Shown piece after piece: positions 1-64,000 of a stretch of 64,000 nucleotides of DNA. The first letter of the stretch is position 1; every line of letters starts with the position of its first letter. The DNA comes from Flavobacterium tibetense (lineage in GTDB: Bacteria > Bacteroidota > Bacteroidia > Flavobacteriales > Flavobacteriaceae): positions 62,001 through 126,000 of the forward strand of contig NZ_QLST01000006.1 of assembly GCF_003293845.1 (NCBI RefSeq), given 5' to 3'. A program made the position numbers and the translations under genes. Below the pieces are notes generated by a model. It was not told the DNA's origin, did not search any database, and worked only from the letters and a program-made list of their open reading frames with translations.

Positions 1-890
1 ACATCGGAAGCCCCAAATTTAGCTGGAACCGCATCTGGATTAGCTGGTGCTGCAAATGGATCGGCTGTTGGATCCATCATTAATTTTACCTCATTTGTTA
101 CACTCTCCAAATTATCAAATTGCCCTTGAGGATTCAAATTAGCAAAATACGTATTTGGAAATGCTAATAAAATATGTAAATGTTTAGAGAAATATAAATA
201 ATTTAAGAATATTAAAATTCCAACGATGTGCAACCACCAAGCAGCTCTTTCAATCATATAAACTGTTCCACTATTCATACCATCAAAAATAGGAGCAATA
301 AATTGAGAAATCGGAAAACTTCCTACTTGTGTGAAGTGTCCATAACCGCCATCAACGTTTTGTAAATGTAAGTCGGCAGCGTTCATTAACAAGAAAAGTG
401 TCATTAACACAACTTCGAAATACAAGATATAATTGGCATCGTTTTTTGGAAAACCTTTCATTTCTGGATTCAAAAAGCGTTGAATTTTTAGTATATTTCT
501 TCGAATCCAAAAAGCAAAAACAGCTACTAATACTAGTAATGCCAAAACTTCAAACGAACCAATTAATACATCATAAAATCCGCCCATGAAAGAAAGCACT
601 CTGTGTGTTCCAAAAAGTCCATCGATGATGATTTCTATTACTTCAATATTGATAATTACGAAACCAACATATACAATAATATGTAGGAAACCAGCAATTG
701 GTCTTTTTACCATTTTTGATTGACCTAATGCAATCATAGCCATGTTTCTCCAACGTTCGGAAGGATTATCAGAACGATTTACATCTTGACCTAATTTGAT
801 GTTGCGAATCAGTTTTTTTACGTTTTTAGCAAAATAACCAACTCCTACAATTAAAAGTACAGCGAAAAGTATGTTTGGTAAAATACTCAT
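1..890 (-). CDS. (Fe-S)-binding membrane oxidoreductase, N-terminal part (cut by window edge)
   Basis: An open frame runs leftward from an ATG at 890 to the window edge with no stop, giving about 296 residues of a longer protein. The visible part is a membrane domain with several hydrophobic segments. Histidines in membrane stretches (in GFLHIIVYVGF and in WWLHIVGILIF, followed by KHLHI) resemble the heme-b ligands of NarI/DsrM-like subunits. In this family a cytoplasmic 4Fe-4S/CCG part follows, which would lie outside the window. The likely role is electron transfer at the cytoplasmic membrane, with unknown substrate. It starts only 5 nt after the MlaD-like gene on the same strand, so the two are probably co-transcribed. 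The family is assigned from the membrane pattern and gene order; the Fe-S motifs themselves are not visible here. Confidence 0.75.
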   Translation of the reverse strand, partial: MSILPNILFAVLLIVGVGYFAKNVKKLIRNIKLGQDVNRSDNPSERWRNMAMIALGQSKMVKRPIAGFLHIIVYVGFVIINIEVIEIIIDGLFGTHRVLSFMGGFYDVLIGSFEVLALLVLVAVFAFWIRRNILKIQRFLNPEMKGFPKNDANYILYFEVVLMTLFLLMNAADLHLQNVDGGYGHFTQVGSFPISQFIAPIFDGMNSGTVYMIERAAWWLHIVGILIFLNYLYFSKHLHILLAFPNTYFANLNPQGQFDNLESVTNEVKLMMDPTADPFAAPANPDAVPAKFGASD

Positions 891-895
891 ATAAA

Positions 896-1867
896 TTAGT
901 TCTTTTTGGTTTCGGTTTCTTTAATTTCTTCTTCTGTTGGTGCTACGTAAGGCTTATTTTTCTTTCCAAAAAGCGATACGTTTACATAGCGTGTTGGATT
1001 TAATCGTAAATCTTGTAACAGTAACTCCAATTCTTTAGAAGTCTTTGTGAAATTATTGTACATGGCGTCGTCTTTCATTAATTTTCCCATGGTTCCTTTT
1101 CCAGCTTCCATATCGGCCATTAATTTATCAACGCTTGCAAGCGTCTTTTCAAGATTTTTAACTGTTTTACCTAAATCTGCTTTAGCTAAAGAATCTGAAA
1201 TTGATGCGAAATTTGCCGTGGTTTTATCTAAATTAGTAAATGTAGCATCCAATTTCGTTTTGTTTTTCTCTAACAATGCATTAGCATTTTTAGCAACGCC
1301 ACTGAATTCAGTCATGGTATTGTTCAATTCTGCTATGCTGTTTTTTAAATTGGCTTTTGTTTTTTCGTCTAACACTTCATTTACATTGGCAAATAAAACA
1401 TTAGCTTCATCTAATAATTTTTCAATTTTATCTTTTAAAGGTTCAATTTGTTGTGCAAGTGCATCCGTTAAACCAAGTTTATTAGCTGGTTTTAAAAAAT
1501 CACCAGATACTGTAAAATTTTTATCTTCTACATTCAATACAATTTCAATTTCCCTTCCACCTAATGGTCCAGAATCATGAATTTCGGCTATACTTGATTT
1601 AGAAATTGGGAAATCAGTAGTTATTTGAAGTTCAACTAACAAATTTCCATTGGGTTGAAAAGAAATATCATTTACTTTCCCTATTTTAAGTCCGTTTAGT
1701 GTTACCGGAGCCGAAGCCGTTAATCCTGCAACATTTTCGTATACTACGTATAATTTTTTACTAGTGTCGAAAAGGTTTTTTCCTTTTAAAAAACTATAAC
1801 CCCATAGAAATAATACTATTGAGGAAATGACTAAAATTGCGGTTTTAATTTCTCTTGTTAGTTTCAA
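896..1867 (-). CDS. MlaD family (MCE domain) lipid transport protein
   Basis: This 323-residue protein has one N-terminal membrane anchor (about residues 8-27) followed by an MCE domain (about 38-115; VYENVAGLTASAPVTLNGLK is the typical start). A long helical region at about 130-270 contains repeated spaced hydrophobic residues and TMTEF/LEKTLASVDKL stretches. MCE proteins form hexameric rings that carry phospholipids between the inner and outer membranes, fed by an MlaE/MlaF ABC transporter not present in this window. The C-terminus is Lys/Glu-rich. It lies 34 nt downstream of the amidase gene and 5 nt upstream of the Fe-S protein gene, so a leftward three-gene envelope operon is likely. Family assignment is firm; the particular lipid path is inferred. 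Confidence 0.88.
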   Translation of the reverse strand: MKLTREIKTAILVISSIVLFLWGYSFLKGKNLFDTSKKLYVVYENVAGLTASAPVTLNGLKIGKVNDISFQPNGNLLVELQITTDFPISKSSIAEIHDSGPLGGREIEIVLNVEDKNFTVSGDFLKPANKLGLTDALAQQIEPLKDKIEKLLDEANVLFANVNEVLDEKTKANLKNSIAELNNTMTEFSGVAKNANALLEKNKTKLDATFTNLDKTTANFASISDSLAKADLGKTVKNLEKTLASVDKLMADMEAGKGTMGKLMKDDAMYNNFTKTSKELELLLQDLRLNPTRYVNVSLFGKKNKPYVAPTEEEIKETETKKN

Positions 1868-1901
1868 AATCTTTAATTTTTAACAAAAATAAAACTTTAT
1901 T

Positions 1902-3044
1902 TTATTTTAAAGCTTCTGAAACACTAATTTTTACTCCTTCTTTATAAGCAACTAGATATGCTGAAGTAAAACCTTTCTTTTTTGCTTCCTCTAAACGTTT
2001 TTTAATTTGCTCATAATCGGTTTCTTCAGCGTACAAGTATTTGTAAAGTTTTCCGTCTTGTTCTCTACTTATTGGACTTAAACCTTTGAAGTTTTTTGGT
2101 AATGGTTCTAATTTAGTTCCACTAGCGGAAATTTGCACTTTGAAAACAATACCATTGGAAGAACTTACTGTAATATTTTTAGTTGGCTCTACTGTAGTTT
2201 GACTCTTTGGCGATTCTTTTACAGGTTCTTTAATTGGCTCGTAAACTGATGTTCCTGAAGATCCAAGAAGATCTTTTTTATAGGAAACAATTGCTTTTGC
2301 AATAGCTTGAGCCATTTCGTTTTTACCATTTTCAGAATTCATATATTGACTTTCATTTTTGTTAGACAAAAAACCAAGTTCAATTAAAACTCCTGGCATA
2401 TATGAAGCATCTAAAACCCACAATGGCGACTGTTTGACGCCTCTGCTATGTCTTTTATTATTCACAACAAAGTTATTTTCGATTTTTGAAGCCAAATCAA
2501 TACTTTGATTTAAATATTCTTCTTGTAATAATTTCATTCCAATTAAGGATTCTGGCTTGTTAGGGTCAAATCCGTTATATTTTTCTTGATAATTATTTTC
2601 TAAAAGAATTACAGAGTTTTCTTTTTTGGCCACTTCTAAATTGGCAGCACTTCTACTCAATCCCATTACAAAAGTTTCTGTTCCATAAGGTTTAATATTT
2701 TTAACTCCGTTGCAATGAATAGAAATAAATAAATCGGCATCTTCCTTATTGGCGATTTTTGGACGATCAATTAACTCTATAAAAACATCTGTTTTACGCG
2801 TATAAATGACTTTTATTTCGGGATTAGATTCTAATATTTTTCCTACTCTAAGCGTTACGTCTAATGCAATATCTTTTTCCTTTAATCCATAATACATAGC
2901 ACCCGGATCTTTTCCACCGTGTCCAGCGTCTAAAACTACTTTGAACTTACTTTTAGTTTGGGCATAAAAAGCGGTGCTATTTATTAAAAATAGTCCAAAA
3001 AACAAGAGTATAAATCTAGATTTATTTAACATAATAAAATTCAT
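1902..3044 (-). CDS. N-acetylmuramoyl-L-alanine amidase (Amidase_3)
   Basis: This secreted zinc amidase cleaves the bond between MurNAc and the peptide stem, for cell separation or peptidoglycan turnover. A signal peptide is visible (hydrophobic stretch ending STAFYAQ). The catalytic domain starts at VVLDAGHGGKDPG (first zinc His), continues through a Glu in GLKEKDIAL and SIHCNG (second His), and ends with VLIELGFLSN, which carries the catalytic Glu. A linker of about 50 residues with PVKESPK-type repeats leads to a C-terminal domain resembling SPOR/peptidoglycan-binding units. Translation could start at this ATG or four codons later; the second start gives a cleaner signal peptide. It is divergent from lptD with about 60 bp between starts and leads the run into the MlaD and Fe-S genes. 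Confidence 0.92.
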   Translation of the reverse strand: MNFIMLNKSRFILLFFGLFLINSTAFYAQTKSKFKVVLDAGHGGKDPGAMYYGLKEKDIALDVTLRVGKILESNPEIKVIYTRKTDVFIELIDRPKIANKEDADLFISIHCNGVKNIKPYGTETFVMGLSRSAANLEVAKKENSVILLENNYQEKYNGFDPNKPESLIGMKLLQEEYLNQSIDLASKIENNFVVNNKRHSRGVKQSPLWVLDASYMPGVLIELGFLSNKNESQYMNSENGKNEMAQAIAKAIVSYKKDLLGSSGTSVYEPIKEPVKESPKSQTTVEPTKNITVSSSNGIVFKVQISASGTKLEPLPKNFKGLSPISREQDGKLYKYLYAEETDYEQIKKRLEEAKKKGFTSAYLVAYKEGVKISVSEALK

Positions 3045-3078
3045 TTTAATTGGCTACGTTATAATTTTATTAAAAGCG

Positions 3079-3086
3079 TATTTTTG
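3079..3086 (+). promoter_or_regulatory. -7 promoter box for lptD
   Basis: TATTTTTG matches the Bacteroidota -7 consensus TAnnTTTG and lies 19 nt before the TTG start candidate of lptD. No good -33 TTTG is found at the expected spacing. Its position argues that lptD translation begins downstream of here, not at the longer in-frame ATG at 2974 inside the amidase gene. Confidence 0.45.
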
Positions 3087-3105
3087 CAAAAAATTATATG
3101 TAAGT

Positions 3106-5856
3106 TTGACACTTCAAAAAGTGAGCCAAATTTTTACAAAAATACTATTAATAGGATTGCGTACCAAGTTATTTCATATCGTTTTATTAGCCTTTTTTTT
3201 AACAATTGGAAATCAGGTTGTTTTTGGTCAAGAAATTAAGGCTAGCGATAGTCTAAAATTGAATAAAAAGAACACTATTGATTCTCCAAAAATTGAAACA
3301 AAAAGTGATAGTATTTTATCTGTAAAAGATTCAATAGCTATTATTGCTAAAAAAGATTCAATAAAGAAGAAACCACTTTTAGAAGGAATCGTTAATAGAA
3401 AAGCTAAAGACTACGAAAAAATTGACCAAAAGAAAAAACAAGTCACTTTATACAATCAAGCTGAATTATACTACACAGATATTGAATTAAAAGCAGGAAT
3501 TATTGTTTTTGATTATGATAAAGATGAAGTTTATGCTGGTCGTATAAAAGATAGTTTAGGAAATTATACCCAATATCCTATTTTCAAACAAGGTTCGAAT
3601 GTTGTAGAACCCGATTCTATTCGTTTTAATTTTAAAACCAAGAAAGCGCTAATTTGGAATTCAAGAACAAAACAAGGAGAAATGAACATCAAAGCTGAAA
3701 TTTCTAAAAGAGAAAACGATTCTGTTTATTTCATGAAAAATGCTCGAATTACAACTTCTAAAAACATTGACGATCCGGAATATTATTTTTTAGTTAGAAA
3801 AATAAAATTTGTACCCAAAAAGAAAGTAGTTGCAGGTTTAACTAATTTGTATATTGCTGATGTTCCTACTCCAGTTGGCTTACCATTTGCTTATTTTCCA
3901 ATGTCGGAAGAAAGTATTTCTGGATTTATCATGCCAACACCTGGTCAATCGAACAGACAAGGCTATTTTTTACAAAATGGAGGATATTATTTTGCACTAA
4001 GTGATAATTATGATTTGGCAGTAATCGGAGATTATTTTACTAATGGTAGTTATGCGTTGAGAGGAGAAAGTAGTTATGCCAAACGCTATAAATTCAATGG
4101 TAGAGTCAATCTTCGCTATGAAAATAACATTCAAAGTGAAAAAGGTTTTCCTGATTATGCGGTTTCCAAACAATACAATATTCAATGGTCACACAATCAA
4201 GATCCAAAAGCATCAGCTGATTCAAGATTTGCTGCTTCAGTAAACTTAGGAAGTAGTCAGTATTTTAGACAATCCCTTAATTTGGCTAATATTGGAGCAA
4301 GTTTGAATAACAATTTGAGTTCGTCTGTTTCTTATTCCAAAACTTTTAAATCGGTTCCTCAAGTAAATTTATCATTATCAGCAACACATAACCAAAATAC
4401 GAATACGGAGCAAATTAACATGACATTACCAACATTACAGGCTAGTGTTGATCGTATTTTTCCGTTTGCTTCTGATGATGCACCTAAAAAAGGTTTCATT
4501 AAAAACATCAACTTTCAATACAACTTGAGAGGAGAAAATCGTATTTCAACTGCAGATTCACTTTTCTTTAAACCACAAATGTTTAGAGACGCAAAAACAG
4601 GTTTTCAACATTCAATTCCTTTAAGTACTAATTTCAAGGTGTTTAAACATTTTAGTGTAACAACTTCTGCCAATTATGAAGAAGTTTGGACATTAAATAC
4701 CATTGATAAAAAATTTAATTCACTGGAAAATAGAGTAATTACTGAAGATTTAAAAGGTTTTGATGCTTACAGAACTTATAATTTCAATACCAGTATTGGA
4801 ACAACCATTTACGGAACATTTGATTTTGGAGAAGATAAAAAGATTCAAGCCATCAGACATGTAATGCGTCCCTCGTTATCTTATAGTTACCTTCCAAGTT
4901 TTGATCAATATTACGATACGTACGCAATAGATGCTACAGGAAACAATTATGCTGATTTTACAAGATTTGAGGGCAGTATTTTTGGAGTACCATCAAATAA
5001 TTTTGCAAGTAATCTTGGATTTAACTTAAGTAATACTTTTGAAGCTAAGGTTCGTGATGAAAAAAGCAAAAAAGATGAGCCGAAAAAAATAATGTTATTG
5101 AATAACTTCAATATTTCAACCAATTATAATTTAGCAGCAGATTCTTTAAAATTAGCACCATTTAGGTTAAGTGGAGGAACGATGTTATTTAATCAAAAAA
5201 TGAACATCAACTTTGGAACAACTTTAGATCCTTATGCAATTGATAATGCGGGAAGAAGAATTGAAAAATTTAACATTGATAACAACGGTAGCTTACTAAG
5301 AATGACTAGTGCTAATATGACTATTAATTATTCTTTTTCTAGTAATGATTTAAAAGAGGGAAATAAAACCGGTCAAACATCTGATCAAACTGCCTTAAAC
5401 GGAGGAAGAGATGACGGATTGTTTGGAACAGCAGTAGATTTGAGCGATAGCAGACAAAGTCTTTTTAATAAAAAGGAAGGCGATGAAGAAAAAGAAAGTA
5501 ACAACGAATGGTACAACACCGATTTACCTTGGGATTTTCAACTAGCCTACTCCGTAACTTACAACAACAGTAACAGACAGAATGAAATTTCATCACAATC
5601 GGTTATGGTAAATGGAAATGTAGAATTAGCGCCACGTTGGAAAGTAGGTTTATCATCTGGTTATGATTTCAAACAAAATGGCGTTACTTTTACCCAATTC
5701 CGTTTTGAGCGAGATTTGGAAAGTTGGAGAATGAGTTTTAATTGGGTGCCTTATGGACCAAACGCCTATTGGGGCTTTTTCATTGGTATAACATCTTCTG
5801 TATTGAGTGACATTAAATGGGAAAAACGAAACGTTCCTGATCGAGTTTTTAGATAA
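3106..5856 (+). CDS. lptD: LPS assembly outer-membrane protein LptD
   Basis: The product is the outer-membrane barrel that inserts lipopolysaccharide into the outer leaflet. From the TTG at 3106 it is about 916 residues; GTG at 3121 is an alternative. The longer reading from 2974 would begin inside the amidase gene and upstream of the -7 box, so I reject it. A signal segment (FHIVLLAFFLTIGNQVVFGQ) is followed by a Lys/Asp/Ser-rich linker, then the N-terminal OstA-like region (LYNQAELYYTDIELKAG), then the long beta-barrel with alternating aromatic residues. The conserved LPTPVGLPF-like step is seen as VPTPVGLPFAYFPM. RidA follows 15 nt downstream on the same strand. Bacteroidota LptD lacks close similarity to the E. 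coli protein, so the assignment rests on domain layout and flavobacterial gene order. Confidence 0.85.
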   Translation: MTLQKVSQIFTKILLIGLRTKLFHIVLLAFFLTIGNQVVFGQEIKASDSLKLNKKNTIDSPKIETKSDSILSVKDSIAIIAKKDSIKKKPLLEGIVNRKAKDYEKIDQKKKQVTLYNQAELYYTDIELKAGIIVFDYDKDEVYAGRIKDSLGNYTQYPIFKQGSNVVEPDSIRFNFKTKKALIWNSRTKQGEMNIKAEISKRENDSVYFMKNARITTSKNIDDPEYYFLVRKIKFVPKKKVVAGLTNLYIADVPTPVGLPFAYFPMSEESISGFIMPTPGQSNRQGYFLQNGGYYFALSDNYDLAVIGDYFTNGSYALRGESSYAKRYKFNGRVNLRYENNIQSEKGFPDYAVSKQYNIQWSHNQDPKASADSRFAASVNLGSSQYFRQSLNLANIGASLNNNLSSSVSYSKTFKSVPQVNLSLSATHNQNTNTEQINMTLPTLQASVDRIFPFASDDAPKKGFIKNINFQYNLRGENRISTADSLFFKPQMFRDAKTGFQHSIPLSTNFKVFKHFSVTTSANYEEVWTLNTIDKKFNSLENRVITEDLKGFDAYRTYNFNTSIGTTIYGTFDFGEDKKIQAIRHVMRPSLSYSYLPSFDQYYDTYAIDATGNNYADFTRFEGSIFGVPSNNFASNLGFNLSNTFEAKVRDEKSKKDEPKKIMLLNNFNISTNYNLAADSLKLAPFRLSGGTMLFNQKMNINFGTTLDPYAIDNAGRRIEKFNIDNNGSLLRMTSANMTINYSFSSNDLKEGNKTGQTSDQTALNGGRDDGLFGTAVDLSDSRQSLFNKKEGDEEKESNNEWYNTDLPWDFQLAYSVTYNNSNRQNEISSQSVMVNGNVELAPRWKVGLSSGYDFKQNGVTFTQFRFERDLESWRMSFNWVPYGPNAYWGFFIGITSSVLSDIKWEKRNVPDRVFR

Positions 5857-5871
5857 TCTAATATAAATTTT

Positions 5872-6252
5872 ATGAAAAAAATAATATTTACCGAGCACGC
5901 TCCTGCTCCTATTGGTCCGTATAATCAAGCTGTTTTAGTTGGAAACACTTTATATACTTCTGGCCAAATTGCTATTCATCCTGTTACTGGAGTTTTAGTT
6001 ATGGATGATATTCAAACCGAAACCAAACAAGTAATGGAAAACATGAAAGCAGTTCTTAAAGCTGCCGAAATGACTTTTGAAAATGTAATTAAAACCACTA
6101 TTTTTATTAGTGACATGAATGACTTTGCAAAAATAAACGAAGTATACGGAAGCTATTTTGATGAAAAAACTGCACCTGCAAGAGAAACAGTTCAAGTGGC
6201 TTGCTTACCCAAAAACGTGAATGTAGAAATTTCTATGATAGCTATAAAGTAA
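5872..6252 (+). CDS. ridA: RidA family reactive enamine/imine deaminase
   Basis: At 126 residues this is the usual length for RidA (YjgF/YER057c/UK114). These cytosolic trimers hydrolyse reactive 2-aminoacrylate and related imines released by PLP enzymes such as threonine dehydratase, protecting other PLP enzymes. Family signatures seen are APAPIGPYNQAV at the N-terminus, TSGQIAIHPVTG, and the C-terminal PARETVQVACLPKNVNVEI, which includes the substrate-binding Arg. The gene starts 15 nt after lptD and ends at a strong bidirectional terminator. A cysteine-synthase-like PLP enzyme lies convergent on the other side, a fitting neighbour, though this proximity may be chance. Confidence 0.95.
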   Translation: MKKIIFTEHAPAPIGPYNQAVLVGNTLYTSGQIAIHPVTGVLVMDDIQTETKQVMENMKAVLKAAEMTFENVIKTTIFISDMNDFAKINEVYGSYFDEKTAPARETVQVACLPKNVNVEISMIAIK

Positions 6253-6255
6253 AAA

Positions 6256-6281
6256 AAAACTCCGATTAATTTCGGAGTTTT
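6256..6281. terminator. Bidirectional Rho-independent terminator
   Basis: A 10-bp stem (aaaactccga pairing with tcggagtttt) with loop ttaatt is flanked by A-run and T-run. It serves both ridA (+) and the convergent PLP enzyme gene (-). Confidence 0.9.
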
Positions 6282-6286
6282 TTGTA

Positions 6287-7324
6287 TTATATAATTTCAA
6301 TTTTCTGAACTTCTTCACTATTGATACTATCAAAAAAGCCTTGTTCGTTCATCCAATCATCACTGTAAATTTTACTCATGTATCTTGAACCATGATCAGG
6401 GAAAATAATGACTACATTACTATTTTCGTCAAAAACACCTAATTCTGCAAACTGTTTTACAGCTTGAAAAGCGGCTCCAGAAGTATATCCTACAAACAAT
6501 CCTTCTGTTTTAGCAAGTTCTCTCGCTGTGTGAGCACTGTCTTCGTCAGAAACTTTGACAAACTCATCAATAATGTCAAAATCAGTAGCTGTTGGAATTA
6601 AGTTTTTTCCTAAGCCCTCAATACGATAAGGATAAATTTCATTATTGTCAAACTCTTTAGTTTCATGATATTTTTTTAATACAGAACCAAAAGCATCAAC
6701 ACCTAAAATTTTAATATTTGGGTTTTTCTCCTTTAAAAATCTAGCTGTTCCAGAAATTGTTCCTCCAGTACCACTACAAGCCACTAAATGCGTAATTTGA
6801 CCTCCAGTTTGTTCCCAAATTTCAGGACCTGTCGACTTATAATGAGCATCAATATTTAAATCGTTAAAATATTGATTGATGTAAACCGAACCTTTAGTTT
6901 CTTCATGCAAACGTTTGGCAACATTATAATACGAACGAGGATCATCAGCAGAAACGTGAGCCGGGCAAACATAAACCTTTGCTCCCATTGTTCTTAGCAT
7001 GTCGATTTTATCTTTTGATGATTTCGAACTAACTGCCAAAATACAATTGTAACCTTTGATGATGCTAACCATTGCTAAACTAAAACCAGTATTACCTGAT
7101 GTTGTTTCTATAATAGTGTCTCCTGGTTTTAGAATACCTCTTTTTTCAGCTTCTTCTATTATATATAAAGCAATTCTATCTTTCGTTGAATGACCTGGAT
7201 TAAAAGCTTCTACTTTAGCATAAAAATTACCAGTTATATCATTGGTTATTCTATTTAATTTAATAAGAGGTGTGTTTCCAATTAAATCTAAAATAGTATT
7301 GTAGGCTTTTATTTCTTCTTTCAT
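6287..7324 (-). CDS. PLP-dependent cysteine synthase / cystathionine beta-synthase family enzyme
   Basis: This 345-residue fold-type II PLP enzyme condenses a serine-derived acceptor with sulfide or homocysteine, or runs a related beta-replacement. The PLP lysine is K48 in NPGHSTKDR. The phosphate and substrate loops appear as [11 protein letters not shown] and [16 protein letters not shown]. The C-terminus has no CBS domain pair, and [11 protein letters not shown] closes the active site. At this length it lies between CysK (about 305-320) and the catalytic core of cystathionine beta-synthase, so the exact substrate is not settled; flavobacterial relatives are usually labelled cysteine synthase family. 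It is followed on the same strand by a 73-nt gap and then lies downstream of the S9 peptidase gene. Confidence 0.88.
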
Positions 7325-7397
7325 AAATTAGTTTAATTTAGTTGTGGAGCATTTTTAGGCAACTCCAAAACCTTGCAAATTTAACAAAAAAGTTTAA

Positions 7398-9530
7398 TTA
7401 CTTCGAAATTTTTTCTAAATCTAGTAAAAAAGCGAACTCTTTTGCTAATTCTTTTAGTGCTTCAAAGCGTCCTGATGCACCACCGTGCCCAGCTTCCATG
7501 TTTGTATCTAAATATAAAACATTTTTATCAGTTTTAACAGCGCGTAACTTTGCAACCCATTTAGCTGGTTCCCAATATTGCACTTGAGAATCGTGTAAAC
7601 CTGTTGAAACATACATATTTGGATAGTCTTGCGCTTTCACTTGATCATAAGGTGAATACGATAACATATAATCGTAATATTCTTTATCATTAGGATTACC
7701 CCATTCGTCATACTCACCAGTTGTTAATGGTATAGTATCATCTAACATTGTAGTAACTACATCCACAAAAGGAACTTGCGCAATTACACCATTATATAAT
7801 TCTGGTGCCATATTTACAATTGCTCCCATTAACAAACCTCCAGCAGAACCACCTTCGGCGTATAAATGTTTGGCAGAAGTATATTTTTGGGCAATTACAT
7901 ATTTAGAGCAATCAATAAAATCAGTAAACGTATTTTTCTTTTTCAATAACTTTCCATTTTCATACCATTCTCTTCCTAAGTATTCGCCACCTCTAACGTG
8001 AGCAATAGCAAAGATGAAACCTCTATCCAACAAACTCAAACGTGTAGATGAAAACGTTGGATCAATAGTAGAACCATAAGAACCATAAGCATACAATAAA
8101 AACGGATTTTTGCCATCCTTTTTCATACCTTTTCTATACACCATTGAAATTGGTAATTTAGTACCATCTTCAGCTGTAGCCCAAATTCGTTCTTCAACGT
8201 AATTGTTCTTATCGAATTTTCCACCTAAAACTTCTTGCTCTTTTAACACTTTCTTTTCCTTGGTACGCATGTTAAAATCCATTACCGAAGAAGGTGTTGT
8301 TAACGATTGGTAACCAAAACGAAGGATTTCGGTATCAAAATCAACATTGGTAGTAGTGTAAGCCGTATACGTTTCACTTTCAAAAGGCAAATAGTAGGAT
8401 TCACCAGCATTCCAAGGTCTAATTTGAATTTTATTTAAACCATTGGAACGTTCTTCAACTACTAAATAATCTTTGAAAATTTCAATTCCTTCCAATAAAA
8501 CATCTTTTCTATGAGGAATTAATTCTGACCAATTCTCCATAGAAGTCTTGCTTTCAGGAGTTTTCATTAGTTTGAAGTTGGTCGCTTTGTCTTTATTGGT
8601 CACAACATAAAAACTATCACCATAATGTGAAATCGAATATTCTAAACCTCTAACTCGTTTTTGGAACAATCTGAAGTTGCCATTTGGGTTATTCGACTCT
8701 AAAATTTGGTATTCAGAAGTTAAGGTACTTGTAGAACCAATTACTAAGTATTTTTTTGATTTTTCTTTATAAACGAAAGTATAAAACGTATCGTCTTTTT
8801 CATGAAAAACCAAGGCATCTTTAGCAATATCCGTTCCTAAAGTATGACGATATACTTTGTCTGAACGTAACGTTTGTGCGTCTTTTCTAGTATAAAATAA
8901 TGTTTTGTTATCGCTAGCCCAAGTAGAACCACCTGTTGTATTTTCAATTTTAACTGGTAAAATTTCGCCTGTTTCTAAATTTTTAATTTGAATGGTATAT
9001 TGGCGACGAGAAACTAAATCTAGTCCAAAAGCCGCATATTTATTATCTTCCGAAACATTTATTCCGCTTAAGTTAAAATATGAATGTCCTTTTGCCATTT
9101 CATTACAATCAAACATGATTTCTTCTTTGGCATCTAAACTTCCTTTTTTACGAGAGTAAATTGGATAATCTTTTCCTTTTTCAAAACGAGTAATGTAAAA
9201 ATACCCATTATAAAAATAGGGAACCGAAGAGTCATCTTCTTTTATACGAGACTTCATTTCTGCAAACAAATTCTCTTGTAATTCTTTGGTATGAGCCGTC
9301 ATTTTTTGGTAGTACTCATTTTCTTGATTCAAGTAATCAATAACTTCTTGATCTTCTCTGTCATTTAACCAATAATAATTATCTGTCCTAACCTGACCGT
9401 GTTTCTCTAAAGTATGAGGAACTATTTTTGCCACTGGTGGCTGAATTGATGCATCCATTGTTTCGTTTTTATCTTTACAAGAAGTTGCAAAAATAAGAGA
9501 AACCAACAGTAAATGAGCAGTTTTTTTCAT
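7398..9530 (-). CDS. S9 family peptidase (oligopeptidase B type), lipoprotein
   Basis: This 710-residue serine peptidase cuts short peptides after basic residues if it follows oligopeptidase B. The N-terminus (LLLVSLIFATSC) is a lipobox, so it is probably tethered in the periplasm, unlike the cytosolic E. coli enzyme. Residues about 30-430 form the seven-bladed propeller that limits substrate size (LEKHGQVRTDNYYWLNDRED is the family start). The alpha/beta-hydrolase domain follows, with the nucleophile in GGSAGGLLMG, an Asp in STGLHDSQV and the catalytic His in EAGHGGASGRF. The long upstream region is divergent from ybaB. With two M1 enzymes and an M3 enzyme in this window it fits a peptide-scavenging lifestyle. 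Confidence 0.92.
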   Translation of the reverse strand: MKKTAHLLLVSLIFATSCKDKNETMDASIQPPVAKIVPHTLEKHGQVRTDNYYWLNDREDQEVIDYLNQENEYYQKMTAHTKELQENLFAEMKSRIKEDDSSVPYFYNGYFYITRFEKGKDYPIYSRKKGSLDAKEEIMFDCNEMAKGHSYFNLSGINVSEDNKYAAFGLDLVSRRQYTIQIKNLETGEILPVKIENTTGGSTWASDNKTLFYTRKDAQTLRSDKVYRHTLGTDIAKDALVFHEKDDTFYTFVYKEKSKKYLVIGSTSTLTSEYQILESNNPNGNFRLFQKRVRGLEYSISHYGDSFYVVTNKDKATNFKLMKTPESKTSMENWSELIPHRKDVLLEGIEIFKDYLVVEERSNGLNKIQIRPWNAGESYYLPFESETYTAYTTTNVDFDTEILRFGYQSLTTPSSVMDFNMRTKEKKVLKEQEVLGGKFDKNNYVEERIWATAEDGTKLPISMVYRKGMKKDGKNPFLLYAYGSYGSTIDPTFSSTRLSLLDRGFIFAIAHVRGGEYLGREWYENGKLLKKKNTFTDFIDCSKYVIAQKYTSAKHLYAEGGSAGGLLMGAIVNMAPELYNGVIAQVPFVDVVTTMLDDTIPLTTGEYDEWGNPNDKEYYDYMLSYSPYDQVKAQDYPNMYVSTGLHDSQVQYWEPAKWVAKLRAVKTDKNVLYLDTNMEAGHGGASGRFEALKELAKEFAFLLDLEKISK

Positions 9531-9608
9531 TTGTTTTTGTTTAGTTTAAAATGAAATTTAAAAAACATACATCGTAATAAAAATTCAAATTATTAGGCAT
9601 GCATACTT

Positions 9609-9638
9609 TTTGAATTATCTGCTAATTTACTACTTTTG
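9609..9638 (+). promoter_or_regulatory. Bacteroidota-type promoter of the YbaB gene
   Basis: This is the clearest promoter in the window. A -33 TTTG (9609-9612) is followed by an 18-nt spacer and a -7 TACTTTTG (9631-9638) matching TAnnTTTG. The start codon lies 22 nt further on, giving a leader of roughly 15 nt with no Shine-Dalgarno. Confidence 0.75.
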
Positions 9639-9660
9639 TTGAAATAAAAAAATAAAAATT

Positions 9661-9984
9661 ATGTTTGGAGATATTATGGGTATGATGGGCAAACTTAAAG
9701 AAACCCAACAAAAAGTTGAAGAGACAAAAAAACGCTTAGATTTTGTATTAATCGACGAAAAAAGTAACGATGGTTTATTAGAAGTAACCTTAACTGCCAA
9801 CAGGAAAATCAAAAATATTACTATTGCAGATGAATTATTAGCTGATAAAGAAATGCTTGAAGACTATCTAGTTAACGTACTAAACAAAGCCATAGAAAAA
9901 GCTACAAACGTTCATGAAACAGAACTAGCAGCAGTTGCCAAAGAAGGCATGCCAAATATTCCCGGAATGGATATGTTTAAGTAA
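9661..9984 (+). CDS. ybaB: YbaB/EbfC family nucleoid-associated protein
   Basis: The 107-residue product matches the small dimeric DNA-binding YbaB/EbfC family (about 100-110 residues), whose helices form a tweezer-like clamp on DNA. Seen here are [20 protein letters not shown] (the N-terminal helix), [18 protein letters not shown] (the central sheet) and the C-terminal [11 protein letters not shown], close to the family's usual GMP-rich tail. In other bacteria the gene sits beside dnaX and recR, but here it stands alone behind its own promoter, which is common in flavobacteria. Downstream is a 313-bp stretch filled with repeats. Confidence 0.93.
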
Positions 9985-10037
9985 AATTCCAAAAAAGAAA
10001 TTCCAAATACTAAAATCTGTTTATTTTATTTAACAAA

Positions 10038-10099
10038 TGTCACTTCGAGCGAAGTCGAGAACTAGAAAAATCAATGTCTCGACTCCGCTCGACTTGACA
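10038..10099. repeat. Inverted-repeat element (CGAGCG / CGCTCG type)
   Basis: Two 23-nt arms (10038-10060 and 10077-10099) are inverted copies with about 3 mismatches, separated by 16 nt. The core motifs are TTCGAGCG and CGCTCGA. The GC-richness of the arms contrasts with the surrounding A/T-rich DNA. From general familiarity, similar hairpins recur between genes in flavobacterial genomes, but no second copy is present in this window. It belongs to the 9985-10297 gap, which holds no gene. Confidence 0.7.
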
Positions 10100-10139
10100 A
10101 AAAGAAAACTTGGTTTTGAAATTGAACTTGTCTTTTGCT

Positions 10140-10200
10140 CGCAAAGACACTAAGTCGCAAAGATTTTTAAAATTTCTTTAATTTTTTTAATCTGTGTTCC
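10140..10200. repeat. Dispersed intergenic repeat (CGCAAAGA type)
   Basis: The 8-mer CGCAAAGA occurs twice in 24 nt (10140-10147 and 10156-10163), followed by an A/T-rich stretch ending AATCTGTGTTCC. This phrase is familiar between genes of Flavobacteriaceae, a memory-based statement. It does not overlap any open frame. Confidence 0.5.
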
Positions 10201-10210
10201 AAATATTTGT

Positions 10211-10297
10211 TTCAGGTTTCAAGTTTCAAGTTACAAGTTGATTTTTGAAATTAACCTTGATTTTTGAAGTTGTTTTTTGACCTTGATTTTGTAATTT
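10211..10297. repeat. Degenerate tandem repeat (GTTTCAAG and TTGATTTTTG units)
   Basis: From 10211 the sequence repeats the phrase GTTTCAAG with variants (GTTACAAG), then continues as degenerate TTGATTTTTGAA units at about 10238, 10256 and 10281. No coding potential is seen. Together with the two preceding entries it fills the whole gap between the YbaB and threonine aldolase genes. Confidence 0.55.
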
Positions 10298-11323
10298 TTA
10301 AAATTGAAATTTTTCTAATACTTCCAAAACATATTCATGCATCACTTGGCGGTAATCCAAATGCGTTACAAATCGTAGCTTTCCTTGTCCCATTGAGCTT
10401 AACAAAATGTTTTTTTGCTTCATTTTTTCAATAAAAACTTGTTCGCTCAAGCCATTTTGAAGCGTAAAAATTACAATATTAGTTTCTGTGGGCGCTACTT
10501 CCTTAACCCAAGATTTAGTTACTAAAACACTAGCCAATTCCTTCGCTCTTTTATGATCATCAGCTAATCGCAACATATTATTTTCAATCGCAAACTTTCC
10601 AGCAGCAGCCAAATAACCCGATTGTCGCATATTACCACCAAATAATTTTCGAATTCTCATTGCTTTATGAATATGCTCTTTAGTTCCCAATAAAACGGAA
10701 CCCACTGGAGCTCCCAAACCTTTCGACAAACAAACCGAAATCGTATCAAACAACTTTCCAAAATCCTTGGGCGACTGATTCTTAGCTACCAAAGCATTCC
10801 ACAAACGAGCACCATCCAAATGATACGACAAACCGTGTTGGTCACAAACCGACTTAATTTCGCGCAAGGTTTCCAACTCATAACAAGCACCGCCGCCTTT
10901 ATTGGTAGTGTTTTCAATGCTCACTAAGCGTGTCATCGGAGCGTGATAAAACGCTGGATCATTAATAGCCGTTTTCACTAAATCCGCCGTAATCATCCCG
11001 CGATTACCATCTACTAAATGACAAGAAACTCCGCTATTAGCCGCTACTCCACCGCTTTCATATAAAAAAATGTGCGACCATTTATCACAAATCACTTCAT
11101 CACCAGGTCTAGTATGCAAACGAATCGCCGACTGATTCGCCATAGTTCCCGATGGAAAAAACAAAGCCGCTTCCATACCAAATAAATCCGCCACAAAAGC
11201 CTCTAATTCATTCACCGTTGGATCTTGCTTAAACACATCATCCCCTACTTTCGCATGAAACATCGCTTGCAACATTTCCGCCGAAGGTTTCGTAACCGTA
11301 TCACTAATTAAATTAATTTCCAT
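10298..11323 (-). CDS. ltaE: Low-specificity L-threonine aldolase
   Basis: This 341-residue fold-type I PLP enzyme splits L-threonine or allo-threonine into glycine and acetaldehyde. The length matches the family (about 330-350). Signatures are the N-terminal LISDTVTKPSAEML (family form SDTVTxP), FPSGTMANQSA, IENTTNKGGGACYEL, YHLDGARLWNA, and the PLP lysine in SVCLSKGLGAPVGS. The gene is divergent from prfB, with a structured repeat element in the 150-bp gap. Its base composition is slightly richer in G+C than the other genes around it, but the codon pattern looks native. Confidence 0.93.
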   Translation of the reverse strand: MEINLISDTVTKPSAEMLQAMFHAKVGDDVFKQDPTVNELEAFVADLFGMEAALFFPSGTMANQSAIRLHTRPGDEVICDKWSHIFLYESGGVAANSGVSCHLVDGNRGMITADLVKTAINDPAFYHAPMTRLVSIENTTNKGGGACYELETLREIKSVCDQHGLSYHLDGARLWNALVAKNQSPKDFGKLFDTISVCLSKGLGAPVGSVLLGTKEHIHKAMRIRKLFGGNMRQSGYLAAAGKFAIENNMLRLADDHKRAKELASVLVTKSWVKEVAPTETNIVIFTLQNGLSEQVFIEKMKQKNILLSSMGQGKLRFVTHLDYRQVMHEYVLEVLEKFQF

Positions 11324-11358
11324 ATATCAACCAGATGTCTTATTTTTGTAAAATTTTT

Positions 11359-11447
11359 AGGAGCTTTATCCCGCTATCCGTTACAATCTTTTTATTTTTT
11401 CGAAAAAAACAAAAAGGATTTCCACTACTATCGGGGCTAGGGCATCC
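11359..11447. repeat. Structured palindromic repeat element upstream of prfB
   Basis: A long inner hairpin of A/T (11385-11420: AATCTTTTTATTTTTT, CG, then A-rich arm ending GGATT) is flanked by GC-containing shoulders, GGAGCTTTATCCCGCTATCC on the left and CGGGGCTAGGGCATCCC on the right, in which CCCG (11370-11373) can pair with CGGG. The shoulder sequences resemble a hairpin family I associate with flavobacterial intergenic regions, with conserved shoulders and a variable A/T stem. It ends 26 nt before the prfB start. Function unknown. Confidence 0.55.
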
Positions 11448-11473
11448 CATTTCAAAACAAAACTACAATATTT

Positions 11474-12569
11474 ATGATAAATACAGAACAAGTCAGAGAT
11501 ATTATTGATCGCCTTGGTGCGTTAAGGAGGTATCTTTGACATCGATGCCAAACAGATTGAAATAGCAAACGAAGAAGAAAAAACCTTCGCTCCCGATTTT
11601 TGGAACAACGCCAAAGAAGCCGAAGTTATTGTCAGAAACCTACGTTCTAAAAAGAAATGGGTTTCGGATTATAACAAAGGGAATGAAATGGTCGAAGAAC
11701 TTCAAATCATGTTAGATTTTTACAAAGAAGGCGAAATTTCCGAAGAAGAAATCGACGATTTTTACCAAAAACTAATCACACACATCGAAGACATCGAGTT
11801 TAGAAACATGCTTTCTGATGAAGGTGATAGCTTAAGTGCCGTATTACAAATTACAGCTGGCGCTGGCGGAACCGAAAGTTGCGATTGGGCTTCCATGCTC
11901 ATGCGAATGTATTTGATGTGGGCCGAAAAACAAGGCTACAAAATCAAAGAACTCAACTTTCAAGAAGGCGATGTGGCAGGAATTAAAACCGTAACTTTAG
12001 AAATTGAAGGTGATTTTGCTTTTGGTTACTTAAAAGGAGAAAACGGCGTACATCGATTGGTACGAATTTCACCATTTGATAGTAATGCCAAACGTCACAC
12101 TTCATTTGCTTCGGTTTATGTGTATCCGTTGGTTGACGATACCATTGAAATTGAAATCAATCCAGCGGATATCGAAATTACAACCGCTCGTTCTAGTGGT
12201 GCCGGCGGACAAAACGTAAATAAAGTGGAAACCAAAGTTCAATTGGTACATAAACCAACAGGCATTCAAATTCAATGTTCAGAAACGCGTTCGCAACACG
12301 ATAACCGTCAACGTGCGCTACAAATGCTGAAATCGCAGTTGTACGAAATCGAACTTAAAAAACGCATGGAACAACGTGCCGATATTGAAGCTGGAAAAAT
12401 GAAAATTGAATGGGGTTCACAAATTCGTAATTATGTGATGCATCCTTATAAATTAGTAAAAGATGTGCGTTCTGGTGAAGAAACCAGCGATGTAGATGCA
12501 GTAATGAACGGTGAAATTGACCGTTTCTTAAAAGCGTATTTGATGCTAATGGGACAAAAAGAAGAATAA
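11474..12569 (+). CDS. prfB: Peptide chain release factor 2, with programmed +1 frameshift
   Basis: RF2 recognises UGA and UAA and triggers peptide release. Translation starts at the ATG at 11474 and reads 21 codons ending RRYL; an in-frame TGA follows at 11537-11539. The slippery site AGGAGG TAT CTT TGA C is the classical RF2 recoding signal, so ribosomes slip +1 on CTT and continue with GAC at 11538. The joined coordinates are 11474-11536 and 11538-12569, giving about 364 residues. An annotation starting at the internal ATG at 11688 would lose 71 residues. RF2 marks are SPF (anticodon loop, in [13 protein letters not shown]) and the catalytic GGQ in [13 protein letters not shown]. The site autoregulates: low RF2 favours slippage. 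Confidence 0.96.
11526..11540 (+). promoter_or_regulatory. prfB programmed frameshift site
   Basis: AGGAGG (11525-11530) precedes TAT CTT TGA C. The purine block can pair with the anti-Shine-Dalgarno end of 16S rRNA inside the elongating ribosome, and the UGA stop is the one RF2 itself reads. The spacing is the same as in the well-known E. coli site. I see no other strong Shine-Dalgarno-like block near starts in this window. Confidence 0.93.
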
Positions 12570-12635
12570 TTTTTATTTCAAAATTTGGTCATATCATAAA
12601 AATAACTAATTTTAAATTTAATTAAAATAAATTTT

Positions 12636-13034
12636 ATGTATCAAAAACCTTCTGCGGCATTTATTGCAGCTTCTTGGATTGCATTAGGAACGGGTGTTAT
12701 CGGTTATTTAATCGGATTGTACCGAGCTGAAATGTTGTTAAACGAAAAAGGATATTACTTTACGGTGTTAATGTTCGGACTTTTTTCAGTGGTTTCTTTA
12801 CAAAAAAGTGTTAGAGATAAACTTGAAAAAATACCAGTAACCGATTTGTATTATGGAATTTGTTGGTTTGTAACTATTTTGTCTATTCTTTTATTAGTAG
12901 TCGGTTTATGGAACGCCACATTACTTCCAAGCGAAAAAGGGTTTTATGCTTTCTCTTTTCTCTTATCCATTTTTGGAGCTATTACTGTTCAAAAAAACAC
13001 AAGAGACGGTCAAATTAAAGATTCAGAAAATTAA
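12636..13034 (+). CDS. yiaA: YiaA/YiaB family inner-membrane protein
   Basis: The 132-residue protein consists of two copies of the YiaAB two-helix unit. Each carries the pattern W.A...G...Y..GL..AE/AT.L..EKG(Y/F)Y, seen first in [20 protein letters not shown] and then in [18 protein letters not shown]. Each repeat ends in a conserved QK..RD/RDK motif ([10 protein letters not shown] and [10 protein letters not shown]). E. coli YiaA (about 145 residues) has the same arrangement. The molecular role is unknown. It stands between prfB (66 nt upstream) and a terminator. Confidence 0.9.
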
Positions 13035-13057
13035 TAACCTTGAAATAACAAGGACAT

Positions 13058-13095
13058 AAATCCAAACTAGTTAAATTTAGTTTGGATTTTTTTAT
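13058..13095 (+). terminator. Rho-independent terminator after yiaA
   Basis: An 11-bp stem (aaatccaaact / agtttggattt) with a 10-nt loop is followed by a T-rich run. It separates yiaA from the acyltransferase gene, so the latter needs its own promoter, possibly around TATACTTTAG near 13123. Confidence 0.85.
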
Positions 13096-13156
13096 TTTTT
13101 TTCTTGAAAGTCAATTTGTTTTTTATACTTTAGATGACATTAACCAATCTACTAAA

Positions 13157-14155
13157 ATGAAACCAATCACTATTGAAGCAATCAACTCCGTTCTTAATGG
13201 AACTATTGTTGGTAGCACTAACCAACTGATTACAGCTCCAGAGCAATTAGAAGTTGCTAAGGAATCAGAAATTTCCTTTATCGGAAATAAAAAATACGAA
13301 AAACTTTGGCAAAATTCAAAAGCTTCAGCGGCCGTCGTTAATGAAGATATTGCTATTGAACCTGGAGAAAATCGCGTTTTTATTAAAGTAAAAAATGCGG
13401 ATTTGGCCATGTCACAGGTTTTGGAACTCTTTGCTCCACCTCCACCAAAATTCGAAATTGAAATTCATCCAACTGCAACAATTGATGCTTCTGCTACTAT
13501 TGGTAAAGGAACAAAAATTGGTGCAAATTGTTATATTGGACCAAATACTACCATTGGAGAAAACAGCATTATTTATCCCAATGTGACCATTTTAGACGAA
13601 TGTACTATTGGTAATCAAACAACAATTTGGTCAGGAACTGTAATTAGAGAGCGTTGTCATGTTGGAAATAACTGCATCATTCACCCTAATGCTACTATTG
13701 GTGCTGATGGTTTTGGATTTAGACCCGATCCGCAAAAAGGATTAGTAAAAATTCCACAAATTGGAAACGTAATTATTGGAAATAATGTGGAAATTGGTGC
13801 TAATACTTGTGTAGACAGAGGAAAATTCAGTTCAACCGTTCTTGGTGATGGTTGTAAAATTGATAATTTGGTTCAAATTGGGCACAACAGCAAACTAGGA
13901 ATGTTCTGTATTATGGCAGGAAATAGTGGATTAGCTGGTTCTGTTACGCTAGGAAATGGCGTAATTATTGGCGGAAGTGCTTCAATTAAAGATCATACAA
14001 CTATTGGAGATGGTGCTATCATTGGTGCAGGCTCTGGTGTAACTGGCGATGTCGAAGCAGGGAAAACCTTGTTAGGCTATCCGGCCATTGATGCTAAAGA
14101 TGCTTTAAGGCAATGGGCAATTTTAAAACGCATGGTAAACGATTCCAAAAAATAA
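13157..14155 (+). CDS. lpxD: LpxD-type UDP-3-O-acylglucosamine N-acyltransferase
   Basis: The protein has an N-terminal domain (about residues 1-95) and a long left-handed beta-helix of hexapeptide repeats (IGKGTKIGANCYIGPNTTIG and onward), ending in a short helical tail. This is the LpxD layout: the enzyme adds an amide-linked 3-hydroxy acyl chain to UDP-acylglucosamine in lipid A synthesis. The catalytic His is probably that in NLVQIGHNSKLG. I chose ATG at 13157 (332 residues), since the 25 extra codons from 13082 overlap the terminator and read as A/T-rich filler. Flavobacteria often carry more than one LpxD-like protein; the diverged N-terminal domain means this copy could be a paralogue rather than the essential enzyme. 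Confidence 0.82.
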   Translation: MKPITIEAINSVLNGTIVGSTNQLITAPEQLEVAKESEISFIGNKKYEKLWQNSKASAAVVNEDIAIEPGENRVFIKVKNADLAMSQVLELFAPPPPKFEIEIHPTATIDASATIGKGTKIGANCYIGPNTTIGENSIIYPNVTILDECTIGNQTTIWSGTVIRERCHVGNNCIIHPNATIGADGFGFRPDPQKGLVKIPQIGNVIIGNNVEIGANTCVDRGKFSSTVLGDGCKIDNLVQIGHNSKLGMFCIMAGNSGLAGSVTLGNGVIIGGSASIKDHTTIGDGAIIGAGSGVTGDVEAGKTLLGYPAIDAKDALRQWAILKRMVNDSKK

Positions 14156-14178
14156 AAACATTCGTTAAATTAATCTCT

Positions 14179-14220
14179 AAATCCATCTAATCAACTCTAT
14201 TTTTCAGATGGATTTTGTAT
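14179..14220 (+). terminator. Terminator after lpxD
   Basis: A 10-bp stem (aaatccatct at 14179-14188, agatggattt at 14206-14215) with a 17-nt loop is followed by a weak T-run. A near-consensus TATTTTAG at 14218 may be the -7 box of the next gene. Confidence 0.6.
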
Positions 14221-14251
14221 TTTAGCACACCAATAAAAATATACTTCCAAA

Positions 14252-15895
14252 ATGGACTTAAATTTCAATAAAAACGAAGATCATAACAGACTATTACTTT
14301 CCGATTTAAAAAAGCGTTTTGCTCAAGTAAAATTAGGCGGCGGACAAAAAAGAATTGATAAATTACATGCTGAAGGCAAAATGACAGCTCGTGAGCGTAT
14401 CGATTATTTACTAGATGAAAAAGCCAATAGCATTGAAATTGGTGCTTTTGTAGGTGACGGAATGTATGAAGAACACGGTGGTTGTCCTTCTGGTGGTGTT
14501 GTAGTTAAAATTGGCTACATTTCTGGAAAACAATGTATTGTAGTAGCGAATGATGCTACTGTAAAAGCGGGAGCTTGGTTTCCTATTACAGGAAAAAAGA
14601 ATTTAAGAGCGCAAGAAATTGCCATTGAAAATAGATTACCTATTATTTATTTAGTGGATTCTGCTGGTGTTTACTTACCTATGCAAGACGAAATTTTTCC
14701 TGATAAAGAACATTTCGGGAGAATTTTTAGAAACAACGCCATTATGAGTAGTATGGGAATTACCCAAATTGCTGCTGTAATGGGAAGTTGCGTTGCTGGT
14801 GGTGCTTATTTACCAATCATGAGCGATGAAGCTTTAATCGTAGACAAAACAGGAAGTATTTTCTTAGCGGGAAGCTATTTAGTGAAAGCCGCTATCGGCG
14901 AAAGTATTGACAACGAAACGCTTGGAGGAGCTACAACACACTGCGAAATTTCAGGAGTAACGGATTACAAAGCTAAAGATGATAAAGATGCTTTGGATAG
15001 AATTAAATCGGTAGTAGGGAAAATTGGAGATTATGATAAAGCAGGTTTCAACCGAGTAAAAGCAGAAAAACCAGCATTGGAGCCGAAAGATATTTACGGA
15101 ATTCTACCAAAATCGCGCGCGGATCAATACGATATGATGGAAATCATCAAGCGTTTAGTAGACAATTCAGAATTTGATGAATACAAAGCAGGTTATGGAC
15201 AAACGATAATCACTGGTTATGCTCGTATTGATGGTTGGGCTGTAGGAATTATTGCCAATCAAAGAAAAATTGTAAAAACAACTGGAGCTAAAACCAAACC
15301 AAGTGAAATGCAATTTGGCGGTGTAATCTACTCGGATTCAGCAGATAAAGCCACGCGTTTTATTGCCAATTGCAACCAAAAGAAAATTCCATTAGTGTTT
15401 TTACAAGACGTAACTGGATTTATGGTTGGAAGTAAATCAGAACATGGCGGAATCATTAAGGATGGTGCTAAAATGGTAAATGCAGTTTCCAATTCTGTTG
15501 TTCCAAAGTTTACTGTAGTGATTGGAAATTCATACGGAGCAGGAAATTATGCCATGTGTGGAAAAGCGTATGATCCAAGATTAATCTTTGCATGGCCAAG
15601 TGCGGAACTAGCCGTAATGGGTGGCGCTCAGGCAGCAAAAGTTTTAATGCAAATTGAAGCCGCTTCACTAAAAGCTAAAGGAGAAATTGTAGATGAAGTT
15701 AAAGAAAAGGAACTTTTTGATAAAATTAAAGCCAAATACGACACACAAGTTTCACCGTATTACGCTGCTTCTAGATTATGGACCGACGGTGTTGTAGATC
15801 CATTAGAAACCAGAACCTGGATTTCTATGGGAATTGAAGCTGCCAACCACGCTCCTATTGAAAAACAGTTTAATTTAGGGGTGATTCAGGTATAG
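14252..15895 (+). CDS. Acyl-CoA carboxylase beta (carboxyltransferase) subunit
   Basis: The 547-residue protein is a biotin-dependent carboxyltransferase of the crotonase-like fold: an N-terminal half (VDSAGVYLPMQDEIFPDKEH region) and a C-terminal half (FLQDVTGFMVGSKSEHGGII, then GNSYGAGNYAMCGKAYDPR). It moves CO2 from carboxybiotin to an acyl-CoA. Size and motifs such as GSCVAGGAYLPIMSDEA fit the methylcrotonyl-CoA carboxylase (leucine breakdown) branch better than propionyl-CoA carboxylase, but the partner biotin subunit is not in this window to confirm. A small membrane-protein gene starts 5 nt later, so transcription may read on. Confidence 0.9.
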   Translation: MDLNFNKNEDHNRLLLSDLKKRFAQVKLGGGQKRIDKLHAEGKMTARERIDYLLDEKANSIEIGAFVGDGMYEEHGGCPSGGVVVKIGYISGKQCIVVANDATVKAGAWFPITGKKNLRAQEIAIENRLPIIYLVDSAGVYLPMQDEIFPDKEHFGRIFRNNAIMSSMGITQIAAVMGSCVAGGAYLPIMSDEALIVDKTGSIFLAGSYLVKAAIGESIDNETLGGATTHCEISGVTDYKAKDDKDALDRIKSVVGKIGDYDKAGFNRVKAEKPALEPKDIYGILPKSRADQYDMMEIIKRLVDNSEFDEYKAGYGQTIITGYARIDGWAVGIIANQRKIVKTTGAKTKPSEMQFGGVIYSDSADKATRFIANCNQKKIPLVFLQDVTGFMVGSKSEHGGIIKDGAKMVNAVSNSVVPKFTVVIGNSYGAGNYAMCGKAYDPRLIFAWPSAELAVMGGAQAAKVLMQIEAASLKAKGEIVDEVKEKELFDKIKAKYDTQVSPYYAASRLWTDGVVDPLETRTWISMGIEAANHAPIEKQFNLGVIQV

Positions 15896-15900
15896 TAACT

Positions 15901-16179
15901 TTGAAGGATAAAACAACCATATATTTTTTGACATTTTTAACAAGCTTAATTGTGTTCAATATTTTTTACAATATTTTTGAAAAAATATTTATTGTAGAAA
16001 CTTCATATGGATTTGAATATAGATTTTCTGAATTAGATTGGATTTTAAATTATTTCTATGAAGGTTATCATTATGAAGCAACTTTATTAAATATAATAAT
16101 GACTTTACTTTTAAGTATATATATCAGTTATTTAATAGTTAAAAATGTTTGGGAATTTATTTTTTCAAACAAATCATAA
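15901..16179 (+). CDS. Small membrane protein of unknown function, coupled to the pseudouridine synthase gene
   Basis: This 92-residue frame begins with TTG (no ATG available until near the end) and has two clear hydrophobic segments (TIYFLTFLTSLIVFNIFY and LLNIIMTLLLSIYISYLIV) around an acidic middle. Its TAA overlaps the ATG of the next gene (TAATG), the pattern of translational coupling, which is the main reason to believe it. Against it, a TAACTTTG box at 15896-15903 covers the proposed start; if that is a working promoter its message would begin after the TTG. I recognise no family. It is unusually rich in Phe, Ile and Tyr compared with its neighbours. Confidence 0.5.
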   Translation: MKDKTTIYFLTFLTSLIVFNIFYNIFEKIFIVETSYGFEYRFSELDWILNYFYEGYHYEATLLNIIMTLLLSIYISYLIVKNVWEFIFSNKS

Positions 16180-17846
16180 TGAAAGTTTCGCTTTTCCAAC
16201 CCTTCAAAACCAATATTTCAGGTATTTCTTTACCCGAAAAATTCACGTTTCCTTTTTATTACGAACCGCATGAATTGAGTAGTATTGCTGCAACTGAATT
16301 ACAATCCTATTTGGAAACACAAACCAATTTTGAACATAATTTCGGGTTGAGAGAAAATCAGGAAGGTTTAGTTATTGGAAAAATGTTTGGCGTTTTGGTT
16401 TGCCAAAATCAAGAAGGAGAAATAGGTTATTTATGGGCTTTTTCTGGAAAATTGGCAGGTGTGAATCAGCTGAGCTATTTTGTTCCTACGATTTTTGATA
16501 TGCTACAAGAAAATGGTTTTTTCAGAAAAGAAGAAGAAGTTTTAAATGCAATCAATCGTCAAATTGAAGTTTTAGAAAATTCAGCCGAACTTCAAACCAA
16601 AAAAATTCAATTAGAAAAAACTAAAACTGAAGCTTTAACCGATATTCAAAATCAAAAAAATAAAATCAAAAGATTAAAATTGGAACGCGATGAAAAGCGT
16701 AATTCATTCACCAATTTATCATCAACTGAAATCGAACAATTAGAATTGGAACTTTCCGAAGAAAGTAAAAAAGAAAGTATTTTGCTCAAAAAAATGACCA
16801 AATATTGGAATTTTCAAATCGAAAACGCGCAAAAAGACGTTAATTTACTTTTGGATGAAATCAATCAATTGAAAGAAGAACGTCGCGTAAAATCAGGAGC
16901 TTTACAACAAAAATTATTTGCGGAATATTCGTTTTTAAATCAATTTGGTGAACGAAAAAGCATTGGTGAAATTTTTAATAACAATCCGCCTGCTGGTGCT
17001 GGTGAATGTGCTGCTCCCAAGTTATTGCATTATGCTTTCGAACATCATTTAAAACCAATTGCTATGGCTGAATTTTGGTGGGGACAATCGCCAAAATCTG
17101 AAATTAGAAAACACAAACAATTTTATCCCGCTTGTAAAAGTAAGTGCGAACCTATTTTATTATCGCACATGTTGAAAGGTTTAGAGATGGAAGCTAATCC
17201 GTTTCAAGAAAATCCAGCGGAAGGAAAAAATATTGAAATTGTTTACGAAGACGAAATATTATTGGTAATAAACAAACCAGCGGAATTTCTTTCGGTTCCG
17301 GGAAAAATTATTTCTGATTCGGTGTACCAAAGAATCAAAGAACTATATCCCAATGCCACTGGACCATTAATCGTGCATCGTTTGGATATGTCGACATCTG
17401 GTTTGATGCTAATTGCCAAAGATGAGGCCACGTATGTTAAACTGCAATCGCAATTCATCAAAAGAACTATAAAAAAACGTTATGTTGCTTTGTTAGATGG
17501 TATTTTGGAAGAAAATGAAGGTTTTATCGATTTACCACTTCGTGTTGATTTGGACGATCGACCAAGACAATTGTTTTGCTACAAACACGGAAAGTCAGCC
17601 CAAACCAAATGGAAAAAAATTGAAGTGAGAAACAATCAAACTTTAGTTTATTTTTACCCAATAACTGGAAGAACACATCAATTACGAGTGCATGCTTCAC
17701 ACGAATTAGGCTTAAAAACACCAATTGTAGGTGATGATTTATATGGAAAAAAAGCCAATCGTTTGCATTTACACGCCGAAAATTTAACTTTTGAACATCC
17801 TGAAACTAGAGAACAAATAACAATTTCTGTTGCTCCTACTTTTTAA
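16179..17846 (+). CDS. RluA family pseudouridine synthase with long N-terminal extension
   Basis: From ATG 16179 the protein is 555 residues, roughly twice the usual RluA length (220-330). The C-terminal ~190 residues are the catalytic domain, with HRLDMSTSG at 400-408 (catalytic Asp403) and GRTHQLRVH near the end; it isomerises uridines in rRNA or tRNA. In front is a mixed alpha/beta region, then a charged coiled coil (about 130-250), then a conserved-looking block with C277 in AGAGECAAPKLL and C319/C323 in FYPACKSKCEP. The ATG at 16149 is ten codons earlier but lies inside the upstream gene, so I prefer 16179. Target site and the job of the N-terminal part are unknown. Similar long forms exist in other Bacteroidota and some gammaproteobacteria. 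Confidence 0.88.
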   Translation: MKVSLFQPFKTNISGISLPEKFTFPFYYEPHELSSIAATELQSYLETQTNFEHNFGLRENQEGLVIGKMFGVLVCQNQEGEIGYLWAFSGKLAGVNQLSYFVPTIFDMLQENGFFRKEEEVLNAINRQIEVLENSAELQTKKIQLEKTKTEALTDIQNQKNKIKRLKLERDEKRNSFTNLSSTEIEQLELELSEESKKESILLKKMTKYWNFQIENAQKDVNLLLDEINQLKEERRVKSGALQQKLFAEYSFLNQFGERKSIGEIFNNNPPAGAGECAAPKLLHYAFEHHLKPIAMAEFWWGQSPKSEIRKHKQFYPACKSKCEPILLSHMLKGLEMEANPFQENPAEGKNIEIVYEDEILLVINKPAEFLSVPGKIISDSVYQRIKELYPNATGPLIVHRLDMSTSGLMLIAKDEATYVKLQSQFIKRTIKKRYVALLDGILEENEGFIDLPLRVDLDDRPRQLFCYKHGKSAQTKWKKIEVRNNQTLVYFYPITGRTHQLRVHASHELGLKTPIVGDDLYGKKANRLHLHAENLTFEHPETREQITISVAPTF

Positions 17847-17912
17847 AAATTCAAGTTGTTGTAACAAAACTCTAATTCCATTCACTTATATTTACAGTTC
17901 AAATTTATTCCA

Positions 17913-19541
17913 ATGAAAAATCAATTAGTTGTCCTTTTTATTTGTTTCGGTTTTGGTTTTGCGCAAGCACAATTCTCTAGAAAAGATTCTCTCCAAGGTG
18001 GTTTACGTGTCGAACGCACCAGTTTTGATGTATTACGTTATGATTTAAACATCACTATAAATCCTGATGAAAAGGAAATTAGTGGTTACAATGATATTAC
18101 ATTCAAAGCAGTAAATCCAACGAAAAAAATTCAATTGGATTTGTTTGATAACATGAAAATTGATGAAATTTCGAATCAAAATTTTGGTAAATTGGAATAC
18201 GTTCGTGAAGAAAATGCTGTTTTTGTTCAGTTTCCTTCTTCTTTGATTCAAGATTCGGTTTATACCATTCGATTTATGTATCACGGAAATCCTAAAATTG
18301 CTAAAAATGCTCCTTGGGATGGCGGCTTTGTTTTCAAAAAAGACAGCAATGGAAAAGATTTTATTGGTGTTGCCGTACAAGGAACTGGTGCTAGTTTGTG
18401 GTATCCCGTGAAAGATTCGCAAAGTGATGAACCTGATTTTGGTGCTTCAGTAAAAGTAGCGGTGCCAAACGGATTGATGAATGTTTCTAACGGAAGATTT
18501 CAAGGAAGTACCGATTTAGGAAACGGTTACACCAGATGGGATTGGGAAGTAAAAAATCCAATTAACACCTACTCTATCACTGTTAATGTTGCAGATTACG
18601 TTCATTTTTCGGATAGTTTGCCTAATTTGGATATTGATTATTACGTACTTAGAGAAAATGCTGAAAAAGCAAAAATCCATTTTGATGCCGATGTAAAACC
18701 CATGATGAATTGCTTCCAATCGAAATTTGGGATTTATCCTTTTGCTGAAGATGGCTTTAAATTGGTGGAAAGTCCGTATTTGGGAATGGAACATCAAAGT
18801 GCTGTTGCTTACGGAAATAAATACAGAAAAGGCTATTTAGGTTCTGATTTATCGGGAACTGGTGTTGGGATGTTTTTTGATTACATCATTATTCACGAAA
18901 CGGGTCACGAATGGTTTGGAAACAGTATTACTAGTCAGGATATTGCAGACATGTGGATTCATGAAGGTTTTACGACTTACACCGAAACTGTTTTTGTGGA
19001 ATGCATGAAAGGTTATGAAGCAGCTTTAAAATACGTAAATGGACAAGCGAGAAATGTAAGAAACGACAAACCAATCATTGGAAAATACGGAGTAAATTCA
19101 AGAGGTTCGGGTGATATGTATTACAAAGGTTCGTTACTGTTAAATACCTTGCGTCATGTAATCAACGATGATACCAAATGGTGGCAATTGTTATACAATT
19201 ATAGCGAACATTTCAAAAAACAAATCATTACGACTGAAATGGTAATTGCTTATTTCAATGAGCAAACCAATATGGATTTAACACCCATTTTCAAACAGTA
19301 TTTGTATACGGCAAACATTCCTGCATTGGAATACAAAAAAATTGGAACTGAATTGCAATACCAATGGAAAAACGTGAATTCCGATTTTAATATGCCCGTT
19401 GATATTGCTTTTGGAAAAGAAATTGTTCGTTTGTATCCAACCACTCAAAAACAAAAAATCAAATTAAAGAATTTCAAGAAAAGTAAAAGTTTTGAAATTT
19501 TCGACAATAGATTTTTTATTAATGTGATTGAAGCTGATTAA
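17913..19541 (+). CDS. M1 family zinc aminopeptidase, exported
   Basis: The 542-residue protein has a signal peptide (VVLFICFGFGFAQAQ) and the M1 catalytic signature HETGHEWFGN at 328-337 with the third zinc ligand Glu351 in WIHEGFTTY. It removes N-terminal residues from peptides, presumably in the periplasm. It is shorter than full-length M1 enzymes (800-900 residues) and lacks the large C-terminal helical domain, as is usual for this Bacteroidota subgroup. The substrate-recognition GxMEN motif appears as YLGMEHQSAV, with His in place of Asn, also typical of this short branch. Its stop codon shares four bases with the convergent dehydrogenase gene. Confidence 0.93.
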   Translation: MKNQLVVLFICFGFGFAQAQFSRKDSLQGGLRVERTSFDVLRYDLNITINPDEKEISGYNDITFKAVNPTKKIQLDLFDNMKIDEISNQNFGKLEYVREENAVFVQFPSSLIQDSVYTIRFMYHGNPKIAKNAPWDGGFVFKKDSNGKDFIGVAVQGTGASLWYPVKDSQSDEPDFGASVKVAVPNGLMNVSNGRFQGSTDLGNGYTRWDWEVKNPINTYSITVNVADYVHFSDSLPNLDIDYYVLRENAEKAKIHFDADVKPMMNCFQSKFGIYPFAEDGFKLVESPYLGMEHQSAVAYGNKYRKGYLGSDLSGTGVGMFFDYIIIHETGHEWFGNSITSQDIADMWIHEGFTTYTETVFVECMKGYEAALKYVNGQARNVRNDKPIIGKYGVNSRGSGDMYYKGSLLLNTLRHVINDDTKWWQLLYNYSEHFKKQIITTEMVIAYFNEQTNMDLTPIFKQYLYTANIPALEYKKIGTELQYQWKNVNSDFNMPVDIAFGKEIVRLYPTTQKQKIKLKNFKKSKSFEIFDNRFFINVIEAD

Positions 19542-20527
19542 TTCAAATCATTTGGTGACTTTCCAAATTGTTCCCAATTCGATAAATTTTCCATGGTTAT
19601 TTGGGAAATACTCGTAAGTGCTTCTTGCGTAAGAAACGCTTGGTGTCCGGTTACAAGCACATTGGGATAGGAACGCAACTTCTCAAATAAATCATCTGCA
19701 AGTACTTTATTGGATAAATCTTTAAAGAAAATACCATTTTCATTTTCATAAACGTCTAATCCAGCTGCTGCAACGGTTTTATTTTCTATAGCTTCAATTA
19801 AATCAACAGTGTTTACAATTCCGCCTCTTGCGGTATTAATGAAATAAACTCCTTTTTTCATCAATGAAAATGTTGCTTTATTGAACATATATTTGGTTGC
19901 TTCATTCAACGGACAACATACGGAAATGACATCTGATTGCTTACATAATTCTTCAAGCGAAGTATATTGAATGCTGGTTCTTGCTATTAAATCGGTGTTT
20001 TCAGCAATATCATAACCTAAAAGTTTACAGCCAAAACCGTTCATGATTCTAGTAAATGCACTTCCAATTTTACCTGTTCCTACTATTCCAACTGTTTTTC
20101 CTTGCAAATCAAAACCTACTAATTGATCCAATCTAAAATCATTAGTTTTCATTAATTCATTGGCTAAAATCACTTTTCTATTTAAAGCTAATAGCAACGT
20201 AACTGCATGTTCTGCAATGGCATATGGGGAATACTCAGGAATATTGGCGACTTTAATTCCTAAAGCTTGTGCTTTGTCCAAATCTACGTGATCATAGCCT
20301 ACGGAACGCAACGCAATAAAATTAACGCCGTTTTGTTTTAAAATCTCCAAAACAGCAGCATTCGCCTTATCTGATGAAAAAAGAGCAACTGCTTCAAATC
20401 CTTTTGATAGTTGGGCTGTGGTTTCATTCAACGCTTCTTCTGTAAATTCAATTTCATGAATAGAATTGGCAAACTTTTGTAAAAAAGGCTGATCAAAACC
20501 GTGTGAACTATAGACTAGTGTTTTCAT
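19538..20527 (-). CDS. D-2-hydroxyacid dehydrogenase (D-lactate dehydrogenase type)
   Basis: At 329 residues it is the size of fermentative D-lactate dehydrogenases (LdhA), which reduce pyruvate to D-lactate with NADH. Visible parts are the substrate-domain RSVGYDHVDLDKA (with the active-site Arg nearby), the NAD-binding GIVGTGKIGSAFTRI, the NTARGGIVN loop and the C-terminal VTGHQAFLTQEAL with the catalytic His. A related D-2-hydroxyacid dehydrogenase acting on another substrate cannot be excluded by sequence reading alone. It lies 7 nt downstream of a small membrane-protein gene on the same strand, so the two are likely co-transcribed. Confidence 0.88.
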   Translation of the reverse strand: MKTLVYSSHGFDQPFLQKFANSIHEIEFTEEALNETTAQLSKGFEAVALFSSDKANAAVLEILKQNGVNFIALRSVGYDHVDLDKAQALGIKVANIPEYSPYAIAEHAVTLLLALNRKVILANELMKTNDFRLDQLVGFDLQGKTVGIVGTGKIGSAFTRIMNGFGCKLLGYDIAENTDLIARTSIQYTSLEELCKQSDVISVCCPLNEATKYMFNKATFSLMKKGVYFINTARGGIVNTVDLIEAIENKTVAAAGLDVYENENGIFFKDLSNKVLADDLFEKLRSYPNVLVTGHQAFLTQEALTSISQITMENLSNWEQFGKSPNDLN

Positions 20528-20534
20528 GAATTTA

Positions 20535-20948
20535 TTATTTAATTTTTATTTTTTCCAAATCACTTTTTACTCTAAACTCAGAAGGGAACAATAATAGTAA
20601 GTAAACAATCAAAAGTATACCAAATAAAATAAAATCCTTTTTTAGAATTAAAAGTACAAATGCTGCACCTTCGAGAATTGCCCAACGAACAATTGATGCT
20701 GTTTGATACATTGGAAATTGTTCATCAAATGAAACTTTAACATCTATTTTATTGATTTGTGAACGAAATATAAAATTACTAAAAACAAAAGCAATTAAAG
20801 GAATTATAGCATATATTATGGAGTTACTATCTACTATTGGCATTTGTAATACTTCTGGAGAAAAATCTCCTAAAATGACATAACCTAGAATCACACCAGC
20901 ACAAATACTTAAATGAATAATCTGTAATGTTTTTAATTTTTGAGACAT
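20535..20948 (-). CDS. Four-helix membrane protein of unknown function
   Basis: The 137-residue product has four hydrophobic segments (about residues 9-27, 43-60, 88-101 and 105-121) and a short Lys-rich C-terminus. I recognise no characterised family; similar small proteins in Bacteroidota are annotated as hypothetical membrane proteins. The only functional hint is its position 7 nt upstream of the dehydrogenase gene. The 172 bp in front (20949-21120) are A/T-rich, divergent toward the DoxX gene, and hold no convincing feature beyond probable promoters on both strands. Confidence 0.75.
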   Translation of the reverse strand: MSQKLKTLQIIHLSICAGVILGYVILGDFSPEVLQMPIVDSNSIIYAIIPLIAFVFSNFIFRSQINKIDVKVSFDEQFPMYQTASIVRWAILEGAAFVLLILKKDFILFGILLIVYLLLLFPSEFRVKSDLEKIKIK

Positions 20949-21120
20949 ACTAGTAATTAATTTTTATAATAAAATTTTAGCTTTCTAAATTACAAAAAAC
21001 ATTTTAATTCACTAGAACATTTAAAAAAACAAGAATTATAAAAGCTAATTTTTTGTTATTTTTTTTCATAATTCATTAATTTTTAGTAAATTAGTAGTTG
21101 TAATTTTAAACCGTTTATTT

Positions 21121-21543
21121 ATGGCTAGTATTAGAGAATTAAATAAATGGGCTAATGCACACACCTACTATCCTATTGATATCCTTCGAATTGCTTTTGG
21201 AATATTTCTAGTAATTAAAGGAATGGCATTGGTTGCAGATAGAACCTATTTGAACGAAATTTTAGCTTCTTTGGGTGGTTTTGGAGGTGAGATGTTATTA
21301 ATCCATTATGTAGCATTAGCACATATGGGAGGAGGAGTAATGATTATCATTGGCTTACTCACGAGATGGTCACTTTGGGTACAATTACCTATTATTGTTG
21401 GTGCTTTTGCAATAAATTTTATTGGAGATTTTAATTTTTCCAATTTTATTCAAGCAACTCTAGCTATACTTGTATGTGTTTTCTTTCTTTTTTATGGCAG
21501 TGGAAAACATTCAGCGGATTATTATTTAAAAATGGAAATGTAA
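21121..21543 (+). CDS. DoxX family membrane protein
   Basis: The 140-residue protein has four predicted membrane helices and the DoxX-type pattern: ILRIAFGIFLVIKGM in the first helix, AHMGGGVMIIIGLLTRW in the second, and YGSGKHSADYYL at the end. DoxX/SURF4-like proteins are quinone-linked or redox-related membrane proteins in several bacteria, but many have no assigned role. The gene is monocistronic by context, being divergent from the previous gene and convergent with menE, with a long palindromic structure just after its stop. Confidence 0.8.
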   Translation: MASIRELNKWANAHTYYPIDILRIAFGIFLVIKGMALVADRTYLNEILASLGGFGGEMLLIHYVALAHMGGGVMIIIGLLTRWSLWVQLPIIVGAFAINFIGDFNFSNFIQATLAILVCVFFLFYGSGKHSADYYLKMEM

Positions 21544-21550
21544 AATTTTT

Positions 21551-21675
21551 GAAGCTTTCTATAAAGTAGCACACTATGTAGGTTATCTTAAAATTTGAAG
21601 ATTAAGTTGAAGGGAATGCGTTAAGATAACATACCGATTACAATACAAAAGTGTACTATATTTTTAGAAAGCTTC
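21551..21675. repeat. Nested palindromic structure between DoxX gene and menE
   Basis: Three pairs of complementary segments nest inside one another: gaagctttcta (21551-21561) with tagaaagcttc (21665-21675); acact (21571-21575) with agtgt (21650-21654), extended by tag/cta; and gttatcttaa (21582-21591) with ttaagataac (21621-21630). The outer arm overlaps the last codons of menE. The result is a possible long branched hairpin of about 125 nt with an A/G-rich tip. It is larger than a normal terminator and has no clear U-run at the right place. Confidence 0.65.
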
Positions 21676-22719
21676 TTTATTTTTTAAAGTTAGTAGTCTA
21701 TTTACTTTTCCTGTTTCTGTTCGAATAAAGTTGGGAATAAAATAAACTTTCTTAGGTCTTTCATATTTTTCTAGAACATCGAAAATCGTTGCTGATAAAG
21801 GAAATTCTTCTGATTCTACTACCAAAATTACTTTCTCGCCTAAATGTTCGTCACTTTCCGATGCAATAAAAAACGGAACTGAAAATGCCTCTTGCAATTT
21901 TTCTTCAATTCGTTCTGGAAATAGCTTTACTCCTCCACTATTTATCACATTATCGTAACGTCCTAACCACTGAAAACTAGTTGGTGAAACCAAATGTACA
22001 ATATCATTGGTTACAATTTTTTCTTCTAAAATATTGGGTGCATCAATTACCAAACAATTTCTGTTATCTATACTAACAGTTATATTGGGTAACGTCATAA
22101 AAACAGTCTCATCAATTCTTTTGGCAGCAATATGCGTAATGGTTTCTGTCATACCATATGTTTCATAAACTTCGGTATCACAATTTTGTAATTGGTTTAC
22201 TAATGATGGTGCAATTTTGGCTCCACCAACAATCAATTTCTTAATTTGATTCAATTGTAACAAAGCATGTTCCACTTGTAACGGAACCATAGCCGAAAAA
22301 TCATAGATTTTGTGCTTATTAGGTATTGGATTGCTTTTGGGAGAAACCAAATCCATTTCCAACCCTAAAATTATTGCTCTTACCAACATCATTTTACCCG
22401 CAATAAATCTACAAGGCAAACAATGTAAAGCGGTATTTCCTGGACGCAATCCTAAAAAATCACCAGTAGCAATAGCGGAATGCACCATAGCTTGTTTGGA
22501 AATTCGAATCATTTTAGGTGTTCCAGTAGTGCCCGAAGTTAGTGTATCAACATACGAATGATCATCAAACCAATCCATTAGAAAAATTCCTGCTTCAATT
22601 TCGAAATCATCGCCTTCTCTAATTAGTGTGAAGGCTAATTGAAAAATTTCTTCGCGTTCTAAAGTAAAACCATTGATTTTAAATCGGTTGTGAATACTTT
22701 TATAATGAGGAACTTGCAT
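21664..22719 (-). CDS. menE: o-Succinylbenzoate-CoA ligase, short flavobacterial form
   Basis: This adenylate-forming enzyme activates o-succinylbenzoate with CoA in menaquinone synthesis. The AMP-binding signature TLTSGTTGTPK is present, together with YETYGMTETITHIA and GRYDNVINSGGVKLFPERIE; the C-terminal lysine is seen in RTETGKVNR. At 351 residues it is shorter than E. coli MenE (about 450), missing much of the N-terminal subdomain, a feature I associate with flavobacterial MenE. The substrate is inferred from family and length, as no other men gene lies in the window. The gene starts 1 nt after the CPBP protease gene ends, so they are co-transcribed. Confidence 0.82.
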   Translation of the reverse strand: MQVPHYKSIHNRFKINGFTLEREEIFQLAFTLIREGDDFEIEAGIFLMDWFDDHSYVDTLTSGTTGTPKMIRISKQAMVHSAIATGDFLGLRPGNTALHCLPCRFIAGKMMLVRAIILGLEMDLVSPKSNPIPNKHKIYDFSAMVPLQVEHALLQLNQIKKLIVGGAKIAPSLVNQLQNCDTEVYETYGMTETITHIAAKRIDETVFMTLPNITVSIDNRNCLVIDAPNILEEKIVTNDIVHLVSPTSFQWLGRYDNVINSGGVKLFPERIEEKLQEAFSVPFFIASESDEHLGEKVILVVESEEFPLSATIFDVLEKYERPKKVYFIPNFIRTETGKVNRLLTLKNKEAF

Positions 22720-22720
22720 A

Positions 22721-23617
22721 TTATTCTGATATTTCTTGTAATGAACCTGTTAGTCTTTCCTTCCAATTATTCCATTTGTAAACTTTAGCAAAAAGGAAGA
22801 GTAACATTGGGAAAATAACAAAAATTGGGAGCACAATTTCAAATCCTGCTGAAGGTTCAGAAACGTCTTTTAGTATAGAATGCGTTTGGAAAGCAGTCCA
22901 ATCAGCAGTTAAAAGCAAAGCTCCAACTAAATTATTTGCAGCATGAAATCCTAAGGCCAATTCTAAACCTTCATCCATTAAAGTAATTACGCCCAAAAAC
23001 AAACCTGTTCCTATGTAATAAACCATGATAATATATCCCACTTTACCCACTTCAGGATTACCAATATGCATTAATCCGAATAAAATAGATGTTACTAATA
23101 ACGGAATCAAACGATTATTGGTAACCAAACCCAATCCTTGCATCAAATGGCCACGGAATAAATATTCTTCAAAACTTGTTTGTAATGGAATTAAAAGCAA
23201 AGCCAAAACTAAAAAAACAAAAAACTTCTCCGAATTAAAGTTCCAAACAAAATTTTCTGGTGAAGCCCAATAGGAAACTAAAATCATTACAATAGTTATT
23301 CCTGCCCAAATTGAAAACGAAAATAAAACCCGTTTCCAATCAATTTTTTGTCGAGACGTTGTTAAACTGGTTAAACTTTGGCCTTGAATAAATTTAGCCC
23401 AAAATAAAACGATAAATAGAGCAATAGATAAAGGCGCAATTACCATCACAAAAGTAGCATTCACTCCAATAGTATCAATGGCATTTTTGATTACTTCATT
23501 AGTATCAATTCCAGCTGACATAATTGTGTTTACAATCATTAAAAAAATAAATCCAGCTGGTAAAATAAAAAATAAAATAGGATGTGATTTTAATTTTTTG
23601 GCTTGTTCTATATACAT
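22721..23617 (-). CDS. CPBP family intramembrane metalloprotease
   Basis: Several hydrophobic helices surround the Abi/CPBP motif 1 EEYLFRGHLMQ (EExxxR) and motif 2 FGLMHIGNP (FxxxH), with a third His in FHAANNLVGA. These residues form the proposed zinc or glutamate active site of CAAX-protease-like membrane enzymes; bacterial substrates are mostly unknown. I start at ATG 23617 (298 residues, MYIEQAKKLK) because the nine upstream codons begin with TTG/GTG. The next gene, menE, begins directly after it; similar pairs are common in flavobacteria but a functional link is not shown. Confidence 0.85.
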   Translation of the reverse strand: MYIEQAKKLKSHPILFFILPAGFIFLMIVNTIMSAGIDTNEVIKNAIDTIGVNATFVMVIAPLSIALFIVLFWAKFIQGQSLTSLTTSRQKIDWKRVLFSFSIWAGITIVMILVSYWASPENFVWNFNSEKFFVFLVLALLLIPLQTSFEEYLFRGHLMQGLGLVTNNRLIPLLVTSILFGLMHIGNPEVGKVGYIIMVYYIGTGLFLGVITLMDEGLELALGFHAANNLVGALLLTADWTAFQTHSILKDVSEPSAGFEIVLPIFVIFPMLLFLFAKVYKWNNWKERLTGSLQEISE

Positions 23618-23699
23618 AACTTGCTTTTTATAATAAGTCACCAAATTACTATAAAAGTTTCAAATACGAGCTAATTTTTATTACTTTGCTAAAAAAAAT

Positions 23700-24041
23700 A
23701 TGATTACCATTTATCACAATCCACGTTGCACGAAATCTAGAGAAGGTTTATGCGAATTAGAACTTTTAAATGAACCTCTTTCCATTAGAAAATACCTAGA
23801 TGAACCGTTTACCAAAGAGGAATTAATCGATGTAATTAATAAACTCGGAATAAAACCAATAGAATTAGTTAGAACCAAAGAAAGTATTTGGATTGAAAAC
23901 TTCAAAAACAAATCATTATCTGATAGCGAAATAATAGATGCAATGTTAACTTATCCAAAGTTAATCGAGCGACCAATTGTAGTCAAAGGAAATAAAGCCG
24001 TTATTGCGCGACCTAAGGAAAACATTAACAAAATTCTATGA
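23700..24041 (+). CDS. arsC: ArsC family protein (arsenate reductase / Spx-like fold)
   Basis: At 113 residues this is a glutaredoxin-coupled ArsC, which reduces arsenate to arsenite. The catalytic Cys10 lies in YHNPRCTKSREG. Later family elements are seen as RKYLDEPFTKEEL, GIKPIELVRTKE and LIERPIVVKGNKAVIARP, which contains the substrate-binding arginine. No arsR or arsenite efflux gene is adjacent, so this may be a housekeeping ArsC-like reductase rather than a resistance gene. A TonB-type receptor gene follows after 83 nt with its own -7 box. Confidence 0.88.
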   Translation: MITIYHNPRCTKSREGLCELELLNEPLSIRKYLDEPFTKEELIDVINKLGIKPIELVRTKESIWIENFKNKSLSDSEIIDAMLTYPKLIERPIVVKGNKAVIARPKENINKIL

Positions 24042-24083
24042 TTATTTAACAAAGATTTGGCATTCGTAGATTAAACCTAAACC

Positions 24084-24091
24084 TACTTTTG
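24084..24091 (+). promoter_or_regulatory. -7 box for the outer-membrane receptor gene
   Basis: TACTTTTG matches TAnnTTTG exactly and lies 33 nt before the chosen ATG at 24125. The -33 element is not clear. The box would overlap the frame if translation began at 24089, supporting the later start. Confidence 0.5.
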
Positions 24092-24124
24092 CCATCAAAC
24101 TTGGAAATAATAATCAACAAAACA

Positions 24125-26578
24125 ATGTCAAATTTAATTAAACTGTTTACCACAGTTCTTTTATTGGTCACGGCAATATCATTTGCTCAACAAAGACCAG
24201 AAGCGAAAAAAATTAAAATTTCAGGTAAAATTTTCGAAAAAGGAACCGATTTCCCATTAGAATATGCAACTGTTGTATTTGAAAATGCAAACAAACAAGG
24301 TGCTTTATCTGGAAGTGTAACTGATATGAATGGAGAATTTTCATTCGAAGTAAACGCTGGAACTTATAATGTACGTTTCGAATACATATCATTTAAAACA
24401 GTTGAAATAAAAAATAGAACTTTTTCAGAAGACACCAATTTTGGCACTTTATTCTTAGAAGCTGATATAGCCCAACTAGAAGGTGTTGAACTAATTGCTG
24501 AACGCTCAACTGTTGAAATCAAACTAGATAAGCGTGTTTACAACGTGGGTAAAGATATGATGGTGAAAGGTGGAACCGTTAGTGATGTTTTGGACAATGT
24601 TCCATCAGTAACTGTTGATGCTGAAGGAAATGTTGCTTTGAGAGGAAATGAAAACGTAAAAATCCTAATCGATGGAAGACCATCAGGATTAGCTGGCTTA
24701 AATATTGCTGATGCTTTAAAGTTATTACCAGCTGATGCCGTGGAAAAAGTAGAAGTAATCACTAATCCATCAGCAAGATATGATGCAGAAGGTGGTGGTG
24801 GAATCATCAATATTGTATTGAGAAAAGGAAAAGCGAATGGTTTAAATGGCTCAATTATTTTATCAGCTGGTGATCCAGAAACTTATGGTGTTAGTTCTAG
24901 CATCAACAAAAAAAGTGATACGTACAACTTGTTCTCTAATTTTGGTTACAACTACAGAAACAACCCTGGAAATTCATTAACTGATGCAGAATATTTCAAT
25001 CCTGATGGGACAACTAGTCAATTCATTAATGAAAGAAGAACTAATAATCGTTTGAGAGAAGGTTACAACATGAATTTTGGTATTGACTTAAACCTTACAG
25101 AATCTCTAACTTGGACTAATGCTTTAACTTTTAGAGAAAACCGTGGTCATAACCCTAATAATGTTTTTTTCTATAATTTTGATGCTCTAAAGAATCCTAC
25201 TTTTGTTAGAAATCGTTTAAACGATGAGAGAAGCGAGGATTTTAGTATCGAATATGCATCAAATTTTGTTAAGAAATTTAAAAAAGACGATCACGTTCTA
25301 ACCCTTGATATTGCTGTATCTTCTAACAGAGACAATGAAAATTCGGTTATTACTGATCAAGTAATTGGTGATCCAACAACATTATTTTCAGAAACTACCC
25401 TAAATAATCAAAAACAACAGAGAAACTTAATTCAATCAGACTACGTGTTACCTATTGGTAAGGATTCAAGATTTGAAGCTGGTTATAGAGGTAGTTTTTT
25501 AGAAAGTTTAACCGAATTTGAAATACAACCTGCTTCACCTTATTCTAATACTTTGGAATATAACGAATATGTAAACGCGCTTTACATGCAATACGGTTCA
25601 AAAATTAATAAATTCTCTTATTTCTTTGGGTTGCGTTTTGAAGACAGTAATATTGATGTAAATTCTTTTACTTCTAATAGCTTTAACAACAAAAAATACA
25701 ATAATTTATTCCCATCAGCAACTTTAAACTATGAATTTTCAGAATCTAGTTCAATGAGTTTAAGTTACAGTAAAAGAATTAACCGACCAAGAGGACGATT
25801 TTTAAATCCATTCTCTTCTTATTCAAGTAACATCAACATTTTTCAAGGAAATCCAGATTTAGATCCTTCTTTAACTGACGCTATTGATTTAGGTTATTTG
25901 AAAAGATGGGATAAATTAACGTTCAACACTTCGGCATATATCAACATCACTAATGATTCCTTCCAATTCATCAGAAAAGAATCCGGTTTATTTGTAAATG
26001 GAGTTCCTGTAATTGTTAGTACACCAATTAACTTAGCTAACGAATATCGCGCTGGATTTGAATTCAATTTAAATTACACGCCTTACAAATGGTGGCGTTT
26101 GAACGGTAACTTCAACTTCTTTAGAAACGAAACTCAAGGAACGTTTACGTATTTAAATTATTTAGACGAAGTAGTTACTCAAAATTTTGATAACGTAGCT
26201 TTAACTTGGTTTGCAAGAATTAACTCTAAAGTTACTTTACCATACAAGATAGATTGGCAAGCAAATGCTACGTATAATGCACCTCAAACCAATGCGCAAG
26301 GTCGTTCACTTGGTGTAGCGTCTATGAATATGGCTTTTAGTAAAGATGTCTTAAAAGATAAAGGAACAATTGCTTTAAACGTAAGCGATTTATTCAACTC
26401 TAGAAAGCGTATTATGGAAACTAATATTCCAAATATCGTAAATTCGTATAGCGAAATGCAATGGAGAGAAAGACAAATTATGCTTTCTTTCACTTACCGT
26501 TTTAACAGACAGAAAAACGAAAGAGACAGACAACCAAGAAGAGATGACAACGGTGGTGATGGCGACTTTATGGGTTAA
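24125..26578 (+). CDS. TonB-dependent-receptor-like outer-membrane protein (CarboxypepD_reg + plug + OMP_b-brl_3)
   Basis: The 817-residue product starts with a signal peptide (MSNLIKLFTTVLLLVTAISF, then AQQ), then a carboxypeptidase regulatory-like domain (about 30-115: SGKIFEKGTDFPLEYATVVF), a plug domain (about 120-235: LRGNENVKILIDGRPSG, VEKVEVITNPSARYDAEGGG) and a 22-strand-type barrel. I chose ATG at 24125 because it gives this clean signal peptide. No TonB box or SusD partner is evident nearby, so substrate and coupling to TonB are unknown. The C-terminus ends in a charged DRQPRRDDNGGDGD tail beyond the last strand. The gene is followed by a strong terminator. Confidence 0.9.
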   Translation: MSNLIKLFTTVLLLVTAISFAQQRPEAKKIKISGKIFEKGTDFPLEYATVVFENANKQGALSGSVTDMNGEFSFEVNAGTYNVRFEYISFKTVEIKNRTFSEDTNFGTLFLEADIAQLEGVELIAERSTVEIKLDKRVYNVGKDMMVKGGTVSDVLDNVPSVTVDAEGNVALRGNENVKILIDGRPSGLAGLNIADALKLLPADAVEKVEVITNPSARYDAEGGGGIINIVLRKGKANGLNGSIILSAGDPETYGVSSSINKKSDTYNLFSNFGYNYRNNPGNSLTDAEYFNPDGTTSQFINERRTNNRLREGYNMNFGIDLNLTESLTWTNALTFRENRGHNPNNVFFYNFDALKNPTFVRNRLNDERSEDFSIEYASNFVKKFKKDDHVLTLDIAVSSNRDNENSVITDQVIGDPTTLFSETTLNNQKQQRNLIQSDYVLPIGKDSRFEAGYRGSFLESLTEFEIQPASPYSNTLEYNEYVNALYMQYGSKINKFSYFFGLRFEDSNIDVNSFTSNSFNNKKYNNLFPSATLNYEFSESSSMSLSYSKRINRPRGRFLNPFSSYSSNINIFQGNPDLDPSLTDAIDLGYLKRWDKLTFNTSAYINITNDSFQFIRKESGLFVNGVPVIVSTPINLANEYRAGFEFNLNYTPYKWWRLNGNFNFFRNETQGTFTYLNYLDEVVTQNFDNVALTWFARINSKVTLPYKIDWQANATYNAPQTNAQGRSLGVASMNMAFSKDVLKDKGTIALNVSDLFNSRKRIMETNIPNIVNSYSEMQWRERQIMLSFTYRFNRQKNERDRQPRRDDNGGDGDFMG

Positions 26579-26597
26579 TCATCAAATAACAAAACAA

Positions 26598-26626
26598 AAA
26601 AAGTCCCGATTGAATCGGGACTTTTT
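26598..26626 (+). terminator. Rho-independent terminator after the receptor gene
   Basis: Arms aagtcccgat (26601-26610) and atcgggactt (26614-26623) are flanked by A5 and T6, with a tight 3-nt loop. The A-rich left flank may let it also act for the small leftward gene beyond it. Confidence 0.92.
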
Positions 26627-26646
26627 TATTGATAAAAATAGCTTAA

Positions 26647-26811
26647 CTATTCTTTGTCTTTGCCTTTATTTCTTTTCTCTTTGATCAATTCCATAATAGC
26701 GCCGCCCAACCAATAGTGAACGAATCCTATTAAGAAAATCATTAACCAAAAACCAATCGTTAAAATGGTTAAGAAAAGTAAAAAGCCTAAATACTGTTGA
26801 AATTCAAACAT
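26647..26811 (-). CDS. Small membrane protein (54 residues), unknown function
   Basis: An ATG on the minus strand at 26811 opens a 54-codon frame ending at TAG 26647. The protein begins MFEFQQYLGFLLFLTIL, has one or two closely spaced hydrophobic helices (about 8-32) and ends in a very basic, Lys/Glu-rich tail (IKEKRNKGKDKE). The frame fills the space between the receptor terminator and the fumC promoter, and the hydrophobic-then-charged pattern looks like a real protein rather than chance. No family is recognised. It is below the usual length cutoff for gene callers and easily missed. Confidence 0.7.
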   Translation of the reverse strand: MFEFQQYLGFLLFLTILTIGFWLMIFLIGFVHYWLGGAIMELIKEKRNKGKDKE

Positions 26812-26937
26812 GTTTTCCGGAATTAAATGAATTCATGCCAAAGATAGTGGGAAAATTTATTTTTACCAATATTATTACGGAAATATTTTAATTCCATCAC
26901 ATAAATCCGTAATTTTAGAATATCAATACAAATCAAG

Positions 26938-28323
26938 ATGGACTACCGAATTGAAAAAGATACATTGGGAGAAGTAAAAGTACCAAAAAACAAACTTTGG
27001 GGCGCTCAAACCGAACGTTCTAGAAATAATTTTAAAATTGGTGACGAAGCTTCCATGCCAAAAGAAATTATTGAAGCTTTTGCCTTCTTAAAAAAAGCGG
27101 CTGCTTACACCAATTGCGAACTCAGTATTTTGTCCATTGAAAAACGCGATTTAATTGCGCAAGTTTGTGATGAAATACTAACGGGTCAACACGAAGCGCA
27201 ATTTCCTTTGGTTATTTGGCAAACTGGTTCAGGAACACAAACCAATATGAATGTGAATGAAGTCATAGCTAACCGAGCGCAACAAATTGCTAACAGAGAA
27301 ATCGGTACTGAAGAACCTGTTCTAAAAGCCAATGACGATGTGAACCAATCGCAATCGTCTAATGATACCTTTCCAACCGCTATGCATATTGCGGCTTATA
27401 GAATTTTGGTGACCAATACCATTCCATCGTTAGAAGCACTTTCAAAAACTTTGCAAGATAAAAGTAGCGCTTTTGCTGAAATTGTAAAAATTGGAAGAAC
27501 CCATTTAATGGATGCAACTCCCCTAACCTTAGGTCAAGAATTTTCAGGCTATCACGCTAGCTTGGAATATGGAATCACCAATCTAAAAAAATCATTAGAA
27601 AATTTATCCGAATTAGCACTTGGAGGAACTGCTGTTGGCACAGGATTAAATGCTCCCAAAAATTATGACACTCTAGTAGCTTCTTACATTTCTAAATTCA
27701 CTAGATTTGATTTTAAAACTGCACCAAATAAATTCGAAGCTTTATCCATGCATAATGCTTTGGTTGAAAGTCATGCCGCTTTAAAACAAATCGCTATTTC
27801 ATTGAATAAAATTGCCAATGATATTCGTTTACTGGCTTCTGGTCCGCGCTCAGGAATTGGCGAACTACTATTACCAGAAAACGAACCCGGTTCATCTATC
27901 ATGCCTGGAAAAGTAAATCCAACGCAGTGCGAAGCTTTAACCATGGTTTGCGCCCAAGTAATGGGAAATGATGTAGCAATAACCATTGGTGCCACACAAG
28001 GTCATTTTGAATTAAACGTATTTAAACCCATGATAATTGCCAATTTCATCCAATCGGCTAGATTATTGGGTGATGCTGCTCATTCTTTTAATGAAAATTG
28101 CGCAAAAGGAATAGAACCCAATTCAAAAAGAATTGAGGAATTAGTTGCCAATTCCTTAATGTTAGTTACCGCACTAAATCCGAAAATTGGCTATTATAAA
28201 GCAGCAGAAATCGCACAACAAGCGCATAAAAACGGAACTACTTTAAAAGAAGAAGCTATTCGTTTAGGTTATGTTGCTGAAAGTGATTTTGACCAATGGA
28301 TGAATCCGAAAGATATGATTTAA
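26938..28323 (+). CDS. fumC: Class II fumarate hydratase
   Basis: The 461-residue enzyme interconverts fumarate and malate in the TCA cycle; the length matches FumC (about 460). Signature stretches are [58 protein letters not shown] and the superfamily signature [16 protein letters not shown]. An upstream TAATTTTAG resembles a -7 box. Its stop codon shares the bases TTAA with the convergent corA gene, leaving no room for a separate terminator. Confidence 0.96.
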
Positions 28324-29390
28324 AACCAGCGTTTGCGTTTGAAATAAACCACCATTCCTACAACAATTACAAGCATTAAGCCTAAAGCTAAGAAATAACC
28401 ATTTTGGTATTCCAATTCGGGCATGTGTTGAAAATTCATTCCGTAAATTCCGGCGATGAACGTTATTGGCATAAAAATAGCGGAAAGAACCGTTAAAATT
28501 TTCATGACTTCATTCATGCGATGACTTTGAGCCGTATAGAAAAAATTACTCGCGCTATCTAAGGAATTCATATCGTAATCAATTTGTTCTAATAATTCCA
28601 ATGTTTTCTGATGCAAACGCCCAAAAAACACATAATTTGAATTCTCAATCGAATTGAATTGATCGTCTTCATTAATAGATTTAATGGTAAATAATGCATC
28701 TCGAAGTGGCATAATCGCTCGTTTCAAAAAATGAAAGACTTCACGCATTTTTTCAATTTCCTCAACAACATTTGGATTGTCTGATGTTTTAGATTGCAGT
28801 AATAATTGTTCAATTTTTTCCTCTTTGGCTTCAATAGTAATGTAAAAATTCTCAATTACCGCATCTAAAAGCAAGTACAACAAATAATCCACTTTCTTTT
28901 TACGAACAATTCCAGTATTGGTTCTTATTCGTTCTCTGATGTGCGGAAAAAAATCGCCACGTTTTTCTTGGAAAGAAACAATTAAATTGTCTTGCAGCAA
29001 AAAACTAATTTGTTCTACCAAAATAGTATCGTTATCGTCATTGGGTAAAATAGATTTGATACTAAAAAATAGTGTGTCATCAAATTCATCCAAACGCGTT
29101 CCTTTGGTAATATTTAAAATATCTGAAACTACAATTGGGTTCAATTGCAAATGTTCTGTCAATTCTTGAATCACATTCGTAGACGATAATCCGTGTAAAT
29201 TCAACCAATTGTTACTGGAATTGTCTTTATTGGAAATAAAATCTTTTACCGAACAATTTTCATATTCTGTTGCGTCTTCTTCGTTATAACTAAAAAGTTG
29301 CATTTCAGTAGGTTTATCGGTATAAATCCCAGTATATTCTAATGTTGACGGCTGAACTTTTCTACCTTTTTTATATCGTATTTTTCTCAA
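28320..29390 (-). CDS. corA: CorA family magnesium/cobalt channel
   Basis: The 356-residue protein has a large cytosolic N-terminal domain, a long stalk helix rich in Glu and Leu (about 180-290), and two C-terminal membrane helices. The pore motif GMN is present in [19 protein letters not shown], and the basic C-terminus YFKRKRWF follows the last helix. CorA pentamers admit Mg2+ (also Co2+ and Ni2+). The gene is divergent from hutI and overlaps the end of fumC by four bases. Nothing unusual in length or motif is seen. Confidence 0.95.
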
Positions 29391-29462
29391 AACAGTTTAA
29401 TTTTAAGCATAAAGATAGGACTTTTTAAAAATCGGTCTTATTTTTACTGAAATTTTTTTTAC

Positions 29463-30701
29463 ATGCAAACCCTATTCATCAATATTAAAGAGCTTTTACA
29501 AGTTAGACCCAAAGGAATTTCTAAAGTTTCCGGAAGTGAAATGGCTATTTTACCAAAAATTGACAATGCTTTTTTACTGATAAAAGACAACGAAATTGCT
29601 GCTTTTGGTCCAATGGAAAACTGTCCCACGATTGAAAACGCAACACTAATTGACGCTTCAGGAAAAGTGATTTTACCTACTTGGGTTGACAGTCACACAC
29701 ACATTGTGTATGCGGGAAATCGAGTGCAAGAGTTTGTGGATAGAATCAACGGTTTGTCGTATGAGGAAATTTTCAATCGTGGTGGCGGTATTTTGAATTC
29801 GTCAAAGAAATTGAATGCAACTTCCGAAGATGACATTTACGAACAATCAAAAATTCGTTTAGAAAACGTAATGAAATTGGGCACTGGAGCTGTTGAAATC
29901 AAATCAGGTTACGGATTAACGGTTGAAGGCGAATTGAAGATGTTGCGCGTAATCAAACGATTAAAGGAAAATTATCCCATTGCGATTAAAGCTACTTTTT
30001 TAGGCGCTCATGCCTTTCCGTTGGAATACAAAGACAATCATTCAGGTTATATCGATTTGATAATTAATGAAATGTTACCGAAAATAGCCGAAGAAAATTT
30101 AGCCGATTTTATCGACGCCTTTTTAGAAACAGGTTATTTTTCAGTAGCAGAAACCGAACGTATCATGGAAGCTGGAAAAAAACACGGTTTACAAGCTAAA
30201 ATTCATGTGAACCAATTCACAGCCATAAACGGAATTGCAGCTTGTGTAAAATACCAAGCGCTTTCAGTAGATCATTTAGAAATTGTAACAGATGAAGACA
30301 TCGAAGCCTTAAAAAACTCGGAAACCATGCCAGTTGCGTTACCAAGTTGTTCCTATTTCATCAGTATTCCTTATACACCAGCAAGAAAAATGATGGAAGC
30401 CGGATTACCATTAGCACTAGCTACGGATTACAATCCTGGCACTACTCCATCTGGCAATATGAATTTTGTGGTGGCAACCGCTTGTATCAAAATGAAAATG
30501 ACGCCAGAAGAAGCGATAAATGCTGCTACTATAAACGGTGCTTATGCTATGAATCTTAGCGAAACGCATGGTTCAATTACTATTGGTAAAAAAGCTAATA
30601 TTATCATGACTAAACCAATTACTTCATTTTACCAATTGCCTTATGAGTTTGGCGATAATTTAATTGAAAAAGTGATGATTGAAGGGAAATTTGTGGAGTA
30701 A
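29463..30701 (+). CDS. hutI: Imidazolonepropionase (histidine degradation)
   Basis: This 412-residue amidohydrolase opens imidazolone-5-propionate to formiminoglutamate, the third step of histidine breakdown. The metal site is visible as DSHTHIVYAGNR, the next histidines as TFLGAHAFP and KIHVNQF, and the Asp in ALATDYNPGT. The following step (formimidoylglutamase) is encoded at 34.0 kb, but hutH and hutU are not in the window. Between hutI and hutG lie three leftward genes, two of which look like late additions. A hairpin just after the stop can end transcription. Confidence 0.96.
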   Translation: MQTLFINIKELLQVRPKGISKVSGSEMAILPKIDNAFLLIKDNEIAAFGPMENCPTIENATLIDASGKVILPTWVDSHTHIVYAGNRVQEFVDRINGLSYEEIFNRGGGILNSSKKLNATSEDDIYEQSKIRLENVMKLGTGAVEIKSGYGLTVEGELKMLRVIKRLKENYPIAIKATFLGAHAFPLEYKDNHSGYIDLIINEMLPKIAEENLADFIDAFLETGYFSVAETERIMEAGKKHGLQAKIHVNQFTAINGIAACVKYQALSVDHLEIVTDEDIEALKNSETMPVALPSCSYFISIPYTPARKMMEAGLPLALATDYNPGTTPSGNMNFVVATACIKMKMTPEEAINAATINGAYAMNLSETHGSITIGKKANIIMTKPITSFYQLPYEFGDNLIEKVMIEGKFVE

Positions 30702-30703
30702 AA

Positions 30704-30727
30704 AACGGCACTCTTAAGAATGCCGTT
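30704..30727. terminator. Terminator between hutI and the lipoprotein pair
   Basis: A 7-bp stem (aacggca / tgccgtt) with a 10-nt loop is preceded by an A-run and followed by a short T-poor stretch. It lies between convergent genes and could serve both. Confidence 0.65.
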
Positions 30728-30731
30728 AAAA

Positions 30732-31367
30732 TTATTGTTTAATCAAAGTGTAATCTCCGTAAGGCAAACTAAAATTTGTAAAAGTTGAAGGTACATAAAA
30801 ATCTGCTTTGCTACGACCGCTTTTAGATGATTTATTAATAAACTGTACTTTTAGCTTTTCTACTCCATTTTCAATAACTCTTCTTATTACAAAACCTGCA
30901 CTTAACATATTGTCATCATTAGCAGGTTCATCAAAATGCATATATAATCTTTCGGTACCTATAGGACAACTAGGACACAAAGGATATCTATCCAAAACTA
31001 ACTTAGCACCTGAATATAAATTATAATTAAACAAGTTATCGTGATTTAGATTCAAATTAGACAAACTATTCACTTTTTCAATACCATTACTGTCAATATA
31101 TTTGTATTCGCCAACCAATACATCCTCATAAAACTGAGTAGGTGCGGGTCTCCAAAACATTTCTCTCTTGATAAATCTTACTTCAAGGTACTCCTGACCA
31201 TTTTGATAAACCCATGTTCCTACAAATTGATTTTGAAAATTTTGTGTGTCTTTTAAATAGGCGTTTAAAGGTGTTTCGGAAGGTAGGGTTTCATAAATAT
31301 CGAGTATTTGTGCTTTACATCCAATTGAGAACGTTATATAAACTATTAAAATTACTATTTTTTTCAT
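30732..31367 (-). CDS. DUF6705-like secreted lipoprotein, companion of the JAMM-like lipoprotein
   Basis: The 211-residue product starts with a lipoprotein-type signal (IVILIVYITFSIGC, then KAQ). The body has the look of the family I know as DUF6705: FVGTWVYQNGQEYLEVRFIK, KEMFWRP-type strand and a GEYKYI segment, ending in DYTLIK. This all-beta pattern suggests a lipocalin-like sandwich. Function is unknown. It starts 22 nt after the gene for the 507-residue lipoprotein ends and is co-oriented, so they form a two-gene unit. An immunity or chaperone role for the larger protein is conceivable but is only inference from order. Family name given from memory. Confidence 0.65.
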   Translation of the reverse strand: MKKIVILIVYITFSIGCKAQILDIYETLPSETPLNAYLKDTQNFQNQFVGTWVYQNGQEYLEVRFIKREMFWRPAPTQFYEDVLVGEYKYIDSNGIEKVNSLSNLNLNHDNLFNYNLYSGAKLVLDRYPLCPSCPIGTERLYMHFDEPANDDNMLSAGFVIRRVIENGVEKLKVQFINKSSKSGRSKADFYVPSTFTNFSLPYGDYTLIKQ

Positions 31368-31389
31368 TTTTATTATGTTTTAAAATTAT

Positions 31390-32913
31390 TTATTTACAAT
31401 TAATTTCATCGACATTACCATTAGAATTAATCGTTTGCTCTTTCCATCCAGTTATAATTGGCAAACCATTTGAATCGATTGATTCAGTAGCTTTATAAAG
31501 TCCAATCTCGTCTCCAAAATATTTATTCATATTTTTTAAAAAAGTTTTAATTAAAAGATTACTATTTGCCAAATGTCCAATATTTATGTTCTCTGTTTCC
31601 AAATCCTTTTGAAAATTAGAAAAATTTGTATTTAGTTTTGAAATATAATCACCACTAAAGTTTTTAAATTTTAATGCATAATGTCCTGAACCAACAGATA
31701 GCATCACAGTATATTCTGCATAATCTTTTACACTATTATTAGCAGGAACATGTTCATAAGCAATATTGTACAAAGCCATTAAATCACCTGCTGAAAACAT
31801 AGGAAACATACTTGTAGTAGCAGGGTTGGTATGACAATGCATAGCTCCTTTTACATTACCTGTTGCTAACCCTGCACTAATATCTATTTCATATGGTTTA
31901 TTTTGATTTTGTGGAATCACTGGAAAGGTTAAATATGTTGCTCCTAGTGAATTAGTTGTTTCACTAATGTAATTTCCACGCTCACTTGTTCCTGATGATT
32001 GTCCTTTTAAAATTCTCAAAGTCTGCTGAATGGAGTTATTTGTGACTAACTTACTTAATTCATTACAAGGAGCGCTTATAGGTTTGTCTATTGAAAGCAC
32101 GGGAGATGAAATACCAAGTTCATACTCTTCAGGATCAGTCTCTATTGTTGGGTATTCTGGTGGATAATCTGAATCACCTAATGACCCTCCTCCTCCACCT
32201 CCAGACGTAGAACCCGAACCGATGCTATCGTCATTTGAACCACCACTACCACTGCCACCTTCATCAATACATTTAATTGGTTTTGTAACAGTATATACTC
32301 TTGGAGGTGTATTTGAATTACAACTGCCCCAACTTTCAATGTTTGTTGAATTATGTTCTCCGCTACCACAAGAAACCCAAATAGTCTCGGTAGTATAACC
32401 ACAACTTTGAGTTACTAAATTGTTATCAAAATTATCTAAAAAAATGGTTTCTATAGGATTTTGAATACTTTTTAACTGTCCATTTTGCAAACTTACTTTT
32501 TCATAAGGTGTTAACCTATATTGCAAAATTTTTACTTTATAACTACCATCATTTTGATAACTCAATACAAGATTTTCTAACAACTCTGTTGCTTCATCTC
32601 TATAAATTGGAAATGTAAACGAATGTAAATTTGCATATTGTATATACAATCCTTCTCTTGTATCTATAGTAAAACCATTTATAGTATCTTTAACAATTTT
32701 GCTTAACTTACTACTAGATTTCTGTTTATTCACATCAGCCACTACAGTAAATGCCTTTATATGTTTCTTAAATTCGGTATAAGAAATTTTAGTAGTTTTA
32801 ATACCTGCTTTTACATTGTGATTATGTTCATGCAAGTTATCTTCATTGCAACTTATAAAATAACAACAAAGTACAAAAATAAAACAAAAAAATAAATTAG
32901 TTTTTTTAATCAT
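31390..32913 (-). CDS. Large lipoprotein with Gly/Ser linker and JAMM-like HxH...SxxD domain
   Basis: The 507-residue protein has a lipobox ending in Cys22 (VLCCYFISC), then a His-rich patch (HEHNHN). A mid part (about 60-210) resembles a recurrent flavobacterial lipoprotein module (TFPIYRDEATELLENLVLS). A low-complexity Gly/Ser/Asp linker spans about 218-248. The C-terminal domain carries MHCHTNP with H359 and H361, followed by FSAGD with S374 and D377, the spacing pattern HxH-x12-SxxD of JAMM/MPN+ metalloproteases; E311 in SERGN may be the catalytic Glu. It is likely surface or periplasmic. The linker plus variable C-terminal layout resembles polymorphic effectors. The JAMM reading is by eye and needs structural proof. 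Confidence 0.6.
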   Translation of the reverse strand: MIKKTNLFFCFIFVLCCYFISCNEDNLHEHNHNVKAGIKTTKISYTEFKKHIKAFTVVADVNKQKSSSKLSKIVKDTINGFTIDTREGLYIQYANLHSFTFPIYRDEATELLENLVLSYQNDGSYKVKILQYRLTPYEKVSLQNGQLKSIQNPIETIFLDNFDNNLVTQSCGYTTETIWVSCGSGEHNSTNIESWGSCNSNTPPRVYTVTKPIKCIDEGGSGSGGSNDDSIGSGSTSGGGGGGSLGDSDYPPEYPTIETDPEEYELGISSPVLSIDKPISAPCNELSKLVTNNSIQQTLRILKGQSSGTSERGNYISETTNSLGATYLTFPVIPQNQNKPYEIDISAGLATGNVKGAMHCHTNPATTSMFPMFSAGDLMALYNIAYEHVPANNSVKDYAEYTVMLSVGSGHYALKFKNFSGDYISKLNTNFSNFQKDLETENINIGHLANSNLLIKTFLKNMNKYFGDEIGLYKATESIDSNGLPIITGWKEQTINSNGNVDEINCK

Positions 32914-32944
32914 AATTGATTTTTTAGATTAAATATTAAATGTT

Positions 32945-32980
32945 AAAAAAGCAATGAATTCAACACTCATTGCTTTTTTT
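32945..32980 (-). terminator. Terminator downstream of the coiled-coil protein gene
   Basis: A 13-bp stem (aaaaaagcaatga / tcattgctttttt) with a 10-nt loop lies after the stop of the leftward coiled-coil gene. The A-run at the left becomes the U-run on the minus strand. Confidence 0.85.
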
Positions 32981-32998
32981 ATAGATTTGAAAAACGGA

Positions 32999-33880
32999 TT
33001 ATCTCAAACTGAAACTAGTTTTAGAAACCATTTCACCTTTTTGGTTAAACACATTTACAAAATACGTTCCAGCGGCAAAGTCTTTTCCTGCCACTTCTTC
33101 GTTAACTTGTACCGTTTTGTTTTCGTATTTTACTTTAGTAATAAAAGTATAAGTCAAAGTTAAATCGTCTTTAATGCTAATTGTTTCTTTATCTCCTAAA
33201 ATATTACTCTTGCTATCAATAATTTGTACATAATACATTCTATCGCCTGATTTTGCAATTTGATTTTCAGCAATTAGGAAACTTACTTTTAATTTATCCG
33301 CTCTTCTTGCTTTGTCCGTTTCAATTTGCTTTCCTGAACTTCTTTGTTTTACAGCTAAAACATTTAAATTCAATACTGCTAAAGTGGAACCTTTTTCAAC
33401 TGTTTTAGTCAAGTTATCGTTTTGTGTCAATAAAGTATCAGCATAACGTTTGGTGTCTTGTAAAACTACGTTAGTACTATCTAAACTTGAAGTTAAGGCT
33501 ACATTTTGCTCTTTTAATAATTTATTTTCTGCTAATAAATTATCCATTTCGCGTTTAAGTTTATTATAAGAATCTCTATAATTTTTTAAAGAAGCTGTAT
33601 CTCCCTTAGATTTTTCTAATTCCGCTAAAAGATTGGTCATTTCTTCTTTCTGCGCTTCAAAATCAGCTTTTAATGTTGTGTTTTCACTAATAGCAAGGTC
33701 CAATTCTGCAATTCTTGCTTTCAAATCATTAGCCAATTGTTCTTTTTCTGAAGATAATTCTGTTACTTGTTTGGTATTATCTGAAGACATTTTAAAAATG
33801 TAACCAATGCTTCCAAGTAATAACAGTGCCAAAATTACTACAGCAGCTTTTAATCCTGAATTGTTTTGTTTGTTTTCCAT
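32999..33880 (-). CDS. Membrane-anchored coiled-coil protein, unknown function
   Basis: The 293-residue protein has one N-terminal membrane helix (AAVVILALLLLGSIGYIF, about 11-28), a long coiled coil (about 35-165, with heptad-like Leu and many Glu/Lys), and a C-terminal globular region of about 120 residues with strands such as KLKVSFLIAENQIAKSGDRM and ending in SKTSFSLR. It is probably held in the inner membrane with the rest in the periplasm. I recognise no characterised family; related flavobacterial proteins carry only vague labels. It is divergent from hutG. Confidence 0.78.
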   Translation of the reverse strand: MENKQNNSGLKAAVVILALLLLGSIGYIFKMSSDNTKQVTELSSEKEQLANDLKARIAELDLAISENTTLKADFEAQKEEMTNLLAELEKSKGDTASLKNYRDSYNKLKREMDNLLAENKLLKEQNVALTSSLDSTNVVLQDTKRYADTLLTQNDNLTKTVEKGSTLAVLNLNVLAVKQRSSGKQIETDKARRADKLKVSFLIAENQIAKSGDRMYYVQIIDSKSNILGDKETISIKDDLTLTYTFITKVKYENKTVQVNEEVAGKDFAAGTYFVNVFNQKGEMVSKTSFSLR

Positions 33881-33970
33881 TTGTTTATGAGGTTTACTTA
33901 ATTAGTAGGAACAAATTTACGATTTTAAATGTATTTATCAATTATAACGCCAATTAAATTAAAAAAATAG

Positions 33971-33978
33971 TACTTTTG
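33971..33978 (+). promoter_or_regulatory. -7 promoter box for hutG
   Basis: TACTTTTG fits TAnnTTTG and lies 20 nt before the hutG start codon. The -33 element is not evident in the A/T-rich upstream DNA. Confidence 0.5.
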
Positions 33979-33998
33979 GGAATACAATTGTATTAAAA

Positions 33999-35030
33999 AT
34001 GGACAACATTAAGCTGCTTTCAGTTAATGAATTAGCAAGAATAACGCAACACCGTAGTGGTGAAGTTAAATTTGGTGAGAAGGTTTTCACGATTCCTAAC
34101 AACGAAAATCCGTTGGATTTCATGAAAAATTGTGAAGCGCAATTTGTTTTATTTGGAATTCCTGAAGACATTGGTGTAAAAGCAAATTTAGGAAGAACCG
34201 GAACCGCTTCTGCGTATGAAAGTGCGTTAAAAAGTTTAGTAAACATCCAACACAACAAATTTTGCAAAGGCAATAATCTTTTAATTTTGGGTAATTTGGA
34301 AGTTTCAGAAGAAATGAAACGTGCCGCTCAATTAACCGTTACCAATAAAGAAGATAGAAAGGAACTTTTTGAATTGGTTGAAAAAATTGATAAAGAAGTT
34401 TCCCATATTATTCATGAAATTGTAAAAGCTGGGAAAATTCCAATTATTATTGGTGGCGGACACAACAACGCTTACGGAAATATAAAAGGTTTAGCATTAG
34501 CCAAAGGAAAACCTGTAAACGCAGTAAATTTTGATGCACACACCGATTTTCGATTACTTGAAGGAAGACATTCAGGAAATGGCTTTAGTTACGCTTTTGA
34601 AGATGGTTTCTTGAAGAAATATTTCATTTTTGGCATGCACGAGAGTTTTATTTCCAAAGGCGTTTTGCAAAACATCAAATCAGTGAGTGAACGTGTGCAA
34701 TATACTACTTACGAACAAATTGAAGTTAGGAAAGAGAAAACTTTCAGTAATGAACTTTCAGTAGCCTTAGACTTTATTAAAAATGATTGTTTTGGAATAG
34801 AATTAGATTTAGATGCTATTCCCGGAATTTATTCAAGCGCAATGACTTTAAGCGGATTTAGTGTACAACAAGCAAGAGAATATATTCATTTTTTTGGTAA
34901 AAACAAAAACGCGGCTTACTTGCATATTTGCGAAGGCGCACCCGATTTAGACCAAACCAACAACAACCATTTAACGGGAAAATTAGTCGCTTATTTGATT
35001 ACTGACTTTATGAAGAGTAAAATGTCGTAA
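33999..35030 (+). CDS. hutG: Formimidoylglutamase (arginase-like, histidine degradation)
   Basis: The 343-residue protein has the arginase/agmatinase metal motifs: GGGHNNAYG, NFDAHTDFR and ELDLDAIPG, which bind the dinuclear Mn centre. The enzyme splits formiminoglutamate to glutamate and formamide. The assignment over agmatinase or arginase rests on the presence of hutI in the same region and the sequence type common in Bacteroidota hut clusters. Its TAA stop doubles as the TA of the -7 box (TAACTTTG) of the helicase gene that follows. Confidence 0.88.
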   Translation: MDNIKLLSVNELARITQHRSGEVKFGEKVFTIPNNENPLDFMKNCEAQFVLFGIPEDIGVKANLGRTGTASAYESALKSLVNIQHNKFCKGNNLLILGNLEVSEEMKRAAQLTVTNKEDRKELFELVEKIDKEVSHIIHEIVKAGKIPIIIGGGHNNAYGNIKGLALAKGKPVNAVNFDAHTDFRLLEGRHSGNGFSYAFEDGFLKKYFIFGMHESFISKGVLQNIKSVSERVQYTTYEQIEVRKEKTFSNELSVALDFIKNDCFGIELDLDAIPGIYSSAMTLSGFSVQQAREYIHFFGKNKNAAYLHICEGAPDLDQTNNNHLTGKLVAYLITDFMKSKMS

Positions 35031-35035
35031 CTTTG
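35028..35035 (+). promoter_or_regulatory. -7 promoter box for the DEAD-box helicase, overlapping the hutG stop
   Basis: TAACTTTG matches TAnnTTTG and includes the hutG stop codon TAA. A short hairpin (CAGAAA-ATCA-TTTCTG, 35039-35054) would sit at the very 5' end of the resulting message. The helicase start is 35 nt past the box. Confidence 0.5.
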
Positions 35036-35069
35036 CCACAGAAAATCATTTCTGAATAAATTACAAATT

Positions 35070-36329
35070 ATGACATTTAAAGAACTTCAATTAATTAACC
35101 ATATACAACAAGCGCTAACGGAAGAAGGTTATACGAACCCAACTCCTATTCAAGAACAAGCTATTCCAGAAATTCTAGCTGGACAAGATTTAGTGGCTTG
35201 CGCACAAACCGGAACAGGAAAAACAGGTGCATTTGCTATTCCAATTTTGAATTTAATTCACAGAATTGTGGGTTCTCCTAAAAAAACAAAACATATTCGT
35301 ACTTTAGTAGTTACTCCAACTCGTGAATTAGCCATTCAAATTGACGAAAGTTTTAAAACTTATGGAAAATATACAGGCGTAAAAAGTTTGGTAATTTTTG
35401 GCGGTGTTAATCAAGTGCCACAAGTAAACGAACTAAAACAAGGCGTTGATGTATTGATTGCAACTCCTGGGCGTTTGCTAGATTTACATAAACAAGGTTT
35501 TATTGATTTGAATCACATGCATCACTTGGTTTTAGACGAAGCCGATCAAATGTTAGACATGGGATTTATCAATGATGTAAAAAAAATCATCAAGTTAACT
35601 CCTGATAATAGACAAACCTTGCTTTTTTCTGCAACCATGCCATTGGCCATTAGAGAATTAGCAGACTCTTTTTTAACACGTCCAAAATATATTTCGGTAA
35701 CACCTATATCTAGTACTGCTGAAAATGTGGCTCAAAAAGTGTATTTTGTAAATAAAGAAGACAAACGTTTGTTGTTGAAACAATTGATTATTCAAGAAAG
35801 TTTGAGTAACGCTTTGGTTTTTACCAGAACAAAACACGGAGCCGATAATATTGTTAAAGTACTTAAAAAAGCACATATTAAAGCGGAAGCTATTCACGGA
35901 GACAAATCTCAAAATGCACGTCAGCGTGTTTTAGAAGGTTTTAAAAACAAAGAAATTGATATTTTGGTTGCCACTGACATTGCGGCTAGAGGAATTGATA
36001 TTGAGCAACTTCCGTTTGTAATTAATTTTGATATTCCCAATATTTCTGAAACGTATGTACACCGTATTGGACGAACAGGAAGAGCTGGAAATTCTGGATT
36101 AGCCATTTCATTTTGTGGAAAAGACGAAAAACCCTATTGGCAAGATATAGAGAAATTAATTCGAATGAAGATTAAAGTGGTTTCCGATCATCCGTATGGT
36201 TGGAAAGAAGAAACTCCAAATCCAGATGCTAAACCCGATTTAAGAAACAAAAAAAATCCAACAGAAGCGGGTAAATCCAATTCAAGAAAATCGGATGCTT
36301 CGAAAAAGAATAAAAAGCGTTGGTATTAG
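35070..36329 (+). CDS. DEAD-box ATP-dependent RNA helicase (RhlE type)
   Basis: The 419-residue protein has the ordered helicase motifs: Q motif (TPIQEQAIPEIL), AQTGTGKTGAF (I), TPTRELA (Ia), DEADQMLDMG (II), SATMP (III), ATDIAARGIDI (V) and HRIGRTGRAGN (VI). The C-terminus is a basic, low-complexity tail (KSNSRKSDASKKNKKRWY) that likely binds RNA. RhlE-like helicases act in ribosome assembly or mRNA turnover, often at low temperature. The gene has its own promoter box and a possible 5' hairpin leader. A phrase-like repeat occupies the short gap that follows. Confidence 0.93.
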   Translation: MTFKELQLINHIQQALTEEGYTNPTPIQEQAIPEILAGQDLVACAQTGTGKTGAFAIPILNLIHRIVGSPKKTKHIRTLVVTPTRELAIQIDESFKTYGKYTGVKSLVIFGGVNQVPQVNELKQGVDVLIATPGRLLDLHKQGFIDLNHMHHLVLDEADQMLDMGFINDVKKIIKLTPDNRQTLLFSATMPLAIRELADSFLTRPKYISVTPISSTAENVAQKVYFVNKEDKRLLLKQLIIQESLSNALVFTRTKHGADNIVKVLKKAHIKAEAIHGDKSQNARQRVLEGFKNKEIDILVATDIAARGIDIEQLPFVINFDIPNISETYVHRIGRTGRAGNSGLAISFCGKDEKPYWQDIEKLIRMKIKVVSDHPYGWKEETPNPDAKPDLRNKKNPTEAGKSNSRKSDASKKNKKRWY

Positions 36330-36361
36330 TAATGGGTTATTTGTAATAGGTAATTGTAATA
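36330..36361. repeat. Short phrase repeat (TAATNGG / TTATTTGTAA type)
   Basis: The 32-bp gap between the helicase and kinase genes is made of degenerate repeats (GTAATGGG, GTAATAGG, GTAATTG). No terminator stem is seen. It resembles low-complexity phrase repeats found elsewhere in the window near gene ends. Confidence 0.4.
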
Positions 36362-38560
36362 TCACTTATTAATATAACTCCTAATAATATGAAACAATTT
36401 GGCAGGCTCAAAAGGTTTAACGACAACATCGTTGATTTGAGCCTCTTTTATTTTATCCATAATTTCTTCTTTTTCAAAGGCGGTTACGGCGATAATTGGA
36501 AGTGTAAATCCTTTTTCGCGGATAATTTTTGAAGTTTCAAATCCGTTTATTTTTGGCATATTGATATCCATTAAAATGGCATCGAATTTTTCTGTTTGAA
36601 GCAGTTCTATTGCTTGATAACCGTCATCCACTAATTCACATTGGAAGTGATGATTTTCCAATAGCTTTTTGGTTACCACTTGATTGATTTTATTGTCCTC
36701 AACTACCAAAATACGATATTCGGTTTCATCTGATAAATCTACATCGTATTCGGTAATGAATTCTTTAGTTTTATCTTCACCCGATTGAAACGGAAGTTCA
36801 ACCGTAAAAGTAGTCCCAACATGCTCTTCGCTTTCTAATTGAATGGTTCCATTGAATAAAGAAACTAGTTTTTGTACAATGGTCAAACCTAATCCAGTTC
36901 CTTGATAATCGTCATCTCGTCTTTCAATTTGTACAAATTTTTCAAAAACTTTTTCTTGATATTGTTTTGGAATTCCAATGCCGTTGTCAACCACTTGAAA
37001 AGTAATATAATAAAGGTTGTTTTCCTTTTTTCGCAAATCAGCCGTAACCGAAACTTTACCATTTTTCGTAAACTTCAATGAGTTGCTCAATAAATTCATA
37101 ATAATTTGCGACAAACGAATGGAATCTCCATATAAAAATTCAGGCAATTGGTGGTCTACCTTAACTTCAATTTGGTTGTTGTTTTTTCTTGCAATCGTTT
37201 CCAAAGAATCTTTAATAGTAACCAATTTATCTTCCAAATTGAAAACTACATTTTCTAAAACCACTTTGTTTTCCTCAATTTTGTATACTTTCAAAATGTC
37301 ATTTACCAACGCCAATAAATAATTAGCAGAAAACTTCAAAGCTTTTAAATGCGAACTTTCTCGTAAAACTTTGTATTCTTCTTCTAAAATTTCTGCTGTT
37401 CCAATTACACCATAAAGTGGCGTTCGCAATTCGTGACTAATGGTTGAAATAAATTGTGATTTTAAATTGGAAGCTTCTTCGGCCTTTTCTTTGGCAATTT
37501 TTAAATCTGCATTTGCCTTTTTCAATTCTAAATTAGTGCGTTTACGTTGTTTGTTGTTTTTATACAGAGTAAAAACCAACAACATTAGTACTGTAAAAAT
37601 GACAATAAACAATATAACTATGATTCGGCTGCTTTGTAATTTTTGTTCCTGAATTTCGCGTTCGGCTTTTATCTTTTGAAACTGACGAGTGGCTTCTTGT
37701 TTTTCAATTTCACTTCCTAAAGTTGCTACTGATTGGCTGCGTTCTTCGTTGAAAATTTTATCTTTTAAAATGTCTTGTTTGGATAAATATTCATAAGCTT
37801 TATCAAATTCACCTCTAGCATGATAAAACACCGAAATAAAGCGATACGCGTTTAAAATATGCGTATTCAAATACCCATCTTCATTATTAGCATCGCAAAA
37901 AGCAATTGTTTTTAAGTAGAATTCTTCTGCTTTTACATCATTTTTTTGAGCGTCATAGTAATTTGCATAGAGCAAATTCATAGTAATTTTAGCTTCAATA
38001 TCTCCTTCTGTATCAACGTAATTTTTTACATCATTTAAGTACCCAATGCCTTCAGCGTAATTACCTACTTTAAACAATGCGGAAACCAAATTCATCTTGG
38101 AGAAAGTAATTTCAGAAATATCATTGAACTTTTGTGAGTATTGAATTCCTAATTTGTAGTGCTTAATTCCTTCTTCGTAATTCACTTCATGGTAACAATA
38201 TACATTGGCTAAATTATTATTCAACCAACCTTTTATTGTATCATTATTGGTTTTATTGGCATACGTTAATCCTTTTTTATAGTACGAAATGGATTTTTGT
38301 AAATCGGAAAATTCAGCAAAATTCAAACCTATCAAGTTGTACGCTTTTGCGGCATGTAAATGTTGATTATGAGAAATAGCTAAATCTAATGCTTCATTGG
38401 CCAATTGGATGGATTTCTCATTTTCCAATTCCATAAACGATTTACCCGATTGTGAAAGTAACGATTTGATTTCCTTTAGAATAGCTTTATCATCCTGTGC
38501 TAAACAAGTTAAAGATAAGCACGAAAGTAAAAGAAAGAAAAGTATTTTTTGGCTATTCAT
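36362..38560 (-). CDS. TPR-containing hybrid sensor histidine kinase / response regulator
   Basis: The 732-residue protein starts with a signal peptide (LLLSCLSLTCLAQ), then about 250 residues of TPR-like repeats facing the periplasm, a membrane helix (about 308-330, IIVILFIVIFTVLMLLVF), a coiled-coil linker and the HisKA domain (phospho-His in STISHELRTPLYG). The HATPase domain follows (NLLSNSLKFTKNG as N-box, DNGIGIPKQYQ and GTGLGL as G-boxes). A C-terminal receiver domain has the acceptor Asp in AILMDINMPK and the conserved Lys in VVKPFEP. It lacks a DNA-binding output, so it must pass phosphate to a separate partner. The sensed signal is unknown. Confidence 0.93.
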   Translation of the reverse strand: MNSQKILFFLLLSCLSLTCLAQDDKAILKEIKSLLSQSGKSFMELENEKSIQLANEALDLAISHNQHLHAAKAYNLIGLNFAEFSDLQKSISYYKKGLTYANKTNNDTIKGWLNNNLANVYCYHEVNYEEGIKHYKLGIQYSQKFNDISEITFSKMNLVSALFKVGNYAEGIGYLNDVKNYVDTEGDIEAKITMNLLYANYYDAQKNDVKAEEFYLKTIAFCDANNEDGYLNTHILNAYRFISVFYHARGEFDKAYEYLSKQDILKDKIFNEERSQSVATLGSEIEKQEATRQFQKIKAEREIQEQKLQSSRIIVILFIVIFTVLMLLVFTLYKNNKQRKRTNLELKKANADLKIAKEKAEEASNLKSQFISTISHELRTPLYGVIGTAEILEEEYKVLRESSHLKALKFSANYLLALVNDILKVYKIEENKVVLENVVFNLEDKLVTIKDSLETIARKNNNQIEVKVDHQLPEFLYGDSIRLSQIIMNLLSNSLKFTKNGKVSVTADLRKKENNLYYITFQVVDNGIGIPKQYQEKVFEKFVQIERRDDDYQGTGLGLTIVQKLVSLFNGTIQLESEEHVGTTFTVELPFQSGEDKTKEFITEYDVDLSDETEYRILVVEDNKINQVVTKKLLENHHFQCELVDDGYQAIELLQTEKFDAILMDINMPKINGFETSKIIREKGFTLPIIAVTAFEKEEIMDKIKEAQINDVVVKPFEPAKLFHIIRSYINK

Positions 38561-38591
38561 TTTTAATTGTAAATCAAAAAACTAAAGTAAT

Positions 38592-38616
38592 AAAAAATCC
38601 TGACAATGTCAGGATT
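38592..38616 (-). terminator. Terminator after ettA
   Basis: A stem of tcctgac / gtcagga closed over a 3-nt loop, with flanking AA/TT, is followed on the minus strand by a U-run (A6 at 38592-38597 on the plus strand). Confidence 0.82.
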
Positions 38617-38627
38617 CTTGTATAAAA

Positions 38628-40319
38628 TTAACGAATTAATTTTTTGTATTTAATTCTTGTTGGTGTTACTTCTTTTCCAAGGCGTTTTCTTTTGTTTTCT
38701 TCATATTCAGAGAAACTTCCCTCAAAATGATATACTTGCGAATCGCCTTCAAAAGCTAGAATGTGCGTACAAACTCTATCTAAAAACCATCTGTCGTGCG
38801 AAATAATTACAGCACAACCAGCAAAGTTTTCTAAACCTTCTTCCAATGCACGTAACGTGTTAATATCCAAATCATTCGTTGGCTCATCTAATAACAAAAC
38901 GTTTCCTTCTTCTTTCAACGTCATGGCTAAATGCAAACGGTTGCGCTCTCCACCAGAAAGTGTAGCTACTTTTTTGTTTTGTTCGCTTCCACCAAAATTG
39001 AAGCGAGACAAATAAGCTCGAGAATTTACTTGTCTTCCGCCCATCATAATCAACTCTTGTCCGTCACAAAAGTTTTCCCAAATCGATTTATTTGAATCAA
39101 TATTGGAATGCGTTTGATCTACGTATGCAATTTTTACGGTATCACCAATAGAAAAAGTTCCTCCATCAGGTTGCTCCTCGCCCATTATCATTCTAAAAAT
39201 AGTAGATTTACCAGCACCATTAGGACCAATAATTCCAACAATTCCTGCTTGTGGTAAAACAAAATTCAAATCATCATACAACAATTTGTCTCCGTACGCT
39301 TTAGCTACATTTTTAGCTTCAATTACATTTGTTCCTAAACGAGGCCCGTTTGGAATGTATATTTCTAGCTTTTCATCTAAAACTTTTTGATCTTCATTTA
39401 AAAGCTTATCATAATTTTGTAAACGCGCTTTTTGTTTGGTTTGTCTTCCTTTTGCACCTTGACGCACCCATTCTAACTCACGTTCTAATGTTTTTCTATG
39501 CTTAGAAGCTGATTTTTCTTCTTGCTCCATTCGTTTTGATTTTTGATCTAACCAAGAAGAATAATTTCCTTTCCAAGGAATTCCTTGTCCTCTATCTAGC
39601 TCTAAAATCCAACCCGCAACATTATCCAAGAAATACCTGTCGTGCGTTACTGCAATTACGGTTCCTGCATATTGTTGTAAATGTTGCTCTAACCAAAGTA
39701 CCGATTCAGCATCTAAGTGATTGGTTGGCTCATCCAACAGTAAAACATCTGGTTGTTGCAATAATAAACGACATAAAGCTACTCTACGTTTTTCTCCACC
39801 AGATAATACTTTAATTGGCGTATCTGCATCTGGCGTGCGAAGTGCATCCATCGCTACTTCTAGTTTGTTATCGATTTCCCAAGCACCAGCAGCGTCAATT
39901 TTATCTTGTAGTTCTGCTTGTCTGTCCATCAGTTTCTGCATTTTATCTGCATCTTCATATACTTCTGGTAAGCCGAACATATCGTTAATTTTATTGAACT
40001 CATCTAAAAGGGCGTAAATTTCAGCTGCTCCTTCGCGAACAATTTCAATAACCGTTTTATTTTCATCTAATTGAGGTTCTTGTTCCAAATAGCCAACAGT
40101 ATAACCTGGTGCAAAAACCAAATCGCCTTGGAAATTCTTATCTAATCCTGCAATAATCTTTAAAAGTGATGACTTTCCTGATCCATTAAGACCTAAAATA
40201 CCAATTTTTGCTCCGTAGAAGAAACTCAAATAAATATCTTTCAAAACTTGTTTGTTTGTACTTGAGTAAATTTTGTTTACTCGCGACATAGAAAATATAA
40301 CCTTCTTATCGTCTGACAT
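38628..40319 (-). CDS. ettA: Energy-dependent translational throttle protein EttA (ABC-F)
   Basis: The 563-residue soluble protein has two ABC cassettes: Walker A GLNGSGKSSLLK and GPNGAGKSTIFR, signatures LSGGEKRRVALC and LSGGERNRLHLA, Walker B with LLLDEPTNHLDAE and LLLDEPTNDLD. Between them lies a charged linker with the EttA-type arm (EWVRQGAKGRQTKQKAR). EttA binds the ribosomal E site and adjusts initiation to ATP level. I start at ATG 40319 (MSDDKKVIFSM), since the ATG ten codons upstream gives an unlikely N-terminus. Length matches E. coli EttA (555). Confidence 0.94.
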   Translation of the reverse strand: MSDDKKVIFSMSRVNKIYSSTNKQVLKDIYLSFFYGAKIGILGLNGSGKSSLLKIIAGLDKNFQGDLVFAPGYTVGYLEQEPQLDENKTVIEIVREGAAEIYALLDEFNKINDMFGLPEVYEDADKMQKLMDRQAELQDKIDAAGAWEIDNKLEVAMDALRTPDADTPIKVLSGGEKRRVALCRLLLQQPDVLLLDEPTNHLDAESVLWLEQHLQQYAGTVIAVTHDRYFLDNVAGWILELDRGQGIPWKGNYSSWLDQKSKRMEQEEKSASKHRKTLERELEWVRQGAKGRQTKQKARLQNYDKLLNEDQKVLDEKLEIYIPNGPRLGTNVIEAKNVAKAYGDKLLYDDLNFVLPQAGIVGIIGPNGAGKSTIFRMIMGEEQPDGGTFSIGDTVKIAYVDQTHSNIDSNKSIWENFCDGQELIMMGGRQVNSRAYLSRFNFGGSEQNKKVATLSGGERNRLHLAMTLKEEGNVLLLDEPTNDLDINTLRALEEGLENFAGCAVIISHDRWFLDRVCTHILAFEGDSQVYHFEGSFSEYEENKRKRLGKEVTPTRIKYKKLIR

Positions 40320-40497
40320 AATTTTGTTTAATTTAATTTTCGGATACAAATATACTGCTATTCCTTTAGGATTTAAAAGATTTTAAATTGAAAAACTACA
40401 AACTCATAAATATTAGTTAACACTTTAGAAATAAAAAGAAATTAGTAAAAAACTTAGTATTTTTACGCTTACGATTCAATCATTTATCAAAAATACA

Positions 40498-42624
40498 ATG
40501 AACAAAAAAAACCTATTAATCTTAACATTTGCTAGTATGACAATGATTACCAGCACGACAGTTGCTCAAAAAAAGCAAACGAATCTAAATCCATTTTTTG
40601 AAAAGTACAATACGCCGTACAACGTTCCTACATTTGATAAAATAAAAGTAGAACATTTTAAACCAGCGTTTTTGGAAGGAATCAAACAACAAGAAAAAGA
40701 AATTGATGCTATTGCAAGCAACACACAAAAAGCTACTTTCGAAAACACCATTTTAGCAATGGAAAATTCAGGGAAACTGTTGAGTGAAGTTTCTACCGTT
40801 TTCTTCAATTTGAGTTCAGCGAATACGAATGCTGACATTCAAAAAATTGCTCAAGAAGTTTCTCCATTACTTGCCGCTCATAGCGATAACATCAACTTAA
40901 ACGAAAAGTTATTCCAAAAAGTAAACAGTCTTTGGCAAAGTAAAAACCAATTAAATTTGGGAACAGAAGAAGCGAAATTACTAGAAAACGCTTATAAAAG
41001 ATTTACAAGAAATGGCGCAAAATTAGACGAAAATGCCAAAAACAGATTACGTCAAATCAATGCCGAATTGTCTTTATTATCGGTAAATTTTGGACAGAAT
41101 ATTTTAGTTGACACCAATGGTTTTGAAATGCTAATCGACAAAAAAGACGATTTAGTAGGTTTACCAGAATCAATAATTCAAGCTACTGCAGAAACTGCAA
41201 AAAGCAAAGGTCACGATGGAAAATGGTTATTTACTATTCACAATTCAAGTGTGATGCCATTTTTACAATACAGTGCTAATCGTGCATTAAGAGAAAAAAT
41301 GTACAAAGCCTACAAAAACAGAGGAAACAATGGTGGCGCCAATGATAACAATGAAAATGCTATTAAATTGGCGAATCTTCGTTTGGAAAAAGCGCAAATT
41401 CTAGGTTACGAAACTTTTGCACATTATGCATTGGAAGAAACAATGGCTAAAACTCCTGAAAAAGTAACGTCATTTTTGGAAGATTTATGGAAACCGTCAC
41501 TAGCAAAAGCCAATGAAGAAATTGCAGAAATCAAAACCATGATGAACAAAGATGGCATTTCTGGCGATGTACAACCTTGGGATTATAGTTTTTATAGTGA
41601 AAAAATCAGAAAAGCTAAATTTGATTTGGACGAACAAGAATTAGCGCCTTATTTCAGTATTGAAGGTGTTAGAGAAGGAATTTTCATGGTAACCAATAAA
41701 CTTTGGGGATTAAAATTCAAACAAATTACGAATGTTCCAGTGTATCATCCTGATGTGACTTCATGGGAAGTTATGGAAGCTGATGGCACACATTTGGGCG
41801 TTTTATTTATGGATATGCATCCAAGAAGTTCTAAAAGAGGTGGCGCTTGGATGACATCGTATCGTCCGCAAACGATGAAAGATGGAAAACGTGTAGCACC
41901 AGTAATTTCAATTGTTTGTAATTTTACAAAACCTACTAGCACTACTCCAGCTTTATTGACTTTTGATGAAGTAACTACATTTTTCCATGAATTTGGACAC
42001 GCTTTACACGGATTATTATCAGATGTGAAGTATAAAAGCTTAGCCGGGACTTCTGTTTCAAGAGATTTTGTTGAATTACCTTCACAAGTCATGGAAAATT
42101 GGGCTGCAGATCCAGTAGTTTTAAAAATGTATGCCAAACATTACAAAACTGGAGCTGTAATTCCAGATGAATTGATTGAAAAGTTAGAGAAAGCCGCAAC
42201 ATTCGGACAAGGATTTGCTACTACCGAATATTTAGCTTCTTCATTGTTAGACATGGATTACCATTCTATTACATCGCCAATTAGCGGAAAAGCAACTGAT
42301 TATGAAGCAAACTCAATGAAAAAATACGGATTAACTAGTGCAATTACGCCAAGACATAGCAGTACGCATTTTAGTCATGTTTTTTCTGGTGGCTATTCGG
42401 CGGGTTATTACAGTTATATTTGGTCGGGTGTTTTAGATACGGATGCTTTTGACCAATTTAAGAAAACCTATTTATTCAGTCAAGAAAAAGCGAAATCGTT
42501 CCGAAATAATATTTTATCAAAAGGAGGCACCGAAGATCCAATGGTTTTATACAAAAGATTCCGAGGAAGCGAACCTTCTATCGAACCTTTATTAAAGAAA
42601 AGAGGTTTAGACAAAAAATCATAA
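40498..42624 (+). CDS. dcp: M3 family metallopeptidase (dipeptidyl carboxypeptidase type)
   Basis: The 708-residue enzyme has a signal peptide (LLILTFASMTMITSTTVAQ) and the M3 zinc motif HEFGHALHGLL (H497, E498, H501), with the third ligand Glu expected about 25 residues on in VSRDFVELPSQVMENW. It removes dipeptides from the C-terminus of peptides or cleaves short peptides, here probably in the periplasm. PFFEKYNTPYNVPTFDKIK at the mature N-terminus and SKGGTEDPMVLYKRFRG near the end are typical of the Dcp/OpdA group. The gene is followed by a terminator that shares 23 identical bases with two more copies downstream. Confidence 0.93.
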   Translation: MNKKNLLILTFASMTMITSTTVAQKKQTNLNPFFEKYNTPYNVPTFDKIKVEHFKPAFLEGIKQQEKEIDAIASNTQKATFENTILAMENSGKLLSEVSTVFFNLSSANTNADIQKIAQEVSPLLAAHSDNINLNEKLFQKVNSLWQSKNQLNLGTEEAKLLENAYKRFTRNGAKLDENAKNRLRQINAELSLLSVNFGQNILVDTNGFEMLIDKKDDLVGLPESIIQATAETAKSKGHDGKWLFTIHNSSVMPFLQYSANRALREKMYKAYKNRGNNGGANDNNENAIKLANLRLEKAQILGYETFAHYALEETMAKTPEKVTSFLEDLWKPSLAKANEEIAEIKTMMNKDGISGDVQPWDYSFYSEKIRKAKFDLDEQELAPYFSIEGVREGIFMVTNKLWGLKFKQITNVPVYHPDVTSWEVMEADGTHLGVLFMDMHPRSSKRGGAWMTSYRPQTMKDGKRVAPVISIVCNFTKPTSTTPALLTFDEVTTFFHEFGHALHGLLSDVKYKSLAGTSVSRDFVELPSQVMENWAADPVVLKMYAKHYKTGAVIPDELIEKLEKAATFGQGFATTEYLASSLLDMDYHSITSPISGKATDYEANSMKKYGLTSAITPRHSSTHFSHVFSGGYSAGYYSYIWSGVLDTDAFDQFKKTYLFSQEKAKSFRNNILSKGGTEDPMVLYKRFRGSEPSIEPLLKKRGLDKKS

Positions 42625-42667
42625 AAACAAAAATTCCCGAATTAGCAGTAATTCGGGATTTTTTTTG
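42622..42667 (+). terminator. dcp terminator, first copy of the repeated terminator block
   Basis: The stem tcccgaatta / taattcggga (42635-42644 and 42649-42658) with loop gcag is followed by T8. The 23 bases from 42622 to 42644 recur exactly around the terminators at 43.50 and 44.76 kb. Confidence 0.9.
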
Positions 42668-42688
42668 GTAGGAAACCTTTTTTTAATT

Positions 42689-42718
42689 GGTATATAAAAG
42701 GATTTGTATACCAGCGGT
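42689..42718. repeat. Hairpin followed by ACCAGCGGT motif, copy 1
   Basis: GGTATA (42689-42694) pairs with TATACC (42707-42712), and ACCAGCGGT covers 42710-42718. A second copy with a different stem but the same trailing motif is at 43590-43615. It sits just beyond the 3' end of a leftward accessory gene. Confidence 0.55.
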
Positions 42719-42724
42719 GCTTTT

Positions 42725-43363
42725 TTATTTCAGTTTTCCAATCCACACATCGCCTTTTGGATAAAAATAAATTTTCTCATTATCTTTTTCAATTACGTGA
42801 AATTTCTCTTGAATTAGTTTTTTGTAAAATCGTTGGTCTTTATGATATTCCTTTTCAATTTTATATTGTTCTTTTGGCCAATTTATTTCACATTCGTGAA
42901 TAGAGTCCAAATCAATTTTTTTGTCCCAAGCAAATTTTTGTAATTCAGTTGATAATTTTCCAAATTGATTGGTGTCTAATTCGCTATTTTTCTTAGAAAC
43001 TAAAAAACTTTCATTTTCGTAATAAGCTACTTTTTCGTCTATTGCACACACAACTTCTGATTTCAGCATTCTCGGATTATAAAGCCAAATTGCTAAATAA
43101 TATTCTTTATTTAATTTATCAAGTTCATTTTTCCATTCAAAATATGTTTTTAACAGAGTCTCGATAATTATTTTTCTTAACTCTCCTTTTATTCCAAATT
43201 CCTCACCATACCATTCTTCAATTTCATAATTAAAATATTTTTCCTGATATAGGAAATCTATATCTAATTTGGAATCAGAGTCAATAATTGACTTATTTAT
43301 ATCTCTGATGATTTTCTTTGAAAAAATAGTTTTCTTTTTCATTTCGGATTTTCTAAAATGCAC
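42725..43363 (-). CDS. Uncharacterised accessory protein (212 residues)
   Basis: I do not recognise this protein. It is soluble, highly charged (Lys/Glu-rich), with predicted helices and no signal peptide. Visible landmarks are EIEEWYGEEFGIKGELRKII, YLAIWLYNPRMLKSEVVCAI (a beta-strand-rich patch) and KIYFYPKGDVWIGKL at the end. A second in-frame ATG seven codons in (43342) may be the true start. It is A/T-rich, stands alone between dcp and a duplicated leader and terminator block, and is likely accessory. A leader of about 130 bp upstream is shared with the DUF5677-like gene's upstream region. Confidence 0.65.
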   Translation of the reverse strand: MHFRKSEMKKKTIFSKKIIRDINKSIIDSDSKLDIDFLYQEKYFNYEIEEWYGEEFGIKGELRKIIIETLLKTYFEWKNELDKLNKEYYLAIWLYNPRMLKSEVVCAIDEKVAYYENESFLVSKKNSELDTNQFGKLSTELQKFAWDKKIDLDSIHECEINWPKEQYKIEKEYHKDQRFYKKLIQEKFHVIEKDNEKIYFYPKGDVWIGKLK

Positions 43364-43498
43364 TACAACTTGTTTACATACGAAACTTCCTAACTACTCT
43401 AACGCCGTATTGGTAAAATTGTCGAAAGTTTTACAAGTTTTGATTTGATCAAAAATAATAAAAAAAGATTTAACAAATCAACTTGAACTAAAAACAAA

Positions 43499-43537
43499 AA
43501 TTCCCGAATTACTCAATAACTCGGGAATTTTTTTTGG
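43499..43537. terminator. Repeated terminator, second copy
   Basis: Arms aattcccga (43499-43507) and tcgggaatt (43521-43529) with T8 following. It could end transcription in either direction. On the minus strand it separates the DUF5677-like gene from the 212-residue gene. Confidence 0.85.
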
Positions 43538-43547
43538 TGTGAAAAAA

Positions 43548-43571
43548 CTATACTCTACCTTTCAATGCGTT
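43548..43571 (-). pseudogene. 3' remnant of the 60-residue membrane-protein gene
   Basis: Read on the minus strand these 24 bases encode NALKGRV and a stop, exactly the C-terminus of the intact gene at 44810, with one synonymous change (GGC to GGT). Upstream of Asn the match ends abruptly. This is what a partial duplication, or insertion of foreign DNA at the 3' end of a gene with restoration of that end, would leave behind. Confidence 0.8.
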
Positions 43572-43589
43572 TTTTTTATTTAGTTGTTA

Positions 43590-43615
43590 CACGAAAGAAT
43601 TCGTGCACCAGCGGT
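43590..43615. repeat. Hairpin followed by ACCAGCGGT motif, copy 2
   Basis: CACGAA (43590-43595) pairs with TTCGTG (43600-43605), followed by CACCAGCGGT ending at 43615. Compared with copy 1 both sides of the stem are changed while pairing is kept. Another short palindrome (CGGAAAGCATTTCCG, about 43639-43653) follows. Confidence 0.6.
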
Positions 43616-43689
43616 CAATTTTTATCTACTTTATAGGCACGGAAAGCATTTCCGCTATCGTTGCGGTGATACATCCGAGCGGTCGGGTT

Positions 43690-44577
43690 TTATTCTTTTG
43701 TATTTAATTCATTTGAAAACTTAACGAGCATTAGAAATAAAATTGGTATCATATTTTTCAATTCACTATAATATTCAAATGAAGATTTTAATTTATCATT
43801 TAAAGGAAGATATTTCATATCATAGTTTTTTTTAATTTTAATTTTATCATCTGGGTCAGGAAGCATACTAAAAGGCATTGATGCACACATTATTGCATAA
43901 GTTAAGGTAAAATGTGAGTCATTTGATATTGTTTCAACGCCTAATAACTCATTTTTTAAGTCGGATTCAAAGCTAAAACCATCAATCATATTACTTGGAT
44001 GTGATGTTGTGCTTAAAACAGCCTTCATATGAGAAATTTGAGTGTCTAAATTTCCAAACCATGTTAGCTTTTTATTAGAAACTTGATCCTTTATAAATTT
44101 TTCAGTTTTACTGCTTTTTATATATTTATGCCAAAACTCATTTGATTCTTTAAAGCCAAAATTGTTTCTATATTCTTCTAAAAAAGATGAATCAAGCTTG
44201 CACCTTGACCAAATTAATGAGGTTTCATATACTAATCGCAAAATAGTTCTTGCATCAGTATCTAAACCATAACTACATAATAACCTTATTGATGTTAGAT
44301 GTTTAATTTGTCTAATTGTTAATCTATAATATGTAATAGAAAATTTATTTTTTTCTAAAGCACTAAGTAAATAAAATTCAGAAAGAATTCTTAATAAAAC
44401 AATATATTCATCTAGATATGCAAACAATGATGATATTTTGGAATTTTTAACTTCAATATTAAATTCATCATAAATATTTTCACCAAATGTTTTTTCGACA
44501 AAAGTAAACCCCTTTTTATTGTATAAAAGTTTAATGGTATTAATTGCATGTTGATAAGATAATAGGGTTCCTGGCAT
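43690..44577 (-). CDS. DUF5677-like protein of unknown function
   Basis: The 295-residue, mostly helical, soluble protein contains RLLCSYGLDTDARTILRLVYE, which resembles the DUF5677 core in which a helix with GL..AR..LR.L.E is the hallmark. No catalytic motif is evident, and function is unknown for the family. The reading is very A/T-rich with many Ile, Asn and Ser. The gene is alone, leftward, and bracketed by ~200-bp direct repeats, suggesting it arrived as a unit. Its upstream region carries the same leader as the 212-residue gene. The DUF name is from memory and moderately sure. Confidence 0.65.
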   Translation of the reverse strand: MPGTLLSYQHAINTIKLLYNKKGFTFVEKTFGENIYDEFNIEVKNSKISSLFAYLDEYIVLLRILSEFYLLSALEKNKFSITYYRLTIRQIKHLTSIRLLCSYGLDTDARTILRLVYETSLIWSRCKLDSSFLEEYRNNFGFKESNEFWHKYIKSSKTEKFIKDQVSNKKLTWFGNLDTQISHMKAVLSTTSHPSNMIDGFSFESDLKNELLGVETISNDSHFTLTYAIMCASMPFSMLPDPDDKIKIKKNYDMKYLPLNDKLKSSFEYYSELKNMIPILFLMLVKFSNELNTKE

Positions 44578-44631
44578 GAATAAATTGGATTAAGCTCTTG
44601 AATTCTCAGTTCTGCGGTAATCTTACTGTTA

Positions 44632-44833
44632 ACTCGTTTATAAACAAAACTTACTAACCTCTCCCGTACCTTATTGGCAAAGTTGTTAAAAAATTTACAA
44701 GTTCTGATTTCTTCAAAAATAAGAAAAAAACATTAAAAAATTCAACTTAAACTAAAAACAAAAATTCCCGAATTACTAAATAATTCGGGAATTTTTATTG
44801 GTATAAAAACTATACTCTGCCTTTCAATGCGTT
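44632..44833. repeat. Direct repeat B (leader + terminator + end of intact gene)
   Basis: This copy starts ACTCGTTTATAAAC and aligns with repeat A through to the NALKGRV codons of the 60-residue gene. Its terminator stem (13 bp) is more perfect than that of copy A (9 bp), suggesting B is the original site and A the decayed copy. Confidence 0.85.
44763..44793 (-). terminator. Repeated terminator, third copy
   Basis: A 13-bp perfect stem (aattcccgaatta at 44763-44775, taattcgggaatt at 44781-44793) with loop ctaaa and A-run on the left, ending the leftward 60-residue gene. Confidence 0.9.
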
Positions 44834-44992
44834 AAAAACCCAAGCGATGGCAAAAAAACCAACACCAACAGCTCCAAATCCCCAACCTGCTACATCATCA
44901 TAACGATAAATACCCAAACCAATAATTAAGATTCCCATCAAAATCATAATAAATGTTGCCCAAGCCAAAACTGTATTCTTATTCATTCCCAT
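44810..44992 (-). CDS. CAL67264-type small membrane protein
   Basis: The 60-residue product has two membrane helices (LAWATFIMILMGILIIGLGI and a second one, WGFGAVGVGFFAIAWVF) joined by YRYDDVAG, with the C-terminus NALKGRV. This resembles the conserved Bacteroidota family labelled CAL67264; the label is from memory. Function is unknown. The start could be the first or third codon (both ATG). The last eight codons and the terminator are duplicated 1262 bp away, so the gene's 3' end is the apparent target of an insertion or duplication event. It is divergent from the mrp operon. Confidence 0.8.
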   Translation of the reverse strand: MGMNKNTVLAWATFIMILMGILIIGLGIYRYDDVAGWGFGAVGVGFFAIAWVFNALKGRV

Positions 44993-45147
44993 AGTGAAGT
45001 CATTTAAAATTTGAGGAGAGCAAATATAGTAAAATTATATAGTTTGATAAATGCTAATCAACAATTCCCAAACAATTTCTTTAAAAACGAACTGTTAAAT
45101 TTATGCTATGATTTTCCATAAATAGCTTCAAAACCCTTGAAAATTCG

Positions 45148-45155
45148 TATATTTG
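45148..45155 (+). promoter_or_regulatory. -7 promoter box for the mrp operon
   Basis: TATATTTG matches TAnnTTTG and lies 24 nt before the mrpA start codon, giving a leader of about 17-20 nt without Shine-Dalgarno. The gene-free stretch 44993-45179 otherwise holds A/T-rich DNA and probably the divergent promoter. Confidence 0.5.
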
Positions 45156-45179
45156 AGGTTTAATCTTACTAAATAATTC

Positions 45180-47471
45180 ATGCTTGCTATAGTAGTACTT
45201 TGTTTTATTACCGCCATATCCTTACTTTTTTTTGGGAATTATATTAAGAAAAATGCTGCTTTTGGACTCACTTTTTTGCCTTTAGCTGGTTTTGTCTATT
45301 TCTTAAGTAAATTACCCCAAATTACCAATGGAAATATCGTAACAGAAAGCTACAATTGGGTGCCAAGTTTAGGTATTCAATTGACTTTCAGACTAGACGG
45401 ACTTTCCTTATTGTTTGCCTTGTTAATTACTGGAATAGGAACTTTAGTATTTGCTTATACTTCCAATTATTTAAAAGAAAACGACCATTTAGACCGATTT
45501 TATGGTTATTTAAGTGTTTTCATGGCAGCCATGCTAGGATTAGTACTTTCTGATAACTTAATTAGTTTGTTTGTTTTTTGGGAATTAACAAGTATTAGTT
45601 CGTTTTTCTTAATTGGATTTAAGAATAGTAGTGCAACATCAAGAAAATCAGCCTTACGAGCGTTGACAGTTACTGGTTTGGGCGGTTTATTTTTATTGGC
45701 TGGAGCTTTGACTTTTGGTACAATTGCTGACACCTATTCTTTTCAAGAAATTTTAAATGGTTCGATAGATTTTACTCAACATCCTTTATATTCCTTGCTG
45801 TTGTTGTTCATTTTTGGAGCAGCATTTACTAAATCGGCGCAATTTCCTTTTCATTTTTGGTTGCCTGGTGCTATGGAAGCTCCTACTCCAGTTTCAACGT
45901 ATTTGCACTCAGCAACAATGGTAAAAGCAGGAATTTATTTATTGCTCAGATTTTCACCTGTTTTGGGTCAGCATGAATACTGGCAACTTACATTAATTAC
46001 TATTGGTGGAATAACTATGATTTATGCCGCATTTCATACACTTTTCAGAACCGATTTAAAAGGAATTTTAGCCTATTCTACCATTGCTGCATTGGGAATT
46101 ATGGTTTTTTTAATTGGAATTGGAACCGAATTAGCCTTAACCGCAGCACTAACATTTATAGTAGTTCATGCACTTTACAAAGCCACTTTATTCCTAGTAA
46201 CTGGAACTATTGATCATGAAGCAAAAACTAGAGATGTAACCCAATTAGCTGGATTAAGAAAAGTGCTTTTACCTGTTGCCATAGCTGGATTTTTAGCTGC
46301 TTTTTCCAATGCAGGAATTCCGCCATTTTCGGGTTTTATTGGAAAAGATTTGATTTATGAAGCGGGATTGCATAGTTTTCAACCTGTTTTATTGATTGTT
46401 GTAGCTGTTATTACCAATGTTTTATTGGCTTACGCTGGCTATTTGGTGGGAATTAAACCTTTCATTGGGAAATTACCCGAGAAATTTGAAAAAATACATT
46501 TACCAAGTCCGTTGTTGTGGTTTCCGCCATTGCTTTTGGCTGTTTTAGGATTACTTTTTGGAATTGTTCCAAAATTATTAGTTTCATTGGTAAATCCTGC
46601 TTTGCAAGAAACGTTTATTGGTGCAAATTTGGTGCAATTGAAACTTTGGCATGGATTTAACTTGGTTTTATTGTTGAGTTTAGTAACTATTATTAGTGGT
46701 CTTCTATTGTTTTATTTCTTGAAACCAAATAACGATTTAACCAAATTTATTGTACAATTTCAAACCATTTCTCCTCTTGGAATTTTTGAAAAAATAGGTA
46801 TTTTAATGACCAAAGTCAGTTTGTTATGGACTAATTTTTTTCAAAACGGTTTTTTAAGAAATTATGTTTTAACCATTATTCTAGTAATTTCATTTTTAAT
46901 TGGTTACAACTTATTTTTCAACGCAAAATTCCTTTGGGATTTTTCAACAATACTAAGCGTCACTAATTATGAAATTGGCATTCTGTCGGTAATGTTAGTT
47001 GCTATTTTATTTACTGTCTTTACCTCTTCGAGACTAACTGCAGTTGCTTCTCTTGGTGTAGTTGGCTATGCAATATGTTTACTGTTTGTTTTTTACAGCG
47101 CACCAGATTTGGCCATGACCCAATTTACAATCGATACGTTAACAGTAATTTTATTCGTTTTAGTATTGTATCGTTTACCAAAATATCTGAAATTATCTGA
47201 AAACAAAAAACGTATTCGCGATGGCTTTGTTGCGTTGGTTTTTGGCGGATTAATCACCATACTTTCATTAGAAGTAATTCAAGAACCAATGAATAATGAA
47301 ACAGGTAAATTTTATGCGGAAAATGCGTATTTATTAGCCAAAGGTAAAAATGTAGTTAATGTTGTTTTGGTAGATTTTAGAGGAATTGATACCTTAGTAG
47401 AAATCACCGTGTTAGCAATTGCTGCCATTGGCGTATTTGGCTTATTAAAATTAAGAATTAGAAACAACTAA
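45180..47471 (+). CDS. mrpA: Mrp-type Na+/H+ antiporter subunit A
   Basis: The 763-residue protein belongs to the NuoL-like core of the multisubunit Mrp (Mnh/Sha) antiporter, which exports Na+ (or K+) using the proton gradient. The core NuoL-like region has LHSATMVKAGIYLLLRF (essential Lys in a membrane helix) and FWELTSISSFFLIGF. The C-terminal third has the MrpA-specific extension (APDLAMTQFTIDTLTVILFV) and an MrpB-like last segment (NVVLVDFRGIDTLVEITVLA). It starts the seven-gene operon, followed by mrpB after only 2 nt. Confidence 0.94.
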   Translation: MLAIVVLCFITAISLLFFGNYIKKNAAFGLTFLPLAGFVYFLSKLPQITNGNIVTESYNWVPSLGIQLTFRLDGLSLLFALLITGIGTLVFAYTSNYLKENDHLDRFYGYLSVFMAAMLGLVLSDNLISLFVFWELTSISSFFLIGFKNSSATSRKSALRALTVTGLGGLFLLAGALTFGTIADTYSFQEILNGSIDFTQHPLYSLLLLFIFGAAFTKSAQFPFHFWLPGAMEAPTPVSTYLHSATMVKAGIYLLLRFSPVLGQHEYWQLTLITIGGITMIYAAFHTLFRTDLKGILAYSTIAALGIMVFLIGIGTELALTAALTFIVVHALYKATLFLVTGTIDHEAKTRDVTQLAGLRKVLLPVAIAGFLAAFSNAGIPPFSGFIGKDLIYEAGLHSFQPVLLIVVAVITNVLLAYAGYLVGIKPFIGKLPEKFEKIHLPSPLLWFPPLLLAVLGLLFGIVPKLLVSLVNPALQETFIGANLVQLKLWHGFNLVLLLSLVTIISGLLLFYFLKPNNDLTKFIVQFQTISPLGIFEKIGILMTKVSLLWTNFFQNGFLRNYVLTIILVISFLIGYNLFFNAKFLWDFSTILSVTNYEIGILSVMLVAILFTVFTSSRLTAVASLGVVGYAICLLFVFYSAPDLAMTQFTIDTLTVILFVLVLYRLPKYLKLSENKKRIRDGFVALVFGGLITILSLEVIQEPMNNETGKFYAENAYLLAKGKNVVNVVLVDFRGIDTLVEITVLAIAAIGVFGLLKLRIRNN

Positions 47472-47473
47472 CC

Positions 47474-47887
47474 ATGAAAACTTTAATATTAAAAACAGCA
47501 TCGGGTTACTTATTACCAGTTTTGCTTCTTTTTTCAGTATTTATTTTATTGCGCGGTCATTATTTGCCTGGCGGTGGATTTGTGGGCGGATTGGTAGCTT
47601 CAATTGCTTTTGTATTGCATGCGTTTGCTAATGGTTTAGAAAATACCAAAAATTTACTTCGCATTCATCCCGGATTTTTAATGCCTTTTGGTTTAGCTAT
47701 TGCTTTTATAAGTGGTTTAGCACCTATGTTTCTTTACGATTTACCTTTTTTAACAGGAATTTGGTTTGATGAACCATTACCCGTTATTGGAATGGTGGGT
47801 TCGGCATTGTTTTTTGATACCGGCGTTTTTTTGGTAGTAATTGGAGTTACATTAACCATTATTTTCACTATTTCAGAATCAGCTTAA
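47474..47887 (+). CDS. mrpB: Mrp antiporter subunit B
   Basis: The 137-residue, four-helix membrane protein carries the MnhB hallmark [23 protein letters not shown] split over two helices, plus [23 protein letters not shown] near the end. In the Mrp complex MrpB is a small membrane subunit bound to MrpA. The gene is separated by 2 nt from both mrpA and mrpC, so the order A-B-C is translated as a unit. Confidence 0.93.
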
Positions 47888-47889
47888 CT

Positions 47890-48243
47890 ATGGAAATATT
47901 ATTAGCCTTTTTAATTGGAATTCTTTATGCTTCTGGCATTTATATGATGCTTAGACGAAGTTTAGTAAAATTAATCATTGGTATTATTTTATTAGGAAAT
48001 GGTGCCAATCTTTTAATTTTTCTATTGGGAAGAATTACCAAAGACAAACCACCAATTATTCCCGAGCACAGTAAAGTTTTCCTTGATGGTTTTGCTGATC
48101 CCGTGCCACAAGCTTTGATATTAACAGCTATTGTTATTAGTTTTGGTTTACAAGCATTTGCCATTATTTTGATAAAAAGAGCTTATAAAGTGGCTAAAAC
48201 CGATGATTTAGATCAAATGAACACAACCGACGAATACGCATGA
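47890..48243 (+). CDS. mrpC: Mrp antiporter subunit C
   Basis: The 117-residue protein is NuoK-like, with three helices: [20 protein letters not shown], then [21 protein letters not shown], and [20 protein letters not shown], the Mrp-type ending. Its last codons overlap the mrpD start by 4 bases (ATGA), indicating coupled translation. Confidence 0.94.
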
Positions 48244-49751
48244 TAAACTCAATATTATTATATCCGCTATTATTTCACTTTTTTGTGGCTATTGTAGCTT
48301 TGTTTTTTTGGCGCGATACACGAATTCAACGCGTAATTAGTGTTGCTGGAAGTATCATTGCCTTGTTTTTATCCATCTTGCTATTTAGAGAAGTTTGGTA
48401 CAACGGTATAATTACGATGCAATCTGGTAATTGGAAAGCTCCTTTTGGAATTACTATGGTTGCGGATACACTTTCGGCTACTTTGGTCTTATTGACCAAT
48501 ATTCTTGGTGTTGCCATAGCTATTTATTCTTCAACAAGTATTATTAGTGAGCGAGCAAAATTTGGCTACTTCCCTATTTTTCACTTATTGTTGATGGGAT
48601 TAACAGGCGCTTTCATTACTGGCGATATTTTCAATTTATACGTTTGGTTTGAGGTGATTATTATTAGTTCGTTTGTATTGCTAACCATTGGTGGTGAAAA
48701 ACCCCAAATTGAAGGCGCAGTAAAGTATTTTACATTGAATATTTTAGCATCCGTAATTTTTCTTACTGCTATTGCGGTTTTATATGGTTTAACAGGAACT
48801 TTAAATATGGCCGATTTACGATTGAAAATTGCTTTGGTTGAAAATCAATCGTTAGTAGATATTGCCGCTTTGATATTTTTTATTGGTTTTGGAATTAAAT
48901 CGGCTGTTTTTCCTTTGTATTTTTGGTTGCCAGCTTCTTATCATACGCCACCAGCGGCTGTTTCGGCTATTTTTGGAGGTTTATTGACAAAAGTGGGTGT
49001 TTATGCAATGATTCGTGTGTTTACTTTATTGTTTGAAAGAAGTGAGTTTTTAGATAATTTATTAATTCTTGTTGCGGTATTAACGATACTTTCTGGTGCT
49101 TTGGGAGCTTTAATACAAAACAATATTCAAAAGTTATTTTCCTATTTAATCATTTGCCACATCGGATTTATGATTGCGGGATTGGCTATGAATACTACGG
49201 TTGCATTCACTGGAACTGTATTTTATATGATTCACGATATTGTAGTTAAGGCGAATTTGTTTTTAGTTGGTGGTTTCATTTACCGTTTAAAAGGTTCGTA
49301 CAGTATGCGACAATTAGGAGGTTTATACCAAAGTCATCCTAAATTATCATTACTTTTATTAATCCCGTTATTTTCTTTAGTTGGAATTCCGCCTTTATCT
49401 GGATTTTGGCCCAAAATTTCATTAATTACCGCTGGTTTAACAACTGAAAATTACCTATTAATAGCTTTCATTATATTCGGAAGTTTCGTAACTTTATTAG
49501 TTATTGCCAAACTATGGTCGGAAGTATTTTGGAAAGAAAGTGAACCGATTTCGTTCAAAGCAAATTTTAAAAGCTTTCATTCCATGAAGAAAAAAGAACA
49601 ATTTTCATTGGTCTTTGCTATTGCTTTATTGGCATTTGTATCGCTTTACATTGGTTTTGGTGCCGAACATATTCAAAATTTATCCAGTAGAATTGCTACT
49701 GAACTAACAACGCCTCAACTGTATTTAGACGCGGTTTTAAAAACTAAATAA
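48240..49751 (+). CDS. mrpD: Mrp antiporter subunit D
   Basis: The 503-residue protein is NuoM/NuoN-like with about 14 helices. [26 protein letters not shown] includes the loop between antiporter helices, with the conserved proton-path Lys, and the second half has [15 protein letters not shown]. MrpA and MrpD are thought to carry ion and proton paths. The mrpE gene starts one base later. Confidence 0.94.
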
Positions 49752-49752
49752 A

Positions 49753-50229
49753 ATGAGAAAACAATTTTTAATGAACATCATGCTATCACTCATTTGGGTA
49801 GCCTTGACTGGCGCCTTAAGTGTTGTGAACTTTTTATTTGGTTTTGCATTGAGTTTTTTAATCATGTGGATTATTAGTACTTCGCAAACCAATAGAAAAT
49901 ATTTTAGAGTAATTCCCAATATTATTTCGTTTGTGTTTTACTTTTTATACGAATTAATAAAAGCCAACATTCATGTAGCATATGACGTAATTACACCCAC
50001 ATTTTACATGAAACCAGGAATTGTTTGCGTTCCATTAGATGTGGAAACGGATTTGGAAATTACTTTATTGGCCAATATTATTTCGCTCACGCCAGGAACA
50101 TTGAGTTTAGATGTTTCCAATGACAAAAAAGTGTTGTACGTTCATGCCATGTATATTAAAGACAAAGAAGAATTCATCAAAGACATCAAAAACGGATTTG
50201 AACGACGATTATTAGAAATCATGCGATAA
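49753..50229 (+). CDS. mrpE: Mrp antiporter subunit E
   Basis: The 158-residue protein has two N-terminal membrane helices and a cytosolic C-terminal domain. ELIKANIHVAYDVITP followed by KPGIVCVPLDVETDLEITLLANIISLTPGTLSLDV is the MnhE signature. MrpE is needed for full complex activity but its exact part is unclear. The gene starts one base after mrpD and 11 nt before mrpF. Confidence 0.94.
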   Translation: MRKQFLMNIMLSLIWVALTGALSVVNFLFGFALSFLIMWIISTSQTNRKYFRVIPNIISFVFYFLYELIKANIHVAYDVITPTFYMKPGIVCVPLDVETDLEITLLANIISLTPGTLSLDVSNDKKVLYVHAMYIKDKEEFIKDIKNGFERRLLEIMR

Positions 50230-50240
50230 CCATTTATAAA

Positions 50241-50516
50241 ATGAATTTACACGATTATTTATATTACATAATTTTACCTATTCTGGCGCTTTCTGTAGTG
50301 CTGGTTTTTGTTCGTTTTCTAAAAGGACCAACGCTTTCTGACCGCGTAGTGGCATTGGATTTACTAATTACCATTGGTATAGGAATTATTGCTGTTTATA
50401 GTATTATTTCTAACCAACCTACGTTTTTAGATATTGCTATGATTTTGGCATTAATTGCCTTTTTAGGAACGGTTGCCTTTTCGTATTATTTAGAAAAAAG
50501 AGAACAAAATGACTGA
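50241..50516 (+). CDS. mrpF: Mrp antiporter subunit F
   Basis: A 91-residue, three-helix protein with the MnhF pattern: LKGPTLSDRVVALDLLITIGIGI and PTFLDIAMILALIAFLGTVAFSYYLEKRE. It is a small helper subunit that stabilises the antiporter complex. The last 8 bases overlap mrpG. Confidence 0.94.
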   Translation: MNLHDYLYYIILPILALSVVLVFVRFLKGPTLSDRVVALDLLITIGIGIIAVYSIISNQPTFLDIAMILALIAFLGTVAFSYYLEKREQND

Positions 50517-50892
50517 TACAATTATTGCTATATTAGCCACTTTAGGCGCTTTGTTTGCCTTATTAGCTGCCGTTGGTTTGGTACGAATGCCTGATTTATA
50601 TTTACGAATTTCGGTTACTACAAAAGCGGCAACTTTAGGAATTGGTTTGCTTTTAATTGGAGCGGCCATTTATTATAATGATGTTTCCATCAGTACTAGA
50701 GTAGTTGCAATTATATTTTTCATCTTGCTGACAGCGCCTGTTGGTGCGCATTTAATTGGACGTTCTTCCTATTTTACTGGAGTAAAAATGTGGGATAAAT
50801 CCGTAAGAGATGATTTGGAAGGCAAATACCAAAAACGTTCTCACGAACTTAAAAGTGAAAATTCAGAAGAAAAAGATAATTCAACAGATTAG
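50509..50892 (+). CDS. mrpG: Mrp antiporter subunit G
   Basis: The 127-residue protein has three helices and the MnhG signature GLVRMPDLYLRISVTTKAATLGIG, then LTAPVGAHLIGRSSYFTGVKMWDK. A charged, low-complexity tail (KSENSEEKDNSTD) follows. It closes the full A-G operon, the complement needed for antiport in most studied systems. The stop codon shares four bases with convergent holA. Confidence 0.94.
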   Translation: MTDTIIAILATLGALFALLAAVGLVRMPDLYLRISVTTKAATLGIGLLLIGAAIYYNDVSISTRVVAIIFFILLTAPVGAHLIGRSSYFTGVKMWDKSVRDDLEGKYQKRSHELKSENSEEKDNSTD

Positions 50893-51893
50893 TTGAAAAT
50901 GTGAACTAACATTTCTTTCATCAAATCATGTGTTGAAATAGAACTTGCTTCTACTCCTTTTCCTTTTACATCCAATTCTCTAAGTTTTGAAATAATACTA
51001 CTTACTTTTTTCATTGGATAACGTTTTGCAGCTACATCATAATCAGAAACAAAATACGGATTCACTCGTAAAACACTAGCCACATTAGCTTTCGATTTAT
51101 CTTTTAAACCGTGATATTGCAAGAGTTGAGTAAAATAGGAAAAGATTTGTCCAACAACCAATACAAAAGGATTGTCTTTCGGGTTTTGAGCAAAATATTC
51201 GATAATTTGATATGCTTTCAATTGTTCGCCTTTTCCAATGGCATTTCGGAGTTCAAAAATGTTGTAATCTTTACTTATTCCAATGTTTTCCTCGATGTCT
51301 TTTGCCGTAATCGTATGTCCTTTGGGAAGAATAATTTTTAGCTTTTCTAATTCGTTGTTGATTTTAGACAAGTCGGTTCCTAAAAACTCGACCAACATTA
51401 TCGCAGCTTTGGGTTCAATGTTATACCCTTTTCCTGATAAAACACGCTTAATCCAATCAGGAACTTGGTTGTCGTATAACTTTTTACTTTCGAAAAGCAC
51501 TCCAGCTTTAGTGATTTCCTTTGGTAATGCTTTACGTTTGTCTAAAGTCTTGTATTTATAAGCAAAAACCAAAACCGTTGTAGGCTGTGGATTTTTAACG
51601 TAAGCTTCAATTTTATCAATCGTACGAACTAATTCTTGTGCTTCTTTCACAATCACCACTTGACGATCAGCCATCATCGGATAGCGTTTGGCATTGGATA
51701 AAATATCTTCAATACTTGTATCTTTTCCATACAAAACTACTTGATTGAATCCTTTTTCATCTTCGGTCAATACCGTATCCGCTATAAAATCAGTCAATTT
51801 ATCAATATAATAAGGTTCTTCACCCATTAAAAAATAAATTGGTTTGATGTTTCCTGATTTAATATCGTTGGTTATTTTGATTACTTCGTCCAT
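50889..51893 (-). CDS. holA: DNA polymerase III delta subunit
   Basis: The 334-residue protein matches HolA, the subunit that opens the sliding clamp in the loader. Features are the N-terminal PIYFLMGEEPYYIDKLTDFI, VVIVKEAQELV and the C-terminal lid region (LVVGQIFSYFTQLLQYHGLK). Delta subunits lack an active Walker site, consistent with what is seen. The 5' leader just before the start carries a 24-nt sequence also found before recG. The gene is divergent from a lone HsdR-N-like gene, a pairing usual in flavobacteria. Confidence 0.92.
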   Translation of the reverse strand: MDEVIKITNDIKSGNIKPIYFLMGEEPYYIDKLTDFIADTVLTEDEKGFNQVVLYGKDTSIEDILSNAKRYPMMADRQVVIVKEAQELVRTIDKIEAYVKNPQPTTVLVFAYKYKTLDKRKALPKEITKAGVLFESKKLYDNQVPDWIKRVLSGKGYNIEPKAAIMLVEFLGTDLSKINNELEKLKIILPKGHTITAKDIEENIGISKDYNIFELRNAIGKGEQLKAYQIIEYFAQNPKDNPFVLVVGQIFSYFTQLLQYHGLKDKSKANVASVLRVNPYFVSDYDVAAKRYPMKKVSSIISKLRELDVKGKGVEASSISTHDLMKEMLVHIFN

Positions 51894-51899
51894 ACTTTT

Positions 51900-51923
51900 A
51901 GTATTCAGTGTTCAGTTTATAGT
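51900..51923 (-). repeat. 24-nt leader repeat upstream of holA
   Basis: Exact reverse complement of 63474-63497. Read in the gene's direction it starts ACTATAAACTGAACACT and ends 6 nt before the holA ATG. The recG copy ends 4 nt before its ATG. Confidence 0.85.
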
Positions 51924-51952
51924 TGGCAGATTATAATAATTGACTAATTTTG
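51922..51952 (+). promoter_or_regulatory. Promoter of the HsdR-N gene; likely leaderless transcript
   Basis: GTTG (51922-51925), a near match to the -33 TTTG, is followed by exactly 19 nt and then TAATTTTG (51945-51952), a perfect TAnnTTTG. The ATG begins only 4 nt later (51957), so the message would start at or next to the start codon. It overlaps the holA leader repeat on the other strand. Confidence 0.6.
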
Positions 51953-51956
51953 AACT

Positions 51957-52403
51957 ATGCAAAATTTGAATTTTTCAAGCTACACGTTTCGGTTCAAAAA
52001 TAGTGAAAATAAAGTGGCTATTTTTGATGAAATACGAAAAAAATTTGTGGTGCTCACTCCAGAAGAATGGGTGCGCCAACATGTAGTTCAGTATTTGTTA
52101 TTGGAAAAAAAATATCCAAAATCATTAATTAATGTTGAGAAACTGGTTAAAGTCAACGGTTTAAACAAGCGTTATGATATTGTGGTTTTTCGACCTAACG
52201 GTGAAATTTTCTTGCTTATTGAATGTAAAGCTCCAGAAGTTGCTATTTCCCAACAAACTTTTGATCAAATTGCACGTTATAATTTAAAATTAAATGCCCA
52301 ATATTTAATGGTAACCAATGGATTAAACCACTATTTTTGCCAAATGGATTTCGAGAACGAGAAATATGTGTTTTTGAAAGAAGCTCCTGAATATAGAAAA
52401 TAG
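51957..52403 (+). CDS. Standalone HsdR N-terminal-domain (PD-(D/E)xK-like) protein
   Basis: The 148-residue protein corresponds only to the N-terminal nuclease domain of type I restriction subunit R. The motif is seen as RYDIVVFRPNG followed by LLIECKAPEV, the D...ExK arrangement of the PD-(D/E)xK fold. No hsdS, hsdM or helicase domain is nearby, so this is not a restriction system. Such lone proteins sit beside holA throughout flavobacteria, so it may have a housekeeping DNA role; the function is not known. The promoter 4 nt before the ATG suggests a leaderless message. Confidence 0.85.
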   Translation: MQNLNFSSYTFRFKNSENKVAIFDEIRKKFVVLTPEEWVRQHVVQYLLLEKKYPKSLINVEKLVKVNGLNKRYDIVVFRPNGEIFLLIECKAPEVAISQQTFDQIARYNLKLNAQYLMVTNGLNHYFCQMDFENEKYVFLKEAPEYRK

Positions 52404-52446
52404 AGATTAGATATTTAAAATTGAAGTCCATTTAATAAGAGTAAAC

Positions 52447-52890
52447 ATGATTGAAAGAAAAATATTTTTATTAGTTATCTTACTAGTTTTGCTCTACAGT
52501 ATCAGAACAAAAAAAAATACTAGTATAATTTTTTCAACACTTTTATTTCTTGGAGTTTTATCAACGTTTTTGGGAAACTATTTTATAACAATTGGTTTAA
52601 TAATATTTATCTTAACTGCTTTTATTATAGGAATTAAAGGTGTTTTTTCTAAAATAAATATTCTAGAAAAAATTAGCTATAGTTCTTTAGGACTATTTTC
52701 TTTTGCAGCTTTACTTTTTGGAATAATGAATTGGCCAGGCTCTAACGAAGTTAAACTAATAATGACTTTTCCAATAATCATTTTTATAATTACTAACTTC
52801 AAAACAAAATTCAATTTAGTAAAAACATATCCTTTCCTACTAATTTTGTTTTTTGAATGTTTATTCAGATTTCTTAGACTTTTATACTAA
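52447..52890 (+). CDS. Small multi-helix membrane protein, unknown function
   Basis: The 147-residue protein is almost wholly hydrophobic, with five likely membrane segments separated by short basic loops (TKKNT, TNFKTKFN). I recognise no family. It ends TAATG, sharing one base with the ATG of the glycosyltransferase gene, so translation is coupled. Composition is very rich in Ile, Phe and Leu. It could help the glycosyltransferase at the membrane, but that is a guess from position only. Confidence 0.68.
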   Translation: MIERKIFLLVILLVLLYSIRTKKNTSIIFSTLLFLGVLSTFLGNYFITIGLIIFILTAFIIGIKGVFSKINILEKISYSSLGLFSFAALLFGIMNWPGSNEVKLIMTFPIIIFIITNFKTKFNLVKTYPFLLILFFECLFRFLRLLY

Positions 52891-53885
52891 TGAAAAAAAT
52901 AGCGGTTGTAATATTAAATTGGAATGGAGCGAAATTGTTAGAACAGTTTTTACCTTCTGTTGTTGCGTTTTCTGAGGAAGCTACAATTTATGTTGCGGAT
53001 AATGCTTCTTCGGATAACTCAATTGATGTGATTCAAACGCAATTTCCTTCGGTAAAAATTATTCAAAATTCGGGAAACTTTGGGTTTGCTAAAGGGTATA
53101 ATGAGGCTTTGCAAATGGTGGAAGAACCTTATTATGCTTTGGTAAATTCGGATATTGAAGTAACTGAAAATTGGTTGGTTCCCATGATTAAAATGTTTGA
53201 AAATGAACCCGAAACAGCTATTATTCAACCCAAAATTTTAGATTTCAAAAAGAAAACACATTTTGAATACGCTGGTGCAGCTGGTGGATTCATTGATAAA
53301 TTGGGTTATCCGTTTTGCCGTGGAAGAATTTTTGAAACTATTGAAGAAGATAAAAACCAATATGATAGTGAAATTCCGATTTTTTGGGCTTCTGGTGCTT
53401 GTTTTTTTATTAGAAAAGAAGTTTTTAGAAAATTAAAAGGTTTTGACCCTGATTTTTTCGCGCATCAAGAAGAAATTGATTTATGTTGGCGCGCTTTTAA
53501 TTTCGGTTACCAAACAAAATTTACTTATAAATCAACGGTTTATCATGTTGGAGGTGCTACTTTACAACAATCTAATCCAAAGAAAACCTTTTTAAATTTT
53601 AGAAATTCGCTATTAATGTTGGTGAAGAACTTACCTAAAAACCAACTTTTCCCTATTCTTTTCATGCGTTTGTGTTTAGATGGTTTAGCTGGAATTCAAT
53701 TTCTTATCAAAGGGAGAATTTCGCATTTTTTCGCAATTTTAAAGGCACATTTTTCTTTTTATCGTATTGGCTATCAATTCTATAAAAAAAGAACTCCCAA
53801 CCAACGCTCCGACTACTATAAAATAAATAGTATCGTTTACCGTTATTTTATTAAGAATGGCAAGGTTTTTGGGACAATCTTTTAA
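52890..53885 (+). CDS. Glycosyltransferase family 2
   Basis: The 331-residue protein has a GT-A fold: VILNWNGAKLLEQFLPSV at the start, VADNASSDNSIDVI, NFGFAKGYNEAL and YALVNSDIEVTENWLVPM, where NSDIE is the metal and donor site. GFDPDFFAHQEEIDLCWRA carries the acceptor/catalytic Asp-rich part (ED-like motif). This matches rhamnosyl/GlcNAc-type transferases of surface polysaccharide, but donor and acceptor cannot be read from the sequence. A C-terminal amphipathic region (FLIKGRISHFFAILKAHFSF) may bind the membrane. It is downstream of a coupled membrane-protein gene. Confidence 0.88.
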   Translation: MKKIAVVILNWNGAKLLEQFLPSVVAFSEEATIYVADNASSDNSIDVIQTQFPSVKIIQNSGNFGFAKGYNEALQMVEEPYYALVNSDIEVTENWLVPMIKMFENEPETAIIQPKILDFKKKTHFEYAGAAGGFIDKLGYPFCRGRIFETIEEDKNQYDSEIPIFWASGACFFIRKEVFRKLKGFDPDFFAHQEEIDLCWRAFNFGYQTKFTYKSTVYHVGGATLQQSNPKKTFLNFRNSLLMLVKNLPKNQLFPILFMRLCLDGLAGIQFLIKGRISHFFAILKAHFSFYRIGYQFYKKRTPNQRSDYYKINSIVYRYFIKNGKVFGTIF

Positions 53886-53929
53886 CAATAGTTTAAGTTC
53901 AAAAAAACTATATTTTAACAATTTCACCT

Positions 53930-53937
53930 TAATTTTG
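53930..53937 (+). promoter_or_regulatory. -7 promoter box for the OmpA-like gene
   Basis: TAATTTTG matches TAnnTTTG and lies 18 nt before the ATG at 53956. No clear -33 element is seen. The leader would be about 12 nt long. Confidence 0.5.
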
Positions 53938-53955
53938 TAAAAAATTTTTATTCGT

Positions 53956-54795
53956 ATGAAAAAAGTAATGTTGATTATGACTTTAGCAGCAATGACGTTG
54001 ACGTCTTGTGGTTCTAAAAAGAAAATTGCAGATTTAGAAGCAAAAAACAAAGAAATTCAAGATTTATTAAACACAACTACGGTTAAATTAAACACGTGTT
54101 TGACTGAAAAAGATGCTTTGGCTAATCAGGTTGACTTCTTGAAAAAGAACAATACTGATTTAATCAACAACATGGGGAATTTAACGACTTTGACAGCTAA
54201 AGGTGCTGAAAACTTAGAAAAATCGTTAGAAAGTTTAAAAGAAAAAGATTTAAAAATCAATCGTTTACAAGATGCTTTAACTAAAAAAGACAGTGTTACA
54301 TTAGCATTGGTTACTAGTTTAAAACGTGAAGTTGGAATTGACGATCCAGACATCAATATTAATGTTGAAAAAGGAGTAGTAATGATTTCTATTGCAGATA
54401 ACTTACTATTCAAATCTGGAAGCTATGAAGTAAGTGACAAAGCTAAAGGTGTTTTGGCTAAAGTGGCAAAAGTAATCAACAGCAAACCTGATTTTGAATG
54501 TATGGTTGAAGGACATACAGATAATGTGCCAATCAAAAATGCCGTTTTATTAGACAACTGGGATTTATCAGTTAAAAGAGCAACATCAATTGTTCGAGTT
54601 TTACATAAAGACTTAGGAGTTAGCCCAAAACAATTAATTCCTGCGGGAAGAAGTTCGTACATTCCTTTAGTTGATAATGATACTCCAGCAAATAGAGCTA
54701 AAAACAGAAGAACTCGTATCATCATCATGCCTAAAATTGATCAATTTTACGACATGTTAGAAAAAGAGATGAAGAATCTTAGCGACGGGAAATAA
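53956..54795 (+). CDS. OmpA family peptidoglycan-associated lipoprotein
   Basis: The 279-residue protein has a lipobox (LIMTLAAMTLTSC), a coiled coil (about 25-115: DLEAKNKEIQDLLNTTTVK and onward) and a C-terminal OmpA domain (about 135-255) with the hallmark MVEGHTDNVPIKNAVLLDNW and the C-terminal RAKNRRTRIIIMP. The domain binds peptidoglycan and, via the lipid anchor, ties the outer membrane to the wall. The order anchor-coiled coil-OmpA resembles MotB-like and Pal-like proteins of flavobacteria. It has its own promoter and a strong terminator. Confidence 0.93.
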   Translation: MKKVMLIMTLAAMTLTSCGSKKKIADLEAKNKEIQDLLNTTTVKLNTCLTEKDALANQVDFLKKNNTDLINNMGNLTTLTAKGAENLEKSLESLKEKDLKINRLQDALTKKDSVTLALVTSLKREVGIDDPDININVEKGVVMISIADNLLFKSGSYEVSDKAKGVLAKVAKVINSKPDFECMVEGHTDNVPIKNAVLLDNWDLSVKRATSIVRVLHKDLGVSPKQLIPAGRSSYIPLVDNDTPANRAKNRRTRIIIMPKIDQFYDMLEKEMKNLSDGK

Positions 54796-54804
54796 GAATA
54801 TTAC

Positions 54805-54838
54805 AAAAAAACGCTTTCAAATCGAAAGCGTTTTTTTT
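54805..54838. terminator. Terminator between OmpA-like gene and Sua5 gene
   Basis: cgctttc / gaaagcg with flanking A7 and T9 and loop aaatc. Convergent genes on both sides share it. Confidence 0.93.
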
Positions 54839-55458
54839 TATATCACATCCAAGCTTCCTTTTCCTTCACGAATGACTTCTGGTTCGTGTCCAGTTAAATC
54901 AATTATCGTTGATGCTACATTATCTCCGTAACCACCATCAATTACCAAATCGACTTTATTTTGCCATTTTTCGAAGATTAACTCAGGATCTGTAGAATAT
55001 TCAATCACATCATCTTCATCATGAATGGAAGTGGAAACTATTGGGTTTCCTAATAATTTTACGATTTCACGCGCAATATTATTATCAGGAACACGAATTC
55101 CTACGGTTTTTTTCTTGCGGAATTCTTTTGGTAAATCATTATTTCCTGGTAAAATAAACGTATACGGACCAGGCAAAGCGCGTTTCAAGATTTTAAATGT
55201 TGACGTATCAATTTGCTTCACATAATCGGAAAGATTACTCAAATCGGAACAAACAAAAGAAAAATTTGCCTTTTCTAGTTTTACTCCTTTGATTTTAGCA
55301 ATTCGTTCCAATGCTTTTGTATTCGTAATATCACATCCTAATCCATAAACTGTATCGGTTGGATAAATTACCAATCCACCATTGCGCAAAACATCTACTA
55401 CTTTTTTAATAGCGGCTTCACTTGGTTTGTCTTCGTATATTTTTATGATTTCTGACAT
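54838..55458 (-). CDS. L-threonylcarbamoyladenylate synthase (Sua5/YciO/YrdC family)
   Basis: The 206-residue protein matches the YrdC fold, which uses threonine, bicarbonate and ATP to form threonylcarbamoyl-AMP for the t6A modification at position 37 of ANN-decoding tRNAs. Motifs seen are GLVIYPTDTVYGLGCD, the basic patch RALPGPYTFIL, TVGIRVPDN and STSIHDED. At this length it lacks the extra Sua5 C-terminal domain. YciO-like paralogues of unclear role have the same fold, so the specific function is likely but not certain. It lies downstream of uvrD on the same strand, after a 38-bp phrase-repeat gap. Confidence 0.87.
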   Translation of the reverse strand: MSEIIKIYEDKPSEAAIKKVVDVLRNGGLVIYPTDTVYGLGCDITNTKALERIAKIKGVKLEKANFSFVCSDLSNLSDYVKQIDTSTFKILKRALPGPYTFILPGNNDLPKEFRKKKTVGIRVPDNNIAREIVKLLGNPIVSTSIHDEDDVIEYSTDPELIFEKWQNKVDLVIDGGYGDNVASTIIDLTGHEPEVIREGKGSLDVI

Positions 55459-55496
55459 GATTTCTGTTTATAGTTTGTTGTTAATTGTTTGTTGTT
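55459..55496. repeat. Phrase repeat between uvrD and the Sua5 gene
   Basis: This 38-bp gap is made of TTTGTTGTT-like phrases (GTTTATAGTTTGTTG at 55467 on). Read on the minus strand it ends with ACTATAAAC, the first nine bases of the holA/recG leader repeat, a few bases before the next start codon. Confidence 0.5.
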
Positions 55497-57836
55497 CTAC
55501 CCAATCACTTCTAATTTCGCAAAACGCAACAATAACTTTTTCAAGCCACCAACATCAAATCTGATTTCGGCTTTTTTATCGGCGCCGATTCCTTCAATAT
55601 TTACGATTTGCCCTTTTCCGAAGCGTTCATGCATTACGATATTTCCAACAGCTAAATTGGCATCCACTACATTTGAGCTTCCTGCGTTGCTTGTCATTGG
55701 TTTTAATCTTCTGATATTGGCAGTTGGATTGGGTTGGTCTTGTGTTAAATAAGCTGGCGGTGTTCCCGTTTTTGGCTTCGCTAGTCGTAATTTTGATTTG
55801 TCAATATCACCAAAAACATCTACATCCATTAAGGGTTTGTAGCGATAACCCGAATCTTGCGGATTCAAATATTCCAAATATTGAGAATCAATTTCTTCAA
55901 TAAAACGCGAAGGTTCACTATCGACTAATTTTCCCCAACGGTAACGCGATTGTGCATACGTTAAATATGCTTGATGTTCGGCACGAGTTAATGCTACGTA
56001 AAACAAGCGGCGTTCTTCTTCCAATTCGCTTCTGGTGTTCAAACTCATCGCACTTGGAAACAAATCTTCTTCCAAACCTACAATAAAAACATGCGGAAAT
56101 TCTAATCCTTTTGCCAAGTGAATCGTCATTAGCGCTACTCTATCATCATCGCCAGTGTCTTTATCTAAATCGGTTGCTAGAGCTACATCTTCCAAAAATT
56201 CTGCCAATGCACCACGAGCGCCATCAATTTCTTTTTGCCCTTCGGTGAAATCTTTGATACCATTCAAAAGTTCTTCAATGTTTTCAATTCTAGCGATGCC
56301 TTCTGGAGTTCCGTCTTTTTTCAATTCTTGAACCAAACCTGTTTTTTTGGTAATATGTTCGGTCAAATAAAAAGCATCTTGATTTTCATTGATGATTTGA
56401 AAACTTTTAATCATGTTCACAAAATCCGTCAATTTGGCTTTGGTTCCCGAATTTAACTTTAAGTCAATCTTGTCAATATGCTCCATTACTTCAAAAATGG
56501 AACGTTTGTAATGATTAGCCGCAATCGTTAACTTATCAATTGTAGTTCCACCAATTCCTCTAGCTGGATAATTGATTACACGAACCAAAGCTTCTTCGTC
56601 TTTTGGATTAATTACCAATCGCAAATACGACAAAACATCCTTGATTTCTTTTCTTTGGTAAAACGATAAACCACCATAAATTCGGTACGGAATATCACGT
56701 TTTCGAAGCGCATCTTCCATAGCACGCGATTGCGCATTGGTACGATATAAAATAGCAAATTCACCATTATGCATTTGATTGCGCATTTTTTCTTCAAAAA
56801 TGGTTGCCGCAACAAATCGACCTTCTTCACTATCGGTTAAACTGCGGTGAACTTTTATTTTTGGTCCGTCAGCATTGGAAGTCCAAACAATTTTATCTAA
56901 TTTGGTTTTATTCTTGTCAATAACATTATTTGCTGCTTCCACTATATTTTTTGACGAACGATAATTTTGTTCCAAACGATACATTTGCACGCTTTCGTAA
57001 TCTTTTTGGAAGTTTAGAATGTTGTTGATATTCGCTCCACGGAACGCATAAATACTTTGGGCATCATCACCTACAACACAAATGTTTTGAAATCTATCCG
57101 ACAAAGCACGAACAATCAAATACTGTGAATGATTGGTATCTTGGTACTCATCTACCAAAATATAACGGAAACGGTCTTGATATTTCGCCAACACATCTGG
57201 AAAACGATTTAGTAATTCATTGGTTTTCAACAACAAATCATCAAAATCCATCGCACCCGATTTGAAGCAACGCTCTACGTATTGTTGGTATATTTCGCCC
57301 ATTCGCGGCTTTTTGCTCATGGCATCCGCTTCTTGCAATTCGGGATTGTTGAAATATGCTTTTACGGTAATCAATGAATTTTTGTAGGAAGAAATGCGCC
57401 CCAAAATTTGTTTGGGTTTGTAAATGTCTTTATCCAATTGCATTTCTTTGATAATCGCACCAATTAGTCGCACCGAATCTTGTGTATCATAAATGGTGAA
57501 ATTAGAAGGATAACCTAATTTTTCTGATTCAATTCGTAAAATTTTAGCGAAAACCGAGTGAAACGTTCCCATCCAAAGATTTTTGGCTTCGTTGCTCCCA
57601 ACAATATCAGCAATACGTTTTTTCATTTCACGTGCTGCTTTATTGGTAAATGTTAAAGCTAAAATATTAAATGCATCAACTCCTTGACTCATTAAATTGG
57701 CAATACGAACAGTTAACACACGGGTTTTTCCAGAACCAGCACCGGCAATTACAATCATCGGTCCATCTTTCTGTAAAACAGGAAGTTGTTGCGCTTCATT
57801 TAATTGACTAATATATTTTTGTATTTCTGAATTCAT
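55497..57836 (-). CDS. UvrD/PcrA/Rep-type ATP-dependent DNA helicase
   Basis: The 779-residue superfamily 1A helicase has Walker A in IVIAGAGSGKTRVL, ALTFTNKAAREMKKR (Ia), DEYQDTNHSQY (II), VVGDDAQSIYAFRGA (III), QNYRSSKNIVEAAN (IV), IHLAKGLEFPHVFI (V) and EEERRLFYVALTRAEH (VI). The C-terminal segment VGNIVMHERFGKGQIVNIEG is the UvrD/PcrA tail that contacts RNA polymerase. I start at ATG 57836 (MNSEIQKYISQLNEAQQ) because the 16 codons upstream look like leader. In repair it unwinds DNA for excision and mismatch correction and removes stalled complexes. Confidence 0.93.
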   Translation of the reverse strand: MNSEIQKYISQLNEAQQLPVLQKDGPMIVIAGAGSGKTRVLTVRIANLMSQGVDAFNILALTFTNKAAREMKKRIADIVGSNEAKNLWMGTFHSVFAKILRIESEKLGYPSNFTIYDTQDSVRLIGAIIKEMQLDKDIYKPKQILGRISSYKNSLITVKAYFNNPELQEADAMSKKPRMGEIYQQYVERCFKSGAMDFDDLLLKTNELLNRFPDVLAKYQDRFRYILVDEYQDTNHSQYLIVRALSDRFQNICVVGDDAQSIYAFRGANINNILNFQKDYESVQMYRLEQNYRSSKNIVEAANNVIDKNKTKLDKIVWTSNADGPKIKVHRSLTDSEEGRFVAATIFEEKMRNQMHNGEFAILYRTNAQSRAMEDALRKRDIPYRIYGGLSFYQRKEIKDVLSYLRLVINPKDEEALVRVINYPARGIGGTTIDKLTIAANHYKRSIFEVMEHIDKIDLKLNSGTKAKLTDFVNMIKSFQIINENQDAFYLTEHITKKTGLVQELKKDGTPEGIARIENIEELLNGIKDFTEGQKEIDGARGALAEFLEDVALATDLDKDTGDDDRVALMTIHLAKGLEFPHVFIVGLEEDLFPSAMSLNTRSELEEERRLFYVALTRAEHQAYLTYAQSRYRWGKLVDSEPSRFIEEIDSQYLEYLNPQDSGYRYKPLMDVDVFGDIDKSKLRLAKPKTGTPPAYLTQDQPNPTANIRRLKPMTSNAGSSNVVDANLAVGNIVMHERFGKGQIVNIEGIGADKKAEIRFDVGGLKKLLLRFAKLEVIG

Positions 57837-57984
57837 AATTATTCTCTTCCCTACAAAAGTACACTTTGGAATGAGTTTCTCCAACTTTTTTTAAGAGTAT
57901 ATCAAAAAGGAAAATTAAAAAAGATAGTTTTGGAAATTGTATTTTTTCCTCTTAATTTGCAACTGATTTAAAAATGACTTAAAA

Positions 57985-58509
57985 ATGAATTTAGAAACTA
58001 AATTATTAGAAATTGCAGCTTATACCGTTCCTGCAATCGTTACAGGAGGAATTGCTTTTTTTGTTTTGCAAGCGTTCTTTAAAAATGAAGAAAATCGCAG
58101 ACGTTTTGAGTTATTAAAAGAAAATCAAAAACAAGCTTTGCCTATTCGTTTACAAGCTTATGAACGAATGGTTTTGTTTTTAGAACGAATTAATCCTCCG
58201 CAACTTTTAATGCGTGTTGCTCCTATTTCAACTAACAAACACGATTATGCTACTTTATTAATTCACAACATTCAAACAGAATTTGAACATAATTTAACCC
58301 AACAAGTTTACGTTACAGCTGCTACTTGGGAAATCGTTAGTAAAGCAAAAAATACTACTATTCAAATGATTCGTCAAAAATCTGTTGAAGAAGAAGTTCC
58401 TACAGCAGAAAAATTGAGAGAAGCCATTTTAATAGATTTAACGCAAAACGATTCCGCTTGCGCTATTGCAATTAGTTATCTGAAAGAAGATTTGAAAAAA
58501 ATATTTTAA
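57985..58509 (+). CDS. Conserved membrane-anchored protein of unknown function (174 residues)
   Basis: A hydrophobic N-terminal segment (YTVPAIVTGGIAFFVLQAFF, about 12-31) is followed by a helical cytosolic domain with LPIRLQAYERMVLFLERINP and FEHNLTQQVYVTAATWEIV. I recognise no characterised family, but the smooth, gap-free pattern and clean start and stop argue that it is a real, conserved gene. It is divergent from uvrD and followed by a weak terminator. No functional inference from neighbours is possible. Confidence 0.8.
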   Translation: MNLETKLLEIAAYTVPAIVTGGIAFFVLQAFFKNEENRRRFELLKENQKQALPIRLQAYERMVLFLERINPPQLLMRVAPISTNKHDYATLLIHNIQTEFEHNLTQQVYVTAATWEIVSKAKNTTIQMIRQKSVEEEVPTAEKLREAILIDLTQNDSACAIAISYLKEDLKKIF

Positions 58510-58512
58510 TTG

Positions 58513-58545
58513 AAATCCCGAATTTAAAAATTTGGGAATTTTTAA
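58513..58545. terminator. Terminator between two convergent genes
   Basis: Arms tcccgaatt and aatttggga (with one G-U pair) have a short A-rich loop, followed by T-rich sequence. It is imperfect compared with the other terminators. Confidence 0.6.
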
Positions 58546-60293
58546 TTATCTCTAACTACATGCGCAACTCCAACAATAGTTCTATTTTGGTTATTGTTAT
58601 CTATGTAATTTCCACTAAAACTAACATCAATAAATTCTCCAATATTACTTATAGAATTAATAGTAAAAACGACGTTTGTAGCGGACTGGTCAATTAAGCC
58701 CAAATCAATTCCTTCAATCATGAAACTTGATTGGACTCCAGTTGTATTAGAACCACACCATAACAAAATTCCATTATGAATTGTAGTATTTAAACTATAA
58801 ATACTTAGTCCGTTTGAAGTAATTTCAGCCGTTATATCACTTAAAATATACACTGTTGGTTCATTATCAATTTGGTAACTAATAAACTCGCTAATTGCAT
58901 TACAAGCCTGTAAATTTCCTACTTGAACAATTGTGTTACTTGGTAAATACATGTAAGAGATTAGTCCTGTCGTTTGTAAATTATCATAATTATAACCTTG
59001 TAAAGTGAAACTCAAATCTGGAAAACAATACATTGAGTTAATAGAAAAATTTCCATTTATATCTGTTTCTACAAATCTTTTGTGGCTATTACCATAACTT
59101 AATTTCACATATCCATTTGACACTACTGAACCATCACATTTATTCAAATTTCCTTGTACCATAACAGAATTTGCATTGCCATTCGCTACATAAGTTAATT
59201 CAATAGCATTTATAGAATTTGCTTGTAAATTTCCTATAGATAAAAAAACTTGATTTTCACATTGGTCAGTAATTACAGCTTTTAAATTTTCATTAGCTGG
59301 AACAAAACCTGATACTTTCCCATTAACATCTGACAACTGAGACATTGAAAAAACACCAATATCTTCTCTCAAAATGGAAACTTGTGAATATGATAATGGA
59401 TTTCCAATATTATCATTTATAGTTAAATGTAAAATAGTTGCATCTCCAAATTGATCACAATTCCACCAGGAGAAATGAGAAACACTGGCTACATAAAAAT
59501 CGCCTTGGCGTGTTGCCTCTCCTTCTTGCTTCCAATAACCTTGTTCTGAATCAAAATGCCATAATGGAATGCTTGCTGCTGCATTTCCCAAATGCATATT
59601 ATCAATTTTCATTGAAATTTGAGCAGTATGTCCTGATGCAATTTGTAATTTCTGACCGCTTTCACCTCGTAATTCAACGTACAACATTCCAAAAGTCTCT
59701 AGTATCTTTGCGCTTCCATCAGTTGCTTCTGCAAATAACATTCCTGGCATGATATCCATTAAATTCTCATTTGAAGCTTCTAAATGAAACAAACTTACAT
59801 TTACTGATCCGGTGTAAGAATTACCCAATTCATCTTCAAAATAACCGTCAAAAATTACTTTTGTTTGATTAGGTAATGAGACTTCACTTAATTGTCCTGC
59901 TTGAATAGTAGCAATAGGGTTTATGGGAATCATCATTATCCTTATCTGGTTCATTTTATTTGTTGGTACTAATGACCGTGAACCTTCAATATATCCAATT
60001 TTTGTTGCCTTTACGTAAGCTAAATTTTCAAAAACTCTTGCATCTTTGATAATAAAAAATCCATTTTCATCTGTTTGAACTGACTTATTATAGATTTGAA
60101 TAGTAACATGCTGCAAGGGATTATTATTAACATCTACAATCTGACCCATGAAATCCCTATGAACTTCAACTCCTAAATTTTCTATAAAATTCGAATTTGG
60201 ATTGTTATTATTAGCCTTACTATCATCAGAACTATCACAACTAATCATAATTAAAAATAAAGCAAGAACAAATAAAAAATTTCCTTTTTTCAT
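58542..60293 (-). CDS. Large lipoprotein with carboxypeptidase-regulatory-like domains
   Basis: The 583-residue protein has a lipobox ending MISC and a Ser/Asn-rich mature start, so it is probably at the cell surface or periplasm. About residues 45-120 form a CarboxypepD_reg/CNA-B-like sandwich (GQIVDVNNNPLQHVTIQIYN, then NGFFIIKDARV). A segment with HFDSEQGYWKQEGEATRQGD and SHFSWWNCD resembles a recurring Bacteroidota lipoprotein module (FAM171/CILP-like). Two more sandwich domains with INDNIGNPLSYSQVSIL and GNLNKCDGSVVSNGYVKL follow, then a beta-rich end. Role unknown; adhesion or glycan binding is a guess. It leads toward the patatin gene across a 60-bp gap. Confidence 0.75.
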   Translation of the reverse strand: MKKGNFLFVLALFLIMISCDSSDDSKANNNNPNSNFIENLGVEVHRDFMGQIVDVNNNPLQHVTIQIYNKSVQTDENGFFIIKDARVFENLAYVKATKIGYIEGSRSLVPTNKMNQIRIMMIPINPIATIQAGQLSEVSLPNQTKVIFDGYFEDELGNSYTGSVNVSLFHLEASNENLMDIMPGMLFAEATDGSAKILETFGMLYVELRGESGQKLQIASGHTAQISMKIDNMHLGNAAASIPLWHFDSEQGYWKQEGEATRQGDFYVASVSHFSWWNCDQFGDATILHLTINDNIGNPLSYSQVSILREDIGVFSMSQLSDVNGKVSGFVPANENLKAVITDQCENQVFLSIGNLQANSINAIELTYVANGNANSVMVQGNLNKCDGSVVSNGYVKLSYGNSHKRFVETDINGNFSINSMYCFPDLSFTLQGYNYDNLQTTGLISYMYLPSNTIVQVGNLQACNAISEFISYQIDNEPTVYILSDITAEITSNGLSIYSLNTTIHNGILLWCGSNTTGVQSSFMIEGIDLGLIDQSATNVVFTINSISNIGEFIDVSFSGNYIDNNNQNRTIVGVAHVVRDN

Positions 60294-60353
60294 GTGAGTA
60301 TTTTTTTAATAGATAAAAGAAAATAAAAAAGGTTGCGTAAATTTGTAAGATAA

Positions 60354-61262
60354 TTATTCTTCATCAAGAATTTCTTGACGATCTAATTCTTTCGTTTTAG
60401 CATATTCATAGCCAACTTCCCACCATTTCTTCATTTCTTCTTTATTAAAAACTAACGAATTGGTAGTCAATAAAGATGGTGTGTAATAAAAATTAATAGT
60501 AGCATCTTTGATTTTGGCTTCGTATTTTCCTATTTTAATATTTTGGAATTCAATACGATCCATCATGTAAGAAAACAAATTAGTCAAAGCATTAAACGGA
60601 CTTCTTGCTGGCAATCTATTAAACAAGGGCGTTTCTGTATGTAAAACAATAGCATCTACATGAGTGGCGCCTCTTTTGATTGCTTCTTCAATAGGAACCA
60701 TAACAGCAAATCCACCATCTGCATAATCACAACCATTTTTTCTAACCAATGACATAAACGGAATGTAATTACAAGAAATCCAAATCCATTCGCAGAAATC
60801 CTCATAACTAAATTCTTTGATAGATTTATATTCCACAGCGTTTAAAGACAAATTTGAAACGGTAATAATGATATCTTTTTCACTTTCTTTTAAGGTTTCA
60901 AACTCTTCAATAGTAAAAACTTGACCAATTAACTTGAGCAAATTTTTACTTTCACCAAAAGTTTTTGAACCTCTCAAAAAATTCTTCAAAACATTCAAAT
61001 GATTAATTCCAATAGTATCTTCTCCAAATCGCTTACGAACCGTAAACGGACAATTACTAAAAATGCTATTTTGATTTACCGAAGTATACACTTCTTTAAT
61101 TTTTTCCACCATTCCCAATGCCAAATGAGAAACCATCAAACTTCCAGTTGATGTTCCTAAATACAAATCGTATTCTTTCTGTAAATCTTGAATTAAGTAT
61201 TGGGCAACTCCACCAGCAAATGCGCCTTTACTTCCTCCACCAGAAATGATTAGTGCTCTCAT
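60354..61262 (-). CDS. Patatin-like phospholipase
   Basis: The 302-residue protein has the patatin fold: oxyanion loop GGGSKGAF (residues 8-15), nucleophile Ser38 in GTSTG and the catalytic Asp in ADGGFAV. These enzymes hydrolyse fatty acyl esters of phospholipids. No signal peptide is seen, so a cytosolic or membrane-edge role is likely, close to the RssA-type housekeeping group. It starts 9 nt downstream of an M1 peptidase gene, so they share transcription, without an evident link in function. No CD-NTase gene is adjacent, so a CBASS effector is unlikely. Confidence 0.9.
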   Translation of the reverse strand: MRALIISGGGSKGAFAGGVAQYLIQDLQKEYDLYLGTSTGSLMVSHLALGMVEKIKEVYTSVNQNSIFSNCPFTVRKRFGEDTIGINHLNVLKNFLRGSKTFGESKNLLKLIGQVFTIEEFETLKESEKDIIITVSNLSLNAVEYKSIKEFSYEDFCEWIWISCNYIPFMSLVRKNGCDYADGGFAVMVPIEEAIKRGATHVDAIVLHTETPLFNRLPARSPFNALTNLFSYMMDRIEFQNIKIGKYEAKIKDATINFYYTPSLLTTNSLVFNKEEMKKWWEVGYEYAKTKELDRQEILDEE

Positions 61263-61271
61263 ACTACAATG

Positions 61272-63353
61272 TTAGTAAATTTCCTTTAAAAAAACTTCTA
61301 ATCTTTCATTAAGTTTTGGAGATAAATCGGGCTTTAACAATAAAAAGGTTTCTTTCATAGAATTATCTTTCATTAAAGTTCTAATTTGAGTCTTGGCAAA
61401 CGAAACCAATTGCCATTTGTGATGCAAAGAAGCTTCTAATAAACTAATCAAAACTTCATCAGTATAAATTTTAAAATTCAATAAAATCACCAAAGCTTCT
61501 TGACGCAATTGCGCTTCATTTGGTGATTTTGTAAACTGAATTAATTGGTCAATGGCTTGCTTTTTCTCAGCCGAAGAAACTGCTGGAGTTGCCAATTTCA
61601 AAGTCAAATGTGCCAATTTTAAATTCTTATTTAATCCTTCCCAATTTTCAGATAGTTTGACGTATTCCAATTGTTTCTCCGGAAAACTTCGCCATAATTT
61701 TATCAAGGCAATTTCTCTTGTAACATAGGATTTATCTTCCAATAACGAACTGAATTCTGTTTCAAATTCATTGGGAACCAAACCAATAGTTTCTGCCATC
61801 GTTTGACGCACTTTCAAATCGTTAGTTTGCATCGCTAATTTGATAATTTCTTTTTTTTCTAGCCAAGAAACTGTTTCTAATTGGTATAAAATCTCTTGCT
61901 TTACAGGGAAATAACTATCCGATTGCATGATTTTCTTGAAAAATTCTTTGTTTTGAAAAAACGAAAATCCAGCCCTACTTTTCACTTCTTTTAATTCCGA
62001 AATAAAACGGTTATCTTGAAAATACGATTGCACCGAAGCCATTTGAAAATCAGGATTTTCTAACCAATCGCGTTTGAATTTTTGTACATCATAACCGCTA
62101 ACTTTTTTAATTTCTGCTAAAAAATCATCGGTGTCCACATTTTTATAAGCATATTTTTTAAGGTAATTTTTAACCGCTTTATTGAATTTTTTAGCGCCAA
62201 TTTCAGAGCGTAACACATGCAAAGCCCAAGCGCCTTTTTTATAAAATGTCAACGAACTCGCTTTGGGATCTAAAATCGGTGTTTTTTGTTCTTTGGCAGC
62301 AGCGGCTAGTTGTTCGGCCATATCCCACAATTGGTAGTAAAAATAATCATCGCCGAATAAATGTCGCTCAGCCAATAAAGCATAATATGTAGCAAAACCT
62401 TCTTGTAACCAATGATGTTTGCTTTCTTTGGCAGTAACCAAATCACCAAACCATTGATGTGCCAACTCATGTGCATTGACATTTACATAATTTCTATCAT
62501 TGAAACCAATTTCATCCACTACAAAATCTTGCGAAAAAATCGTAGAAGTTGTATTTTCCATTCCCGCATATAAAAAATCTCGAACGGGAACTTGTCGGTA
62601 AATATTCCAAGGGTACTTCACTCCTATTTCTTGTTCCAAATAATCGAATAGTTCTTTGGAATAACGATAAGTGGGCTCAAATTTTGCAACATCATTTTTA
62701 TCCAAATAAAATTCTAATGGAGTTTCTGATTTAGTCTTTGAAGTTTTCTTTTCGAAATTTCCAATGGCTAACATAACTAAATAGGACGACATTGGTTTTT
62801 GCATTTGGTAATTCCAAGCAATCAAATTTACTTTCGAATTGTATTTACTTGAAATGAAAGTACCATTTGAAATTACAGAGAAATCATTTCTAAATTCAAC
62901 AAACAAATTAAAAATCACTTTCTCATTCACATCGTCAAAACTAGGTAACCAATGACTGGTATATTTCCCTTGACCTTGTGTCCAAATTTGAAAATCTTCA
63001 TTATTAGCAACAAAATATAAGGTTTGTTTTGGCTTGGCTTCGTAGTTGAAAATCAATTGGTTCTTTCCTTTTTTAAATCCTTCGAATATATCCAAAGTTT
63101 TTCCTGAATTTTTGAAATTCACAGCTTTTCCATTGATAGTAACATTGGAAAAATCCATATTTTTTGCATCAATTTTAATGGTATCGATTGCTTTTAGTAC
63201 TTTGAATTCGTAAACAATCTTTCCAAAAATAGATTTCTCTGAAAAATTAGGAGTTACAAAAGCATCGCATTGAATAAAATCAACCTTATCAATTTGTTGG
63301 GCAAAAGATAAGTTAATGTAAAACAATATGGTAATAAAACGAAATAACTTCAT
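61272..63353 (-). CDS. M1 family zinc aminopeptidase, exported (long form)
   Basis: From ATG 63353 the protein has 693 residues with a signal peptide (FITILFYINLSFAQQ). The M1 signature is HELAHQWFGD at 295-304 with Glu318 in WLQEGFATYYA, and the substrate-pocket GAMEN motif appears as YAGMENTTS. The C-terminal part (about 460-690) is a run of short helices reminiscent of HEAT-like repeats. The ATG 15 codons earlier reads through a non-signal region, so I reject it. This is the second M1 enzyme here, longer than the one at 17.9 kb. It is divergent from recG. Confidence 0.93.
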   Translation of the reverse strand: MKLFRFITILFYINLSFAQQIDKVDFIQCDAFVTPNFSEKSIFGKIVYEFKVLKAIDTIKIDAKNMDFSNVTINGKAVNFKNSGKTLDIFEGFKKGKNQLIFNYEAKPKQTLYFVANNEDFQIWTQGQGKYTSHWLPSFDDVNEKVIFNLFVEFRNDFSVISNGTFISSKYNSKVNLIAWNYQMQKPMSSYLVMLAIGNFEKKTSKTKSETPLEFYLDKNDVAKFEPTYRYSKELFDYLEQEIGVKYPWNIYRQVPVRDFLYAGMENTTSTIFSQDFVVDEIGFNDRNYVNVNAHELAHQWFGDLVTAKESKHHWLQEGFATYYALLAERHLFGDDYFYYQLWDMAEQLAAAAKEQKTPILDPKASSLTFYKKGAWALHVLRSEIGAKKFNKAVKNYLKKYAYKNVDTDDFLAEIKKVSGYDVQKFKRDWLENPDFQMASVQSYFQDNRFISELKEVKSRAGFSFFQNKEFFKKIMQSDSYFPVKQEILYQLETVSWLEKKEIIKLAMQTNDLKVRQTMAETIGLVPNEFETEFSSLLEDKSYVTREIALIKLWRSFPEKQLEYVKLSENWEGLNKNLKLAHLTLKLATPAVSSAEKKQAIDQLIQFTKSPNEAQLRQEALVILLNFKIYTDEVLISLLEASLHHKWQLVSFAKTQIRTLMKDNSMKETFLLLKPDLSPKLNERLEVFLKEIY

Positions 63354-63473
63354 AAGATGTAATAAATCACGAATATAAACATTTTCAATTTCTCTCATTT
63401 CAAAATTAACAAATTATGAACTATCTTCGCTAATTGAGAAAATAGAACTAAGAAGTTAGAAAATAGACTGAAT

Positions 63474-63497
63474 ACTATAAACTGAACACTGAATACT
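63474..63497 (+). repeat. 24-nt leader repeat upstream of recG
   Basis: Exact match to the reverse complement of 51900-51923. It ends 4 nt before the recG ATG. The sequence just before it repeats the phrase GACTGAATACTATAA, so the leader looks like a short tandem phrase array. Confidence 0.85.
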
Positions 63498-63501
63498 TTA
63501 A

Positions 63502-64000
63502 ATGAATCTCCTTGAAACTCCAATAGAATTTCTCAAAGGCGTTGGTCCACAGCGTGGCGATTTATTGCGTAAAGAATTGAGCATTCATAAATATGGAGAT
63601 TTACTGAATTTATTTCCTAATCGTTACATTGACAGAACTCGTTATTACAAAATAAACGAACTACAAAACAGCAATTCAGAAGTTCAAATTGTTGGGAAAA
63701 TTATCAATATCAAAACAGTTGAACAAGGAAAAGGAAAATCGAGATTAGTAGCAACTTTTATTGACGAAACAGGTCAAATGGAATTAGTTTGGTTTCAGGG
63801 ACAAAAATGGATTCGAGAAAGTATCAAAATCAATGTTCCTTATGTGATTTTTGGAAAAGTTTCACAATTTGGAGCTACTTACAACATGGCACATCCTGAA
63901 ATGGAATTATTGGAAGAACATAAAGCTAGTCTGCGTTCGGCGATGCAACCGGTTTATCCAAGTACGGAAAAATTGGCAAACAAAGGAATTTCGAACAAAG
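63502..64000 (+). CDS. recG: ATP-dependent DNA helicase RecG (N-terminal part, cut by window edge)
   Basis: An ATG at 63502 opens a frame that runs to the window end (166 codons). The start MNLLETPIEFLKGVGPQRGD with PNRYIDRTRYYKI is the typical beginning of RecG in Bacteroidota. An OB-fold wedge domain follows (VQIVGKIINIKTVEQGKGKS, ATFIDETGQMELVWFQGQKW) which splits branched DNA. The helicase motifs lie outside the window. RecG reverses stalled forks and processes Holliday junctions. An upstream TATCTTCG near 63422 resembles a weak -7 box, and the leader carries the 24-nt repeat shared with holA. Confidence 0.93.
   Translation, partial: MNLLETPIEFLKGVGPQRGDLLRKELSIHKYGDLLNLFPNRYIDRTRYYKINELQNSNSEVQIVGKIINIKTVEQGKGKSRLVATFIDETGQMELVWFQGQKWIRESIKINVPYVIFGKVSQFGATYNMAHPEMELLEEHKASLRSAMQPVYPSTEKLANKGISNK

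Follow-up and report, generated by a model that had tools for sequence, protein, structure and literature searches.

Candidate integron-type system in Flavobacterium tibetense: two single genes behind attI-like leaders, with a recombinase gene on another contig

In the 64,000-nucleotide stretch of the F. tibetense genome analysed here (the window, whose numbering we use), two single genes lie between m60, which encodes a 60-residue membrane protein (44810-44992, minus strand), and its convergent neighbour dcp, which encodes a peptidase of family M3 (40498-42624, plus strand; Pfam PF01432, E 5e-133). Each of the two follows a copy of the same leader, and m60 is the host gene upstream of the whole arrangement. 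How did these genes come to lie there, and by what were they moved? A preliminary description of the locus saw a cassette-like patch, formed either by site-specific insertion at the 3' end of a gene, with that end being restored, or by recombination at a terminator block used as an entry site.

A repeated block between m60 and dcp

The repeat of about 200 bp reported around the second of these genes is confirmed: 43367-43545 and 44631-44809 are 82% identical without a gap, the continuation (43530-43571 versus 44792-44833) is 83% identical, and, aligned as one piece, the copies agree at 84% over a 205-base query (E 4e-56 in a search of the whole genome). Its content is also as described, with the last codons of m60 and a terminator hairpin, followed by the leader. 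On the minus strand, copy A (44631-44833) thus carries the end of m60, the terminator, a promoter-like TATTTTTG (44721-44714) and a site that we call attI-like site A (44621-44715), where a G^TT crossover would fall at 44633^44632. Copy B (43367-43571, minus strand) carries a displaced m60 tail of eight codons, the terminator, a promoter-like TATTTTTG (43457-43450) and attI-like site B (43357-43451), with its G^TT crossover at 43369^43368. The partial third copy reported after dcp is present at 42622-42675, where it forms the dcp terminator, but it comprises the terminator only (88%, query bases 28-83). Three features had escaped mention: the repeat ends in GTT, the crossover triplet of integrases (G^TT), its leader half also occurs in other places and other genomes, and a REP-like sequence lies at 43621-43690. 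The sole other match of the terminator half in the genome search is one of 45 bases on contig C6.

Behind site A lies a presumed cassette gene (43690-44577, minus strand) with weak similarity to DUF5677 (23.5 bits, Pfam E 6.5e-5, below the Pfam cut-off of 27.1). Behind site B lies the orf212 cassette (42720-43368, minus strand), whose right end is truncated, with loss of its attC; its gene (42725-43363, with a likelier ATG start at 43342) belongs to no Pfam family. A hairpin element stands at 43575-43625 and again after orf212 at 42678-42728 (75% alike by repeat comparison, supported by folds), and the hairpin context of ACCAGCGG is found at these two places only among the loci read; both could be attC remnants. 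Reading the attI-like copies of the window as attC sites is not supported, there being no paired end after them. The leader does not appear to be a known RNA element: all seven Rfam matches in 42500-45200 stay below the gathering score (best E 0.028) and are read as chance, and the single-strand folds of the two leaders are unremarkable (z -1.45 and -0.37).

The surroundings of m60 differ between relatives. The gene is present in 143 of 150 genomes of the genus and is directly followed by abcF in 23 of 29 relatives, while m60 beside dcp was seen in one genome only (G301; the surroundings were read in part of the genomes), and we therefore reject an old, stable neighbourhood. In G301, where dcp is 97.5% identical, it adjoins m60 in the order m60 - terminator - dcp, which is the empty site that the preliminary description had proposed to look for; the G301 genome has only weak matches to R1, the site model introduced below (best E 0.00125). 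This arrangement could be ancestral, or the cassettes could have been lost by recombination between terminator copies. Other genes behind the same leader, also anticipated, are found in other genomes. In three of them (L115-L117), the upstream gene is the same and the leader is 99% identical over 105-108 bases, with different DNA beyond. The converse situation, in which all relatives carry the same two genes, does not apply, as the DUF5677-like gene is nearly unique among 398 genomes and orf212 occurs in 11 of 396. The recurring orf212 block, the empty site and the different genes behind one leader all support the cassette-like character of the patch.

attI-like sites, their recombinase and cassette ends

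In the leader, the conserved half resembles an attI site. We described it by R1, a 95-position model built from seven leaders, with sites A and B among the training sequences and the site on contig C15 left out. As training members, A and B score 90.4 bits (E 2e-15) and 95.6 bits (E 1.4e-16), and the top score in the genome belongs to C15:1346-1440, 37 bp past the stop codon of a recombinase gene. Eight attI-like sites are present in the genome altogether, and a reading frame comes after each of them. One stands beside the recombinase gene; hpf, umuC, lpdA and m60/dcp are among the genes near the rest. Seven of the eight reach 79-101 bits, two of these seven having served to build the model; many weaker R1 matches lie at E 1e-4 to 0.01. 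An R1 match lies 18-126 bp after the recombinase gene in seven genomes of the genus (F. tibetense, G027, G056, G078, G089, G095 and G146), and at nine of nine further loci, four of them from other families, a similar site ending in ..AGTT is seen by eye after the recombinase stop. As in integrons, an attI-like site thus adjoins the recombinase gene.

As had been noted, the window itself contains no integrase, and a tblastn search of it (E up to 1) gave nothing related to the C15 recombinase. The mover that was supposed to come from elsewhere now has a candidate in this enzyme, a XerA/IntI-like tyrosine recombinase of the same genome. Integrons are defined, in passages of PMC9668308, by a tyrosine recombinase with an IntI-specific additional domain; this recombinase lacks it, five residues standing for residues 202-247 of IntI4 (about 41 fewer). 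Three such proteins score 213, 204 and 209 bits with TIGR02249 against a cut-off of 265, and the recombinase is above the cut-off of NF040815. We rejected the presence of a true IntI in the genus, where none of 150 genomes has a protein over the TIGR02249 cut-off. Since sub-threshold TIGR02249 matches also occur in 14 of 14 control genomes and by themselves indicate only a tyrosine recombinase, we base the role of the C15 gene on its attI-like neighbour and on the arrays in relatives. At the N-terminus, the recombinases carry some 70 additional residues with a predicted beta-beta-alpha-beta-beta-alpha fold, and their genes and the cassettes share one orientation. A recombinase of 276 residues without this part (G084, L131) heads no such array; the one in G022 (L138) has it, yet no array follows.

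In several relatives, the recombinase gene heads an array of small genes of unknown function separated by attC-like sites, with the cassettes on the same strand in L129, L130, L132 and others, but not in L138. Of 42 R'' motifs in six arrays, 30 are matched exactly (8/8) by a partner where the same cassette begins, compared with a mean of 2.2 and a maximum of 9 in permutations, so that complementary R'' and R' ends are observed. Four loci (L133, L135, L181 and L183) gave no paired ends with the motif used, and a short scan past the stop codon found a pair in just one of nine loci. The bottom strands of the attC-like sites are predicted to form imperfect hairpins: the R/L stem forms in four of the six sites that were folded, though not in the remaining two as cut, and z of the six ranges from -1.7 to -6.8. 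Among the 31 attI-like sites whose surroundings were available, 15 have an exact 9/9 partner within 4 kb downstream, including 10 of 24 dispersed ones, versus 21 of 920 for foreign keys; the remaining 16 have none, with contig ends cutting some loci. On C15 and C21, the partner matches are 8/9 and run into one common sequence, and between three (exact) and six (one mismatch allowed) of the F. tibetense sites have paired cassette ends. In G067, a dispersed site has a cassette gene whose protein is 87% identical to one from the recombinase-linked array of G095.

The 11 genomes with orf212 include that of F. tibetense, and blocks of about 650 bp are shared with Flavobacterium sp. MLJ.10 (96.9%), NORP129 (91.1%) and Lacinutrix (82.3%). 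Homology with the three foreign records starts at query bases 132, 131 and 132, the crossover G being base 132; orf212 is thus a common DNA block that starts at G^TT in several contexts, as a cassette does. The Lacinutrix copy is located between attC-like sites, with the predicted partner GCACTACAAC 468 bp past the gene and beyond a second gene, while this attC end is absent from the window, MLJ.10 and NORP129. For the DUF5677-like gene, the 398 genomes gave a full-length match in F. tibetense only and one weak match besides, and neither the plasmids nor the named genomes searched had a relative. Its cassette nature is presumed. No 9/9 partner end follows site A or site B in the window, and both cassettes are probably now fixed, without attC ends.

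Origin of the arrangement

We consider it very probable that the window carries the attI-like leader of an integron-type system whose recombinase gene lies on another contig. This reading rests on the R1 matches, the sites near recombinase genes, the paired ends, the orf212 boundaries, the gene shared between G067 and G095, and the empty site. The eight dispersed sites are probably served by one integron-like enzyme, which, as they lie at different chromosomal places, would have to act in trans; catalysis, such action, expression and the order of events are all deduced from sequence. The crossover that brings a cassette, a gene with its attC, into the attI-like site would separate G from TT, and the promoter-like TAnnTTTG immediately upstream could then drive the cassette. 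In the window, the site lies within a terminator common to m60 and dcp, and would hold two cassettes, orf212 and the DUF5677-like gene, with an attI copy in front of each. Recombination of an attC with a secondary site inside the m60 tail (AACG^CATT) is the probable origin of the second unit, and would have displaced this tail and duplicated the terminator and attI; the unit may alternatively have arisen by unequal homologous recombination. Two elements of the preliminary description are replaced by this reading: cassettes appear to enter at the attI-like leader with its G^TT rather than at the terminator block, and the gene end is not simply restored, as in G032 a displaced umuC tail stands beside a tandem attI pair.

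Leader copies could also be made by homologous recombination without any integrase. In a first rival account, the leader would be only a promoter with its 5' UTR, duplicated together with the terminator, and the genes would have entered by homologous or illegitimate recombination at the terminator repeats. There are three copies of the terminator, recombination is favoured by direct repeats, the 84% identity of copies A and B is what an old local duplication would give, and the window lacks partner ends. However, it is the leader, not the terminator, that recurs in other genomes and beside a recombinase gene, orf212 homology in three foreign copies begins within one base of G^TT, and the pairing of cassette ends in relatives is far above the controls, which together make this account very improbable. 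We give similarly little credence to island-type elements inserted by a tyrosine recombinase at the m60 3' end, as first proposed. The duplicated tails of m60 and, beside attI copies in G032, of umuC would agree with it, but these tails differ (eight codons versus about 100 bp) around a constant attI-like part, the inserted units read are mostly single genes, and the window has no relative of the C15 recombinase.

Ordinary integron cassettes at non-classical, attG-type genomic sites, with the likeness of the leaders due to chance or promoter similarity, would account for a G^TT crossover, and such insertion at genomic sites is published (Loot 2024, listed as a reference in PMC11023631 and mentioned in passages of PMC12901181). 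Seven of the eight sites nevertheless score far above what a short core would lead one to expect, two of them having helped to build the model, and we hold this explanation to be very unlikely. Finally, the REP-associated Y1 transposase (RAYT) of this genome could have inserted or copied the units, given the REP-like sequence 3' of the DUF5677-like gene (43621-43690), which matches at 88% a sequence flanking the transposase gene of contig C1. This sequence lies outside the repeated block, is well matched in the genome only on C1 and C10 and not at the other attI-like sites, and has no relation to the paired ends or the G^TT boundaries; such an origin is extremely improbable.

Relation to known integrons

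Like chromosomal integrons, the proposed system has a recombinase beside an attI-like site, same-strand arrays of small genes of unknown function, R''/R' paired ends, folded bottom-strand sites and a boundary at G^TT. Unlike them, its recombinase lacks the IntI-specific segment, fails the cut-off of TIGR02249 but reaches that of NF040815, and is co-directional with the cassettes, and several attI-like copies lie away from it. XerA-type recombinases (NF040815; PDB 5hxy, 4a8e) are the best sequence matches of the catalytic part, but do not share the N-terminal extension or the association with cassette arrays seen in several genomes. Loot et al. reportedly found, in 2024, cassettes inserted at chromosomal attG sites. 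As here, such cassettes lie in the chromosome away from an integron; by contrast, the dispersed targets in our case are conserved attI-like copies with different cassettes in different species. For class 1 and class 2 integrons, passages of PMC12901181 describe Delta-attI type cassettes, in which attI copies occur within integron arrays. These share an attI sequence downstream of the cassette gene, in the order attI-gene-attI, whereas the copies described here are at separate chromosomal places, and the two tandem sets (window and G032) carry host-gene tails.

General reports of integrons exist for Bacteroidota or the Bacteroidetes/Chlorobi group (passages of PMC8618304, PMC9668308 and PMC2426708). 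Among the matches listed in open PMC papers, judged by title and the start of the abstract, there was no Flavobacterium integron of this kind and no dispersed attI copies; part of the system may already be treated in a paper beyond that search. With slightly more confidence than doubt, we suggest that Flavobacterium and other Bacteroidota possess a distinct integron class, in which a XerA-like recombinase with its own N-terminal domain and without the IntI segment would read attC by another route and serve many dispersed attI copies simultaneously. The 'array' would be split over the chromosome into single cassettes, each placed behind a promoter where a housekeeping gene ends. New landing sites would originate by recombination between an attC and a secondary site in a gene tail upstream of an existing attI.

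If true, such a system would directly test the necessity of the IntI-specific domain, which passages of PMC9668308 describe as required for integron recombination. Dispersed attI copies would allow cassettes to enter many parts of the chromosome simultaneously and perhaps to be expressed there, and surveys that seek IntI beside an array could miss them. Some lone, A/T-rich Flavobacterium genes of unknown function could then be exchangeable cassettes. As to what cassettes encode, PADLOC matched neither of the two window genes and, among six other cassette proteins, only one, with a weak match of a gene at L172 to a ThsA model (E 2e-4).

The repeat, its leader and the neighbouring genes

The preliminary description had claimed a duplicated block in the window, and pairwise alignment bears this out: 43367-43571 (copy B) and 44631-44833 (copy A) are 84% identical (E 4e-56 in a search against the whole genome). 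The block consists of the final eight codons of m60, a gene for a 60-residue membrane protein, followed by a terminator and a leader. A third terminator copy lies at the end of dcp (42622-42675), and the terminator copies flank two genes, orf212 and a gene with weak similarity to DUF5677; gene names other than dcp are those we presume from the translations. In 23 of the 29 relatives read, m60 and abcF adjoin directly, and in the window all of this stands between them. The empty site that the same description had led us to seek in relatives is found in genus genome G301, where m60 is followed by 54 bp including the terminator and then by dcp, the product of which is 97.5% identical to that in the window. 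In G125, a truncated abcF start lies 3' of m60 (L050), with other DNA beyond it.

With copy B as the query, 245 of 398 genus genomes yielded some match at E <=0.01, mostly short among those listed; the leader half was matched at 77-80% in five genomes, at six places. A reading frame begins 22-59 bases past the leader GTT at four of these places, at L117 the next one lies 465 bases beyond it, and at L118 the later portion of a reading frame is all that was listed after the leader. Three genomes (L115, L116 and L117) share an upstream gene and a leader that is 99% identical over 105-108 bases; the DNA past this leader differs. The ten bases counted from the G of the leader onwards recur inverted beyond the gene, with 10/10 matches in G023, G067 and G310a and 9/10 in G310b and G260; this inverted 10-mer is absent beyond the gene in G032 and in both window copies.

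attI-like sites and a tyrosine recombinase

A covariance model (R1), built from seven leaders including both window copies, matched 27 of 150 genomes at E <=0.01. Its top match in the F. tibetense genome, C15:1346-1440, was outside the training set and lies 37 bp past the stop of a gene for a 345-residue tyrosine recombinase; in six further genomes, a match lies 18-126 bp downstream of such a gene. The F. tibetense genome has eight sites at E <=0.0012, all with a reading frame downstream, and the ninth-ranked match has an E-value of 0.55. An inverted match beyond the cassette gene, the partner end, is exact (9/9) at the sites near hpf (C11), near lpdA (end of C53) and on C2, where an OmpA-like gene lies ~900 bp off on the other strand. 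It is 8/9 at the sites beside the recombinase (C15), near umuC (C21) and near a 115-residue gene that follows a PepSY-like one (C8); no partner end was found for the two window sites near m60. The R1 matches in G301 are weak, the best two (E 0.00125 and 0.00187) both terminating, by eye, in ..TATAAACNAGTT-like sequence. R1 matches are listed at 50 places; of the 31 attI-like sites with known surroundings, 15, including 10 of the 24 that are dispersed, have a partner within 4 kb that matches exactly (9/9), compared with 21/920 in a foreign-key control.

The three recombinase proteins scanned against NCBIfam match XerA/integron integrase best (NF040815; 221-241 bits, cut-off 220) and score below the cut-off of TIGR02249 (204-213 vs 265). 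In the alignment to IntI4, five residues stand in place of IntI4 202-247, and the IntI-specific segment is therefore missing. The motif residues generally regarded as catalytic are intact in 12 of 13 aligned relatives; in G146 (L182:9786-10829), the Arg of LRHS is replaced by Gln and the Tyr of IYTHV by His, so that this recombinase may be inactive. The extra N-terminal part is predicted to be beta-beta-alpha-beta-beta-alpha, with pLDDT mostly >80 and a whole-model pTM of 0.54. A composite query of this part matched 26 of 198 phylum genomes at E <=1e-4, some weakly, including seven of the ten genomes of this genus in that set. Near a contig end, G067 encodes a recombinase of 580 residues whose long N-terminal part differs from this one (L136:173-1915).

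Cassette arrays and the orf212 cassette

In G061, G119 and G133, the ~9 kb 3' of the recombinase hold about 9 to 12 small genes, all on the same strand and mostly separated by gaps of 105-200 bp. Ten loci were scanned for paired ends. In the six arrays that show them, 30 of 42 right ends are matched exactly (8/8) by a partner where their own cassette begins (permutation control: mean 2.2, maximum 9), and with the motif used, L133, L135, L181 and L183 gave none; G022 (L138) has a recombinase and no array. By eye, a similar site follows the recombinase stop in nine fetched loci besides that of F. tibetense, and a scan of the short DNA past this stop detected a paired end in one of nine loci. The bottom strands of six sites were folded: four formed R and L stems, as expected, and a small internal loop, and the remaining two, as cut, lacked these stems (z-scores of the six, -1.7 to -6.8). 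From their sequences, we read the recombinase, the attI-like sites and the arrays together as an integron-type system.

orf212 is present in 11 of 396 genus genomes, F. tibetense included, with a protein identity of 94% in G367 and 32-41% in the others. Its ~650-bp block recurs in Flavobacterium sp. MLJ.10 (96.9%; apparently the same record as G367), in the Flavobacteriaceae MAG NORP129 (91.1%) and in Lacinutrix himadriensis (82.3%), starting at query bases 132, 131 and 132, respectively; base 132 is the G of the predicted crossover. In Lacinutrix, a second gene comes after orf212, and beyond it, 468 bp from orf212, lies GCACTACAAC, which is the partner predicted for GTTGTAGTGC and is flanked on either side by attC-like DNA. 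The window block ends five bases past the orf212 stop, and the attC of orf212 is thus gone there. In NORP129 (L221:4651-5630), the cassette starts at the end of another same-strand reading frame.

The duplicated gene tail and further elements

The window repeat is delimited by the attI-like GTT at one end and by AACGCATTG of m60 at the other. We infer that such a tail duplication would arise when an attC recombines with a secondary site in a gene tail. In G032, a cassette and a umuC tail stand between tandem attI copies, and the tail starts at G^TT after an attC-like AAACG. At the corresponding point m60 has GCA instead of GTT, which weakens this reading for the window, where unequal homologous recombination is a possible source of the duplication.

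On C15 and C21, the DNA that continues from the 8/9 partner after TAA is one sequence common to both. On C15, a fragment of a group II intron maturase (GIIM) adjoins the cassette end, and the same translation begins on C21 (L128:117-521 and L170:117-521). Introns that target attC exist, and the common sequence with its fragment would fit such introns; Rfam gave no match on L170. Near contig ends, the same two reading frames follow the cassettes at three dispersed sites (L171, L172 and L174), one of them being DDE_Tnp_1_6 in L171; they are perhaps an element aiming at attC.

Directly after orf212 and after the presumed cassette gene with DUF5677 similarity lie two related hairpin elements with ACCAGCGGT (42678-42728 and 43575-43625, respectively), with no others among the loci read. 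A REP-like sequence at 43621-43690 matches the DNA on either side of a transposase gene of the Y1 (IS200-like) type on C1 (L055:2607-3327), and the genome therefore seems, from this match, to have a REP/RAYT-type family.
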